Notes under the pieces: generated by a model | The model's input: the letters and a program-made list of their open reading frames with translations, nothing else | Databases searched by the model: none | What the model was told of the DNA's origin: nothing | Position numbers and translations under genes: made by a program | Shown: positions 1-45,006 of the stretch, piece after piece | Numbering within the stretch: the first letter of the stretch is position 1 | How the letters are laid out: each line of letters starts with the position of its first letter | Assembly (NCBI GenBank): GCA_945890885.1 | Contig: CAMDDF010000005.1 | Span: forward strand, 1 to 45,006 | Reading direction: 5' to 3' | Source of the DNA: Candidatus Kuenenia stuttgartensis | GTDB taxonomy: Bacteria; Planctomycetota; Phycisphaerae; Sedimentisphaerales; CAMDDF01 | Length of the DNA: 45,006 nt

Positions 1-1
1 G

Positions 2-136
2 TCAAATAGAATTTATGCCGATTATGATGCCCTGAGAATCGCAGCAGTTGATGCCTGGCAGCAAGTTTGCCTTGAACCTGCTATGCTCCGTTCGATTTGC
101 CATTGCACATACATTGAGCGCAGTTATTTATTATAA
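2..136 (+). CDS. C-terminal tail of a probable IS630-type transposase (cut by window edge)
   Basis: An open frame runs in from the left edge and stops at a TAA at 134-136, giving 44 residues. It reads YDALRIAAVDAWQQVCLEP and ends in SICHCTYIERSYLL. The 'AWQ/AWN' stretch followed by an SIC-type segment near the end resembles the tail of IS630/Tc1-like DDE transposases, as I recall that family. The catalytic residues would lie outside the window, so the call rests on the tail only. The 113 bases between its stop and the end of the next gene (137-249) show no gene and no clear terminal inverted repeat. It could instead be the end of an unrelated protein. Confidence 0.4.
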   Translation, partial: SNRIYADYDALRIAAVDAWQQVCLEPAMLRSICHCTYIERSYLL

Positions 137-249
137 ATGGTATTAGGGCTTACTTAAGATAACATTTTATCGGCAGGTAGGCTGATATGCATCATATCCT
201 ATTGCTATTTTTGTAAGTAAATTGCTATGTCAAATCAGCATTCAGGCAT

Positions 250-912
250 TTATAAGACGATGATGCCTTCTCTGATGGCGAACTTTATGAGGCCGGCCAA
301 ATTGTCCACTTTAAGTTTGGCCATTATTTCCCGCCTGTAAGCATCAACAGTTTTTGAACTTATATCCATTTCAAAAGCGATTTCTTTTGTGGTTTTACCC
401 AGAGCCAGCAGGCGGACAACTTCATATTCTTTTCCGGTTAGGGCGGATGGGTCGCCACTTGAGCCGTCGCGCAGTTTAGATACATAATTATTAATCAGGA
501 CGCTTCTGGTTCGCATGCACAGATATGTTTCATTATCGTCATGTATCGAATTAATCGCACGGATGAATTCGCTGAAAGCTGATTCTTTGTGAATGTATGC
601 CGATGCTCCGGCTTTTAGAATTTGCTCGATAATATTTTTTTCCAGGTGTGCAGAGAGAGCTACTATCTTTATGTTGGGGTTTTTCTGGTTGATTGTTTTT
701 GTGGCTTCTATGCCGTCAAGGTTTGGCATATTGACATCCATAATGACAATGTCAGGGGCGATATCGAGTGTTTTTTCGATGGCTTCTTTGCCATGGCAAG
801 CTTCGCCGACCACATCCATGTTGGGCTGGTTTTTGATTAAAAATTTCAAACCATCGCGCATTATTCTGTGGTCATCGGCCAAAAGAATCCTGATCGTTTT
901 CGATTCAGTCAT
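250..912 (-). CDS. NarL/FixJ-type response regulator (receiver + LuxR-type HTH)
   Basis: A 220-residue DNA-binding response regulator. The receiver domain covers about residues 6-125: the acidic pair is in LLADDH, the phosphoacceptor is Asp59 in IVIMDVNMPNLDG, and a lysine follows in AYIHKES. A LuxR-type helix-turn-helix covers about 150-215 (LTGKEYEVVRLLALGKTTKE, then SSKTVDAYRREIMAKL). The frame is open further upstream to 987, but I chose the ATG at 912 because the receiver fold begins right after it and a GGGACAG stretch precedes it; the extra 25 residues look non-coding. No histidine kinase adjoins it, so its partner is unknown. Confidence 0.9.
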   Translation of the reverse strand: MTESKTIRILLADDHRIMRDGLKFLIKNQPNMDVVGEACHGKEAIEKTLDIAPDIVIMDVNMPNLDGIEATKTINQKNPNIKIVALSAHLEKNIIEQILKAGASAYIHKESAFSEFIRAINSIHDDNETYLCMRTRSVLINNYVSKLRDGSSGDPSALTGKEYEVVRLLALGKTTKEIAFEMDISSKTVDAYRREIMAKLKVDNLAGLIKFAIREGIIVL

Positions 913-1098
913 AAGCTGTCCCATTTGTACTATTAAAGTACCGGTTAAATCCCAAACAGATTTTACCCAGAACCATTTCAATATCAAGAAAAAAATACCG
1001 TAATTATAAATCGGGATTATAGCATTTTAAGTTTTTGCATATCCTTTGCTGATATGCAGTATATGAAAACATATTCAATAGAATTGGTTCTCTTAAGT

Positions 1099-2322
1099 TC
1101 AGCTTATAGAGCAGGTGCCTCCGCCCAATTTGCTTTTATAGAGTTTTTTATTATAAGGCAGTTTCATCAACAGCATTCCCATCATGCAATTATCGGTAAG
1201 CCCGGCATAAACCAGGCCGCTGCCAACGAAGGCCGATATAAAGATAAATCCCCAACTTACAAGCCATCCTAATATTATACCTGTTAAGACCAGACTTCCT
1301 GCGATAATCCGCACCTGTCGTTCCAGAGATATTCCACCTTGACCTTTAATGACCGCAAGTTTTTCCTTCTGCCAGCGAGCGATGCCGCCTTCAATTACTT
1401 TTACCGCATTGATTCCTGAATGCAAAAGCATATCCGCCGCCATAGCCGCACGGTTGCCGCTATGACAGAGAACCAGATATTTTTGCTTTGATTGGCTCAG
1501 TTCGCCGATTTTTGCGGAAATCATATCGATGGGGATATTAATTGAACGCTCAACATGCACCTGACTAAACTCCAAAGGAGTTCGCACATCAAGAATTTTT
1601 GTCTGCGGGTCTTTTTTCAGAAGCGATGAGGCCTCTAGCGGCGAAATCATCTCCAGAGATGCTGCTTCGCCTTTCTGGTTTACGCGTATGATGTTGTCAA
1701 TATTAAATGGCTTGGGAATAACTTTCGCCCGCATATTTTGCACAAAGGCTTCTTTATTTGTTTCCTTCAGGAAAGGATTGTCTGCTTTTTCTTTAGTTAT
1801 GGTTGACGTTCGCTGTTCATGATAGTCATGCCCGGGGCACAATATAGTCTCATCGGGCAAAGCTTTTAATTTTTGTAAAGTGTCGAACATCGATTCAGGC
1901 GAACCGTTTTGGAAATCTGTTCGGCCGACGCTGCCGATTAAAAGAACATCGGCGGAAAACAGTCTGCCTTCTCCATACAGGCTTATCGCATCATCCGTAT
2001 GTCCGGGCGTATATATAACCTTAAAGTTGCTGTCGCCGACGGTTATCTGGTCATTATCCTTAAGCCGCTTGTTTGCAACATCAGAGATGGCTTTTTCATG
2101 CATTAAAACCTGGGCATTAAACTTTTTCTTCAATACCGCAGCAGAAGAAAAATGGTCGGCATGCGTATGCGTATCAACTATGAATTTAAGGGTAAGCTTG
2201 TGTTTAGCCAGATAATTTCCGTACTCGTCCACTAAGCTTATGTGCGGGTCAATGACCATTGCCTGTTCGTTCGAACTTAGGACGTATGAGTAGCAACTGC
2301 CGGCAACAAATTGTTTTATCAT
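1099..2322 (-). CDS. Metallo-beta-lactamase fold + rhodanese + YgaP-like membrane tail (sulfur transfer)
   Basis: A 407-residue three-part protein. Residues about 1-200 form a metallo-beta-lactamase domain of the persulfide dioxygenase (ETHE1) type, with the metal motif THTHADHFSS and a later CPGHD. GRTDFQNG is also typical of that group. Residues about 235-335 form a rhodanese domain whose active cysteine lies in LVLCHSGNRAA. The last about 65 residues hold two membrane segments and GLTDNCMMGMLL, resembling the DUF2892 tail of YgaP-like membrane rhodaneses. Expected role: oxidation or transfer of persulfide sulfur at the inner face of the membrane, as known for the separate families. The three-way fusion is seen directly; the substrate is inferred. 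Confidence 0.88.
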   Translation of the reverse strand: MIKQFVAGSCYSYVLSSNEQAMVIDPHISLVDEYGNYLAKHKLTLKFIVDTHTHADHFSSAAVLKKKFNAQVLMHEKAISDVANKRLKDNDQITVGDSNFKVIYTPGHTDDAISLYGEGRLFSADVLLIGSVGRTDFQNGSPESMFDTLQKLKALPDETILCPGHDYHEQRTSTITKEKADNPFLKETNKEAFVQNMRAKVIPKPFNIDNIIRVNQKGEAASLEMISPLEASSLLKKDPQTKILDVRTPLEFSQVHVERSINIPIDMISAKIGELSQSKQKYLVLCHSGNRAAMAADMLLHSGINAVKVIEGGIARWQKEKLAVIKGQGGISLERQVRIIAGSLVLTGIILGWLVSWGFIFISAFVGSGLVYAGLTDNCMMGMLLMKLPYNKKLYKSKLGGGTCSIS

Positions 2323-2484
2323 AAATGTCCACCCTTTCTATAATTTAAATCGATCACGGCAAATATGCCGCTTGTCATTGTACCTGACCAGAACAGTTTT
2401 GCAAATATAATCGGAATCCAGCTTTCCGTTGGCCGTCTGAGGTGTTTTTTTATCAAAAGTGGTGATAAGATAGGAGATTTACGC

Positions 2485-2513
2485 TTGAAATCGTCTAAAT
2501 CTTAGGATATAAG
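2485..2513 (+). promoter_or_regulatory. Sigma-70-type promoter of the mur operon
   Basis: TTGAAA (2485-2490), a 17-base spacer and TATAAG (2508-2513) lie just upstream of murC. Transcription would start near 2520, leaving a short leader. The spacing is ideal and both boxes are near consensus. Confidence 0.6.
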
Positions 2514-2552
2514 AGATTTACCGTAAATAAAGGATTATTGCTGGAATATCAA

Positions 2553-4007
2553 ATGGCCTCAAATTTACCACTTACAAATGGATTCAACATAGCGTCTTTA
2601 TCGCCAGAGGGCAAAAGCTGGCACTTTGTCGGTATCGGCGGAATAGGAATGAGCGGCCTGGCGAAAATGCTGCTCAAAAACGGCATCAAAGTTTCCGGCT
2701 CGGATGCATCGGATAGCCCTGTCATTAAAGCACTTACCAGGCTTGGCGCAGATGTGAAAATCGGCCATAGCAGTATTAATATCCCCGATAATACCCATTC
2801 GGTGGTGGTTTCGGCGGCTATAAAGTCCGAAAACCCAGAATACCAGAGAGCTGTCCAGATGGGGTTGAAAATATACAAATATGCCCAGATGCTTGGCAAA
2901 GTTATGGCTGCATACGATGGGGTTGCGGTATCAGGTACCCACGGCAAAAGCACAACAAGCGGCTGGCTCAGTTTTTTACTCACCAAAGCTGGTATGGCAC
3001 CCAACTGGATAGTTGGCGCTGATATCGTTCAGCTTGGGGATTCCAACGGTGTAGGTAGCGGGCGGTGCTTCGTGGCAGAATCATGCGAATATGACAGAAG
3101 TTTCCTGAATCTTTCGCCCAAAATCGGGGTTATTCTTAATATCGAGCAAGACCATCTTGATTATTATAAGGATGAAGCGGACATAATTGATGCTTTTGTG
3201 GATTTCGCGGCCAATATCCGTGATGAAGGCGTAATTATTGCCAACGGAACGGATATAAATGTTCAGCGGGCACTTGAAAAGGCCTCGAAAAAGCTGGCGG
3301 CGACCAAACATTACAAAATCGAGACTTTCGGTTACGGCACAAATGCAGCGTTTTCTGCTCGTAATATCAGTGATAATCAGGGACTTAGCGAATTTGATAT
3401 TTACCATTACGATAAATTTCTCGGCAGGGCGACAATTTCTCTGCCGGGGCACCATAATGTGTTAAATGCTCTTGCGGTTGTCGGGGCGGCGGTGAATCTT
3501 GGGGTTGAGCCTGCGAAAATTATTGAGATTTTACCGCAATTTACCGGAATGGATCGCCGGTTAATGTTGAAAGCTCAGCAAAATGATATTACAATAGTTG
3601 ACGACTATGCTCACCACCCGACGGAAATTCGTGCGGCTTTGCGTGCTATACGCGAGCGGTATAATCCACGGAGGCTGATTTGCGTTTTTGAGCCGCATCA
3701 GTACAGCAGGACGAGATTTTTGCTTGATGATTTTGCTCAAAGCTTCAAGTTGGCCGATATAACTATTGTGCCGGAGATTTATTTTGTTCGTGATACCGAG
3801 CAGATGAAGCAGCAGGTCAATGCCCAAATCCTTGTGGAAAGGATTACCGGCAGAGGTTCGACAGCTCTTTTCCTGCCGGGTTTTGATAATATAGTTGAGT
3901 ATCTGAAACATAATGTAAAGCAGGGCGACCTTGTGGTTACGATGGGCGCCGGAAATATTTGGAAGGTTGCAGATGAATATATTCAGTGGCTTGGAAGGAA
4001 TAGTTGA
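2553..4007 (+). CDS. murC: UDP-N-acetylmuramate--L-alanine ligase
   Basis: A cytoplasmic ligase that adds L-alanine to UDP-MurNAc, using ATP, as the first amino acid of the peptidoglycan stem. It is about 484 residues, a normal length. The N-terminal nucleotide-binding domain has VGIGGIGMSGLA; the central domain has the ATP loop SGTHGKSTTSGW; later come DDYAHHPTEIRA and EPHQYSRT, all hallmarks of MurC. The ATG at 2553 was chosen because a GGA lies seven bases before it. A TTG at 2538 in the same frame is possible, but the AAGGA before it sits only three bases away. First gene of murC-murB-ddl-ftsQ-like; murB starts inside its 3' end. Confidence 0.96.
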   Translation: MASNLPLTNGFNIASLSPEGKSWHFVGIGGIGMSGLAKMLLKNGIKVSGSDASDSPVIKALTRLGADVKIGHSSINIPDNTHSVVVSAAIKSENPEYQRAVQMGLKIYKYAQMLGKVMAAYDGVAVSGTHGKSTTSGWLSFLLTKAGMAPNWIVGADIVQLGDSNGVGSGRCFVAESCEYDRSFLNLSPKIGVILNIEQDHLDYYKDEADIIDAFVDFAANIRDEGVIIANGTDINVQRALEKASKKLAATKHYKIETFGYGTNAAFSARNISDNQGLSEFDIYHYDKFLGRATISLPGHHNVLNALAVVGAAVNLGVEPAKIIEILPQFTGMDRRLMLKAQQNDITIVDDYAHHPTEIRAALRAIRERYNPRRLICVFEPHQYSRTRFLLDDFAQSFKLADITIVPEIYFVRDTEQMKQQVNAQILVERITGRGSTALFLPGFDNIVEYLKHNVKQGDLVVTMGAGNIWKVADEYIQWLGRNS

Positions 4008-4851
4008 AAAAGACGTCCCATTGGCACCGTTTACCTGGTACGGACTTGGCGGAAACGCTGATTATTTCATAAGGCCCAAAACGATGGAGCAGCTTTCGCA
4101 GGCTGCAAAGCAGTGCAGCGAAAACGGAGTCAACATTTACGTTCTTGGCTTCGGCTCCAATTTACTGATTCGCGATGAAGGTGTTCGCGGCGCGGTGATT
4201 AAGCTGGAGGGGCAGTGTTTCTGCGAAAAGAAATTTCAGGGCGAACTGCTGACTGTCGGCGCAGGTGAAAATGTAGGAAAGCTTGTGCTGGATTGCGTTC
4301 GCAAGGAGTTGTCGGGCCTTGAGGCTTTGACTGGCATACCTGGTTCTGTCGGCGGCGCTGTCAGAATGAATGCCGGAGGCAGCTTCGGCGATATTGGCGG
4401 TTCGGTGGAATCCGTTACGCTGATGGATAAGTTCGGGAATATTTACGAAAAATGCAAACCGGAGCTAGTGTTCGATTACAGAACGGTGAATATAACTGCA
4501 AAATTTGTTCTCGGTGCAAAAATAAAACTTACCCGTTCCGAGCCTGACACGATACTTCGTACGGTAAAAGAAATATGGATATACAAGAAAAACTCTCAGC
4601 CTTTGAATACAAAAAGTGCCGGCTGTGTATTTAAAAACCCAAGAGGATTATCATCCGGTGCGTTGATTGACCGGGCAGGGCTAAAAGGCCTCAGCATCGG
4701 CGGAGCTGCGGTTAGCGATAAACATGCAAACTTTATCGTGGCCAATAAGGGCTGCAAGGCAAGCGACGTTGAGAAACTGATAGGCACGATAAAGCAGCGT
4801 GTAAAAGAGAAATTTGGTGTTGAACTTGAGCTTGAAATTGAAATCTGGTAA
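3973..4851 (+). CDS. murB: UDP-N-acetylenolpyruvoylglucosamine reductase
   Basis: The FAD- and NADPH-dependent enzyme that reduces UDP-GlcNAc-enolpyruvate to UDP-MurNAc. It is about 292 residues. Seen: WYGLGGNADYF, the FAD-binding LGFGSNLLI, GLEALTGIPGSVGGAVRMNA, and the catalytic serine region KSAGCVFKNP. The C-terminal half has GGAAVSDKHANFIVA and ends in an acidic stretch. An earlier ATG (3931) exists, but the one at 3973 has GGAAGG six bases upstream and begins where MurB homology begins. It overlaps the end of murC by 35 bases, suggesting translational coupling. It looks like a type I or IIb MurB; I cannot settle the subtype by eye. Confidence 0.96.
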   Translation: MNIFSGLEGIVEKDVPLAPFTWYGLGGNADYFIRPKTMEQLSQAAKQCSENGVNIYVLGFGSNLLIRDEGVRGAVIKLEGQCFCEKKFQGELLTVGAGENVGKLVLDCVRKELSGLEALTGIPGSVGGAVRMNAGGSFGDIGGSVESVTLMDKFGNIYEKCKPELVFDYRTVNITAKFVLGAKIKLTRSEPDTILRTVKEIWIYKKNSQPLNTKSAGCVFKNPRGLSSGALIDRAGLKGLSIGGAAVSDKHANFIVANKGCKASDVEKLIGTIKQRVKEKFGVELELEIEIW

Positions 4852-4881
4852 GCGGGTTTTCATAAAGGATTCGGCGGTATA

Positions 4882-5799
4882 ATGGCAAAGGATTGTTGCG
4901 TAACGGTTTTGATGGGCGGCGAAGGCGACGAGCGGCAGGTTAGCCTCGAAAGCGGCAGATGCGTTGCGCAGGCTTTGCGAAATACAAGCATCAAGGTAAT
5001 CGAATCTGATATTACGCTGAAGGATATGTCGATACTCGATAACAAGCAGGTCGATGTTTTTTTTGTTGCGCTTCACGGCAAATTCGGCGAAGACGGCCAG
5101 CTACAGGAAATCCTGGAACGGAAAAAATTGAAATATACCGGCTCTGGTACTGAGGCAAGTAAACTTGCGTTCGATAAGATACTGTCAAAAAAAGTTTTCG
5201 TGGAAAATAATATCCCAACGCCGGAGTGGGTTGAGGTTTCAGAATTCATCGAGGAAAAGGCCCTTGTCAAGGCGATAGAGCGGCTTGGCGGAAAATATGT
5301 TGTAAAGCCAGCCTGCCAGGGAAGCTCGGTCGGGATTGAAATGCTGAATAATCCGCTTGATGCTGCCCGCGCAGCAACGGTGAGCTTGGTGAGGTTTGGC
5401 CCGACGCTGGTTGAAAAATTTATTCCAGGCAGAGAGCTGACGGTCGGGATACTTGGCGAGAAAGCCCTTCCGATAATAGAAATAAAAACCAAACAAATTT
5501 TCTACGATTATCAAGCCAAGTATATTGATGATAATACCGAGTATCTTTTCGATACTATTAAAGATGAGTCGCTCACAAAAAAGATTCAGGCTATGGCGAT
5601 GAAATGTTTTAATGTTCTTGGGTGTCGGCATTTGTCGCGTGTTGATTTTCTGCTTGATAGTGAAAACAATCCTTACGTACTTGAGGTTAATACGATACCG
5701 GGAATGACATCGCATTCGCTGCTTCCAAAGGCTGCTGGCAAAGCGGGGATGAATATGACTGAACTTTGCAGTAAAATTGTAAATCTGGCACTGGATTAA
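4882..5799 (+). CDS. ddl: D-alanine--D-alanine ligase
   Basis: An ATP-grasp ligase that makes the D-Ala-D-Ala dipeptide for the peptidoglycan precursor. It is 305 residues, the usual length for the short DdlB-type form. Visible motifs: VLMGGEGDERQVSLESG at the N-terminus, FVALHGKFGEDGQLQ, the ATP-binding VVKPACQGSSVGIE, and the C-terminal metal and substrate region SRVDFLL, YVLEVNTIPGMTSHSLLPKA. It follows murB by 30 bases, with AAAGGA at 4864-4869, and precedes the ftsQ-like gene by four bases, so it is in the same operon. Confidence 0.96.
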   Translation: MAKDCCVTVLMGGEGDERQVSLESGRCVAQALRNTSIKVIESDITLKDMSILDNKQVDVFFVALHGKFGEDGQLQEILERKKLKYTGSGTEASKLAFDKILSKKVFVENNIPTPEWVEVSEFIEEKALVKAIERLGGKYVVKPACQGSSVGIEMLNNPLDAARAATVSLVRFGPTLVEKFIPGRELTVGILGEKALPIIEIKTKQIFYDYQAKYIDDNTEYLFDTIKDESLTKKIQAMAMKCFNVLGCRHLSRVDFLLDSENNPYVLEVNTIPGMTSHSLLPKAAGKAGMNMTELCSKIVNLALD

Positions 5800-5803
5800 A
5801 TAT

Positions 5804-6763
5804 ATGGCAAAAAATAAAAAAAACAAACTATTCAGTTTCAGTTTCGGCAAGAGAAAAACAAAGGCTCAGGTGAGCCATCGCAAAGATGCTGCATTTCTGG
5901 CGATAAAGATTATTCTTGCTGCTGTTTTGGTTGGGGCCGCTTGCGTGGGGTTGTGTTATCTTGACAAAGAATTTGTCAAGCCGCAGACCGGAGTCGGTGC
6001 CAAGTGGGTGAAGATGGATCTTGTCGATGCGCCGCGGTGGATCAGCAACGATCTTCGCAGAGCGATATATACAACAGCTGGCGACAACAACGGCTGGTTT
6101 TTGCTTGATGAAAATACTGCGGATAGCGTGTATTCCAAATTGAAAAGTTTTCCATGGCTTTATAATCTCAAGGTCAAAACAGACCCTAATTCGATAACGG
6201 TTTCTGCGGAGTATTATAAGCCTGCGATGCTTGTGGAAGGCAAAAATCGTAAAGTTTATATCGCGGCTGACAGGCCGGAGGACAGCGAACAATTTAAAAT
6301 TATAGTTTTAAATTATATCCCTCTTTATGAAGTTGCCATACCTTTGCTAAATGGGGCAGATACGCGATATCTGCCGGAGCCTGGTTTTTACTGGCAGCAG
6401 GAAGATGCTGAGGCAGCAGTTGGATTGGTAAATCTATTCAAGCTGATGGACAGGAATATGGCAGAAAATGCAAAGACAAAGCGGCAGAGTTTTAAACCTT
6501 TGCTTGACGAGATAGGCAATATTGATGTTACAAATTTTGACGGTAGAAAAAACAAAAAGGAATCGCATATCATCATCTATGCCAAGGACGAAACGCCGAT
6601 ACACTGGGGAACGATCAGCGGCGGGCTTGAGGCGGTTCCAGCGGAGAAACTCGGCAAGCTGTATCAGTGCTATAAGGACTTCGGCACGCTTCAGCTTAAG
6701 AGCAAGGGGCTGCTGCAATATATAGACCTGCGGATAGCTGAGAAAATTTCGCCGATACCATAG
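5804..6763 (+). CDS. ftsQ: FtsQ/DivIB-like cell division protein
   Basis: A 319-residue protein with a basic N-terminus (KNKKNK, GKRKTK), one membrane segment at about residues 28-49 and a large outer part. The outer part begins with a POTRA-like region (WISNDLRRAIYTT, LKSFPWLYNLKVKTDPNSITVSAEYYKPAMLVEG), as in FtsQ, which links the early and late divisome in the periplasm. The C-terminal half (IHWGTISGGLEAVPAEKLGKL, IDLRIAEKI) fits the FtsQ beta domain. Sequence similarity alone is weak; the position directly after murC-murB-ddl, as in the classic division cluster, carries much of the weight. ftsA and ftsZ do not follow; the next gene encodes a MarC-family protein. Confidence 0.8.
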   Translation: MAKNKKNKLFSFSFGKRKTKAQVSHRKDAAFLAIKIILAAVLVGAACVGLCYLDKEFVKPQTGVGAKWVKMDLVDAPRWISNDLRRAIYTTAGDNNGWFLLDENTADSVYSKLKSFPWLYNLKVKTDPNSITVSAEYYKPAMLVEGKNRKVYIAADRPEDSEQFKIIVLNYIPLYEVAIPLLNGADTRYLPEPGFYWQQEDAEAAVGLVNLFKLMDRNMAENAKTKRQSFKPLLDEIGNIDVTNFDGRKNKKESHIIIYAKDETPIHWGTISGGLEAVPAEKLGKLYQCYKDFGTLQLKSKGLLQYIDLRIAEKISPIP

Positions 6764-6798
6764 GCAATTATCGCTAAAATTTGGGGATTTAAATTATA

Positions 6799-6826
6799 TT
6801 GCAGTTTTTTTAAAACCAGATACAAT
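6799..6826 (+). promoter_or_regulatory. Candidate promoter for the marC-like gene
   Basis: TTGCAG (6799-6804), a 16-base spacer and TACAAT (6821-6826) lie 28 bases before the ATG of the MarC-family gene. This suggests the gene is not simply read through from the mur operon. Confidence 0.4.
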
Positions 6827-6853
6827 ATATGCATAGTTAACTGAGGATTTGCT

Positions 6854-7435
6854 ATGCTTACTGATATTTTACTGGCTTTTATTCCTTTATTTGTCGCATT
6901 TGATACGGTGGGTGTTTTACCTTTATTTCTGGGGCTTACCGAGGGGCTTGAAAAACAGCAACGACAGCGTATAGTCAAGCAGTCTCTGCTAACAGCTTTT
7001 TTGCTTGCGGTTTTTTTTCTGTTTCTCGGCAAGAACATCTTCAATCTTATAGGTATTACCGTTCAGGATTTTATGATAGCTGGCGGTGTGCTGCTTTTTA
7101 TAATTGCCACTTCGGACTTGATAGTCGGCAGAAAACTTTCAAGACAAATAGACGATGTTGGCGTTGTGCCGCTTGGTGTGCCGCTGATTGTCGGGCCTGC
7201 GGTTTTGACGACGGAATTGCTGCTGATTGATATGCATGGTGTTACTGCAACGGTAATAGCGTTGATACTTAATATAATTGTTACGGGCGTTATATTGCTT
7301 ACATGTTCATTCTGGGAAAGGGTTCTTGGTAAGACCGGTTCCAGAGCTGTGTCGAAAATCGCAAGTTTGTTTCTTGCGGCGATAGCGGTGATGATGATAA
7401 GAAAAGGAATTATACATATAGTCATCAATTTTTAA
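6854..7435 (+). CDS. MarC-family integral membrane protein
   Basis: A 193-residue polytopic inner-membrane protein with about six hydrophobic segments. FIPLFVAFDTVGVLPLFLGL at the N-terminus and VGRKLSRQIDDVGVVPLGVPLIVGPAVLTTELLL in the middle (shown in part) match the MarC/UPF0056 family. The PLGVPLIVGPAVL segment is especially typical. Members of the family have no firmly established substrate; the old link to multiple antibiotic resistance was withdrawn for E. coli MarC. The length is usual. GAGGA sits eight bases before the ATG. The PIG-L gene follows after nine bases, so the four downstream genes may be co-transcribed. Confidence 0.9.
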   Translation: MLTDILLAFIPLFVAFDTVGVLPLFLGLTEGLEKQQRQRIVKQSLLTAFLLAVFFLFLGKNIFNLIGITVQDFMIAGGVLLFIIATSDLIVGRKLSRQIDDVGVVPLGVPLIVGPAVLTTELLLIDMHGVTATVIALILNIIVTGVILLTCSFWERVLGKTGSRAVSKIASLFLAAIAVMMIRKGIIHIVINF

Positions 7436-7444
7436 GCGAGGCCA

Positions 7445-8092
7445 ATGAAAGCTGTGCTTAATAACATTCGTAAATGTGCGGTAATTGTTGCTCATCCTGA
7501 CGATGAAACATTATGGGCAGGTGGGCTGATTCTTATGAATCGGCAGATTCAATGGGAGATTGTCACTATTTGCAGGAAATCCGATGCTGACAGAAATCCT
7601 AAATTTCATACAGCTTTGAAAATATTTAATGCGGCAGGGGCAATGGGGAATGCTGATGATGGCCCACAGCAGGAGCGGCTGGCTATTTTTGACATTGAAA
7701 ATATGATTATTTCTCTGCTTAATCACGGCAGGTATGATTTAATCATAACGCACAATGTTCACGGCGAATACACCCGGCACAGGCGGCATGAAGAGGTTAG
7801 CGAGGCGGTGGTAAATCTTATCGGCAATGGCAGGCTCATAACGGAAAAGCTGTTTATGTTTGCATACGAAGATGGCGGCGGGAGCTATTGTCCAATGCCG
7901 ATGAAAAATGCTGATGTAAAGATTTTGCTGCCGGATAATATATGGCGGAAAAAATACGAAATTCTAAATAGTGTTTATGCTTTCGATAGTAATAGCTGGG
8001 AAGCTAAGGCAACTCCTAAAGAGGAGGCTTTCTGGTGTTTCGATTCGATGTATGGTTTGTCGGGTTCAATAAGAGAAAGGGGTAAACGATGA
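7445..8092 (+). CDS. PIG-L/LmbE-type N-acetylglucosamine deacetylase family protein
   Basis: A 215-residue zinc-dependent deacetylase of the PIG-L/LmbE family. The family motif AVIVAHPDDETLWAGG is at residues 12-27, and the later metal-binding histidine is in TRHRRHEEV. Relatives remove acetyl groups from N-acetylglucosamine-containing small molecules or lipids (GlcNAc-PI, GlcNAc-inositol, GlcNAc-malate). The gene overlaps the next one by ATGA (8089-8092), so the product probably works with the GT4 enzyme beside it. This pairing resembles the BshA/BshB pair of bacillithiol synthesis, but I see no malate-specific features and the real substrate is unknown. Confidence 0.88.
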   Translation: MKAVLNNIRKCAVIVAHPDDETLWAGGLILMNRQIQWEIVTICRKSDADRNPKFHTALKIFNAAGAMGNADDGPQQERLAIFDIENMIISLLNHGRYDLIITHNVHGEYTRHRRHEEVSEAVVNLIGNGRLITEKLFMFAYEDGGGSYCPMPMKNADVKILLPDNIWRKKYEILNSVYAFDSNSWEAKATPKEEAFWCFDSMYGLSGSIRERGKR

Positions 8093-9231
8093 AGGTTTTG
8101 GTAATGTATGATTACCCGTCTGGTACAGGCGGGCTTGCTACGCAGGGGGCGCTGCTTTACCGGGGATTACAGGAGTTGGGCGTGGACGTTTTTCCGGTTA
8201 ATTCTGCGTCGGCACAGGAAAAGGAATGGTACTATCGGTGGTTCTGTCCCGATGTTGTTATTGGGGTGGGCTACTGGGGACATACGCCTGATTTGGTTTT
8301 GCATCCTATGCGTTACGGGATAAAGACAATTCCTTGGCTTGTGGCAGATGGCTATATCGCAAATTATCAGGAGATACTTGAAAGTTTGCCTTTGATTCTT
8401 GTTACGTCCCGATGGGTAAAAAAAATGTATGTCAGAGATGGGCTCAGTGGGGACAATATCGAGGTTCTGCCGGTGGGATGCGATACAGATGCATTTATTC
8501 CAAGGGATAAGAAAGACCCGAAGGTTTCTGCTGTCAGAGAAGCTCTTGGCGTAGCTGATGACCAATTGATGGTTTTGACCGTCGGCGGAGATGCCGCTTC
8601 CAAGGGTGCGCAGGAGGTGATGCAGGCCCTTGCGATAAATGACGCTAAATCGCCGGACTGGAAATATGTTTGCAAGGTTTGGCCCCAACCTCGTACTCAG
8701 GCACAGAATTCAGCGGACATGCAGCTTGCCACGCAACTTGGAATAGAAAAAAACGTGGTTTATGAGACGAATATTATTTCGCGGAATTTTATGCCTTATC
8801 TGGTTGCTGCTTGTGATATTTATGCTGCGCCGTCGCGTCTTGAGGGTTTCGGAATGGTTCAGGTCGAGGCCAACGCATGCGGTAAGCCCGTGATAGGAAT
8901 CAATGCGATGGGATTGCTCGATACGATGGTTCACAAGGAAACGGCGTTCCTTGCCGAGATTGCGCAGGAAATACGCATTCGTGAAACGATAGTCGGTGAT
9001 GAGGCAGGCCATGGCGAAAATCACCGAGTGATATTTAAGAGTCCAAGGACTGTTGATTACCGTGCGAGCGTGCATGATATAGCAAATTATATGATGGATT
9101 TAATGTCGGACAAAAATTTAAGAGAAAAGATGGGCGAGGCAGGCAGAAAGCGGGCGGTGCAATTGTTCGATTATCGTGTTGTCGCAAAACATTTTGTCAA
9201 ACTAGTGTCCGAGAAGATGGGAATATCATAG
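8089..9231 (+). CDS. GT4-family glycosyltransferase
   Basis: A 380-residue GT-B-fold retaining glycosyltransferase of family GT4. The N-terminal domain starts with VLVMYDYPSGTGGLATQG, the expected acceptor side. The C-terminal donor-binding domain has LTVGGDAASKGAQEVMQAL and the signature APSRLEGFGMVQVEANACGKPVIG, which contains the E-x7-E pattern that binds the nucleotide-sugar. There is no signal peptide or membrane segment, so it acts in the cytoplasm. It overlaps the PIG-L gene by four bases and its TAG stop directly abuts the ATG of the glycosidase gene. The three form one tightly coupled unit; the donor and acceptor cannot be read from the sequence. Confidence 0.92.
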   Translation: MKVLVMYDYPSGTGGLATQGALLYRGLQELGVDVFPVNSASAQEKEWYYRWFCPDVVIGVGYWGHTPDLVLHPMRYGIKTIPWLVADGYIANYQEILESLPLILVTSRWVKKMYVRDGLSGDNIEVLPVGCDTDAFIPRDKKDPKVSAVREALGVADDQLMVLTVGGDAASKGAQEVMQALAINDAKSPDWKYVCKVWPQPRTQAQNSADMQLATQLGIEKNVVYETNIISRNFMPYLVAACDIYAAPSRLEGFGMVQVEANACGKPVIGINAMGLLDTMVHKETAFLAEIAQEIRIRETIVGDEAGHGENHRVIFKSPRTVDYRASVHDIANYMMDLMSDKNLREKMGEAGRKRAVQLFDYRVVAKHFVKLVSEKMGIS

Positions 9232-10416
9232 ATGAAAGCAAAAGATGCCGATTTAGTGAAAAAGGCCAAACAGGCTGCGATTGAGGTATTGATACATAAT
9301 TCGCATGGGCCTTCAAAGGGATTGCCGAGAACGGCAGGGTGGGGCTATCCTGAGCCTTATACACGCGACCTTATGATTTGTCTGCTTGGGGTTCTTGTGT
9401 CCGGCAATGATTTACTGATAAAAAAATATCGCAAGGTTCTGGAAACGCTGGCTAAGAATCAGTCCGCAAATGGCCATATCCCCTCGCTTGTCAATGATGC
9501 TGATGATAGAGGTGCCAGCGATTGTACGCCGTTGTTTTTGATGGGTGCAGGATTTTTCCGAAAGGCAACCGGCGAAATAGATTTTCTCGATGAAGCTTGC
9601 GATAAAGCGCTGACGTGGATGAGGTATCAAAGCCCCTCGGACAGAGTGCTTGTTGCGCAGCTTCCGACAAGCGACTGGCGCGATGAGCAGTGGGTGCTTG
9701 GATACGGGCTTTTTGTGAACACGATAGTTTACACATACCTGAAATTGTTCGGCCAAAATGAAAAGGCACAGATTTTAAAGGACGAGATGGGGCATTTTAC
9801 CGTCAAAGGCGAACATCAGAACAGGCATATCCACGAAGGTTTGGTTTTGCGCAACAAACCGTATTATGCGATGTGGTCTTATAAAGTTTATCGCTGTGAA
9901 AGTTTTGATTTGCTCGGCAATAGCCTTGCGGTTTTGTCTGGCATAGCTTCGCCGACAAGGGCGGAATCGCTGGTTGCATGGATAGAACATGAATGCGACG
10001 GGCTAAAGGAAAAGGGGATGCTTGGTGTGGATATGTCGCCGAATTTTTTCCCTTTCATGCAGCCCGGCGATCCCGACTGGAAAGAGCGATATGCCATATA
10101 TAACAAACCAGGCGAGTATCATAATGGCGGGATTTGGCCGTTTGTTTCCGGCTTTTATATTGCTGCGCTCGTAGCGGCCGGCAGGCAGCGAACAGCGAGC
10201 GATAAGCTTATCGAGCTTGCGAAGCTGGTAAAGCCCGCAAGAGAGGCTAACGTGGAATTCGGATTCAATGAGTGGCTTTCGGCCAAAGACGGCAAGCCGA
10301 TGGGGCAGGACTGGCAGAGCTGGTCGGCGGCAATGTTCCTTTATGCCGCAAAATGCGTCGAGGATGGCTGCACGCCGTTCTTTGATGAGATAAGAAAAAA
10401 TGGAAATGAAAAATAA
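9232..10416 (+). CDS. Six-hairpin glycosidase, GH100/GH63-like
   Basis: A 394-residue cytoplasmic protein with the look of an (alpha/alpha)6-barrel glycosidase. Seen: GYPEPYTRDLMICLLG near the N-terminus, TSDWRDEQWVLGYG in the middle with an Asp in the place of a likely general acid, and GEYHNGGIWPFVSGFYIAAL near the C-terminus. The YHNGG-WP pattern is typical of neutral invertases (GH100) and of related debranching and glycosylglycerate hydrolases (GH63/GH37). QDWQSWSAAMFLYA closes the barrel. Coupling to a GT4 enzyme suggests making and breaking of the same small glycoside or a compatible solute; that is inference. No signal peptide is seen. Confidence 0.72.
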   Translation: MKAKDADLVKKAKQAAIEVLIHNSHGPSKGLPRTAGWGYPEPYTRDLMICLLGVLVSGNDLLIKKYRKVLETLAKNQSANGHIPSLVNDADDRGASDCTPLFLMGAGFFRKATGEIDFLDEACDKALTWMRYQSPSDRVLVAQLPTSDWRDEQWVLGYGLFVNTIVYTYLKLFGQNEKAQILKDEMGHFTVKGEHQNRHIHEGLVLRNKPYYAMWSYKVYRCESFDLLGNSLAVLSGIASPTRAESLVAWIEHECDGLKEKGMLGVDMSPNFFPFMQPGDPDWKERYAIYNKPGEYHNGGIWPFVSGFYIAALVAAGRQRTASDKLIELAKLVKPAREANVEFGFNEWLSAKDGKPMGQDWQSWSAAMFLYAAKCVEDGCTPFFDEIRKNGNEK

Positions 10417-10812
10417 AATATTAAAGTGTTCAAAATAATTGCTGACAAAATAAGGATTACCAAAAGGTCTCCCTTATTTTATCGGTGGCCCGCGGCCTGC
10501 CAAAATTGAAATGTTAAACTTTGTGAAACTCATTTTTACCCCCGTATATAACTATCAATCTTATTGCTCTTAATTAGTAAGCCGTATTGTATTACTTTAT
10601 TGCACAAAAAAAAAGTGATTATCAATAAATGGGGCAAGATGCATTCATAACTGCGATTTAATGAATAGTTATGTGCTGTATTATCAGACTAAAAGAAATA
10701 TTTTTTTCTGTTTTTTTCAGAAATGTTTGCGGTGATATAGGTTAAGTTTGCCGCTGGATTGGCCGAAGAAGCGATAGAATGCTATGTTTATTGAGTTTAA
10801 AATGGATTTTTG
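10417..10812. other. 396-base spacer between the glycosidase operon and the kinase gene
   Basis: An AT-rich spacer with no open frame of note. It holds a terminator-like inverted repeat near its left end (10447-10480, listed separately). The rest, with long A and T runs such as 10606-10613 and 10699-10718, should carry the promoter of the kinase gene, but I find no pair of boxes I would commit to. Confidence 0.5.
10447..10480 (+). terminator. Possible transcription terminator after the glycosidase gene
   Basis: A perfect nine-base stem, AAAATAAGG (10447-10455) with CCTTATTTT (10472-10480), surrounds a 16-base loop about 30 bases after the stop codon. The stem is AT-rich and the U run is part of the stem, so it is a weak candidate. 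Confidence 0.35.
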
Positions 10813-12714
10813 ATGCCTGAAAAAGAAATGAAAATCTTATTTGTCGATGACAACCCTCAAATTCTATCTGAGACTACGCGGAATTTCATGACACTTTTTG
10901 ATATTGAAACCGCTGTTGGTTCACAAAAGGCTCTGGAGGCCTTTAAGCAGAATGTGTCATTTGCTGTCGTTGTTTCTGATGTCAAAACAGCAGGGATGAA
11001 TGCATATCAGCTTTTTGATGAAATTCGTAAAATCAGCCCCAATACTGTTTTTATAATATATGCCGATTTTGATGATATTGATAAAGCCCTTGTAACTTTG
11101 GGTAGTGATGATGTATTTCGTTTTGTGCCCAAGGAATTTGACAACAGCCTGATGGTTCAATGTCTCAGCGATGCGTTAAATTATTATCGTCAAGGCGAAG
11201 GCTCGACCAGTTACACATACAGCATTGCCATCGAAAAAGGTAGAGTGCAAAAAATTCACAGAAGCAATGGTTGTTATTCGGTAACAGGGTATCCGGCAAG
11301 GCAGCTTGAGAATGACAGTAATTTGGCAATAAATATGATTTTGCCTGAATACAGGAAAATGCATGCAGGACATCTTACAAGGATTTTTTCAGGTCAGGAA
11401 GTTGGCCCGATAGAGTTTAGAATTACAAGAGCCGACGGCAGCGTACGATGGCTCAGAGACATAGTTATACCGCATAGAAATCACGTTGGCGAAATAATCA
11501 GATGCGATGGACTGGTTGAAGATATTACATCATTCAAGGAGATTGGAAGAAAGCTCTGCGAAAGCGAGATAAGATTTGAAACGATGGTAAGCAATATTCC
11601 AGGAGTCGTTTTTCAGTGCATACTGAAAGAAAATGGCAATAAAATTGAGTTCGCCTATATCAGCCAAAGCTGCGTGGATATTTTAAATTACAGCCAGCAT
11701 GAAATTATAGGCAGCCAGGAAGGGCTTTGTAAAATATTTGATGACGCGAGTCTGGAGAGTTTCAGGCAGGCACTTATACATTCTGCCAGCGAGATGAAGT
11801 CTTGCAACTGGCAGGGGGTCTTGCTGGTTCAGGCTAGGGAACGAAGGTTCCAGATACTTGCTAAACCTCGTGCAAATGGCAAAGAAGAATACATTTTTGA
11901 TGGTCTGATTTTCGACATAACCGTCAGAAGGCGAACGGAAATGGAGTTGATTCGTGCTAATCAGGAATTGAGAGAAAACAGTCGTCTTCAAAATGAATTT
12001 GTTTCGACGGTTTCGCATGAACTGCGAACTCCGCTGTTTATTTTCAAAAATATTATCTCGAACGCGATGGCAGGAGTGTTCGGCTCAATCAACAGCAAGC
12101 TTCGCAAAAATCTTGAAATGGCAGATACTACGATAGATCGTCTTTCGCGAATCATAAGCGATTTTCTTGATTCTTCCAGGCTTGAGGCAAGAGCGATGAA
12201 TCTTTATTGCAGGCCTGTATCGATGCAGGAAATTGCGGCTGAAACGGCAGCTTCATTTATTGGTGTGGCAAAGTTAAAAAAGCTGAAAATTGAGACTATG
12301 CTTCCGAATGAGCCTCTGATGGTCAATGTTGACCGGGACAGAATGACGCAGGTGCTTACGAATCTTATCGGCAACGCAGTGAAATTTAGTAGTCAAGAGG
12401 GAGTCATAAAAATTTTCGTCAATGACCATCTTAGCGAGGTTGAAGTTGCGATACAGGACGAGGGGCCTGGAATTGACCAGGCTGATATTGGAAAGATTTT
12501 TAGCAGATTTGTACAGGTCAATAAAATTTACGACAAAGGACAGGGCGGCACTGGCCTTGGACTGAGTATCGCCAAGGAACTCATTGAACTTCACAAGGGC
12601 AGGATATGGGTTGACAGCAAACCTGGACAGGGAAGCTGTTTTAGCTTTATCGTTCCAAAATATGTCGAAACCGAAGATGAAAGCCAGAGGCTGGAATGTC
12701 TGTCAAAGTCTTAA
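10813..12714 (+). CDS. Receiver-PAS-PAS sensor histidine kinase
   Basis: A 633-residue signalling protein with no membrane segment. Residues about 6-120 are a receiver domain (ILFVDDN; phosphoacceptor Asp56 in VVVSDVKTAG; the lysine in FVPKEF); the usual Thr/Ser is replaced by an Ala in IIYADFDD. Two PAS domains follow at about 130-250 (ending DGLVEDITSFKE) and 255-375 (ending DGLIFDITVRRR). The HisKA helix has the phosphorylated His402 in VSHELRTPLF. The ATPase domain has NLIGNAVKFS, DEGPGID and GGTGLGLSIAKEL. The ATG at 10813 is preferred over the adjoining TTG at 10810. It overlaps the next regulator gene by 19 bases, so the two are a pair. The receiver at the front means it also takes input from another kinase. 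Confidence 0.92.
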   Translation: MPEKEMKILFVDDNPQILSETTRNFMTLFDIETAVGSQKALEAFKQNVSFAVVVSDVKTAGMNAYQLFDEIRKISPNTVFIIYADFDDIDKALVTLGSDDVFRFVPKEFDNSLMVQCLSDALNYYRQGEGSTSYTYSIAIEKGRVQKIHRSNGCYSVTGYPARQLENDSNLAINMILPEYRKMHAGHLTRIFSGQEVGPIEFRITRADGSVRWLRDIVIPHRNHVGEIIRCDGLVEDITSFKEIGRKLCESEIRFETMVSNIPGVVFQCILKENGNKIEFAYISQSCVDILNYSQHEIIGSQEGLCKIFDDASLESFRQALIHSASEMKSCNWQGVLLVQARERRFQILAKPRANGKEEYIFDGLIFDITVRRRTEMELIRANQELRENSRLQNEFVSTVSHELRTPLFIFKNIISNAMAGVFGSINSKLRKNLEMADTTIDRLSRIISDFLDSSRLEARAMNLYCRPVSMQEIAAETAASFIGVAKLKKLKIETMLPNEPLMVNVDRDRMTQVLTNLIGNAVKFSSQEGVIKIFVNDHLSEVEVAIQDEGPGIDQADIGKIFSRFVQVNKIYDKGQGGTGLGLSIAKELIELHKGRIWVDSKPGQGSCFSFIVPKYVETEDESQRLECLSKS

Positions 12715-13373
12715 CAGTTGATGACAGCCCGGAAATTCTTGAACTTCTCCGGATTGTGCTGACCAGGAACGGCTATGCGGTCATGGCTGCGGAATCGGCA
12801 CGGGCCGCTGCTGATATAATCCGTCAGCAAAAGCCGGATTTGATAATACTCGATATAATGCTGCCTGATATTACGGGGATTAGTTTTCTTGAGACGCTTA
12901 AAAAGTCAAAACAATATTGCGATATACCGATAATTCTGCTGACTGCAAAAGATAAAAATACTGATATGGTCAGGGGGCTAAAAGTCGGTGCCGATGATTA
13001 TATCGTCAAGCCTTTTAATGGTGATGTGCTTGTCGCGCGAGTCGAAACTATCCTTAGACGATGCAACCCCGATTCTGTAAACGGCAAGATTCTTTCTGCG
13101 GGCCAAATTGCGGTTCATATCGAGAAAAGAAAGATTTTCGTCAATAGCAATGAAATATTTCTTACGCCCAGCGAATTAAATATTTTGATTGAGCTTATGC
13201 GGGCAAATGAAAGGCCTGTCGATAGAAAAACGCTGTATGCCGAAAACGGCAACTCAGGTGCCAGAGTAATTGACGCTCATGTAACTTCCATCCGAAAGAA
13301 GCTCGGCCCTGCAAGAAAACAACTTAGAACTGTTCACGGCATGGGCTATAAAATCATAAGCCCCGCTAGCTGA
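12696..13373 (+). CDS. OmpR/PhoB-type response regulator
   Basis: A 225-residue DNA-binding response regulator. The receiver domain has LTVDDSPE at the N-terminus, phosphoacceptor Asp53 in LIILDIMLPDITG, the Thr in ILLTAKD and the Lys in YIVKPFN. The C-terminal winged helix (about 130-222) shows LTPSELNILIELMRANERPV and ends with VHGMGYKI, typical of the OmpR/PhoB group. The start codon lies inside the end of the kinase gene, so the two are translated together and very likely form a two-component pair. Target genes are not evident. Confidence 0.94.
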   Translation: MSVKVLTVDDSPEILELLRIVLTRNGYAVMAAESARAAADIIRQQKPDLIILDIMLPDITGISFLETLKKSKQYCDIPIILLTAKDKNTDMVRGLKVGADDYIVKPFNGDVLVARVETILRRCNPDSVNGKILSAGQIAVHIEKRKIFVNSNEIFLTPSELNILIELMRANERPVDRKTLYAENGNSGARVIDAHVTSIRKKLGPARKQLRTVHGMGYKIISPAS

Positions 13374-13376
13374 ACT

Positions 13377-13784
13377 TTACTTCAGGTCGTAAATGGCTTC
13401 CTGTCTCATAGATTCAGCGGTTTTGAGTAGTTCTTCTCTTGATGGGGCCTGATATGGTGTAAGTGCAAAGCTCCACTCATACTGGTCAACAATTTGGCCG
13501 GGCCAAATGTTAGCGAAAAAGTCGAACGGGAAATAATCATGCAGCGGGGCCTTTAGGTCTTTGTTGGTTTTGAGGGTTTCGTAGTCCTGTTTTATGATTC
13601 GGATGTTGTAATCGCCGTACCACTGAAACGCAACGGTTACCGGCGATGTGCCGATTTCCTCATCGTTCAAAAACACTTGCGCTCCCTGCGGCTCGGTGTT
13701 GATGGTCAGTTTTTTCTCGACACAGCCGGCGGCAAACAACGAGCATAAAGCAAGAAGACAGAGCGTTATTGTTTTTGTGGACAT
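13377..13784 (-). CDS. PEGA-domain lipoprotein
   Basis: A 135-residue secreted lipoprotein. The N-terminus is a lipoprotein signal peptide with the lipobox LFAAGC, so the mature protein starts at Cys21. Residues about 25-70 form a PEGA-type domain (LTINTEPQGAQVFLNDEEIG, then TSPVTVAFQWYGDYNIRI), a surface domain common in S-layer and planctomycete proteins. The rest (FPFDFFANIWPGQIVDQYEW) resembles small planctomycete PEGA lipoproteins. Function is unknown; a role at the cell envelope is inferred. The gene faces the two-component genes tail to tail with only three bases between stops, and no terminator is obvious there. Confidence 0.8.
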   Translation of the reverse strand: MSTKTITLCLLALCSLFAAGCVEKKLTINTEPQGAQVFLNDEEIGTSPVTVAFQWYGDYNIRIIKQDYETLKTNKDLKAPLHDYFPFDFFANIWPGQIVDQYEWSFALTPYQAPSREELLKTAESMRQEAIYDLK

Positions 13785-13955
13785 TATATGTATCCTTTAA
13801 AAAGGTGGTATTTATAGGAAAAATACCTCTTTTGTTGTCCGATGTCAAGTTTTGACTAATGAAAATTGCTTTTTCTTGACTTTTGACCCCTGAAATATTA
13901 CCCTTTTGATTCTAAAAAGTTATGTTATTTACGAAATTTTATTTGGTGGTACAAA

Positions 13956-15965
13956 ATGAGAGTATCTTTAAACTGGCTGCGTGATTACGTTAAGATAGAA
14001 AAATCGGCTGAGGAAATCGGCGAAATGCTCAGCGACAGGGGCTTTCCCGTCGAGGAAATCGTCCATCTCGGCAGCGATACGATGCTAAATGTCGAGGTAA
14101 CCAGCAATCGCGGCGATTGTCTGTCCCACATCGGAGTCGCAAGAGAAATTGCAGCCGCCACCGGCCAGCAGCTCAGGCTTCCGCAAATTAAGCTGAATGA
14201 GTCCGGCAAAAAGGCCGCTGATTTCGTTTCGGTCGAGATTGAAAATTCATCGCTTTGCGGGCGATATGCCGCAAGGATAATCGAAGGCGTTAAGGTCGGC
14301 CCAACGCCGGTCTGGATGAAAGAGCGGCTCGAAACAATCGGCATAAGAAGCGTTAATAATATCGTCGATGCCACCAACTATGCGATGATGGAGCTTGGCC
14401 AGCCCAGCCACGCATTCGACTATAATAAACTTCAGGGCGGCAAAATTATCGTTCGCAACGCTCGAAAGGGCGAGACGCTGATTTCCATCGACGGGACAAA
14501 ATGCCAGCTTAAAGAAAATATGCTTATGATTGCTGATGCAAATCGTGCGGTTGCCATTGCAGGTGTTATGGGCGGCCTTGATAGCGAAATAAGCGATTCT
14601 ACTACGACGGTTATGCTCGAAGCGGCACACTTTGCTCCGCTTAGCGTAAGAACTACCGCAAGGACGCTCACTATCGGCTCCGAGGCATCGTTCAGGTTTG
14701 AAAGAAATGTTGACATCGCATCTGCTGACTGGGCATCGCAGAGAACTGCCCAGCTAATCGTCGAAGTCGCTGGCGGCAGCATAGCTTGCGGAATGGTTGA
14801 CGCATATCCTGCTGTGCATCAGCAGAAAAAGGCTTCGATGAGACTTTCGAGAATGAAGGCTCTGCTTGGCATAGATATAGATGCAAATAAGGTTATGGAT
14901 ATATTTAATTCGCTTGGGTTTGCTCCTGTCAATAACGGCCAGACGATTGACTGCACTATTCCGTCGTGGCGCAACGATATCTACCGTGAAGTTGACCTTA
15001 TCGAAGAAGTTATCCGCTCGTATGGCTATAACAAGATTCATACCGAAAAGAAGCTCAATATCGAAATCGCGAAAATCGACCCTGTTCAGAAATTTAAAGT
15101 GCAGATGCGTTCTTATCTTGGCGCAGCGGGATTTTATGAAACAATCAGCGTAACCTTTACTGATAGGAATATGGCAGACCCATTCCATCCTGCCAAAGAC
15201 CCCCAATATGCTGCGGTAAAGGATGTATCGAGGAAAAATGCCAATCTTTTGAGGCCGTCGCTTATTGGTTCGCTGATGTCGGTTTTTAAATCGAATTATA
15301 ATGCGGGTAATAGTTCGTGCAGAATTTACGAGTTGGCTGATACGTTTGTTAAAACCGATTCCCAGCAGCTTGATGAAAAAATGAAACTTGCGATGTTGTG
15401 CGATTGTGATTTCAGATTGCTCAAGGGAACGATTGAAGGCCTGATTTACTCGATAAATAAAAATGCGAAGATAGATTTTCAGCCTTGCGATTTCAAGTGG
15501 GCAAAAGCGGCAGCGTCCGTTAATGTTGCAGGCACAAATCTCGGATACATCGGCGTTGTCTCTGATGATACCTGTTCAAAGATAGATTTGAAATCCGTCG
15601 AGCCGATAATCGCTGAACTGGATTTTGCGGCGTTGATGTCTTTGCAGAGCGGGCCTGTGGAAGTTAAGCCTTTGCCGAAATTTCCTTCGATAACAAGAGA
15701 CCTTTCGATTATTGTTGATAATAATATAGCGTGGGAACAAATCGAGACAGCGGTCAATAAGACGAAATGCCCGATTCTGGAAAAGGTAAGTTTCGTCGAT
15801 ATTTACAAGGGCAAGCCGATTCCGAAGGACAAAAAAAGCGTTACGCTTTCGCTCCGTTTCAGGGATGAAGACGGCACGCTTACTCATCAGAAAGTGGACG
15901 AAATTGAAAGTCTTATTGTTTCATCTTTGGCGGATACGACAGGTGCTGAATTAAGAAAAGCGTGA
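13956..15965 (+). CDS. pheT: Phenylalanyl-tRNA synthetase beta subunit lacking the N-terminal OB-fold
   Basis: The beta chain of the (alpha-beta)2 enzyme that charges tRNA-Phe and edits Tyr-tRNA-Phe. It is 669 residues, about 120 shorter than the E. coli protein. Near the N-terminus, VSLNWLRDYVKIEKSAEEIG runs directly into LNVEVTSNRGDCLSHIGVAREIA, so the tRNA-binding OB-fold usually inserted there is missing. The B3/B4 editing region (VNNIVDATNYAMMELGQPSH, EAASFRFER-like GSEASFRFERNVD), the B5 region (MRLSRMKALLG), IPSWRNDIYREVDLIEEV and the C-terminal FDX-ACB domain (RFRDEDGTLTHQKVDEIES) are present. pheS is not beside it. A hairpin terminator follows the stop. Confidence 0.95.
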   Translation: MRVSLNWLRDYVKIEKSAEEIGEMLSDRGFPVEEIVHLGSDTMLNVEVTSNRGDCLSHIGVAREIAAATGQQLRLPQIKLNESGKKAADFVSVEIENSSLCGRYAARIIEGVKVGPTPVWMKERLETIGIRSVNNIVDATNYAMMELGQPSHAFDYNKLQGGKIIVRNARKGETLISIDGTKCQLKENMLMIADANRAVAIAGVMGGLDSEISDSTTTVMLEAAHFAPLSVRTTARTLTIGSEASFRFERNVDIASADWASQRTAQLIVEVAGGSIACGMVDAYPAVHQQKKASMRLSRMKALLGIDIDANKVMDIFNSLGFAPVNNGQTIDCTIPSWRNDIYREVDLIEEVIRSYGYNKIHTEKKLNIEIAKIDPVQKFKVQMRSYLGAAGFYETISVTFTDRNMADPFHPAKDPQYAAVKDVSRKNANLLRPSLIGSLMSVFKSNYNAGNSSCRIYELADTFVKTDSQQLDEKMKLAMLCDCDFRLLKGTIEGLIYSINKNAKIDFQPCDFKWAKAAASVNVAGTNLGYIGVVSDDTCSKIDLKSVEPIIAELDFAALMSLQSGPVEVKPLPKFPSITRDLSIIVDNNIAWEQIETAVNKTKCPILEKVSFVDIYKGKPIPKDKKSVTLSLRFRDEDGTLTHQKVDEIESLIVSSLADTTGAELRKA

Positions 15966-15989
15966 AAGATTTAATCGTAAATCTTTTTT
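15965..15989 (+). terminator. Terminator of pheT
   Basis: AAAGATTTA (15965-15973) pairs perfectly with TAAATCTTT (15978-15986) around a four-base loop, followed by more T residues. It starts at the last base of the pheT stop codon. Confidence 0.7.
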
Positions 15990-16006
15990 AATTTGAGCGG
16001 ATTCAG

Positions 16007-16035
16007 TTGATTTTATTCTTCGTTCCTGCTATCAT
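16007..16035 (+). promoter_or_regulatory. Promoter of the 6S RNA gene
   Basis: TTGATT (16007-16012), a 17-base spacer and TATCAT (16030-16035), preceded by TG at the extended -10 position (16027-16028). The start would fall near 16042, which is where the terminal stem of the 6S RNA begins. Confidence 0.65.
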
Positions 16036-16039
16036 ATAT

Positions 16040-16241
16040 ATAGGCTTTTAAACCCCTGCGGTGTTCGTAAGGTTCGAAGGCATTTGAAAAACCTATGAAG
16101 ATGCCTTGGAACGCCGGGTCTATACGGATCGTCAATGCCTGCTCGACAGGACTGATGGACGTAAGCAACAGCGTTCCACCTTTAATTAAAGGGTTTTTTT
16201 CAAAGTTCAACCGACGGCACACGTGGAGGCAAGCCTATAAG
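16040..16241 (+). ncRNA. ssrS: 6S RNA
   Basis: About 200 bases that fold into one long rod with a central bubble, as in 6S RNA, the RNA that binds the sigma-70 RNA polymerase in stationary phase. The ends pair: ATAGGCT near 16040-16046 with AGCCTAT at 16232-16238. Inward there are GGTTCGAA with TTCAACC, TTTGAAAAACC with GGTTTTTTTCAAA, and TGGAACGC with GCGTTCCA. The conserved 5' bubble strand CCTGCGGTGTTCG (16054-16066) is a known 6S hallmark, and the opposite strand has GACGGCACACGTGG. A promoter and a terminator flank it closely. Pairings were found by eye; a covariance search would settle it. The open frame on the other strand is a by-product of the structure. Confidence 0.85.
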
Positions 16242-16270
16242 AAAGGTCTGCTTTGATGTGGGCCTTTTTT
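16242..16270 (+). terminator. Terminator of the 6S RNA gene
   Basis: AAAGGTC (16242-16248) pairs with GGCCTTT (16261-16267, allowing one G-T pair), followed by a run of T residues. It sits directly after the terminal stem of the 6S RNA. Confidence 0.65.
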
Positions 16271-16449
16271 TTTATGGCATAAATCCACTTATTATCACAC
16301 CTTAAATTTTACCCCGGAATCCGCAAAAATATTACAAAATACTGATTGTTTTTTTGCCGTCTCTGATTAAGCTGAATATCTATATGGACGAATAAAACAG
16401 TACAAACGTATATAAATTTAGTTATTTTAGTACCTAAAAGGATTTAAGG

Positions 16450-19059
16450 ATGCAAAAAGTACGAAGTTTTACTATTTTACCGTCGCTGCCGGAACAGCTT
16501 AAAGACCTCAAGAGGGTCGCACAAAATATGTTCTGGTGCTGGAATGATGAATTTGTCGATCTTTTCAAACGCATCGATTCGAAGCTTTGGGAAGAATGCG
16601 GCCACAATCCTATCAAGCTTCTTGGTACGGTTTCGCAGGCCCGCCTTGAAGACCTCGCCAGGAATGACGGATTCATTTACCAAGTCAATCAGATGGTAGA
16701 AAAAATGGAAGTCGAGCTGGAGGCTCCGACCTGGTATGATAAAATTAACGGCGATAATCCAAAGCCTGTAATCGCATATTTCAGCGCAGAGTTTGGAATA
16801 CACGAATCACTTCCGATTTATTCCGGCGGTCTTGGTATCCTTGCGGGCGACCATTTAAAAAGTGCATCGGATCTGGGCATTCCGCTTGTTGGTGTCGGCC
16901 TGTTGTATCAGAACGGTTATTTCAGGCAGTATCTGAATACCGACGGCTGGCAGCAGGAGCATTATGTTGAAAATGATTTTTATAATATGCCGATTGAGCT
17001 GATGAAGAAAAAGAGTCAGCATCCGTTGACAGTGAATGTTTCGTTTCCGCAAAGAAATGTGATTGTACAGATATGGAAAGTTCAGGTCGGCAGAGTTCCT
17101 CTGTATCTTCTTGATACAAATGTCCCTGAAAACAGCGAGCAGGACAGGCCCATAACTTCGACGCTTTACGGCGGCGATATCGAAACAAGAATTCGACAGG
17201 AAATAATACTCGGCATCGGCGGATACAAGGCTCTTGTAGCTCTTGGCCTTGAACCTAACGTATGCCATATGAATGAGGGCCACGCTGCGTTTATGGCACT
17301 GGAAAGAGTCAAGCAGCTAAAAGACAAAAACGGCATGACTTTCAGCGAGGCTTTTGAAGTTGCAAAAGCAAGCAATGTTTTCACTGTTCATACGCCGGTA
17401 CCAGCGGGCAATGATGAATTTCCTGTCCAGATGATGGATAAATATTTTGGTCAGTATTTTGCAAAGCTCGGCATCAATCGTGAGCAGTTCCTTGCTCTCG
17501 GCAGGCTCAATCCTGATGATGATAAAGAGCCGTTCAAGATGCCTGTGCTGGCAATTAAAATAAGTTCATGCCGCAATGGCGTAAGTAAACTTCATGGCGA
17601 AGTTTCAAGGCAGATGTGGTCAGGTCTTTGGCCCGATTTGCCGGCCACTGAGGTTCCGATTGATTCGATAACAAACGGTATCCATCTTAAAACATGGCTC
17701 TCGGCTGAGCTGATATCGTTGTTTGAAAGATACCTTGGCGCAAACTGGAACGATGAAGCTATTGATAAGTCCCTCTGGGCCAATATTGATTCGATTCCGG
17801 ACGAGGAGTTCTGGCGAATTCATCAGCGGTGCAAAGAAGCTCTGGTAGGATATATCAGGAAAGCATTGAAAAAACAGCTTCAGCGAAGAGGTGCCTATCG
17901 TGCAGAGCTTAAATGGGCTGACGAGGTGCTTGACCCGGAAGCATTTACAATCGGTTTTGCAAGACGATTTGCGACATACAAAAGAGGCGCATTGATATTA
18001 AAGGATGTCGAAAGATTTACTAAGATTCTTGCTAACACAGACAAGCCTGTGCAGTTTATTTTCGCTGGCAAGGCGCATCCGAAAGACGCGTCAGGCAAGG
18101 AAATTATCAGGCAGATTGTGCATTTCGCAAATCAGGATTCTGTACGGAGAAAAGTTGTTTTCGTCGAGGATTATGATATTGACGTTGCAAGATACCTGGT
18201 TCAGGGCGTTGACATCTGGTTAAACAACCCCAGAAGGCCTATGGAAGCAAGCGGCACAAGCGGCATGAAAGCGGCGGTAAACGGCGTTCTAAATTGCAGC
18301 ACGCTCGACGGCTGGTGGTGCGAAGGCTATCACCCGGATGGCGGCTGGATAATCGGTGCAGGTGAATCGTACGATGACCTTGGCTATCAGGACCTTGTCG
18401 AATCTCAGGCGTTGTATAAAATTCTTGAAGATGAAATAATTCCGCTGTTCTATGATTACGGCACGGAAAGACTTCCGCGCGAATGGGTTAAGCGGATGAA
18501 AAATTCTATAAAATTCAACGCTCCAAAATTCAATACCGGAAGAATGGTTGCGGAATATGCGAGAAAATTTTATTCGCCATCGGCACAGAGATGGACATAT
18601 CTTACCGATACGGACATGACCCGTGCCAAGGCACTTTCTGAGTGGAGAGGCCGCATCAAAGGTTCATGGCATGAAATAAAGATTGAAGATGTAAATGTTA
18701 AAATGTCCAGCGGAGAAGAAATTTCGGAATTCAACTTCAAAGGCCCACAGCTTGAAGTCGGCGCTGAAATCGAAATTTTCGCCAAGGCATGGCTTGGCTC
18801 GATTGCTCCTATAGATGTTCAGTTGCAGATATATCACGGCACCGTTGATTCGTGGGGCAATATCAAAGAAGGGTCAGCGATGAAGATGATGTATGAAGGC
18901 CCAGCCGAGCGAGATGGACTGCATCAGTTCAAGGGTGTCCTAAAGTGCAACGCTTCCGGCAAGCAGGGTTTCGCAGTCAGAGTGCTGCCGCAAAATGGAG
19001 ACCTGGATAATCCTTACGACACAGGCATGATAGTCTGGGAAAATGGTAACGCCGGCTAG
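16450..19059 (+). CDS. glgP: Alpha-glucan (glycogen) phosphorylase, GT35
   Basis: An 869-residue PLP enzyme that releases glucose-1-phosphate from glycogen or maltodextrin. The N-terminal about 110 residues (FTILPSLPEQLKDLKRVAQN, FWCWNDEFVDLF) match the DUF3417 domain that marks the long alpha-glucan phosphorylase subgroup. AYFSAEFGIHESLPIYSGGLG, CHMNEGHAAF and VHTPVPAGNDEF follow. The PLP lysine lies in MEASGTSGMKAAVNG. The last about 130 residues are a beta-rich extension. It stands alone between the 6S RNA gene and a two-way terminator. It may act with other glycogen genes outside the window; the cytoplasmic GH100-like enzyme upstream could share substrates. Confidence 0.95.
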   Translation: MQKVRSFTILPSLPEQLKDLKRVAQNMFWCWNDEFVDLFKRIDSKLWEECGHNPIKLLGTVSQARLEDLARNDGFIYQVNQMVEKMEVELEAPTWYDKINGDNPKPVIAYFSAEFGIHESLPIYSGGLGILAGDHLKSASDLGIPLVGVGLLYQNGYFRQYLNTDGWQQEHYVENDFYNMPIELMKKKSQHPLTVNVSFPQRNVIVQIWKVQVGRVPLYLLDTNVPENSEQDRPITSTLYGGDIETRIRQEIILGIGGYKALVALGLEPNVCHMNEGHAAFMALERVKQLKDKNGMTFSEAFEVAKASNVFTVHTPVPAGNDEFPVQMMDKYFGQYFAKLGINREQFLALGRLNPDDDKEPFKMPVLAIKISSCRNGVSKLHGEVSRQMWSGLWPDLPATEVPIDSITNGIHLKTWLSAELISLFERYLGANWNDEAIDKSLWANIDSIPDEEFWRIHQRCKEALVGYIRKALKKQLQRRGAYRAELKWADEVLDPEAFTIGFARRFATYKRGALILKDVERFTKILANTDKPVQFIFAGKAHPKDASGKEIIRQIVHFANQDSVRRKVVFVEDYDIDVARYLVQGVDIWLNNPRRPMEASGTSGMKAAVNGVLNCSTLDGWWCEGYHPDGGWIIGAGESYDDLGYQDLVESQALYKILEDEIIPLFYDYGTERLPREWVKRMKNSIKFNAPKFNTGRMVAEYARKFYSPSAQRWTYLTDTDMTRAKALSEWRGRIKGSWHEIKIEDVNVKMSSGEEISEFNFKGPQLEVGAEIEIFAKAWLGSIAPIDVQLQIYHGTVDSWGNIKEGSAMKMMYEGPAERDGLHQFKGVLKCNASGKQGFAVRVLPQNGDLDNPYDTGMIVWENGNAG

Positions 19060-19089
19060 AATGATTGAAAGTTTCATAGATTAAAAACA

Positions 19090-19123
19090 AAAAGCACTTC
19101 TGATTTCCGGAAGTGCTTTTTTT
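19090..19123. terminator. Two-way terminator between glgP and accD
   Basis: AAAAGCACTTC (19090-19100) pairs perfectly with GAAGTGCTTTT (19110-19120) around a nine-base loop. T runs follow on both strands, so it can end the convergent glgP and accD transcripts. Confidence 0.85.
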
Positions 19124-19142
19124 ATTGTCATCGTGAGTGTAC

Positions 19143-19994
19143 TTATTTGCCGCAGTAGTCGATGAGCCTTGCGATTTCGCTTCTGAGATTGTGGCGATGC
19201 ACAATCATATCGACAAAGCCGTGGTCAACAAGGAACTCGGCACGCTGAAAACCTTCGGGCAATTCCACCTTGATTGTCTGGTAAATCGTTCTTGGCCCTG
19301 CAAAGCCGATAAGCGCTTCGGGTTCAGCAATTATTATATCGCCAAGCATTGCAAAACTTGCCGTTACGCCGCCGGTGGTGGGGTCGGTAAGCAGCGAAAT
19401 GAAAAGTCCGCCAGTCTCGTCATATCTGGCAAGGGCAGCGGATGTTTTGGCCATTTGACCGAGCGAAACGACGCCTTCGTGCATTCTTGCGCCGCCAGAG
19501 GCGCTTACAACGATAAACGGCAGCGATTCTTCTATTGCCTTATCCACAGCGACACAGAATTTTTCGCCTACGACAGCTCCCATAGAGCCGCCGAGGTAAT
19601 CGAAATCCATCGCGGCAAGAATTACGCCTCGACCTTTGATGAATGCTTTGCCGACAAGCAATGCTTCCTTGGCTCCGGTTTTGGTTTCTTCTGTTTTGGC
19701 GCGGTCTTTGTAGCTTGTGCCTCTGAAATGGAAATCCAGCGGGTCGCTAGTGGTCATATCAGATAGAAATTCTTCGAAAGTGCCCTCGTCAACAAGCTGA
19801 TTGACGCGGGTTCTGCCTGATGCTCTGAAATGATGGTTGCATTCCGGGCAAACTTCCAGATTTTCGGAAACGGTCTTTTTATAGACGATATGCTCGCAGC
19901 TGGGGCATCTGACCCACAAGCCTTCCGGCATTTCTTTTCTCGGTTTAAGCGAAAAACCGTCCCATTTTGATTTTGTCTTTACCATAGTCGGCAT
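19143..19994 (-). CDS. accD: Acetyl-CoA carboxylase carboxyltransferase subunit beta
   Basis: A 283-residue subunit of the carboxyltransferase that makes malonyl-CoA for fatty acid synthesis. It has the zinc ribbon at the N-terminus (RCPSCEHIVY and LEVCPECNHHF, four cysteines) and the crotonase-type core (VVSASGGARMHEGVVSLGQM, PTTGGVTASFAMLGDI, IGFAGPRTIYQTI). Length is normal. The start at 19994 has no clear ribosome-binding site; an ATG at 19985 is an alternative. The partner accA is not in the window. It lies downstream of rpe, 36 bases away, and is probably read from the same transcript. Confidence 0.96.
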   Translation of the reverse strand: MPTMVKTKSKWDGFSLKPRKEMPEGLWVRCPSCEHIVYKKTVSENLEVCPECNHHFRASGRTRVNQLVDEGTFEEFLSDMTTSDPLDFHFRGTSYKDRAKTEETKTGAKEALLVGKAFIKGRGVILAAMDFDYLGGSMGAVVGEKFCVAVDKAIEESLPFIVVSASGGARMHEGVVSLGQMAKTSAALARYDETGGLFISLLTDPTTGGVTASFAMLGDIIIAEPEALIGFAGPRTIYQTIKVELPEGFQRAEFLVDHGFVDMIVHRHNLRSEIARLIDYCGK

Positions 19995-20030
19995 ATTATA
20001 ACGAGTTTCAATCCTGATTTCGAGAGATTT

Positions 20031-20711
20031 TTAATTGCGATAGCTGTTGACGATGTCTTCGATAGCCTTTTTTCTGTCGGCTTTTCCGAAGATGGCGTTT
20101 CCTGCTACCAGCGTATCGGCTCCGTATTCGACCACTGTTTTTGCGGTATCAGCAGAGATTCCGCCGTCAACTTCGATTCGAACATCCGGGCCTACCATTT
20201 TGCGAATATCTATGATTTTTTTTGCGGCCTCTGCCATAAAGCTCTGCCCGCCAAAGCCGGGATTAACCGTCATAACCAGTATCATCTGGCAAAGCTCGGC
20301 GAATTCTTCAATATCCTTTACGGGCGTAACCGGATTGACGCACAAACCTGCTGAACAGCCCATATCGTGGAGCCGTTTGATAATATCTTCCGGCTCGCCG
20401 TTTGCTTCGATATGAAAAGTGATATGGTCAGCGCCAGCCTTGACGAACGGCTCGATATAATCGTCCGGGTCGGTTATCATCAGATGCGCATCAAGGATAA
20501 GGTTCGGAAAATGTGAACGCAGATTCTTGACAAGCGGCGGGCCCATCGTAAGGTTCGGCACGAAATGCCCATCCATCACGTCAAGGTGAATAATGGTTAA
20601 GCCGCAGTCGGCGACCTGTCTGATTTCATCAGCCAGACACCCGAAGTCCGCACTTAAAATAGAAGGAGCAATTTCAATCTTGCCGCCTTTTGGTAATCTA
20701 AAATTTTCCAT
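20031..20711 (-). CDS. rpe: Ribulose-phosphate 3-epimerase
   Basis: A 226-residue TIM-barrel enzyme that interconverts ribulose-5-phosphate and xylulose-5-phosphate in the pentose phosphate pathway. The motifs are clear: IEIAPSILSADFGCLADEI, the metal-binding LDVMDGHFVPNLTMGP, DAHLMI, LVMTVNPGFGGQSF and EVDGGI with the final aspartate. Length is usual. It starts five bases after the end of pgk, so the two are co-transcribed, with accD downstream. Confidence 0.96.
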   Translation of the reverse strand: MENFRLPKGGKIEIAPSILSADFGCLADEIRQVADCGLTIIHLDVMDGHFVPNLTMGPPLVKNLRSHFPNLILDAHLMITDPDDYIEPFVKAGADHITFHIEANGEPEDIIKRLHDMGCSAGLCVNPVTPVKDIEEFAELCQMILVMTVNPGFGGQSFMAEAAKKIIDIRKMVGPDVRIEVDGGISADTAKTVVEYGADTLVAGNAIFGKADRKKAIEDIVNSYRN

Positions 20712-20716
20712 AATTT

Positions 20717-21958
20717 TTATTTATCATCCAAAATCGCGATGCATTTGAATTTCTTGCCTTCGAGGAATTCAAGACTTGCGCCGCCGCCGGTTGAAACGTG
20801 GCTGACCTTGTCTTCGAGTCCCATGTTTTCAATTGCTGTTGCGCTGTCGCCGCCGCCTATGATGGTTTTTGCACCTTTGCTTGTAGCGTCAGCAACTGCG
20901 TATGCTACCGCCTTTGTGCCTGCATCGAATGGAACCATTTCGAATACTCCCATCGGGCCGTTCCATATAACGGTTTTGGCACCTTTGATTTTTTCAACGA
21001 AGAGCTTGCTTGTTTTTGGGCCGATGTCAAGGCCTTCCCATTCGTCCGGAATATTTCCTTCGACAATTTTATTTTCGGCGTTGGCTTTGAACTCCTGAGC
21101 GATAACGGTATCAATCGGCAATACAAGTTCCTTGCCTTTGTCGGCAGCCATCTTAATCAGTTCGCTTGCCTTATCAACAAAATCATTTTCGCACAGGCTC
21201 TTGCCTACGTTCAAACCTTTTGCCTTGAAGAATGTGTATGCCATAGCACCGCCGATAAGGATTTTGTCAACCTTATCGAGCAGGTTTTCGATGACAGCTA
21301 TTTTATCGGAGACTTTTGCTCCGCCGAGAATTGCAACGAAAGGCCTTTCGGGTTTTTCAACCGTTTCGCCGAGATATTTGAGTTCCTTTTCGATGAGGAA
21401 ACCGCTAACTTTGTCTTTGCCTTTCATTAGTGATGGCACGGTGTACATTGAAGCGTTGTCCCTGTGGGCTGTGCCGAACGCATCGCAAACATAAACATCG
21501 CCGAGGTCTGCAATCTGCTGTGCGAAATCGTCTTTTGCCTTGCGAAGCTGAGCATCTTCTTTGGCAACCTTGTCTTTGATGGTTTCCTGATTATGGAAGC
21601 GGAGATTTTCGAGTACCATAACATCGCCGGGCTTCATTGCCATTGCTTTTGCTTTGACATCTGCGCCGATGCAGTCATTTGCAAAGATTACAGGTTTGCC
21701 GAGCAGTTCGCCGAGTTTCTTGGCAACTGGAGCCATAGAATACTTTGCTTCGAATTCGCCGCCCTTTGGTCTGCCGAGATGGCTCATAAGAATCACGCTT
21801 GCGCCTTTATCAAGCACATATTTGATAGTCGGCAGTGCCTTTGTGATTCTTCCTGTGTTTGTGATGTTGAGATTTGAATCGAGAGGTACGTTGAAATCGA
21901 CTCTCATTACGATTCTTTTTCCTTTGACGTTAATGTCAGCAACTGTTTTCTTTGCCAT
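20717..21958 (-). CDS. pgk: Phosphoglycerate kinase
   Basis: A 413-residue glycolytic enzyme that moves phosphate from 1,3-bisphosphoglycerate to ADP. Seen: RVDFNVPLD, SHLGRPKGGEFEAKYSMAPV, LENLRFH, CDAFGTAHR, FVAILGGAKVSDKIAVIENL, and the nucleotide loop IGGGDSATAIE with STGGGASLEFLEGK. It is normal in length. It is read after gap on the minus strand; a terminator lies between them, so gap is probably made in excess and pgk from readthrough or its own promoter. A CTCGCT/AGCGAGG stretch precedes the ATG as ribosome-binding site. Confidence 0.97.
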   Translation of the reverse strand: MAKKTVADINVKGKRIVMRVDFNVPLDSNLNITNTGRITKALPTIKYVLDKGASVILMSHLGRPKGGEFEAKYSMAPVAKKLGELLGKPVIFANDCIGADVKAKAMAMKPGDVMVLENLRFHNQETIKDKVAKEDAQLRKAKDDFAQQIADLGDVYVCDAFGTAHRDNASMYTVPSLMKGKDKVSGFLIEKELKYLGETVEKPERPFVAILGGAKVSDKIAVIENLLDKVDKILIGGAMAYTFFKAKGLNVGKSLCENDFVDKASELIKMAADKGKELVLPIDTVIAQEFKANAENKIVEGNIPDEWEGLDIGPKTSKLFVEKIKGAKTVIWNGPMGVFEMVPFDAGTKAVAYAVADATSKGAKTIIGGGDSATAIENMGLEDKVSHVSTGGGASLEFLEGKKFKCIAILDDK

Positions 21959-22063
21959 TTTCTAACCTCGCTATAATCAAAGTTTTTATTCAGATACGGA
22001 TTAACACGGATTTTTAATTTTTTAAACCAGTGTAAATCAGTGTCCAATCTGCAATTTAAAAAA

Positions 22064-22091
22064 AAGGCCTGTCCGCCATTGAACAGGCCTT
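22064..22091 (-). terminator. Terminator after gap
   Basis: On the minus strand AAGGCCTGT (22091-22083) pairs perfectly with ACAGGCCTT (22072-22064) around ten bases and is followed by a run of T residues. A strong intrinsic terminator 15 bases after the gap stop codon. Confidence 0.85.
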
Positions 22092-22105
22092 CGATTCAAT
22101 CCTTA

Positions 22106-23116
22106 TTACAGGCTAGCAAGTTTTGCGATGATGTCGCAAGTCCTTTGTGAATAGCCCCATTCATTGTCATACCATGTGAGAATCTTAACCATGTTGCCCA
22201 TAACCATTGTGCTAAGACCATCGAAGATGCTTGAGTTCGGGTTGCCGATGATGTCTGAGCTAACGATTGGGTCTTCTGTGTAAGCAAGAATTCCCTTGAG
22301 CGGGCCTTCAGCTGCTTTCTTGATAGCGGCGTTGATTTCCGCAGCGGTTACTTCCTTTTCAAGTTCAACTGTAAGGTCAACACAGCTGCCGTCTATGACA
22401 GGCACTCTCAGTGCATAGCCGTGAAGCTTGCCGTTGAGGGCTGGGATAACTTTGCCGACAGCCTTTGCAGCACCGGTTGTTGTCGGGATAATGTTCTGAG
22501 CGGCAGCACGTGCACGGCGGAGGTCGCTGTGAATCATATCTGCTGCGTTCTGGTCATTTGTGTAAGCGTGAACGGTAACCATCAAGCCTTTCTTGATGCC
22601 GAACGCTTCGTGAAGAACCTTTGCTACTGGAGCAAGGCAGTTTGTTGTGCAGCTTGCGTTTGAGACGCACTGTACTTTTGATGTCAGGGTGTTATCGTTT
22701 ACGCCCATAACGCACATTGCATCGATTTCGTCCTTTGAAGGAACGGTGAGAACGACTTTCTTGGCACCGGCTTTGATGTGGTCGCCGTAGCCGCCTTTTT
22801 CGGTTGAACGTGAGGTGAAGATACCGGTTGATTCAACTACAACGTCAACCTTCATCGCTGCCCAAGGCAGTTCAGCAGGGTTTTTCATTGCAAGAACCTT
22901 GATTTCCTTGCCGTCGATTACGATAGCGCCGTCTTTGCCTTCGACTGTGCCATTGTAAGGGCCCATAACTGTGTCATATTTGAACAGGTGAGCAAGAGAC
23001 TTTGCTGGTGCAAGGTCATTGATTGCTACCAGTTCCATATCTTTTCTTGTCATGATGATGCGTGCTACTGCTCTTCCGATTCGGCCGAAACCATTGATTG
23101 CAACCTTTGTCGCCAT
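22106..23116 (-). CDS. gap: Glyceraldehyde-3-phosphate dehydrogenase, type I
   Basis: A 336-residue NAD-dependent glycolytic dehydrogenase. The Rossmann start is [16 protein letters not shown]; the catalytic cysteine is in [15 protein letters not shown]; the C-terminal domain has [18 protein letters not shown] and ends with [11 protein letters not shown]. Length is standard. AAGGAG sits just upstream of the ATG. The gene starts the gap-pgk-rpe-accD run and is followed by a strong terminator, so it forms its own short transcript as well. Confidence 0.97.
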
Positions 23117-23312
23117 TTGAAACTCCTTGTCTAAATTACTGTAAAAACTTAACTTATGTTAATATCCGGACATACGCCCAGTCTACGTTATAACCAAAAG
23201 GGATTCATTGTATCCAGACCTTCGCCGCTGACTTTCCAGAACGGAACAAATGTATTGAAAACCGCCCCCGTTGTCAAGCCAAAATTGCCAGGGTAATAAG
23301 GAATCCCAAAAA

Positions 23313-23400
23313 TCGTCAACGGTTGACCGTTTACCGTAAAGAAACATCCGAATGTTGTTTGTAGGGGCAGTTCGCGAACTGCCCGAAGCTGGCGATTCGC
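23313..23400 (+). repeat. Dispersed repeat, left of hsp20
   Basis: Begins with the GTCAACGGTTGACCG-type module and runs into CCGAATGTTGTTTGTAG, then a GGGCAGTTCGCGAACTGCCC palindrome and GAAGC(T/G)GGCGATTC. The second half is nearly identical to 24175-24229 on the other side of hsp20, in the same orientation. Confidence 0.85.
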
Positions 23401-23512
23401 GGCAAAAAAAGTCACCGGTTGACGATTTTTTCGCTTGCCAAAATGGCATTTTTTCTGCCAAAATTGCACCCTAAAACCTAATTCTCAGTACTAAAAACAG
23501 GCTTTTATGGCT

Positions 23513-23528
23513 GGCACGGACTTTGCAA
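23513..23528 (+). promoter_or_regulatory. Sigma-54 (RpoN) promoter of hsp20
   Basis: TGGCACGGACTTTGCA matches the -24/-12 consensus TGGCACG-N4-TTGCA at every fixed position, with GG (23514-23515) and GC (23526-23527) ten bases apart. Transcription would start near 23539, about 40 bases before the hsp20 start. A TGCCAAAATGGCA palindrome (23436-23448) and a further TGCCA (23456-23460) lie 80-100 bases upstream, where an activator would bind. Confidence 0.8.
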
Positions 23529-23580
23529 AATATAATATTATAGATTAGCGAAAACTGATTTTAAGAAAGGACGGTGTACT

Positions 23581-24057
23581 GTGGAAAACATCATCAAAAG
23601 AAGGAAAAGTGAAAATGTCGGGCCTCTTGGGATTATGAGGCGGGGATTCGACGACCTGTTTGACGATTTCTTCAATGAGTTCGGGATTTCGCCTTACAGG
23701 TGGGGACGTGAAGCGAGAATGGATTTCGTTCCGAAAATGGACATTACCGAATCGGACAAAGAATACAATCTCGCTGTTGAGCTGCCCGGAATGGACAAAA
23801 AGGATATTGAAATCGATTTGACCGACGATGTGCTGACCATCAAAGGCGAAAAGAAAACCGAACGCAAAGAGGAAGGCAAAGGCAGGTATCACTTCGAACG
23901 CTCTTACGGCAGTTTCAGCAGATCCGTTACGCTGCCCAGCAACATCAAAGATGAAGAAATTGCGGCAGATTTCAAAAATGGCGTGCTGCACGTAACACTT
24001 CCCAAGGCTGAGCCTGCAAAATCACACTCAAAGAAAGTGCAAATCAAAGCTGAATAA
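23581..24057 (+). CDS. Small heat shock protein, Hsp20 family
   Basis: A 158-residue holdase chaperone. The alpha-crystallin domain spans about residues 45-145: DFVPKMDITESDKEYNLAVE, LPGMDKKDIEIDLTDDVLTI, KGEKKTE, FERSYGSFSRSVTLP and the closing AADFKNGVLHVTLPK. A short acidic/aromatic N-terminus and a basic tail (SHSKKVQIKAE, with a VQI-type motif) complete it. The start is a GTG at 23581 with GAAAGGAC about nine bases upstream. It is a single-gene transcript from a sigma-54 promoter with a weak hairpin after the stop. It is flanked by direct repeats. Confidence 0.95.
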   Translation: MENIIKRRKSENVGPLGIMRRGFDDLFDDFFNEFGISPYRWGREARMDFVPKMDITESDKEYNLAVELPGMDKKDIEIDLTDDVLTIKGEKKTERKEEGKGRYHFERSYGSFSRSVTLPSNIKDEEIAADFKNGVLHVTLPKAEPAKSHSKKVQIKAE

Positions 24058-24081
24058 GTATCGGCTGAGGGCAATCGCGGT

Positions 24082-24107
24082 AAGGGGCTTTGGAATCAAG
24101 GCCCCTT
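24082..24107 (+). terminator. Possible terminator of hsp20
   Basis: AAGGGGC (24082-24088) pairs with GCCCCTT (24101-24107), followed by CGTTTATT. GC-rich stem but an interrupted T run. Confidence 0.55.
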
Positions 24108-24117
24108 CGTTTATTAA

Positions 24118-24443
24118 ATCGTCGACGGTTTTCCGTTGACCGTCTTCCGTCGGCCGTTCACCGCAAAGAACCTGCCGAATGTTGTTTGTAGAGGGCAGTT
24201 CGCGAACTGCCCGAAGCGGGCGATTCTCGTTGATCGCCCCTACGAGTTATTGGCAGTTAAGAAAATCGTTAGCCATCTGATTTATTCAGGGGGTTCTTCG
24301 GAAGAAGTGAGAAGTTAAATGTTAGAAAAAAATCCGCGTTATCTGTGCAATCTGCGGTTAATAATAAAAGAAATTCGAGTTTATTCGTGTAATTCGTTGT
24401 TAAAAAAAACGGTGAACGGAAAACGGTCGACGGTTGGCGGTTT
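24118..24443. repeat. Composite intergenic repeat block between hsp20 and rtcB
   Basis: Almost the whole spacer is repeat. 24118-24165 holds the GTCGACGGTTTTCCGTTGACC module; 24175-24229 repeats the GGGCAGTTCGCGAACTGCCC palindrome module; about 24295-24325 has GAAGTGAGAAGTTAAATG, the 'fine' module also seen near 44670-44705; 24330-24410 has the ATCCGCGTTATCTGTG/AATTCGTTGTTAAAAA module; 24411-24443 has the inverted GGAAAACGGTCGACGG module, which runs to the rtcB stop codon. No gene is seen here. Confidence 0.8.
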
Positions 24444-25682
24444 TTAATCTTCCGGCCGTTCGCTGGCGGGGGCCATTTTGACTATTTTCGGGTCGAACCT
24501 TGCGATAACTTCCACAAGGTCTTGCTGTGCCTGCATTACCTGTTCGATGTCCTTATAAGCCATCGGCACCTCGTCAAGCCCTGCTGATATAAGTGTTATG
24601 CCCTTGCCGTCGAGGTAATCCCGCAGGTACTGCCAGTTGAATTTCTTTTTCGCGGCCGTTCTGCTCATCTGCCTGCCTGCCCCGTGAGCGGCAGAGTTCA
24701 GCGAATCCTTATTGCCCTTGCCTCTGACGACAAAGCCCGGCGTTCCCATCGAGCCGGGGATTATCCCGATTGCCCCTGCCGAAGCTGGCGTTGCCCCTTT
24801 GCGGTGGACTATCATTTCCTTGCCGAAGTGGGTTTCCTTCCATGCGAAATTATGATGATTTTCGATATCGCACAAGACCCTTACGCCGAGATGCTTTGCG
24901 ATATATCTATGAATCAATTCGTGATTGGCGGATGCGTATTTTCCCATAAGCTGCATGGCCTGCCAGTATTCCTGACCGGCATTGCTGTCCATATCGAGCC
25001 ATGCAAGATGCCGCAGTTCGTCGGGCAACTCTTTATGGATGTTCATTGCCAGATGGCTGTAATATGTCGCAAGCTGATTGCCCGCTCCTCTGCTGCCGCT
25101 ATGACTCAAAAGGGCGACATACTGGCCGGCCTTTAAGCCGAGGTCGTCATTTTCGAGGGTCAGCAGGCCGAACTCGACAAAATGATTGCCGCTTCCGCTG
25201 GTGCCAAGCTGCGCCCATGCTTTATCCTTAAGCTCCGCCACAGGCCTTGCGAACGACCAATCCATATCCATAACGCTGTGCTGCCTGTGGGTTCTGAATT
25301 CTGCACCGATGCCGAAACCGGTTTCCCTGTTGATGGCATCTATCAGGATTTTCTTTTTTTCATCAAGGCTGCTTACAGGCAAATCAAGCACGGTCATTTT
25401 CATCCTGCACGCGATATCTACGCCAACAGCATAGGGAATTACCGAGTTATCCGTTCCAAGCACTCCGCCGATTGGCAAGCCATATCCGACATGCGCGTCC
25501 GGCATAAGAGCGGCGATAAACGAAATCGGCAGCCTGCACGCGTTTTTAATCTGTTGAATCGACTCTTCCTCAAAGCCCGACCCCCATTGCTTGTACGGAG
25601 CGGGGCTTGGCCGTTCCTGAAAGCTATGAAACGGAACCGATTCTATCAGCTTTTGCGTTTTTTTCTTTTTTCCTGAACTCAT
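24444..25682 (-). CDS. rtcB: RtcB-family RNA ligase
   Basis: A 412-residue GTP- and manganese-dependent ligase that joins 2',3'-cyclic phosphate (or 3'-phosphate) to 5'-hydroxyl RNA ends in tRNA splicing and RNA repair. Seen: MPDAHVGYGLPIGGVLG and AVGVDIACRM with metal ligands, GSGNHFVEFG, LSHSGSRGAG, and near the C-terminus GSMGTPGFVVRGKGN plus LNSAAHGAGRQMSRTAAKK, which contains the histidine that takes the guanylate. Length is close to the bacterial form. It has no archease or RtcA/RtcR neighbour. hsp20 next door has a sigma-54 promoter, but a sigma-54 site is not seen upstream of rtcB itself. Confidence 0.93.
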   Translation of the reverse strand: MSSGKKKKTQKLIESVPFHSFQERPSPAPYKQWGSGFEEESIQQIKNACRLPISFIAALMPDAHVGYGLPIGGVLGTDNSVIPYAVGVDIACRMKMTVLDLPVSSLDEKKKILIDAINRETGFGIGAEFRTHRQHSVMDMDWSFARPVAELKDKAWAQLGTSGSGNHFVEFGLLTLENDDLGLKAGQYVALLSHSGSRGAGNQLATYYSHLAMNIHKELPDELRHLAWLDMDSNAGQEYWQAMQLMGKYASANHELIHRYIAKHLGVRVLCDIENHHNFAWKETHFGKEMIVHRKGATPASAGAIGIIPGSMGTPGFVVRGKGNKDSLNSAAHGAGRQMSRTAAKKKFNWQYLRDYLDGKGITLISAGLDEVPMAYKDIEQVMQAQQDLVEVIARFDPKIVKMAPASERPED

Positions 25683-25745
25683 ATACTATATTATATTGGA
25701 GTAATTAGCGGAAGTTCAACAGATATTCATTTTCAGGAGAAATTT

Positions 25746-26519
25746 ATGTGCCGACGTATGAGTTTGATTTTTCTGTGTCTTGTATCCGTTTTGTTTTTCG
25801 CTGGCTGTATGGAAAAAATGAAAGCCGTTGATTCAGGGCTATGCTGCGGGCCGGAGATGGTTGCTTATTATACCGAAACGCCTGTCAATATCGACGGCAA
25901 ACTCGATGACGCTATCTGGCAAAGTGCCAAGACGGAGACGTATTATATGTATCTTTCTGCTGATGCAAAGGAAGACGTTTTTCTTGCTGAGGCCGGTAAG
26001 ATTCGCATTGCCTGGGACGATAAATATTTCTACCTTGCCTGCGAATTTACAGATTCAGACGTTGTCGCGGAAGGCGATGAAGACCAGCTGCAACATTATC
26101 AGCTTGGCGATTTATGCGAGCTTTTCCTCAAACCTGCCGACAAAAGCTGGTACTGGGAAATATATATGACCCCGCGAAACAACAAGACCGTTTTCTTCTT
26201 CCCGTCCAAAGGCTATCTCGGATTGCCAAGCTGTTTTGAAGATTACGCGTTTGACTTCAAAGTAGCCGCCTTGGTTGACGGCACACTAAATAACTGGCAT
26301 GACAAAGACAAAGGCTGGACAGGCGAACTGGCAATACCGATTAAGGAATTGACCGCAAGGGGCGAAACATTCGGGCCGGATTCCCGTTGGCGCATATTTG
26401 TCGGCAGATATAATTATTCCGTTTATTTTACTGCTGAAGAGCTTAGCATGTCGCCCCAGCTTTCTAAGACAAATTATCATCTTATCGATGAATACGCATC
26501 GTTAATACTGAAGAAATAA
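25746..26519 (+). CDS. Lipoprotein with CBM9-like carbohydrate-binding domain
   Basis: A 257-residue secreted lipoprotein. The signal peptide ends in the lipobox LFFAGC (Cys21). The mature part is a family-9 carbohydrate-binding-like sandwich: TPVNIDGKLDDAIWQSA at the start, IRIAWDDKYFYLACEFTDSD, YQLGDLCELFLKPADKSWYW, FEIYMTP-like WEIYMTPRNNK, and WTGELAIPIKEL. Such domains bind xylan or cellulose ends in known enzymes, but this protein has no catalytic domain. AGGAG precedes the ATG. It is followed after five bases by cmoA, so it may be co-transcribed despite the unrelated role. Planctomycetes often carry such lipoproteins at the surface. Confidence 0.82.
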   Translation: MCRRMSLIFLCLVSVLFFAGCMEKMKAVDSGLCCGPEMVAYYTETPVNIDGKLDDAIWQSAKTETYYMYLSADAKEDVFLAEAGKIRIAWDDKYFYLACEFTDSDVVAEGDEDQLQHYQLGDLCELFLKPADKSWYWEIYMTPRNNKTVFFFPSKGYLGLPSCFEDYAFDFKVAALVDGTLNNWHDKDKGWTGELAIPIKELTARGETFGPDSRWRIFVGRYNYSVYFTAEELSMSPQLSKTNYHLIDEYASLILKK

Positions 26520-26524
26520 TTTTC

Positions 26525-27253
26525 ATGAAAAAGGACGACATTTATTCTCAGTATCGCGAAAAGGTTGCCGACTTTGTGTTCGATGAAAAGGTCGTCAGCG
26601 TCTTCGACGATATGATTCGCCGGTCGGTGCCGGGCTATGCGACGGTGATTGCGATGAGCAAAGTTTTCGCGGAGCATTACGCGCAGGAAAACAGCAATTG
26701 CTATGACCTTGGCTGTTCGCTTGGTGCTACAACTCTGGCGATGCGAAAGGGCATAAACAAAAAAAACTGCCGAATCGTCGCTGTCGATAATTCACCCGCG
26801 ATGATAGAGCGGTGCAGGCAGATTATAGATTCCGATGTTAGCGATGTGCCTGTCGATGTTGTGCTTGAAGATATTGCCGCTTTGAAAATGCAGAACGCAT
26901 CCATCGTTGCTATGAATTTTACGCTCCAGTTTTTCTCGCCTGATAAAAGGGAGGACTTGCTCGGCAGGATTTATAATTCGATGCTTCCAGGCGGAGCGAT
27001 GCTTCTTTCGGAGAAGATAAAATTTGGCGATGACGATGAGCAGGACTTTCAGACGGATATGTATCATCACTTCAAACAGCTAAACGGCTATACGGGTCTT
27101 GAAGTTAGCCAGAAACGCAAGGCTCTCGAAAACGTGCTTGTGCCGGACACGATAGAACAGCATTTCAAACGGCTAAAAGACGCAGGCTTCGATAAATGCT
27201 ATCTGTGGTTCAGGTGCTTTAATTTTGTTTCGATAGCGGCGTTCAAAAAATGA
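26525..27253 (+). CDS. cmoA: Carboxy-S-adenosyl-L-methionine synthase
   Basis: A 242-residue class I methyltransferase-fold enzyme that turns S-adenosylmethionine and prephenate into carboxy-SAM. The N-terminal family signature is present (FVFDEKVVSVFDDMIRRSVP, GY), then the SAM-binding CYDLGCSLGATTLAMR and VAVDNSPAMIERCR, and MNFTLQFFSPDKREDLL. Length is normal. No Shine-Dalgarno is evident and it starts five bases after the lipoprotein stop. It overlaps cmoB by ATGA, as expected for the two-step pathway to 5-oxyacetyluridine at tRNA position 34. Confidence 0.94.
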   Translation: MKKDDIYSQYREKVADFVFDEKVVSVFDDMIRRSVPGYATVIAMSKVFAEHYAQENSNCYDLGCSLGATTLAMRKGINKKNCRIVAVDNSPAMIERCRQIIDSDVSDVPVDVVLEDIAALKMQNASIVAMNFTLQFFSPDKREDLLGRIYNSMLPGGAMLLSEKIKFGDDDEQDFQTDMYHHFKQLNGYTGLEVSQKRKALENVLVPDTIEQHFKRLKDAGFDKCYLWFRCFNFVSIAAFKK

Positions 27254-28224
27254 TAAGCTTTAATCGATTTCTGGGATTCTTAAAAACGACGCAGGCAGGT
27301 AATTTCGCTGATGCGATTTCAGCAAAACTTAACGAGGCCGTTCAAACCATCAATCACGGCGATTTTGAAAAATGGCTCGGCGTGATTGATTCTCTGCCGA
27401 ATATTCACCCGTCGCAGATAGTCCTCGACTTGCCAGCGATAAAAATAGGTAGTGATGCCGATTGCGATGATGACACAAGAGCGGATTTGAAAGATACGCT
27501 TATGAAGCTTCATCCCTGGCGGAAGGGGCCGTTTGATATTTTTGGTTTGCGTATCGACACCGAATGGCGGAGCGATATAAAATGGGACAGGCTCAAAAAT
27601 AAAATTGCGTCGTTAAATGACAAATGCGTCCTCGATGTGGGCTGCGGCAGTGGCTACCATTGTTTCAGAATGAAAGCTGCGGGCGCAAAAGCCGTTGTCG
27701 GCATAGACCCGTTCCTGTTATTCGTGATGCAGTTTCTTGCGTTGAATAAATATATCAAAGATGATTCTATCGCTGTGCTTCCGCTGGGCATAGAGGACTT
27801 GCCGACGGAGTGTCCGTCATTCGATACGATTTTTTCTATGGGCGTGATTTACCACCGCAAGGACCCGATGGAGCATTTGCGGCATTTAAAGGGTCTGCTT
27901 GCAAACGATGGGCAGATAGTCATCGAAAGCCTTGTAATTGATGTGCCGGATAGTCAGGTTTTGAAGCCGTCAGGCAGATACGCTAAGATGCGAAACGTCT
28001 GGAATATTCCGTCGCCTGCGATGCTTGCACAGTGGCTAAAAGATGCGGGCTTTGCTGATGTGGAAATTATAGATGTGTCGCCCACGACAAACGATGAACA
28101 GCGAAAGACCGAGTGGATGACATTTGAATCGCTGGAAGATTTTCTTGACCCTGCAAATCAAAGTCAAACCATCGAGGGCTATCCTGCACCTGTTAGAGCA
28201 GTGTGCGTTGGGAATAAATCTTAA
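27250..28224 (+). CDS. cmoB: tRNA U34 carboxymethyltransferase
   Basis: A 324-residue enzyme that moves the carboxymethyl group of carboxy-SAM to 5-hydroxyuridine at the wobble position of tRNA. The CmoB signature HPWRKGPFDIFGLRIDTEWR is present, then the SAM-binding VLDVGCGSGYHCFRM, GIDPFLLFVMQF, and FDTIFSMGVIYHRKDPMEHL. The stop is followed at once by repeat sequence. The pair is best known from Gammaproteobacteria; finding both in a planctomycete-like genome suggests gene transfer or a wider spread than usually stated. Confidence 0.95.
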   Translation: MISFNRFLGFLKTTQAGNFADAISAKLNEAVQTINHGDFEKWLGVIDSLPNIHPSQIVLDLPAIKIGSDADCDDDTRADLKDTLMKLHPWRKGPFDIFGLRIDTEWRSDIKWDRLKNKIASLNDKCVLDVGCGSGYHCFRMKAAGAKAVVGIDPFLLFVMQFLALNKYIKDDSIAVLPLGIEDLPTECPSFDTIFSMGVIYHRKDPMEHLRHLKGLLANDGQIVIESLVIDVPDSQVLKPSGRYAKMRNVWNIPSPAMLAQWLKDAGFADVEIIDVSPTTNDEQRKTEWMTFESLEDFLDPANQSQTIEGYPAPVRAVCVGNKS

Positions 28225-28685
28225 GCCGTCGAATGAAAGCGACACGACATGAACTGAATTCCGAATAACGAAACCATAATGATGAATCAATGTCCAAATG
28301 CCGAATTTCGAAATTGGAGACAACCACCCCGTGTCATTCCGACCGGAGGATACGAATGTATCCGCAGTGGAGGAATCTCATCGCAACGGAGAGCCGCAAA
28401 GCGATTGTTCATCCGATAGATCCCTCGTCGCTTCGCTCGCTCGGGATGACAATGTGGGATGGTTGTTCGCTTGGGATGACAGAGGGGGACGTTTTGCGTT
28501 GTCCGGCGAATGAAAGCTACACGACAGGGAGCAGAACTGCGGAATCTGCGGTTAATAATAATAAAAAATTCGTGTGAATTCGTGCGATGCGTTGTTAAAA
28601 AAAAGGTGAACGGTCAGGGTTATTTAAATTTTTTTACAGAAATCCCCCGCGAAAACAAAACGAGCTGCCAAAGACATACGTTGGC
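28225..28685. other. 461-base repeat-filled spacer between cmoB and csrA
   Basis: The spacer starts with GTCGAATGAAAGCGACACGAC, then a stretch with CCGAATTTCGAAATTG that recurs near 30318, the CATTCCGACCGGAGGATAC block (28333-28451, separate entry), a second GAATGAAAGCTACACGACAGG, the TCTGCGGTTAATAATAA/GCGTTGTTAAAAAA module and a partial GGTGAACGGTC. The open frames here (for example the RSLVASLARDDN type) are translations of the repeat, not genes. Confidence 0.8.
28333..28451 (+). repeat. Dispersed GTCATTCCGACCGGAGGATAC...GGGATGAC repeat, copy 1
   Basis: Starts GTCATTCCGACCGGAGGATA and ends with ATCCCTCGTCGCTTCGCTCG and CTCGGGATGAC, so both ends are GTCATYCC/GGGATGAC and the element is an imperfect inverted repeat. 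A middle section CGGAGAGCCGCAAAGCGA also appears in copy 3. A further partial GCTTGGGATGACAG follows at 28468-28482. Confidence 0.9.
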
Positions 28686-28877
28686 TTACACTTGCTTTTC
28701 TTCGTTGGCATGTTTTTCACGCTGGATCGCCTCGTAGATTTCTTTGCGATGCACCGAGATGTTCTTTGGGGCGGTAATCCCAAGTCGCACCTTGTCGCCT
28801 CTTACGTCAACGATTGTGATTTCAACGTCGTCTCCGACAATGATTGACTCATCCTTCTGTCTGCTTAGAACAAGCAT
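28686..28877 (-). CDS. csrA: Carbon storage regulator CsrA
   Basis: A 63-residue RNA-binding protein that controls translation by binding GGA sites in mRNA leaders. The sequence MLVLSRQKDESIIVGDDVEI, RLGITAPKNISVHRKEIYEA is a near-perfect match to the family, including the two key arginines Arg6 and Arg44. Length is normal. AGGAGTG lies just upstream of the ATG. No flagellar genes adjoin it, unlike in many bacteria. Its direct targets are not evident; several leaders in the window contain GGA words, but that is too common to mean much. Confidence 0.97.
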   Translation of the reverse strand: MLVLSRQKDESIIVGDDVEITIVDVRGDKVRLGITAPKNISVHRKEIYEAIQREKHANEEKQV

Positions 28878-29210
28878 TTTTACACTCCTTTAATTAGCTG
28901 GTTATTCCCTGCCAGCTCCTATAACTATTATACCAAACTCGGAAACTAAAAAGTAAAACTTTTTAAAAAGAACATAATTCTCTATCCAGATATGTTTTCG
29001 GCCAAATGTAGGAGCAATAAAAGTAATTTTTTATATATTTTTTGCTTTTTGGTATATTTTTTTGTATTTCCGTTCTAATGCTTTAATTTGCAAGCACTTA
29101 TGCGGCAATTCCTTTTGTGCGAATTTCGCTTGATGGCGATGGAACCCCAAAGGGTATCTGCATTAAGGACATTATAGGAGCATAATTTCAGTTGCCAGGC
29201 GGCATTGGCA
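28878..29210. other. 333-base spacer upstream of csrA
   Basis: Very AT-rich around 28940-29080, with no convincing gene. It must contain the csrA promoter (minus strand) and the end of the membrane protein transcript. A minus-strand open frame crossing it has no family features. None of the dispersed repeat modules is seen here. Confidence 0.5.
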
Positions 29211-30125
29211 TTATGCGACAAATTTGCGCCACCATGCGGATCGAATCGCAAGCCAGTAGCCCACGACGCTTCCAAGTGTGCCGAATGCGATGTACTGAAC
29301 CGGCAGCACGGCACCTGTACCGCTGAAATAGAACCCGATGGGCCAGCTTTGCGAAAGGCTGGTCAGCGAGGCTGTTCTGCCGTTAAGGGTCATTTCGACA
29401 GCGCAAACTATTGCGGTTGCTATTGCGGGCCAAAGGTAGCTGGCACTCAACAGGTATTTGCATACGAACCCGCAAGCAAGGAACCCGATAAATACTGCAA
29501 AGACAGCCTGTAAATTTGCGGGCTGGCTGATGACGCTGGCGGTTTGATTGCCGACTATCACATCGCGGGCTATGCCTTTGATGATGAAATGGGACAAAAA
29601 CAGCGTTATCGCAATTGATGTCGCCACGTTCATGTAGAATGTTTTCTTGTCCCTGTAGAACGGCGTTAAAACATCGTTTTCAATCAGTTTATCGGATTTG
29701 CCCGGCCAGATGATATTTGCAAGTATCGCACCCAAAAATCCCGATGCAACCACCGCCAGCCACAAAACACCTTCCCAGCTAAGGGCGGTATAAACCGAAT
29801 GGCGAAGTTCGACGGTGGCGTTGGCTTTTAATAATGTCGCCATATCGCCGCTGCGAAGACTTACCGCGGCAAGCCCGGCAGGAGCGGCTATGATGCCTAT
29901 CTGTCTGGTATAAGGCCTTGCGATGAAACCGCCGATAAGACCTGCGGCAAACGCAAGAAGCATCGTAAGTATCAGCTTGGCGGGATTGATATTGGCATTA
30001 AAAAAAACGACAGCGTCAAGCGGAGCAGCGGGCTTGAGCAGCGGCCAGCCGACATAACCCAGCAGAATAACGCCGACAGCGATAACGAGCGTTATCCTGA
30101 CCTTAGTGAAAATAGACAGTTCCAT
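29211..30125 (-). CDS. Polytopic membrane protein of unknown function
   Basis: A 304-residue protein with about seven hydrophobic segments, the first at residues 8-30 (VRITLVIAVGVILLGYVGW) and the last near the C-terminus (QYIAFGTLGSVVGYWLAI). Between the fourth and fifth segments is a short charged loop (WPGKSDKLIENDVLTPFYRD). GLIGGFIARPYTRQIGIIAA contains glycine-rich helix packing motifs. I do not recognise the family and no catalytic or transport motif stands out. It stands alone; its 5' side is a repeat-filled spacer. The start at 30125 follows AAGGAATTT on the minus strand. Confidence 0.75.
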   Translation of the reverse strand: MELSIFTKVRITLVIAVGVILLGYVGWPLLKPAAPLDAVVFFNANINPAKLILTMLLAFAAGLIGGFIARPYTRQIGIIAAPAGLAAVSLRSGDMATLLKANATVELRHSVYTALSWEGVLWLAVVASGFLGAILANIIWPGKSDKLIENDVLTPFYRDKKTFYMNVATSIAITLFLSHFIIKGIARDVIVGNQTASVISQPANLQAVFAVFIGFLACGFVCKYLLSASYLWPAIATAIVCAVEMTLNGRTASLTSLSQSWPIGFYFSGTGAVLPVQYIAFGTLGSVVGYWLAIRSAWWRKFVA

Positions 30126-30659
30126 AACTTAAATTCCTTATAATAACGTGCTTACAGATTATCAGCAGGCCATAAAAGAGTCAAACAGAAAATCGTCAAC
30201 GATTCTTCAATCCTGTCGTGTCGCTTGCGCTCGGCGCTTTCATTTGACGCGATAACAGCAGCCGAAAGGGCAATGAGGAATTATGAAACCATAATGAGGA
30301 AACAATGCTCCAATGTCGAATTTCGAAATTAACGACAACCACCATATGTCATTCCGAGTGAGAGTCCCCATATTGTCATCCCGAGTGAGCGAAGCGACGA
30401 GGGATCTGAGATTCCTCCGCTGCGGATACTTCGTATCCTCCGGTCGGAATGACACATTGGTGTTTCCTGCGGTCAACGGTCGACGGAAAACGGTCAACGA
30501 TTCATTCAAATTCCTATCGTGTCGCTTGCATTCGCCGGACGAAAAATATAAAAAATGTTAAACATTTGGCAAAATAGCACTTAAATTCCCTAAGAACGGG
30601 AAATTATCGGCGATTCCGTTAAAATAGGCAAAATAATCACCATCTGGCATTTTTTTTCC
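30126..30659. other. Repeat-filled spacer upstream of the PEP-CTERM gene
   Basis: From left to right: GTCAACGATTCTTCAATCC, the inverted CCTGTCGTGTCGCTTGCGCT module with CGGCGCTTTCATTTG, a CCGAAAGGGCAATGAGG stretch, TGTCGAATTTCGAAATTAAC (cf. 28300), the inverted C/D block (30348-30453), CGGTCAACGGTCGACGGAAA, and again CCTATCGTGTCGCTTGCATT. 30550-30659 is AT-rich. No gene is seen here. Confidence 0.75.
30348..30453 (-). repeat. Dispersed GTCATTCCGACCGGAGGATAC...GGGATGAC repeat, copy 2 (inverted)
   Basis: The core 30375-30453 reads GTCATCCCGAGTGAGCGAAG at the left and ends GGATCC-like CTCCGGTCGGAATGAC at the right, the reverse of copy 1. An extra GTCATTCCGAGTG at 30348-30360 looks like a second broken end. 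Confidence 0.88.
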
Positions 30660-30689
30660 TTGACCTTCTTATGGGATAATGGTTAGAAT
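30660..30689 (+). promoter_or_regulatory. Candidate promoter of the PEP-CTERM gene at 30854
   Basis: TTGACC (30660-30665), an 18-base spacer and TAGAAT (30684-30689). It would give a leader of about 155 bases, which fits the structured leader described separately. Confidence 0.45.
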
Positions 30690-30695
30690 CCCCGA

Positions 30696-30853
30696 CTCGT
30701 ATAAACCTATCGTTGGGTTTGCACGAAAAGACAAAGAGTGAGAATGTCGAGAAGAAGGCAAAAGCATCGTTTTTGGAGATGAGTATCCCCTTTCTTCCTG
30801 TACCGCTATCGCATCTTAGAATCAGGTTCATTGGTATTAGCAAAGGAAAGAAA
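30696..30853 (+). promoter_or_regulatory. Long structured leader of a PEP-CTERM gene
   Basis: A GAAGAAGG (30751-30758) can pair with CTTTCTTC (30790-30797, one G-U pair) around an inner CATC/GATG hairpin. The order GCACGAA ... AAAGAGTGAG ... purine tract ... TATCCCCTT-CTTCC is also found in the leader of the PEP-CTERM gene at 37731 (38370-38548, minus strand). It does not match a riboswitch class I can name. Confidence 0.45.
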
Positions 30854-31468
30854 ATGAAGAGAATGACGACATTAGTGGTGTTGACAATCGCCGCTACAGT
30901 AATGGCTGTGCCGTTGCAGGTACAGATAACAGCTCCCGGGGCCTATTATGATTATCAGGCAACTGTTGTTTCCGGGCCCATCGGCATCTACGGTGTCGGT
31001 GAAACATTCAGAACTTTCTGCCTTGAAAGACACGAAAACAGCTCAAATGGAATTTTTGATGTTGTCCTTGGCGACAGAGCAATGGACGGCGGCGTTGAAC
31101 CTGCCGGCACCGGCGACCCGCTCGACACCAAAACCGCATTCCTCTACAATGAGTTCCTCAACGGCGGACTTGCTGCATATGGTATCGTAAGCGACTCAGC
31201 ATCTTACACGATTATGCAGAATGTTATATGGGAGATCGAGGGCGACGGCAATGTAATCGGCCTTGGAGCTGGAACCATCGGCGGCAATCTGCTTTCTTAT
31301 GCAGCGGCTAATGCGGATGGCTCAAACTACGGAATCAAGGTAATGGTTATGCACACCGCGACAGGAGCAAAAGCACAGGATATGCCGGTAAAATTCGCCA
31401 TTCCGGAACCAATGACCGTTGCATTGCTTGGCCTTGGCGGAGTATTGCTCATACGCAACAAGAAATAA
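30854..31468 (+). CDS. PEP-CTERM exported protein 1
   Basis: A 204-residue secreted protein. The signal peptide is MKRMTTLVVLTIAATVMA. The C-terminus is IPEPMTVALLGLGGVLLIRN followed by KK: a PEP motif, a hydrophobic helix and a basic end, the sorting tail recognised by exosortase-type enzymes. The middle has TFCLERHENS and TAFLYNEFLNGG, which recalls small planctomycete PEP-CTERM proteins with a thioester-like 'FCLE' start; the function is unknown. The ATG at 30854 is preferred over the upstream one at 30713 because AAAGGAAAG precedes it and the signal peptide begins there. A strong terminator follows, shared in sequence with two other PEP-CTERM genes. Confidence 0.85.
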   Translation: MKRMTTLVVLTIAATVMAVPLQVQITAPGAYYDYQATVVSGPIGIYGVGETFRTFCLERHENSSNGIFDVVLGDRAMDGGVEPAGTGDPLDTKTAFLYNEFLNGGLAAYGIVSDSASYTIMQNVIWEIEGDGNVIGLGAGTIGGNLLSYAAANADGSNYGIKVMVMHTATGAKAQDMPVKFAIPEPMTVALLGLGGVLLIRNKK

Positions 31469-31494
31469 TCAGGATAATACATCAGCACTCACAG

Positions 31495-31523
31495 AGGCAG
31501 GCCTAAAAAACCTGCCTTTTTTT
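31495..31523 (+). terminator. Terminator of PEP-CTERM gene 1
   Basis: AGGCAGG (31495-31501) pairs with CCTGCCT (31511-31517), then a T run. The loop CCTAAAAAA and the bases on both sides are almost identical to the terminators at 37682-37704 and 38710-38732. Confidence 0.88.
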
Positions 31524-31652
31524 ATGCGCATTTTTGTTTTTTTGTTGAAAAATAGGTGCGGAAAGACTACAACTCTTTCTATTGGGTGCACAAAGGGCAG
31601 ATTCTAAAATAAAAATTACAGAGCAACTTAAAAAAAAGTAAAGGGAATTAAA

Positions 31653-32132
31653 ATGGTAGCAAAAAAAAGAATAGCAGCTTCGGTTCTAACTTTCTGTGTT
31701 GTATCAACTTTTATAGCGTTATTGGGAGGCTGTGCATCAAAAAATGCTAACCTTGATATGAATACCTTGGAAAAAGAGGCACAAACTACTTTGGGATGCG
31801 GCGAAGACTCCAATTTTTACATAGTCCCTTCGCAAGGCGGCATCAACGATGCAATTGTTGGTGGGCTTTCTTCAGTTGCAGGTCCTTCAAATCTCGCAAA
31901 AGAACTAGCTGAATACCTTTCCATCGGCGAGAATAAACCTTTTTGCATTGCTGTTACAGGAAGCTCTATAGATAAGACCGCAAAAAGCATTTTAGATGCT
32001 CTAGAAATTAACAAAGGCAAACAATTAACTAAGTTAAAATTTATGTACATCGGCACTTCTGAAAAAGAGGTAGCAATACGAAAAGCGGTCGAAAGCCTTG
32101 GTGCCGAATTCTATTTTAAATCTATAGAATAA
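31653..32132 (+). CDS. Small lipoprotein of unknown function
   Basis: A 159-residue secreted lipoprotein with the lipobox LLGGC (Cys27). The mature part has an alpha/beta pattern: NFYIVPSQGGINDAIVGGLS, FCIAVTGSSIDKTAKSILDA, and LKFMYIGTSEKEVAIRKAVE, which looks like a small Rossmann-like or ribokinase-like fold of about 110 residues. I do not recognise the family. AAGGGAA precedes the ATG. The gene ends 37 bases before the convergent mlaF; the short gap contains a GGACGACGGTCGACG repeat piece. Confidence 0.72.
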   Translation: MVAKKRIAASVLTFCVVSTFIALLGGCASKNANLDMNTLEKEAQTTLGCGEDSNFYIVPSQGGINDAIVGGLSSVAGPSNLAKELAEYLSIGENKPFCIAVTGSSIDKTAKSILDALEINKGKQLTKLKFMYIGTSEKEVAIRKAVESLGAEFYFKSIE

Positions 32133-32169
32133 AGAAAAAAAACCGGCCAAAGGACGACGGTCGACGATT

Positions 32170-33024
32170 CTACGATTTAAAATCTTCCGGCAGGTATTGC
32201 GCCTTGAATTTCGTGCCGCCAAGCTTCAATGCCGCTAAATCGTTTTCGCTGACTCTGCCGTGTATGAATTGCTGTACGACTTCGTGCGGATGCTTTCGTA
32301 TATACTCCGCGTCGCCGTCAGCGATAATCCTGCCCTCGTGGAACATAACTATCCGGTCGGCAATTTTATACGCACTGTTCATATCGTGCGTTACCACCAC
32401 GCTGGTTACGTTCAGCTCGTTCTTCATTTTTATAATCAGCTCATTTATTATATCCGAGCGGATAGGGTCTAGGCCGGTGGTAGGCTCATCGTACAGAATG
32501 ACTTCCGGATTCAGCGCGATAGCCCGTGCCAGTGCGACACGTTTTTTCTGTCCGCCCGATAAACTTGCAGGCAGATAATTCTGATAGCCGTCAAGGCCCA
32601 CCATCGAAAGCTTATCCTTGACGAGCTGGTCGACAGCTTTCCAGTCGCGGATTTTCTTCTGATGCTGATGGAGCGGAAAAATAATATTTTCGAAAACGGT
32701 CATGCTGTCGAAAAGTGCGCCCATCTGGAAACAGAATCCAAATTGCATCCGCACCTTTTCGAGCTGGCTTTCGCTTAGATGGTCAATCCTGCCGCCCTTG
32801 AGATATATTTCGCCCTCGGTCGGCCTTTCGAGAACTATCAGATGCTTGATGAAAACCGTTTTTCCGCAGCCGCTTGGCCCGATGATTACGGTTGTCTTTC
32901 CCTTTTCTATCGCGATGGAAATATTATCAAGAACAGTTATCGTGCCGGTGTGATTCACGAACTGCTTGGTGAGATTTTTTACTACTATGATTCCATCGTC
33001 GGCGTTTAAGATTTTTGATGTCAC
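32170..33024 (-). CDS. mlaF: ABC transporter ATPase of the Mla (phospholipid) type
   Basis: A 284-residue ATP-binding subunit of an MCE-type lipid transporter that keeps outer-membrane lipid asymmetry. Walker A is in VIIGPSGCGKTVFIKHL, the signature is LSGGQKKRVALARAIAL, and Walker B is ILYDEPTTGLDPI, with the switch His in VVTHDMNS. The GLDPI and the EPTTGLDP pattern are typical of MlaF/Ttg2A. The frame is open to 33111, but that would overlap mlaE by 77 bases; a GTG at 33024 with GAGG upstream and a ten-base gap after mlaE is the better start. The substrate-binding MlaD is not beside it. Confidence 0.92.
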   Translation of the reverse strand: MTSKILNADDGIIVVKNLTKQFVNHTGTITVLDNISIAIEKGKTTVIIGPSGCGKTVFIKHLIVLERPTEGEIYLKGGRIDHLSESQLEKVRMQFGFCFQMGALFDSMTVFENIIFPLHQHQKKIRDWKAVDQLVKDKLSMVGLDGYQNYLPASLSGGQKKRVALARAIALNPEVILYDEPTTGLDPIRSDIINELIIKMKNELNVTSVVVTHDMNSAYKIADRIVMFHEGRIIADGDAEYIRKHPHEVVQQFIHGRVSENDLAALKLGGTKFKAQYLPEDFKS

Positions 33025-33034
33025 GGGCAAGCCT

Positions 33035-33844
33035 CTATAAAATACTTGTAATTGGCCAGATGGAATTATATATCGCTTTTGAAACAATCGCCAGAGTAAA
33101 ATCAAGTGCAAGGATAGCGATGAAGCTTGATACGAATGCCTCGGTGCAGGCTTGTCCTACGCCGTGAGCGCCCTCTTTGCATGTGAAACCTTTATAGCAG
33201 CTTATCGAAGCAATCGCTCCGCCGAAGAAGAAACCTTTTATTACTCCTACCGCGACATCCCACAGCGCTACCCCGCTAGCGGAAAAATCCCAGTACGCCC
33301 TTGCGTTGATTCCAAGCTGCATAACGCTGATGAAATATCCGCCGATAACGCCCATAAGGTCGGCATATATAATCAGTATCGGCGTAAGAAGCAGACACGC
33401 CAGAACTCTCGGCGCTACCAGATATTTTACCGGGTCGGTTCCCATACTCCTTACGGCAGAAATCTGCTCGGTAACATTCATCGTGCCAAGTTCAGCGGTA
33501 AGAGCGCCGCCGACTCTGCCAGCAAGCATCACCGCCGCCAGCACCGGGCCAAGCTCCTTTACGACAGATATATTGATTAGTACGCCGAGATGCTCTTCTA
33601 TCCCCATGCCCGCAAGCTGGTCGTATGCCTGAATCGCAAGAACCATTCCGACGAATGCACCGGTAACCATCACCACCGGCACGCTTTTCACGCCGATAAG
33701 GTTCATCTGGTTAATGGTCAGCGTAAACGACCGGCCGCTAAAAAGGCTGAAAAGGCTGGTGATGGCGGCATCTTTGGCGAATCGCCCGAACTTGCCCAGC
33801 GTGGTAATAGACTCTATCGTTCTTTCGCCGATCTCTTCGAGCAT
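33035..33844 (-). CDS. mlaE: ABC transporter permease of the Mla (phospholipid) type
   Basis: A 269-residue inner-membrane permease with about five to six membrane segments. Family signatures: VPVVMVTGAFVGMVLAIQAY, GPVLAAVMLAGRVGGALTAE, LGTMNVTEQISAVRSMGTDP, then VKYLVAPRVLACLLLTPIL. The C-terminal part has GVIKGFFFGGAIASISCYKG. It forms the membrane half of the lipid transporter with the ATPase gene that follows after ten bases. The upstream 300 bases divide it from the divergent B12-domain gene. Confidence 0.94.
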   Translation of the reverse strand: MLEEIGERTIESITTLGKFGRFAKDAAITSLFSLFSGRSFTLTINQMNLIGVKSVPVVMVTGAFVGMVLAIQAYDQLAGMGIEEHLGVLINISVVKELGPVLAAVMLAGRVGGALTAELGTMNVTEQISAVRSMGTDPVKYLVAPRVLACLLLTPILIIYADLMGVIGGYFISVMQLGINARAYWDFSASGVALWDVAVGVIKGFFFGGAIASISCYKGFTCKEGAHGVGQACTEAFVSSFIAILALDFTLAIVSKAIYNSIWPITSIL

Positions 33845-34148
33845 CGGTATCCTTTCACAATTGCGGTTTGACTAACTTGTATTTCGTCATTTGCAGTGTT
33901 TTTTTTGTTGTTTTTTTATTTTTTTGCAAATTATATCCGCCGTATATCCTTATAACTTCTTTTTTTATGGGGGTTTATGGGGAAGATATAAAATTATTAG
34001 CTAAATTTCCTATTTTACCTATTTTAACTAAAGATTTTCAAATAAGTGGGACGATAGATAATCTGTAAGTTAAATATCTTGCCCAGATTAACAAAAGAAT
34101 AGCTAAATAAGTTAAAAAAGTTAAAATAGTATAAAAAGGAGTTTTAAA
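33845..34148. other. 304-base AT-rich spacer between mlaE and the B12-domain gene
   Basis: A divergent promoter region with long T runs (33899-33925). Near its right end AGTTAAAA occurs twice, ten bases apart (34110-34117 and 34119-34126), and the inverted TTTTACC-TATTTTAACT lies at 34013-34028. AAAAAGGAG (34133-34141) is the ribosome-binding site of the gene to the right. None of the dispersed repeat modules is present. Confidence 0.5.
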
Positions 34149-34874
34149 ATGGTAACGGATTGCACTTTGGAAAAATATCTTGACGCAGTTCTAAACGGAA
34201 AACGAACCGAATCAAGAAACATAATTGAGCAGTGTATGCAATCCGGCTTTCCTGCCAATCGCATATATATGGATATCCTGTGGCCCGTGATGCTGGAAAT
34301 CGAGAAGCTCCACAGAGCAGGAACGATAGATTCCGCTCAGGAACATATGGCATCGCGTATAAACCGTACCATTGTTGACCAGCTCCAGAATAAACTGCCC
34401 CGAAAAGAGCAAAAGGACAAAAAAATCGTTATCTGCTGTGCATCGACCGAACATGGCGAACTTGGCGCTCAGATGGCGGCGGACATCTTCGAAAGCGACG
34501 GATGGGAAGTCCGATTCCTCGGCGGCGGCGTAACAAACGATGAACTAATCTCATTTACCAATATTTACAGCCCGGACGTGCTTCTTGTATACGGAACAAA
34601 TGCGGCTCTGGCGCCGTCTGTCAGGGCGCTGATAGATTCAATCCGAGACATAAACGCCTGCCCTGACATGAAAATTATGCTTTCCGGCGGGATTTTTGAC
34701 CGGGCCGAGGGGCTTTGGGAAGAAATCGGAGCCGATATGTACGCAGAAACCGCCCACAAGGCCGTAGAGCTTGGAAATATGAATGCTCCATCAAGGCCGG
34801 TGCCGACAAGAGAGTTAAACAAACGAAAAAGAAACAAGCGAGTGTCCGAAGAGCTGCTTACCGCCTCAAAATAA
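34149..34874 (+). CDS. Cobalamin-binding-domain protein
   Basis: A 241-residue cytoplasmic protein. Residues about 5-85 form a four-helix cap of the B12-binding-2 type (YMDILWPVMLEIEKLHRAGT, then SAQEHMASRI). Residues about 92-210 form a flavodoxin-like B12-binding fold: IVICCASTEHGELGAQMAAD, then DGWEVRFLGGGV and LLVYGTNAAL, and later KIMLSGGIFD. The usual DxHxxG is altered: here it is TEHGELG, so the histidine (His102) is shifted by one place and cobalamin binding may differ. There is no DNA-binding or catalytic domain, so a sensor or carrier role is inferred. The basic C-terminus (NKRKRNKR) is unusual. A clear ribosome-binding site and terminator frame the gene. Confidence 0.8.
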   Translation: MVTDCTLEKYLDAVLNGKRTESRNIIEQCMQSGFPANRIYMDILWPVMLEIEKLHRAGTIDSAQEHMASRINRTIVDQLQNKLPRKEQKDKKIVICCASTEHGELGAQMAADIFESDGWEVRFLGGGVTNDELISFTNIYSPDVLLVYGTNAALAPSVRALIDSIRDINACPDMKIMLSGGIFDRAEGLWEEIGADMYAETAHKAVELGNMNAPSRPVPTRELNKRKRNKRVSEELLTASK

Positions 34875-34887
34875 GAATAAATTATCG

Positions 34888-34917
34888 AAATAACCCCTTT
34901 TCAGGGGTTATTTTTTT
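34888..34917 (+). terminator. Terminator of the B12-domain gene
   Basis: AAATAACCCC (34888-34897) pairs perfectly with GGGGTTATTT (34904-34913), followed by T residues to 34917. It lies 13 bases after the stop codon. Confidence 0.88.
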
Positions 34918-35075
34918 GTGTAGAATATCTCTTCTAGGTACTTGTGCATTACGGCCCAAGTGGTTATCATTTGCTTTTTCGTATGGCAATTGGTTATCAA
35001 TGTTGAGTGTTGAGCCATGGGAAAAACCTTCGGCTCGGTTATATTCTATATTATAAAGTTGGTTGGTAGAAAATT

Positions 35076-35534
35076 ATGCTTCTTACACAAATACTTAAGC
35101 CTTCGTGCATAAAAGCTCCTCTGGCGGGCACAGATAAAGAATCCGTTATCGAAGAGCTTATCAATCTTCTCCATGAACATAAGATGCTCACTGACAAAGC
35201 GGATGTTATTGATGCCGTTCTTGCCCGCGAAATGACAAGAAGTACCGGCATCGGCTCCGGCATAGCAATACCGCACGGAAAATGCAAAGGCGTAAGCGAC
35301 CTTGTGATGGCCGTGGGCATCGCACCCAAAGAAATAGAATTTGACAGCATCGACGGCAAAGGTGTGAAAATCATAGTCCTGCTGGTGTCGCCATTGGGCA
35401 AGACGGGCCCGCATATCCAGGCACTTGCAAGGATAAGCAGACTGATGCTCGATGAAGAACTTCGCGAGGGCCTGACAAAATGCAAGTCTGCCGCTGAGGT
35501 TTACCACCTTATCAAAGAAAAAGAGAGAGAATAA
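35076..35534 (+). CDS. PTS IIA protein, fructose/nitrogen (PtsN) type
   Basis: A 152-residue phosphocarrier of the PTS EIIA-2 family. The phosphorylated histidine is His67 in GSGIAIPHGKC; other family features are TRSTGIG before it, and VLLVSPLGKTGPHIQALARI after it. Single-domain members such as PtsN usually regulate rather than transport sugar. No permease or other PTS gene adjoins it, which supports a regulatory role. The ribosome-binding site is weak. The stop is followed directly by a repeat-filled spacer. Confidence 0.9.
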   Translation: MLLTQILKPSCIKAPLAGTDKESVIEELINLLHEHKMLTDKADVIDAVLAREMTRSTGIGSGIAIPHGKCKGVSDLVMAVGIAPKEIEFDSIDGKGVKIIVLLVSPLGKTGPHIQALARISRLMLDEELREGLTKCKSAAEVYHLIKEKERE

Positions 35535-35918
35535 TCCAGTCTTTAGTGTTGAGTTTTTAGTCCTTAGTTCTTTGAAATCGTCAACCGTTTTCCGTTGACC
35601 GCAAGAAAACTAAAATATCAAAAATTAAATATAAAAATGACAATGCAAAAATCAAAAATATCCGTCGTCGGCCGTAAATGCACCATTGTGTCATCCCGAC
35701 AGAGCGAAGCGACGAGGGATCTGTTGGTTTAGCAGATTCAATGAGATTCGCTTTGCGGCTCTCCGCTTTGCTTCGTATCCTCCGGTCGGAATGACATGTG
35801 GCGCATAACGCTGTTGACAGCGAACATCATTTTTGCATTTTGATATGTAATTTTTCTTTTTTATCTTTAATTTTTTATTTTTTGATAGCAGCTATCTCGC
35901 AATCCCAAGAGAAAAGTT
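35535..35918. other. 384-base repeat-filled spacer upstream of uvrC
   Basis: Starts with AGTGTTGAGTTTTTAGTCC, then AATCGTCAACCGTTTTCCGT, the TCCGTCGTCGGCCGTAAATG piece, the inverted C/D block (35690-35795), and an AT-rich end. The last 40 bases should hold the uvrC ribosome-binding site (AGAGAAA). No gene is seen here. Confidence 0.75.
35690..35795 (-). repeat. Dispersed GTCATTCCGACCGGAGGATAC...GGGATGAC repeat, copy 3 (inverted)
   Basis: Begins GTCATCCCGACAGAGCGAAG and ends CTCCGGTCGGAATGAC, the reverse orientation of copy 1. The middle has TTTAGCAGATTCAATGAGAT, which appears in mirror form in copy 4, and CTTTGCGGCTCTCCG, as in copy 1. Confidence 0.9.
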
Positions 35919-37247
35919 ATGACGGCACGAAAAGATGTTATCGCCAGAATAAGGAATAAAATACGGGATTTTCCATCGGGGCCGGGACTGTATTTTATGA
36001 AAGGTTCAAGCGATGTCGTGCTGTATGTCGGCAAAGCTAAAAATCTTCGCAGCAGGGCGGGAAGCTATTTTCAGCCGGGGGCGGATATCGACACTTCAAG
36101 AGGGCCAAAAATTGGCGAACTGCTCAAAAAAGTCGAGGACGTTGACTTCCTTGAAACCGAATCGGAAATTGACGCGATTCTTCAGGAAGCTCGGCTGATA
36201 AAAGATATTCACCCGACCTACAACAGCCAGCTCACCGACGACAAAACATTTCCATACCTCGAAATAACAAAGGAAGATTATCCTGCGGTTTATATCACAC
36301 GCAATCCCAAAGACGGCTCCAAGCTGTTCGGGCCGTTTACCGCTGTTTCGGAGCTTCGCTGGGCGATAGTGGTTTTGCAGAAAATCTTCAGGTTCCGAAC
36401 ATGCAAACTTGAGATACAACAGGCAGACCCCAAACGTCAATACTTTCGGCCATGCATACTGCACAGCATAAAACAATGCACCGCTCCGTGTGCGGACAGA
36501 ATATCCAAAGCTGACTACGGGCAAAGCATCAAAGACCTCATGAAATTTTTGAATTCCAAGAGAACCGCGATTTTGCGCGAGCTTGCCAAAGAGATGCAGG
36601 ATGCCTCTGCCAATCTCGAATTTGAAAAGGCCGCCGGGCTTCGCGATAGAATCCGCCTGATAGAAAAACTTGCCGAGCGAGGAAGCGTCGAAGATAATGT
36701 TCAGCCGGAAGCGTTTGCGTCTGACCCTGCCGATGCTCTCATTGAACTGCAAAAGGTTCTGGGTATGGATGAGCCGATACGGATAATCGAGGGGATAGAT
36801 ATCGCGCATATTCAGGGCACCGACACGGTCGGGTCGCTGGTGAAATTTATCGACGGCAAGCCGTTCAAGGCAGGCTATCGAAGATTCAAAATCAATACCG
36901 TCAAGGGCGTGGACGATTTCGCAAGTATTTACGAGGTCGTTTCGCGCAGATACAAACACGCTGCCGACGGCGAAGAGCTTTGGCCAGACCTTGTGCTGAT
37001 AGACGGCGGGCTGGGGCAGTTAAGTGCCGCAAGGGATGCGTTCAAAAAAATCCAATGGCCTATGCCCAAGCTGATAAGCCTTGCCAAACGCGAGGAAGAA
37101 ATATTCACGCTCGGCAGCAGCGAGCCGATACGCCTGAAAGCGACGAGCCCCGCCAGAAAATTATTGCAGTATGTGCGCGATGAATCGCACAGATTTGCCC
37201 AGCATTACCATCATCTTCTGCAAAAAAAGAGATTGCTAAACGAATAA
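35919..37247 (+). CDS. uvrC: UvrC-type nuclease lacking the C-terminal HhH domain
   Basis: A 442-residue excinuclease subunit that cuts on both sides of a DNA lesion. The GIY-YIG domain is at about residues 14-95 (GPGLYFMKGSSDVVLYVGKA, KNLRSRAGSYF, LKKVEDVDFLETESEIDAIL). The UVR helix pair is at about 205-240 (LEFEKAAGLRDRIRLIEKL). The RNase H-like domain follows (IIEGIDIAHIQGTDTVGSLV, DLVLIDGGLGQLSAA, VRDESHRFAQHYHH). It ends there, about 150 residues before the usual length of near 600, so the tandem helix-hairpin-helix DNA-binding domain is missing. A repeat module starts about six bases after the stop. Whether this is a clade trait or a local truncation cannot be told from one sequence. 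Confidence 0.92.
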   Translation: MTARKDVIARIRNKIRDFPSGPGLYFMKGSSDVVLYVGKAKNLRSRAGSYFQPGADIDTSRGPKIGELLKKVEDVDFLETESEIDAILQEARLIKDIHPTYNSQLTDDKTFPYLEITKEDYPAVYITRNPKDGSKLFGPFTAVSELRWAIVVLQKIFRFRTCKLEIQQADPKRQYFRPCILHSIKQCTAPCADRISKADYGQSIKDLMKFLNSKRTAILRELAKEMQDASANLEFEKAAGLRDRIRLIEKLAERGSVEDNVQPEAFASDPADALIELQKVLGMDEPIRIIEGIDIAHIQGTDTVGSLVKFIDGKPFKAGYRRFKINTVKGVDDFASIYEVVSRRYKHAADGEELWPDLVLIDGGLGQLSAARDAFKKIQWPMPKLISLAKREEEIFTLGSSEPIRLKATSPARKLLQYVRDESHRFAQHYHHLLQKKRLLNE

Positions 37248-37675
37248 AAACCGTTGACCGTTTTTAACAACGAATTATACAAATTAACTCGAATTTTTAT
37301 TTGGTTATCGCCCGGCAAATGAAAGCGCCGAGTGCAAGCGACACGATAGGACTTTGAATCGTTTCCCGTCGTCCGTCAACCGTTCACCGTAAGAACACAC
37401 CAACGTGTCATTCCGACCGGAGGATACGAAGTATCCGTAGCGGAGGGATCTCATTGAATCTGCTAAACCATGAGATCCCTCGTCGCTTCGCTCACTCGGG
37501 ATGACAACAGGGGGCGTTCATCTTTCCATCTGTGGCTAAAAAAAAATCCGCGAAATCCGTGTCTAAAACAGCAGCTAGCAATAAGCAGTAAGCTAACCGC
37601 TAATAGCTATTAGCTAAAAAATCGGTGTCCATCTTTGGCGAATTTTAAAAGCATCCATATCTGAAAATGGCGCAT
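37248..37675. other. Repeat-filled spacer downstream of uvrC
   Basis: In order: ACCGTTGACCGTTTTTAACA, an AACGAATTATACAAATTAAC/TCGAATTTTTATTTGG stretch, GGCAAATGAAAGCGCCGAGT with GCAAGCGACACGATAGG, AATCGTTTCCCGTCGTCCG, the C/D block (37407-37505), an AATCCGCGAAATCCGTG piece, and AGCTAGCAATAAGCAGTAAG with CTAATAGCTATTAGCTA. Its first 250 bases match the segment inside the terminase-like gene (about 44408-44644) module for module. No gene is seen here. Confidence 0.8.
37407..37505 (+). repeat. Dispersed GTCATTCCGACCGGAGGATAC...GGGATGAC repeat, copy 4
   Basis: Begins GTCATTCCGACCGGAGGATA and ends CTTCGCTCACTCGGGATGAC. The middle ATTGAATCTGCTAAACCATG is the mirror of the middle of copy 3. Confidence 0.92.
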
Positions 37676-37704
37676 AAAAAAAGGCAGGTTTTTTAGGCCT
37701 GCCT
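37674..37704 (-). terminator. Terminator of PEP-CTERM gene 2
   Basis: On the minus strand AGGCAGG (37704-37698) pairs with CCTGCCT (37688-37682), then a T run. About 75 bases from the last codons of the gene through the terminator nearly match the same part of PEP-CTERM gene 1. Confidence 0.88.
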
Positions 37705-37730
37705 TTGTGAGTGCTGATATTTTATTCTGA

Positions 37731-38369
37731 TTATTTCTTGCGTCTAATCAACAATCCGCCAAGGCCAAGCATAGCAATGGTCATTGGTTCCGGAGTAGGA
37801 ATCTGCTCGGTGCAGAATGCAACTGATCCGTCGAATTTTACCCTTAAGCCAAATTCGCCTGTTTCGCTATTTTCGATTTCATAGCCTGAGCCAGCGGTAT
37901 AGGTTACGGAACCCATCCAGCCTGTTACTGTTGAGTGAGGCCACGTCTGTCCGCTTGAAACCGTAGGAGTGGTGTATGTCCATCCGATAGGGGCTACTAC
38001 GCCTGTGATAGTGAAAGGCTTAGTCATAAAGATATTGAACTGATAGCCTGTCCATGTGAATCCTGTGGCATTGTCCACATCCTCAATAATCCATACGATT
38101 GGGTCAAGCTCAGAGTTTGCGGTGAAATCGCCTTCAACGTGTGCAGGTGCCGAATACTGTGCGCCGTCCATTGTCAGCGTGTAGGTTTCGATGCCGCCTT
38201 CCAAGCCGGTAGGTGTCCAGCTAAAATCATGCGTCGCATCAACTGGGTCCATCACAATTGCACCGTCGCCGTCAGCTGCGCAGTTTACATCTATTATAGC
38301 TGCGTTAGCCGGGGAAGTTAAAACGATGCACATACTTAGAATTGCAACTAACAAACAGATCTTTTTCAT
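37731..38369 (-). CDS. PEP-CTERM exported protein 2
   Basis: A 212-residue secreted protein with the signal peptide MKKICLLVAILSMCIVLTSP and a cut after ANA. The C-terminus is PTPEPMTIAMLGLGGLLIRR, then KK: a PEP motif, a hydrophobic helix and a basic end. The middle (about residues 30-180) is a beta-rich domain with many Thr, Gly and Trp and no family I recognise. The ATG at 38369 has GGAGAG seven bases before it; a GTG two codons upstream abuts the same site and is unlikely. A long structured leader and its own promoter lie upstream. First in order of four PEP-CTERM genes on this strand, but it looks separately transcribed. Confidence 0.85.
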   Translation of the reverse strand: MKKICLLVAILSMCIVLTSPANAAIIDVNCAADGDGAIVMDPVDATHDFSWTPTGLEGGIETYTLTMDGAQYSAPAHVEGDFTANSELDPIVWIIEDVDNATGFTWTGYQFNIFMTKPFTITGVVAPIGWTYTTPTVSSGQTWPHSTVTGWMGSVTYTAGSGYEIENSETGEFGLRVKFDGSVAFCTEQIPTPEPMTIAMLGLGGLLIRRKK

Positions 38370-38548
38370 AGCCACTCTCCTTTTTACAAATTACTAATCT
38401 CATGTTCTGAGCGGTGAGGGCGATTGGGGAAGAAAAGGAAGGGGATAGCCACCTCGGCTATATATACAAAACTGGCATTCTCTTCTCTTCCTCGCTCTTT
38501 CGCTCCGGATTCGTGCGATTTTGCCACCGCAGTTACCCGACTTTCTAT
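38370..38548 (-). promoter_or_regulatory. Long structured leader of PEP-CTERM gene 2
   Basis: On the minus strand GGAAGAGAAG (38491-38482) can pair with CTTTTCTTCC (38437-38428, one G-U pair), enclosing a perfect ATAGCC/GGCTAT hairpin. The order of elements and the words GCACGAA, AAAGAGCGAG and TATCCCCTTCC match the leader of PEP-CTERM gene 1. The helix is kept although its bases differ between the two. Confidence 0.45.
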
Positions 38549-38577
38549 ATTTAACAGCCGCTTGTCAAAATTGTCAA
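38549..38577 (-). promoter_or_regulatory. Promoter of PEP-CTERM gene 2
   Basis: On the minus strand TTGACA (38577-38572), a 17-base spacer and TTAAAT (38554-38549). The -35 box is perfect. The leader would be about 170 bases. Confidence 0.55.
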
Positions 38578-38701
38578 GTAAATAATGCGAAAAAGGCGAA
38601 TATTTTTGCATTTCAAGCGGTTTTTTCGGACGAGCGGCATCGGCTATGTGCGGGAGAAATCGGCATAAAGGTTTGTAAGCTAATTGTTTTGGATGGGTTA
38701 T

Positions 38702-38732
38702 AAAAAAAAAGGCAGGTTTTTTAGGCCTGCCT
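38702..38732 (-). terminator. Terminator of PEP-CTERM gene 3
   Basis: On the minus strand AGGCAGG (38732-38726) pairs with CCTGCCT (38716-38710), then a run of nine T residues. Same hairpin and loop as in genes 1 and 2. Confidence 0.88.
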
Positions 38733-38757
38733 CGGTGATTCGTGAATTTGGTGATGA

Positions 38758-39606
38758 TTATTTCTTGCGTCTTAGCATCAGTCCGCCGAGAGCAAGTATT
38801 GCGATGGTTGCCGGTTCCGGAACAAAATCGACACGGTCGCCGCCGTTAAGCAGGCTTGTCTCAAGATAGTCCACGTATCCGGTTGATGCTGCCGCGAAAG
38901 AGCCAGCGCCGATTAGCACGCTTGTTACCTTTGCTCCCTCGCCAAACAACAGTGTTCCCCACGTCGCATCAGCGGCCCAATCAGCCAGCGACTTGTTGGC
39001 GCTAGGAGCTGTATAGTAGGGGTTTCCCGACTGGTCATATAACTTCCATGTTCCTGATGCGGCAGTTAGACTGACATCTTCCCATGTATAGTAGGGCGTG
39101 TAATTCCCGACATATGTAAGGGTCAGGTCATAAGCTGATTCGCCGGAGCGTGTCGCGGTGAATCCATTTTGAGATGCCGCCCAATTTGTTGACTGAACGC
39201 CAATCTTGATGGTCGTGTTGGTTGCGGTTTCCCTGTACCGACGCATGTTTGCAAAGAAGCCGTCCTGCCAGTTTCCTGTGGCGAATCCCTTGTTTGTGTC
39301 GATATTGCTGAATGTTGCCTTACCGCCGGTTCCTGCTGCGAAGACCAGTTTAAGAGCCGTAGCTCCACCGGGTGCATCATTTACGAATTGAATCTGATTC
39401 GCGATGGCTAGGTCATCCGCTGCGGTTGCGGTTTGCCCTGGCTTGCCCGCATAGGTATTGTTGATTCCGACAAGGTCGATGCCGCCGCTGGTACGGGTGT
39501 CATCTGAATACCAGCCCTGATCTCCAAACGCACCTACATCAATGGTAGATGCCAAAGCCGCTGTGGCCGTGAGGCAAACTACCAATACTGTTACTAACTT
39601 CTTCAT
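38758..39606 (-). CDS. PEP-CTERM exported protein 3
   Basis: A 282-residue secreted protein. The signal peptide is MKKLVTVLVVCLTATAALAS. The C-terminus is FVPEPATIAILALGGLMLRR, then KK. The mature part begins TIDVGAFGDQGWYSDDTR and is rich in Thr, Ala, Gly and aromatic residues, as in secreted beta-sandwich proteins; no catalytic motif stands out. AAGGAGAAAG lies just before the ATG at 39606; an upstream ATG at 39690 would put 28 extra residues before the signal peptide and is rejected. Function unknown; cell-surface or matrix location follows from the tail. Confidence 0.87.
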   Translation of the reverse strand: MKKLVTVLVVCLTATAALASTIDVGAFGDQGWYSDDTRTSGGIDLVGINNTYAGKPGQTATAADDLAIANQIQFVNDAPGGATALKLVFAAGTGGKATFSNIDTNKGFATGNWQDGFFANMRRYRETATNTTIKIGVQSTNWAASQNGFTATRSGESAYDLTLTYVGNYTPYYTWEDVSLTAASGTWKLYDQSGNPYYTAPSANKSLADWAADATWGTLLFGEGAKVTSVLIGAGSFAAASTGYVDYLETSLLNGGDRVDFVPEPATIAILALGGLMLRRKK

Positions 39607-39710
39607 TCTTCTTTCTCCTTGCGCACTATGCGCACTAAACAATGTTGCTCTATCAAATACAGGGAGGATGCACGTGCATTTTCCTCTCAACTCTCCAAAA
39701 ACATAAAACG

Positions 39711-39743
39711 AAAAGACCCAAGAAGGAAAACCTTTTTGGGTCT
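39711..39743 (-). terminator. Terminator of PEP-CTERM gene 4
   Basis: On the minus strand AGACCCA (39743-39737) pairs with TGGGTCT (39720-39714), followed by TTTTCGTTTT. This hairpin differs from the one used by PEP-CTERM genes 1 to 3. Confidence 0.75.
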
Positions 39744-39761
39744 GTGAACCGCTATTATAGG

Positions 39762-40400
39762 CTATTTTTGTCTTCTAGTCAACATTAATCCGCCAAGAGC
39801 AAGTATCGTCATTGTCATCGGCTCCGGAATTGCGGTGCTGATGAATGAATCGCTCAGGGTTTCTACTTGCGAGCTATTGATTGTACAATTAATAGCTTTG
39901 ACGTGGATGCCGATGGAAACTTCGCCAGCAGCCATATCGTCCAGAAGATTCTGATATGTTTTGCCGGACTTGAGCGTAAAGCCTACCGACACCCACTCGC
40001 CTGGTTTGACACCATTTGCAGGCTCCGGGGTTACCGCTTCGGTTGCCGCCAATAGCTTTAGAACGAGTTTGTCCGGTTTATAGTCGGGCAGGTTGTTTGG
40101 GGTAACATTTGCTCCCAGATTTTCGAAATCAACATTAGGCAGGGAATCATCGATTGTGAACATATCTAAGAGTACGCCATCATAAAAATAAATCTCGGAT
40201 ACTGACGACAGCGTCGGGCCAGCGTTGCGGAAATTAAATTTTACACCCGACCCATTTGCAATGACATCGACAAATAACTGCCCCTCGATATTTGCCGGAC
40301 AATTTTCCGTGATGCGGTCAAACGCAAATGTTACCGGCGTTGCTTGCACACTTGCGGCACAGAGCAACGCAAATACTAACACCATCTCCCACTTCTTCAT
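39762..40400 (-). CDS. PEP-CTERM exported protein 4
   Basis: A 212-residue secreted protein with the signal peptide MKKWEMVLVFALLCAASVQA and the tail IPEPMTMTILALGGLMLTRR, then QK. The mature part (VTFAFDRITENCPANIEGQL, FVDVIANGSGVKFNFRN, then SVSEIYFYDG) resembles small beta-sandwich PEP-CTERM proteins; I cannot name a family. GAGAGGAAAGAG lies before the ATG. An ACTATAATATAG stretch about 65 bases upstream may be the -10 region. Confidence 0.87.
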   Translation of the reverse strand: MKKWEMVLVFALLCAASVQATPVTFAFDRITENCPANIEGQLFVDVIANGSGVKFNFRNAGPTLSSVSEIYFYDGVLLDMFTIDDSLPNVDFENLGANVTPNNLPDYKPDKLVLKLLAATEAVTPEPANGVKPGEWVSVGFTLKSGKTYQNLLDDMAAGEVSIGIHVKAINCTINSSQVETLSDSFISTAIPEPMTMTILALGGLMLTRRQK

Positions 40401-40491
40401 TCTCTTTCCTCTCCCAAAGAAAAGTCCCAGTTATGTGCCTCTGCTTCTCCAGTTAGCTATTATGTGCTATATTATAGTTTGGACGTTAAAC

Positions 40492-41277
40492 TTATTTTCG
40501 TTTTCTTGCCAGCAGTAACCCGCCAAGGCCAAGTATCGCCATCGTCATCGGTTCTGGAATGTTGAACGTATCTGATGTTATTCCCAAACCGTTAAAATCT
40601 TTTTTGGCGATATAAGCACTTGTTCCGGCTTCGCTTTGTGTCAGCAGGGTATTATCCAGATTGATAGATACTTTTGTTGCATAATGGTTCGCCCAGCCGC
40701 TGGCAGCCAATTTAGCCGTCAAGTCTGCTGTTACGGTTCCTGTCCAGATTGCAACCTGTGTATCAACGGTAAGATAATAATCGCCATTTGACGGATTGAA
40801 AGTCATATCAGCTGTGAATTGAATGGGATTGATACTAATCGTTGCCTGAGTAATCGGGTTCCAAACCTCATAGATGTTAATGAACAAGCTATTGATTACC
40901 ATTGCAAATGTTGCGCTGGTTCCGGCTCCCAACAATCTGTAATCGCCAGCCTCATGAAAAGTAACATTGTCAATGTACTTGCCATCTTTTGCGATAATCG
41001 TTGCGAGAAGCTGTCCATCGGTCATATCGGATGCGCCGCTGCCGGCTGAATACGATTTGAAGATGGGGTTAAAATCAAGCGTATCGCCGCTGATGATTGG
41101 TGTCCCAAAAAGCGGCACAGCATCAGTAACGGAGTCTTCGGTTACATTGTGATACACAACCGTTGAGCCGGTGAATGTTCCGTAATTGATACTTGTTGCG
41201 TTGCATATTGGCAAGCAAACGACCAGACTAACTATCAGCCCCATAAAAAACAATGCGGTAACGCCACTTCTTTTCAT
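40492..41277 (-). CDS. PEP-CTERM exported protein 5
   Basis: A 261-residue secreted protein. Signal peptide: MKRSGVTALFFMGLIVSLVV, with a cut after CNA. The tail is NIPEPMTMAILGLGGLLLAR, then KRK. The mature part begins TSINYGTFTGSTVVYHNVTE and has GDTLDFNPIFKSYSAGSGAS and NPSNGDYYLTVDTQVAIW; it is similar in style to PEP-CTERM proteins of unknown function. GGAGG lies just before the ATG at 41277; the upstream start at 41313 would place the ribosome-binding site inside the gene. No clear terminator is seen between it and gene 4. Confidence 0.87.
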   Translation of the reverse strand: MKRSGVTALFFMGLIVSLVVCLPICNATSINYGTFTGSTVVYHNVTEDSVTDAVPLFGTPIISGDTLDFNPIFKSYSAGSGASDMTDGQLLATIIAKDGKYIDNVTFHEAGDYRLLGAGTSATFAMVINSLFINIYEVWNPITQATISINPIQFTADMTFNPSNGDYYLTVDTQVAIWTGTVTADLTAKLAASGWANHYATKVSINLDNTLLTQSEAGTSAYIAKKDFNGLGITSDTFNIPEPMTMAILGLGGLLLARKRK

Positions 41278-41562
41278 CTTTTTTCCTCCAAAAAAAGTCA
41301 ATAGCAGATCCATCTATTGTTAACGGAAATCATCCAGCTTGTAATAATACACCAAATCCCAGCGTGATGCAAGAAAAAATACAAAAAATGCCATAAATTT
41401 TACCCATCTTAACAAAATTTATGATAATCTCCCGTTTTTTATAGGACTTAACCGCCCATCTGCCAAAGGGTTACCCATTTTAATATTTTTTGCGAATTTA
41501 TCAGTATTTTCTGCTGACCGCCGCAGATTTTTTCTGCCAATTCACGAAAAAGTACCGCAGAG

Positions 41563-42888
41563 CTATTCTTTAGCAAGTTTGTTTTCTAAACTCTTTATTG
41601 GAATAAAGTACATTGTTCGTCCGACTTTCAGGGATATGAGCAATTCCTGTTTTACCAGTTCCATCAAATCCGTTCTCGCGGTTTCGTAGGCGATGTTATG
41701 GCTTACCTTGTGCGAATTGACGGTGTACCTGAATCCGGGATGACGGAGTGCGTGGCTTATCAGGGCTTGCTGGCGGTGATTTAGCGTCTGCATTCCCCGA
41801 AGCTGCTGCTCAACAGCCCTTAGCTGTTCAGATTTGGTTTTTATGTATTTATGCAATGATTGAACGGCCTTATCGATAACGTCAAGATGGTAGAGTATGA
41901 AATATGTCAAGTCGTTATCATCGGTTTCGGTATATAAAAAAGCTCTCTCGTATTTCGATGAAGCATTGAGGATAATTTCCGAAATTGAAATATATTCAAA
42001 CATCCAATATCCGTGATTCATCATCGACCAGTAGAATAAAGCTCGTGCGGTTCTTCCGTTGCCGTCAATGAACGGATGGTCGTACGCAAGCCAGAAATGC
42101 AGTATAATCGAGCGTATCACCGGATGCACGAATGCTTCCGGTATCTTGCAATTCGCGAAATCGCAGAAAAGCTGCATCCGATATTCGAGTTCGCTTGCGG
42201 CGGGCGGTTCGTGAAAAACATTATTGTAATCATCTACGACGCGTATTTTTTCATCTTCTAATCGGAATCGGCCAGCGGCATCGGGCTTGTCAAGCGTATG
42301 CTCCGTAACCATTCGATGAATATCAAATACGATTTCTTTTGTTAAAGGCTTATCTTTGAGCTTGCGAATCTGCTGCATCGTTTTGAAATTATTCAATATC
42401 ATCTGTTCGCTTTTGTCGCGAGGCGCTCGGCCGGACTTGAGCATCTCCTTTGCCACTTCGCGGGTGGTAGCGGCGCCTTCGATTTGGCTGGAGGTAATCG
42501 CCTCATTGACCAGCGAACTAATCAGGTATCGGTCTCGATTCTCGGAATTGATTGCCGAGCTATCCATTAGTATCTGGCCAGCAGCGCCCTTGTCGATTTC
42601 GTGAAGACTTTTTGTAACCGAATCGATAATGGCATAACGGAAGAGTTCTTGTTTTTTGTTTTTAAAAGGAATCAGTTTATAGAGCGACTGTCGGGCATTT
42701 TTTATTCCGAGCCACCAAATCTTGTGGCTAAGTTTATCTGGAGCCTTGTAATATGATAGCTTGTCCCAATGCAAATATTTATTGTCAACAGTTGCGGAAA
42801 AAATATCATTTATAATATTTATAAAAAGAGTGTCCTCCTCTTTTTCTGTTAATTCAACCATTTTTGGTGGTGTTTTCGGTATTCGCAT
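41563..42888 (-). CDS. Fic-domain protein with self-inhibition motif and C-terminal winged helix
   Basis: A 441-residue protein of the Fic family, which transfers AMP (or a related group) from a nucleotide to a target protein. The Fic motif is HPFIDGNGRTARAL with His271. An N-terminal inhibitory helix carries SSQIEGAATT, the (S/T)xxxE(G/N) self-block of class II Fic proteins. The last about 75 residues (HRQQALISHALRHPGFRYTV, then YETARTDLMELVKQELL) form a winged-helix domain that could bind DNA. The region upstream of the start has many TTACTAA words, which suggests self-regulation. Its target is unknown. The next gene on the same strand is the terminase-like gene upstream. Confidence 0.92.
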   Translation of the reverse strand: MRIPKTPPKMVELTEKEEDTLFINIINDIFSATVDNKYLHWDKLSYYKAPDKLSHKIWWLGIKNARQSLYKLIPFKNKKQELFRYAIIDSVTKSLHEIDKGAAGQILMDSSAINSENRDRYLISSLVNEAITSSQIEGAATTREVAKEMLKSGRAPRDKSEQMILNNFKTMQQIRKLKDKPLTKEIVFDIHRMVTEHTLDKPDAAGRFRLEDEKIRVVDDYNNVFHEPPAASELEYRMQLFCDFANCKIPEAFVHPVIRSIILHFWLAYDHPFIDGNGRTARALFYWSMMNHGYWMFEYISISEIILNASSKYERAFLYTETDDNDLTYFILYHLDVIDKAVQSLHKYIKTKSEQLRAVEQQLRGMQTLNHRQQALISHALRHPGFRYTVNSHKVSHNIAYETARTDLMELVKQELLISLKVGRTMYFIPIKSLENKLAKE

Positions 42889-42919
42889 CTTATGTTCCTT
42901 TTGATAAAGGCTTTACGTA

Positions 42920-43104
42920 TTACTAACTTATTACTAAAATATACAGAATTAGTAATTAAGTCGGCTATTGTAACTACTAACTTTTGCTTTTTTAGTAGTT
43001 TATTACTAATTTTCTCAATTTCAGTATATCAAGTATATACGCTAAGAATTGCGAAGTCAACTCCCTAATTACTAATTTGGTAAATATTAGTAATAGATTA
43101 GTAG
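42920..43104. promoter_or_regulatory. Cluster of TTACTAA/TTAGTAA words upstream of fic
   Basis: Exact TTACTAA at 42920, 42931, 43003 and 43069; exact TTAGTAA at 42949 and 43087; one-mismatch copies at 42974, 42992 and 43098. Nine sites in 185 bases, in both orientations. The first two are 11 bases apart (one helix turn). They fill the 255 bases between the fic start and the end of the terminase-like gene. They look like a repeated operator. Confidence 0.55.
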
Positions 43105-43143
43105 TTTATAAGTATTTACAGTTAATTGCTTTATGGTGATTTT

Positions 43144-44871
43144 TCAGTATTGCCGACTTATAACTGCAGATTTTTTCTGATAATTCACGAAAAAGTACCG
43201 CAGTGCATCTATCGGGTGGTCGAAGATTCCGTCCTTGTCGGGCAGTTCCGCATCGCTTCCGCTGACAGCATCGGGGTAATGGTAGCACTGCAACGCCTCT
43301 ATCAGGCGGGGGCATCTTGGGCTGATTATCATTTTCGATTTGCCCAGCCCATCACGCATCGCCGCACGGACAAGCTCGATACCCTCTGCGATTCCGCTCC
43401 GCCTGTATTTTGTGCGGATACCTATATTATATAGTTCGCGGACGGCCGACGTGCCGGTAACATCGTTCCTGCCCGCACCGGCTGGGTCGCAAAACGTCGC
43501 CGCAACTTTCGATTCATCGCACGGCGTAATCCGTTTCACCTCCTCGGCATGCACAGCTATCGGCGCTCGGCTCCGGTAATATTCGTCGATGATGCGAATC
43601 GTTCCGTCGTAGTCCGGCTGAATCCACAGGCACACGAACGGGTTGATGTATCCGAAATCCATCGTGCGATAGAGCGGCAGGGCGGGGTCGTAGTCGATTC
43701 GTCCCACATGCACGTCCGCATCGAAATCCTCGAACACCGCATTATTACGAGAGGGACGTTTGCACATCATTTCGCTTTCCCAGCCTGCTCTGCTGCTTCG
43801 CCGCATCATCGTTATGCAGTCGTCGATTGCCAGATAGCCGTCAGCGGTTTTTGCTTTGCCTTGGCAGTCGCTATCGAGCGGACACGTTGAGCAGTTTCTA
43901 TCGGTGCAGCGTTCGATGACTTCCATCACGCACCACTGGAATATCGGCGTATGATTTTTCACGGCGCTAGCGACAACTTCGTGCATCAGCCCGTAAGACT
44001 TGTGCATCGTCGAGAGGATTTCCATTGAGCCTGCGATGCCGTTGCTGCTTTTGGTGATGAACTTTGCCGCTTCGAATACGTCTCGGTCGAACAGCTCGAT
44101 TTCGTCGCATCGGAGTTTGTGAATATGGCTTCCTCGGACGCTTTTCGATGATTGCGTGAGGACTTCGACGTTTGAGCCGTTGAGGAATTTGCAGCCGTCT
44201 TTGAGGATATTGCCGTCGAGTGCGTGCTCGAAACCGTTGCGGAGAATTTGCGTGATGTAGTCGTACATTCGCGATGATTGCTCGTATGAGCCGCCGAGGA
44301 TACGCACCTTGCAGCCTGGCTTGAAGATGCAGTCGAGTACCGTCGCGATAGCTGCAAGAAATGTCTTACCGCCGCCGCGACCCGCCCAGACGATGCAATC
44401 TTTGGAAGAATCGTTGACCGTTTCTTTTTGCCACGAATCACACGGATCTTCTCGAATTTTTATTTGGTTATTATCCGGCAAATGAAAGCGTGGAGCGCAA
44501 GCGACACGACAGGATTTTGAACCGTTGTCCGTCAACCGTCGACCGTTCACCCACATTGTCATTCCGACCGGAGGATACGAAGTATCCGCAGCGGAGGAAT
44601 CTAAAGCCGATAGATCCCTCGTCGCTTCGCTCTGTCGGGATGACACGGGGTGGTTGCTTGCGTTCATTGCTTCTAACGTCTCACTTCCAACTTCTAACTT
44701 CTCTTTGAAGCTGTGCCACAGATAATCCATCGGGCTTGCGTGATTGCCGCACATCGATTTATCGGGAACGCTGATTCCCATAAACGCCTTGACATAGTTC
44801 CGCAATTGCTCTTTCGTACGCGGGCAATAATTCTTCATCTGCGCATTGATACTGATAATTTGTTTTGACAT
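43144..44871 (-). CDS. Phage terminase large subunit-like ATPase/nuclease with in-frame repeat insertion
   Basis: A 575-residue protein like the large subunit of phage terminases, which packages DNA. Walker A is VWAGRGGGKTFLAAIA (about residues 161-176), Walker B is LRCDEIELFD, and the coupling region is EILSTMHKSYG. The nuclease half has YRTMDFGYINPFVCLWIQPD and AATFCDPAGAG with acidic residues. CTDRNCSTCPLDSDC is a four-cysteine, possibly metal-binding, insert. Residues about 60-155 are encoded by a composite copy of the dispersed intergenic repeat (about 44408-44700): the part PVSSRQSEATRDLSALDSSA, for instance, is translated repeat. The frame stays open through it. AGGGGA precedes the ATG. 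No other phage genes are seen, so it may be a relic. The protein may or may not still work. Confidence 0.82.
   Translation of the reverse strand: MSKQIISINAQMKNYCPRTKEQLRNYVKAFMGISVPDKSMCGNHASPMDYLWHSFKEKLEVGSETLEAMNASNHPVSSRQSEATRDLSALDSSAADTSYPPVGMTMWVNGRRLTDNGSKSCRVACAPRFHLPDNNQIKIREDPCDSWQKETVNDSSKDCIVWAGRGGGKTFLAAIATVLDCIFKPGCKVRILGGSYEQSSRMYDYITQILRNGFEHALDGNILKDGCKFLNGSNVEVLTQSSKSVRGSHIHKLRCDEIELFDRDVFEAAKFITKSSNGIAGSMEILSTMHKSYGLMHEVVASAVKNHTPIFQWCVMEVIERCTDRNCSTCPLDSDCQGKAKTADGYLAIDDCITMMRRSSRAGWESEMMCKRPSRNNAVFEDFDADVHVGRIDYDPALPLYRTMDFGYINPFVCLWIQPDYDGTIRIIDEYYRSRAPIAVHAEEVKRITPCDESKVAATFCDPAGAGRNDVTGTSAVRELYNIGIRTKYRRSGIAEGIELVRAAMRDGLGKSKMIISPRCPRLIEALQCYHYPDAVSGSDAELPDKDGIFDHPIDALRYFFVNYQKKSAVISRQY
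44408..44702 (+). repeat. Composite intergenic repeat inside the terminase-like gene
   Basis: Modules in order: GAATCGTTGACCG, an ATCACACGGATCTTCTCGAA/TTTTTATTTGG piece, CGGCAAATGAAAGCGTGGAG with GCAAGCGACACGACAGG, CCGTTGTCCGTCAACCGTCG, the C/D block (44558-44644) and TTCTAACGTCTCACTTCC with AACTTCTAACTTCTC. The first 240 bases match 37248-37505 in order and orientation. CTTTGGAAG at the left and CTTTGAAG at the right edge may be a remnant of a target duplication. Confidence 0.85.
44558..44644 (+). repeat. Dispersed GTCATTCCGACCGGAGGATAC...GGGATGAC repeat, copy 5 (inside a gene)
   Basis: Begins GTCATTCCGACCGGAGGATA and ends CTTCGCTCTGTCGGGATGAC. It is the only one of the five C/D copies in the window that lies inside a long coding frame. 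Confidence 0.92.
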
Positions 44872-45006
44872 TGTGTTCCCCTGTTATAAAATTAAATATT
44901 AAATATTAAAATGTAAAAATGATGCTGTTTGCCCCATTGAAGCCGAGTCGCAGAAGCGACCGGATAATATCGAATGTGTGCCGGAGTTTCCTATATGCAT
45001 GAAACT

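What the first reader, a model, noticed from the sequence alone, without database searches (positions are those of the whole stretch)
44400..44705. A composite intergenic repeat sits in frame inside a terminase-like gene
About 290 bases of the 1.7-kb terminase-like gene are a copy of the repeat that elsewhere fills spacers (compare 37248-37505). The reading frame passes through without a stop, adding about 95 residues between the N-terminal helix and the Walker A strand. The break lies in a loop position, which may be why it was tolerated. It shows that the repeat is, or was, mobile, and that it can create new protein sequence. An alternative is that the gene is dead and the open frame is chance.
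Basis: partly seen in the sequence, partly recalled or inferred. Interest (0 to 1): 0.75.

Follow-up and report, generated by a model that had tools for sequence, protein, structure and literature searches.

The report
Terminase linker built from intergenic repeats
A DNA-packaging-type enzyme of a planctomycete carries about 100 extra amino acids translated from a scattered non-coding repeat, and its relatives have repeatedly, in about a dozen lineages, taken unrelated repeats into the same flexible spot while the rest of the protein stayed conserved.

Summary
The terminase gene (43144-44871, minus strand, 575 aa) contains a 103-codon linker (44401-44709). At least 44406-44661 of it is a copy of a repeat dispersed at about 50 other places in the 2.1-Mb genome; the rest of the gene is unique except for a short 3'-end duplication. 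In 102 orthologues from the same order (Sedimentisphaerales/Phycisphaerae-type planctomycete MAGs) this linker is 8-52 aa (mode 13), and none has the window's segment. The gene is not dead: it departs from 2 of 92 near-invariant columns, and its terminase motifs are intact. AlphaFold gives residues 72-153 no structure.

The main addition is that this is not a one-off. In 13 of 21 other long-linker genomes tested, the linker DNA also belongs to that genome's own dispersed repeats. There are about ten unrelated families, always in frame and without stops; flanking coding DNA matches only other terminase copies. In 1.3 Mb surveyed from three genomes, the terminase was the only gene of clear family carrying such an internal repeat.

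In-frame palindromic repeats are known (Rickettsia RPEs; REPs in ORFs). Recurrent, multi-family capture at one protein site appears to be a new variant. Whether the site is merely tolerant or also targeted is open.

The parts
43144..44871 (-). terminase large subunit-like gene, 575 aa
   Evidence: open ORF; Pfam Terminase_6N/6C; PHROG terminase; Foldseek to D6E, T4 gp17, HK97 large terminases; orthologues in 118 of 148 genomes of the order
44401..44709 (-). variable linker, residues 55-157 (103 codons), 8-52 aa in 102 orthologues (mode 13)
   Evidence: pLDDT below 50 at residues 72-99 and 102-153
44406..44661 (-). copy of the composite dispersed repeat inside the linker
   Evidence: 52 of 53 off-site matches of the gene fall here
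44557..44645 (.). imperfect palindrome of the repeat (outer arms TGTCATTCCGAC / GTCGGGATGACA, inner GGATACGAAGTATCC)
   Evidence: inverted repeat I3; 44550-44650 folds as DNA with z=-2.6
37246..37506 (+). longest intergenic copy of the same composite repeat, directly after the uvrC-like gene; stops and frameshifts in the homologous frame
   Evidence: 77% identity, E=5e-51; 2 stops and 2 frameshifting indels
30374..30529 (-). partial intergenic copy
   Evidence: 79% identity; one stop, 5 frameshifting indels
44710..44871 (-). conserved N-terminal helical domain (residues 1-54) upstream of the insert
   Evidence: tblastn matches of residues about 7-59 in orthologues; pLDDT 72-91
43144..44400 (-). 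conserved ATPase-nuclease core (residues 158-575)
   Evidence: 44-67% identical to orthologues; motifs WAGRGGGKT, LRCDEIELF, DFGYINPF, DHPIDALRYFF present

Best explanation
A non-coding, palindrome-bearing repeat of the REP/MITE-like kind, dispersed between genes of this planctomycete, was copied in frame into the disordered linker between the N-terminal helical domain and the ATPase domain of a functional, vertically kept terminase-like protein. The frame stayed open and is translated, giving about 90-100 new residues. This is one case of a recurrent process: in about a dozen other lineages of the order, unrelated local repeat families entered the same linker in frame. Shown: repeat identity, absence from orthologues, open frames, purifying selection on the core, relaxed linker, recurrence, and scarcity of such repeats in other genes. 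Inferred: that the protein is made, that selection removes out-of-frame and stop-bearing insertions, and that structural tolerance (a dispensable flexible spacer) is the main reason the site keeps being used. How the repeats move is not shown; a Y1/RAYT-type HuH transposase is plausible in the genomes that carry one, but none was found in this genome.
For: Repeat only in the linker: 52 of 53 off-site genome matches. Orthologues lack it: linker 8-52 aa in 102. The linkers of G055, G095 and G029 match 24, about 35 and 34 other places in their own genomes. Linkers of G093, G069, G135, G121, G067, G112, G140, G118, G117 and G127 also match dispersed copies in their own genomes, while the 60+60 flanking coding bases match only other terminase genes. 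At least 16 changes of state at 23 aa on the tree of 99. All 34 linkers of 20 aa or more are open, product of shuffle probabilities about 2e-20. Linker DNA is more palindromic than control DNA of the same genes (11 of 35 against 5 of 69 with z below -2, p=0.001). Core dN/dS is about 0.07-0.17 in close pairs; linker about 0.35-0.66 where alignable. Surveys of 591, 400 and 319 kb found the terminase to be the only gene of recognised family with an interior intergenic-type repeat. Disordered in the AlphaFold model.
Against: No closely related genome (the window's family has no other member in the set), so no empty site at high identity, no dN/dS for this insertion and no dating. No target-site duplication and no Y1 transposase in this genome. 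Eight of 21 other tested linkers showed no own-genome copies, partly because only 40 candidates per genome were scored. The AlphaFold model is weak overall (mean pLDDT 60). No expression data.
Confidence: 0.85

Rival explanations
1. The linker is a preferred, not just tolerated, DNA capture site: something about the terminase gene (for example cutting by the enzyme near its own gene, as phage packaging sites often lie in terminase genes) creates breaks there that are filled with repeat DNA, or guides elements there.
For: Many independent insertions of unrelated repeats at one site. Almost no other gene hit in 1.3 Mb from three genomes. The 3' end of the same gene carries a second kind of insertion: about 1.2-1.6-kb cassettes (Fic, ImmA/IrrE-type peptidase, an unnamed two-gene pair) flanked by 75-99-bp direct repeats of the terminase 3' end in 5 genomes.
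Against: No shared target motif or fixed junction was established; insert ends vary by several codons. The packaging-site idea rests on general phage knowledge, not on a test here. Disorder alone predicts tolerance.
Confidence: 0.2
2. The gene is a pseudogene and the open frame is chance.
For: Long terminal branch (0.67 against a median of 0.24).
Against: Only 2 of 92 near-invariant columns changed; all motifs kept; no stop or frameshift in 575 codons; P(open insert) 0.4% by shuffling; orthologues conserved across the order.
Confidence: 0.04
3. Assembly artefact: two contigs joined across a repeat.
For: The genome is a 152-contig draft, repeats are classic misjoin points, and the gene lies at a contig end.
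Against: Both sides are the two halves of one orthologous gene, in order, orientation and frame. The same kind of insertion occurs in many independently assembled genomes.
Confidence: 0.03
4. The segment is an ancestral protein domain lost elsewhere, and the intergenic copies derive from it.
For: None beyond similarity to the intergenic copies.
Against: About 50 intergenic copies, several with stops and most with frameshifts in the homologous frame. Linkers of other lineages are unrelated in sequence. No protein-level conservation.
Confidence: 0.02
5. The segment is removed after transcription or translation (intron or intein-like).
For: Would also explain tolerance.
Against: Rfam finds no intron here (only 6S RNA at 16050-16233). 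All 34 long linkers keep an open frame, which splicing at RNA level would not require. Pfam finds no intein domain.
Confidence: 0.03

Closest known systems
Rickettsia palindromic elements (RPE), Ogata et al. 2000, as reviewed in PMC10969869
   Same: Palindromic dispersed repeats of about 100-150 bp inserted in frame in genes that stay functional, adding tens of residues.
   Different: RPE: a limited set of element families spread over many different proteins of one genus. Here: one protein site filled by about ten unrelated families in many lineages. The G000 element has stops and frameshifts in the homologous frame of several other copies.
Intragenic GTAG/CGTC-tagged REPs, PMC3733652 (BMC Genomics 2013)
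   Same: REPs wholly inside ORFs, often in DNA-processing proteins, suggested to sit in flexible linkers; reported from many species including the Planctomycetes/Verrucomicrobia group; clusters there encode 43-82 aa.
   Different: That paper reports the same site being used only for recB of two Xanthomonas species, other genes being hit at different sites. Terminase does not occur in its text. The window element lacks a GTAG or CGTC tag on inspection.
MITEs and intragenic ERIC/BOX/QMITE1 elements (PMC10969869)
   Same: Short non-autonomous repeats that can make in-frame fusions.
   Different: No target duplication and no clear terminal inverted repeats over the whole insert were found.
Phage large terminase (T4 gp17, D6E, HK97)
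   Same: ATPase and nuclease domains and motifs.
   Different: Kept as a mostly single-copy gene in most genomes of an order and beyond; in the regions read, its neighbours are ABC ATPase, GNAT, ParB-like and small-terminase-like genes and cellular genes, without capsid or portal genes seen.

Membership tests
Terminase large subunit (Terminase_6) | N-terminal ATPase with Walker A/B and C-terminal RNase H-like nuclease | tested here: met
   Pfam 6N and 6C above cut-off; PHROG 2.3e-26; Foldseek 1.5e-11 to D6E terminase
REP (GTAG/CGTC type) | 20-40 bp stem-loop tagged by GTAG or CGTC at one end | tested here: not met
   The window element is an 89-bp imperfect palindrome with TGTCAT/ATGACA ends inside a composite of about 250 bp; judged by inspection
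REP (general) | high-copy, mostly intergenic palindromic repeat | tested here: met
   about 50 places; 153 of 164 repeat segments outside ORFs in 591 kb
REP/RAYT system | cognate Y1 (HuH) transposase in the genome | tested here: not met
   PF01797: none in G000 (draft, 96% complete); present in 12 of 14 genomes tested, 11 above cut-off
MITE | terminal inverted repeats and target-site duplication | tested here: not met
   no direct repeat at the junctions and no full-length terminal inverted repeats
RPE | in-frame insertion in genes that remain functional | tested here: met
   function itself not assayed
RPE | sequence membership of a Rickettsia RPE family | not tested
   different phylum; no RPE sequences compared
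Prophage or gene transfer agent | capsid, portal and tail genes beside the terminase | tested here: inconclusive
   none seen in the 20-kb regions read, by protein clustering and inspection, but the window contig ends 135 bp upstream of the gene and not every neighbour was scanned

The most novel reading that the evidence does not exclude
A conserved, domesticated planctomycete terminase gene is a DNA-level capture hotspot: its linker repeatedly receives any local repeat in frame and its 3' end repeatedly receives toxin- or defence-like cassettes flanked by copies of that 3' end, perhaps because the enzyme cuts its own locus. The linker length and sequence then diversify a DNA motor.
Probability: 0.18. 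Interest if true: 0.82.

Novelty: new variant of a known kind. Interest (0 to 1): 0.62.

Why it matters
It gives a natural replicate series for de novo protein sequence from non-coding repeats: one loop, one conserved enzyme, many independent insertions of about ten unrelated repeat families, all readable. That makes it possible to ask what an insertion needs in order to be tolerated (frame, composition, disorder), how fast linker content turns over, and whether tolerance or targeting explains repeats in genes, a question left open since the Rickettsia elements.

Tried and rejected
Rfam: only 6S RNA elsewhere. Gene-transfer-agent papers for planctomycetes: nothing relevant. The window insert as DNA in 148 relatives: only short palindrome matches in three genomes, so the element is not shared by descent at the site (only 5 candidates scored per genome). 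The palindrome z-score alone does not mark all repeat-derived linkers. Other ORFs with internal repeats in the surveys are true protein repeats (Sel1-like and similar, by inspection), repeats at ORF ends, or ORFs without a recognised family. L068/G107 is a rearranged gene and was ignored in the conservation test. dN/dS on either side of the insert in the window gene itself was impossible because there is no close relative.

Full report
What is there. The window is the whole 45,006-bp contig C5 of a 2.14-Mb draft genome (152 contigs, 96% complete). The gene at 43144-44871 (-) is a 575-aa terminase large subunit. When the whole gene is searched as DNA in its own genome, 52 of 53 other matches lie at window 44406-44661 and one in the last codons. 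So the repeat is confined to one stretch of an otherwise unique gene. Others are partial and mostly 71-97% identical. The core of the element is an 89-bp imperfect palindrome (44557-44645).

Orthologues. The gene was found in 118 of 148 genomes of the same order and, with weaker and partial hits included, in 90 of 120 genomes drawn from the class. Named relatives are Sedimentisphaerales/Phycisphaerales-type planctomycete MAGs. In 102 orthologues the stretch between 'PMDYLWHS' and the 'D-x-I-V-W-A' Walker A strand is 8-52 aa, most often 13; the window has 103. None has the window's residues. Elsewhere in the protein insertions are rare and short (ignoring the rearranged G107 gene).

Is the gene alive? 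The window protein departs from 2 of 92 columns that are 97% conserved in the others. All 34 linkers of 20 aa or more, most of them strange in composition, are open in frame; the product of shuffle probabilities is about 2e-20. In close pairs the core has dN/dS of about 0.07-0.17 and the linker about 0.35-0.66 where it can be aligned; synonymous changes are saturated or absent in several linkers. Several other copies of the window element have stops or frameshifts in the homologous frame, so an open frame is not a built-in property of the element. AlphaFold gives the N-terminal helices and ATPase domain fair to good confidence and residues 72-153 none, without secondary structure (the model as a whole is weak, mean pLDDT 60).

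Recurrence. The long linkers of other lineages look like repeats, and I tested 21 of them against their own genomes. The G055 linker (144 bp) has 24 further matches, G095 about 35 including reverse-strand ones of its palindrome, and G029 34. With 60 coding bases on each side as an internal control, linkers of G093, G069, G135, G121, G067, G112, G140, G118, G117 and G127 also match dispersed copies in their own genomes, whereas the flanks match only other terminase genes. The families are unrelated to each other by sequence. Examples are GTAGGGGCGAAT...ATTCGCCCCTAC in G093, GGCATGGGCTTCCAGCCCATGC in G069, GGTGGCAGCCTCAAG...CTTGAGGCTGCCACC in G095, GGATTGCGGATT arrays in G121/G112, GCCCCGCAATTCATTGCGGGG in G118, and a GTCATCCCGAG-type element in G055. 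Close relatives differ: G037 and G052 share one linker, while G093, at core dN 0.04, has another. Not shown for G083, G037, G138, G091, G025, G060, G021 and G072; the tool scored at most 40 candidates per genome, so this is not evidence of absence. On a tree of 99 core sequences the state 'linker of 23 aa or more' needs at least 16 changes (some of these may be losses, and several branches are poorly supported). Counting shared cases once, I take about 13 insertions of about ten families as demonstrated. As a separate statistic, linker DNA is more palindromic than equal-length DNA of the same genes (11 of 35 against 5 of 69 with z below -2, Mann-Whitney p=0.001).

Is the site special? In 591 kb of G000 (437 ORFs of 150 aa or more), 400 kb of G093 (261) and 319 kb of G055 (239), dispersed repeats inside ORFs were: the terminase linker in each; true protein repeats; and six ORFs with repeats, of which five have no Pfam family and one has a sub-threshold fn3 match with repeats at both ends. 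The contigs with the terminase were included on purpose, and the survey needs at least three other copies in the sample, so it is a lower bound on repeats. Still, the terminase stands out. The simplest reading is tolerance: a dispensable flexible spacer in a gene under strong constraint elsewhere. I cannot exclude targeting. A hint for it is the second insertion type at the same gene's 3' end. In five genomes, including the window, a 1.2-1.6-kb cassette (Fic; ImmA/IrrE-type peptidase in two; an unnamed gene pair in two) is followed by a 75-99-bp copy of the terminase 3' end.

How it moved. Not shown. No target duplication or full-length terminal inverted repeat is visible. A Y1/RAYT-type transposase is present in 12 of 14 of the repeat-carrying genomes tested (11 above the curated cut-off) but not in G000 or G135. 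REP dispersal by Y1 transposases is a published model (PMC8266576, abstract only), so it is plausible for the palindromic families elsewhere but unsupported here.

What is known. In-frame palindromes in Rickettsia genes are established (Ogata et al. 2000, reviewed in PMC10969869). REPs wholly inside ORFs, with the suggestion that they sit in flexible linkers, were catalogued in PMC3733652, including Planctomycetes among the hosts and one pair of Xanthomonas recB genes hit at about the same site. I found no report of a terminase, nor of one protein position repeatedly filled by unrelated repeat families. Hence 'new variant of a known kind'.

Noticed in passing
window 41476-41563 and 43119-43206; also L151 2314-2412/3617-3715, L185 4405-4479/5699-5773, L188 4410-4505/5617-5712, L204 4383-4462/5591-5670: The 3' end of the terminase gene is duplicated (75-97% identity) about 1.2-1.6 kb downstream, bracketing a cassette: a Fic gene in the window, an ImmA/IrrE-type peptidase in two genomes, an unnamed gene pair in two. 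No integrase lies in the cassettes. This looks like repeated cassette insertion at the terminase 3' end.
   Followed up: partly
L064 1216-10394, L061-L080: Upstream of the terminase many genomes share a cluster: sigma/HTH-like gene, ABC ATPase, GNAT, ParB-like, small-terminase-like HTH, then the large terminase, among cellular genes and without capsid or portal genes seen. The terminase is carried by most of the order and beyond: a possible domesticated packaging-like module.
   Followed up: partly
window 16050-16233 (+): 6S RNA above the Rfam gathering score.
   Followed up: no
window 37719-40558: Four consecutive genes share a related C-terminal coding segment (direct repeat D1), like a family of secreted proteins with a common sorting signal.
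   Followed up: no
L068 and L069 (G107), G036:C3, G012:C17: In G107 the terminase gene appears split over two distant chromosomal places, and in G012 and G036 it holds one in-frame TAG.
   Followed up: no
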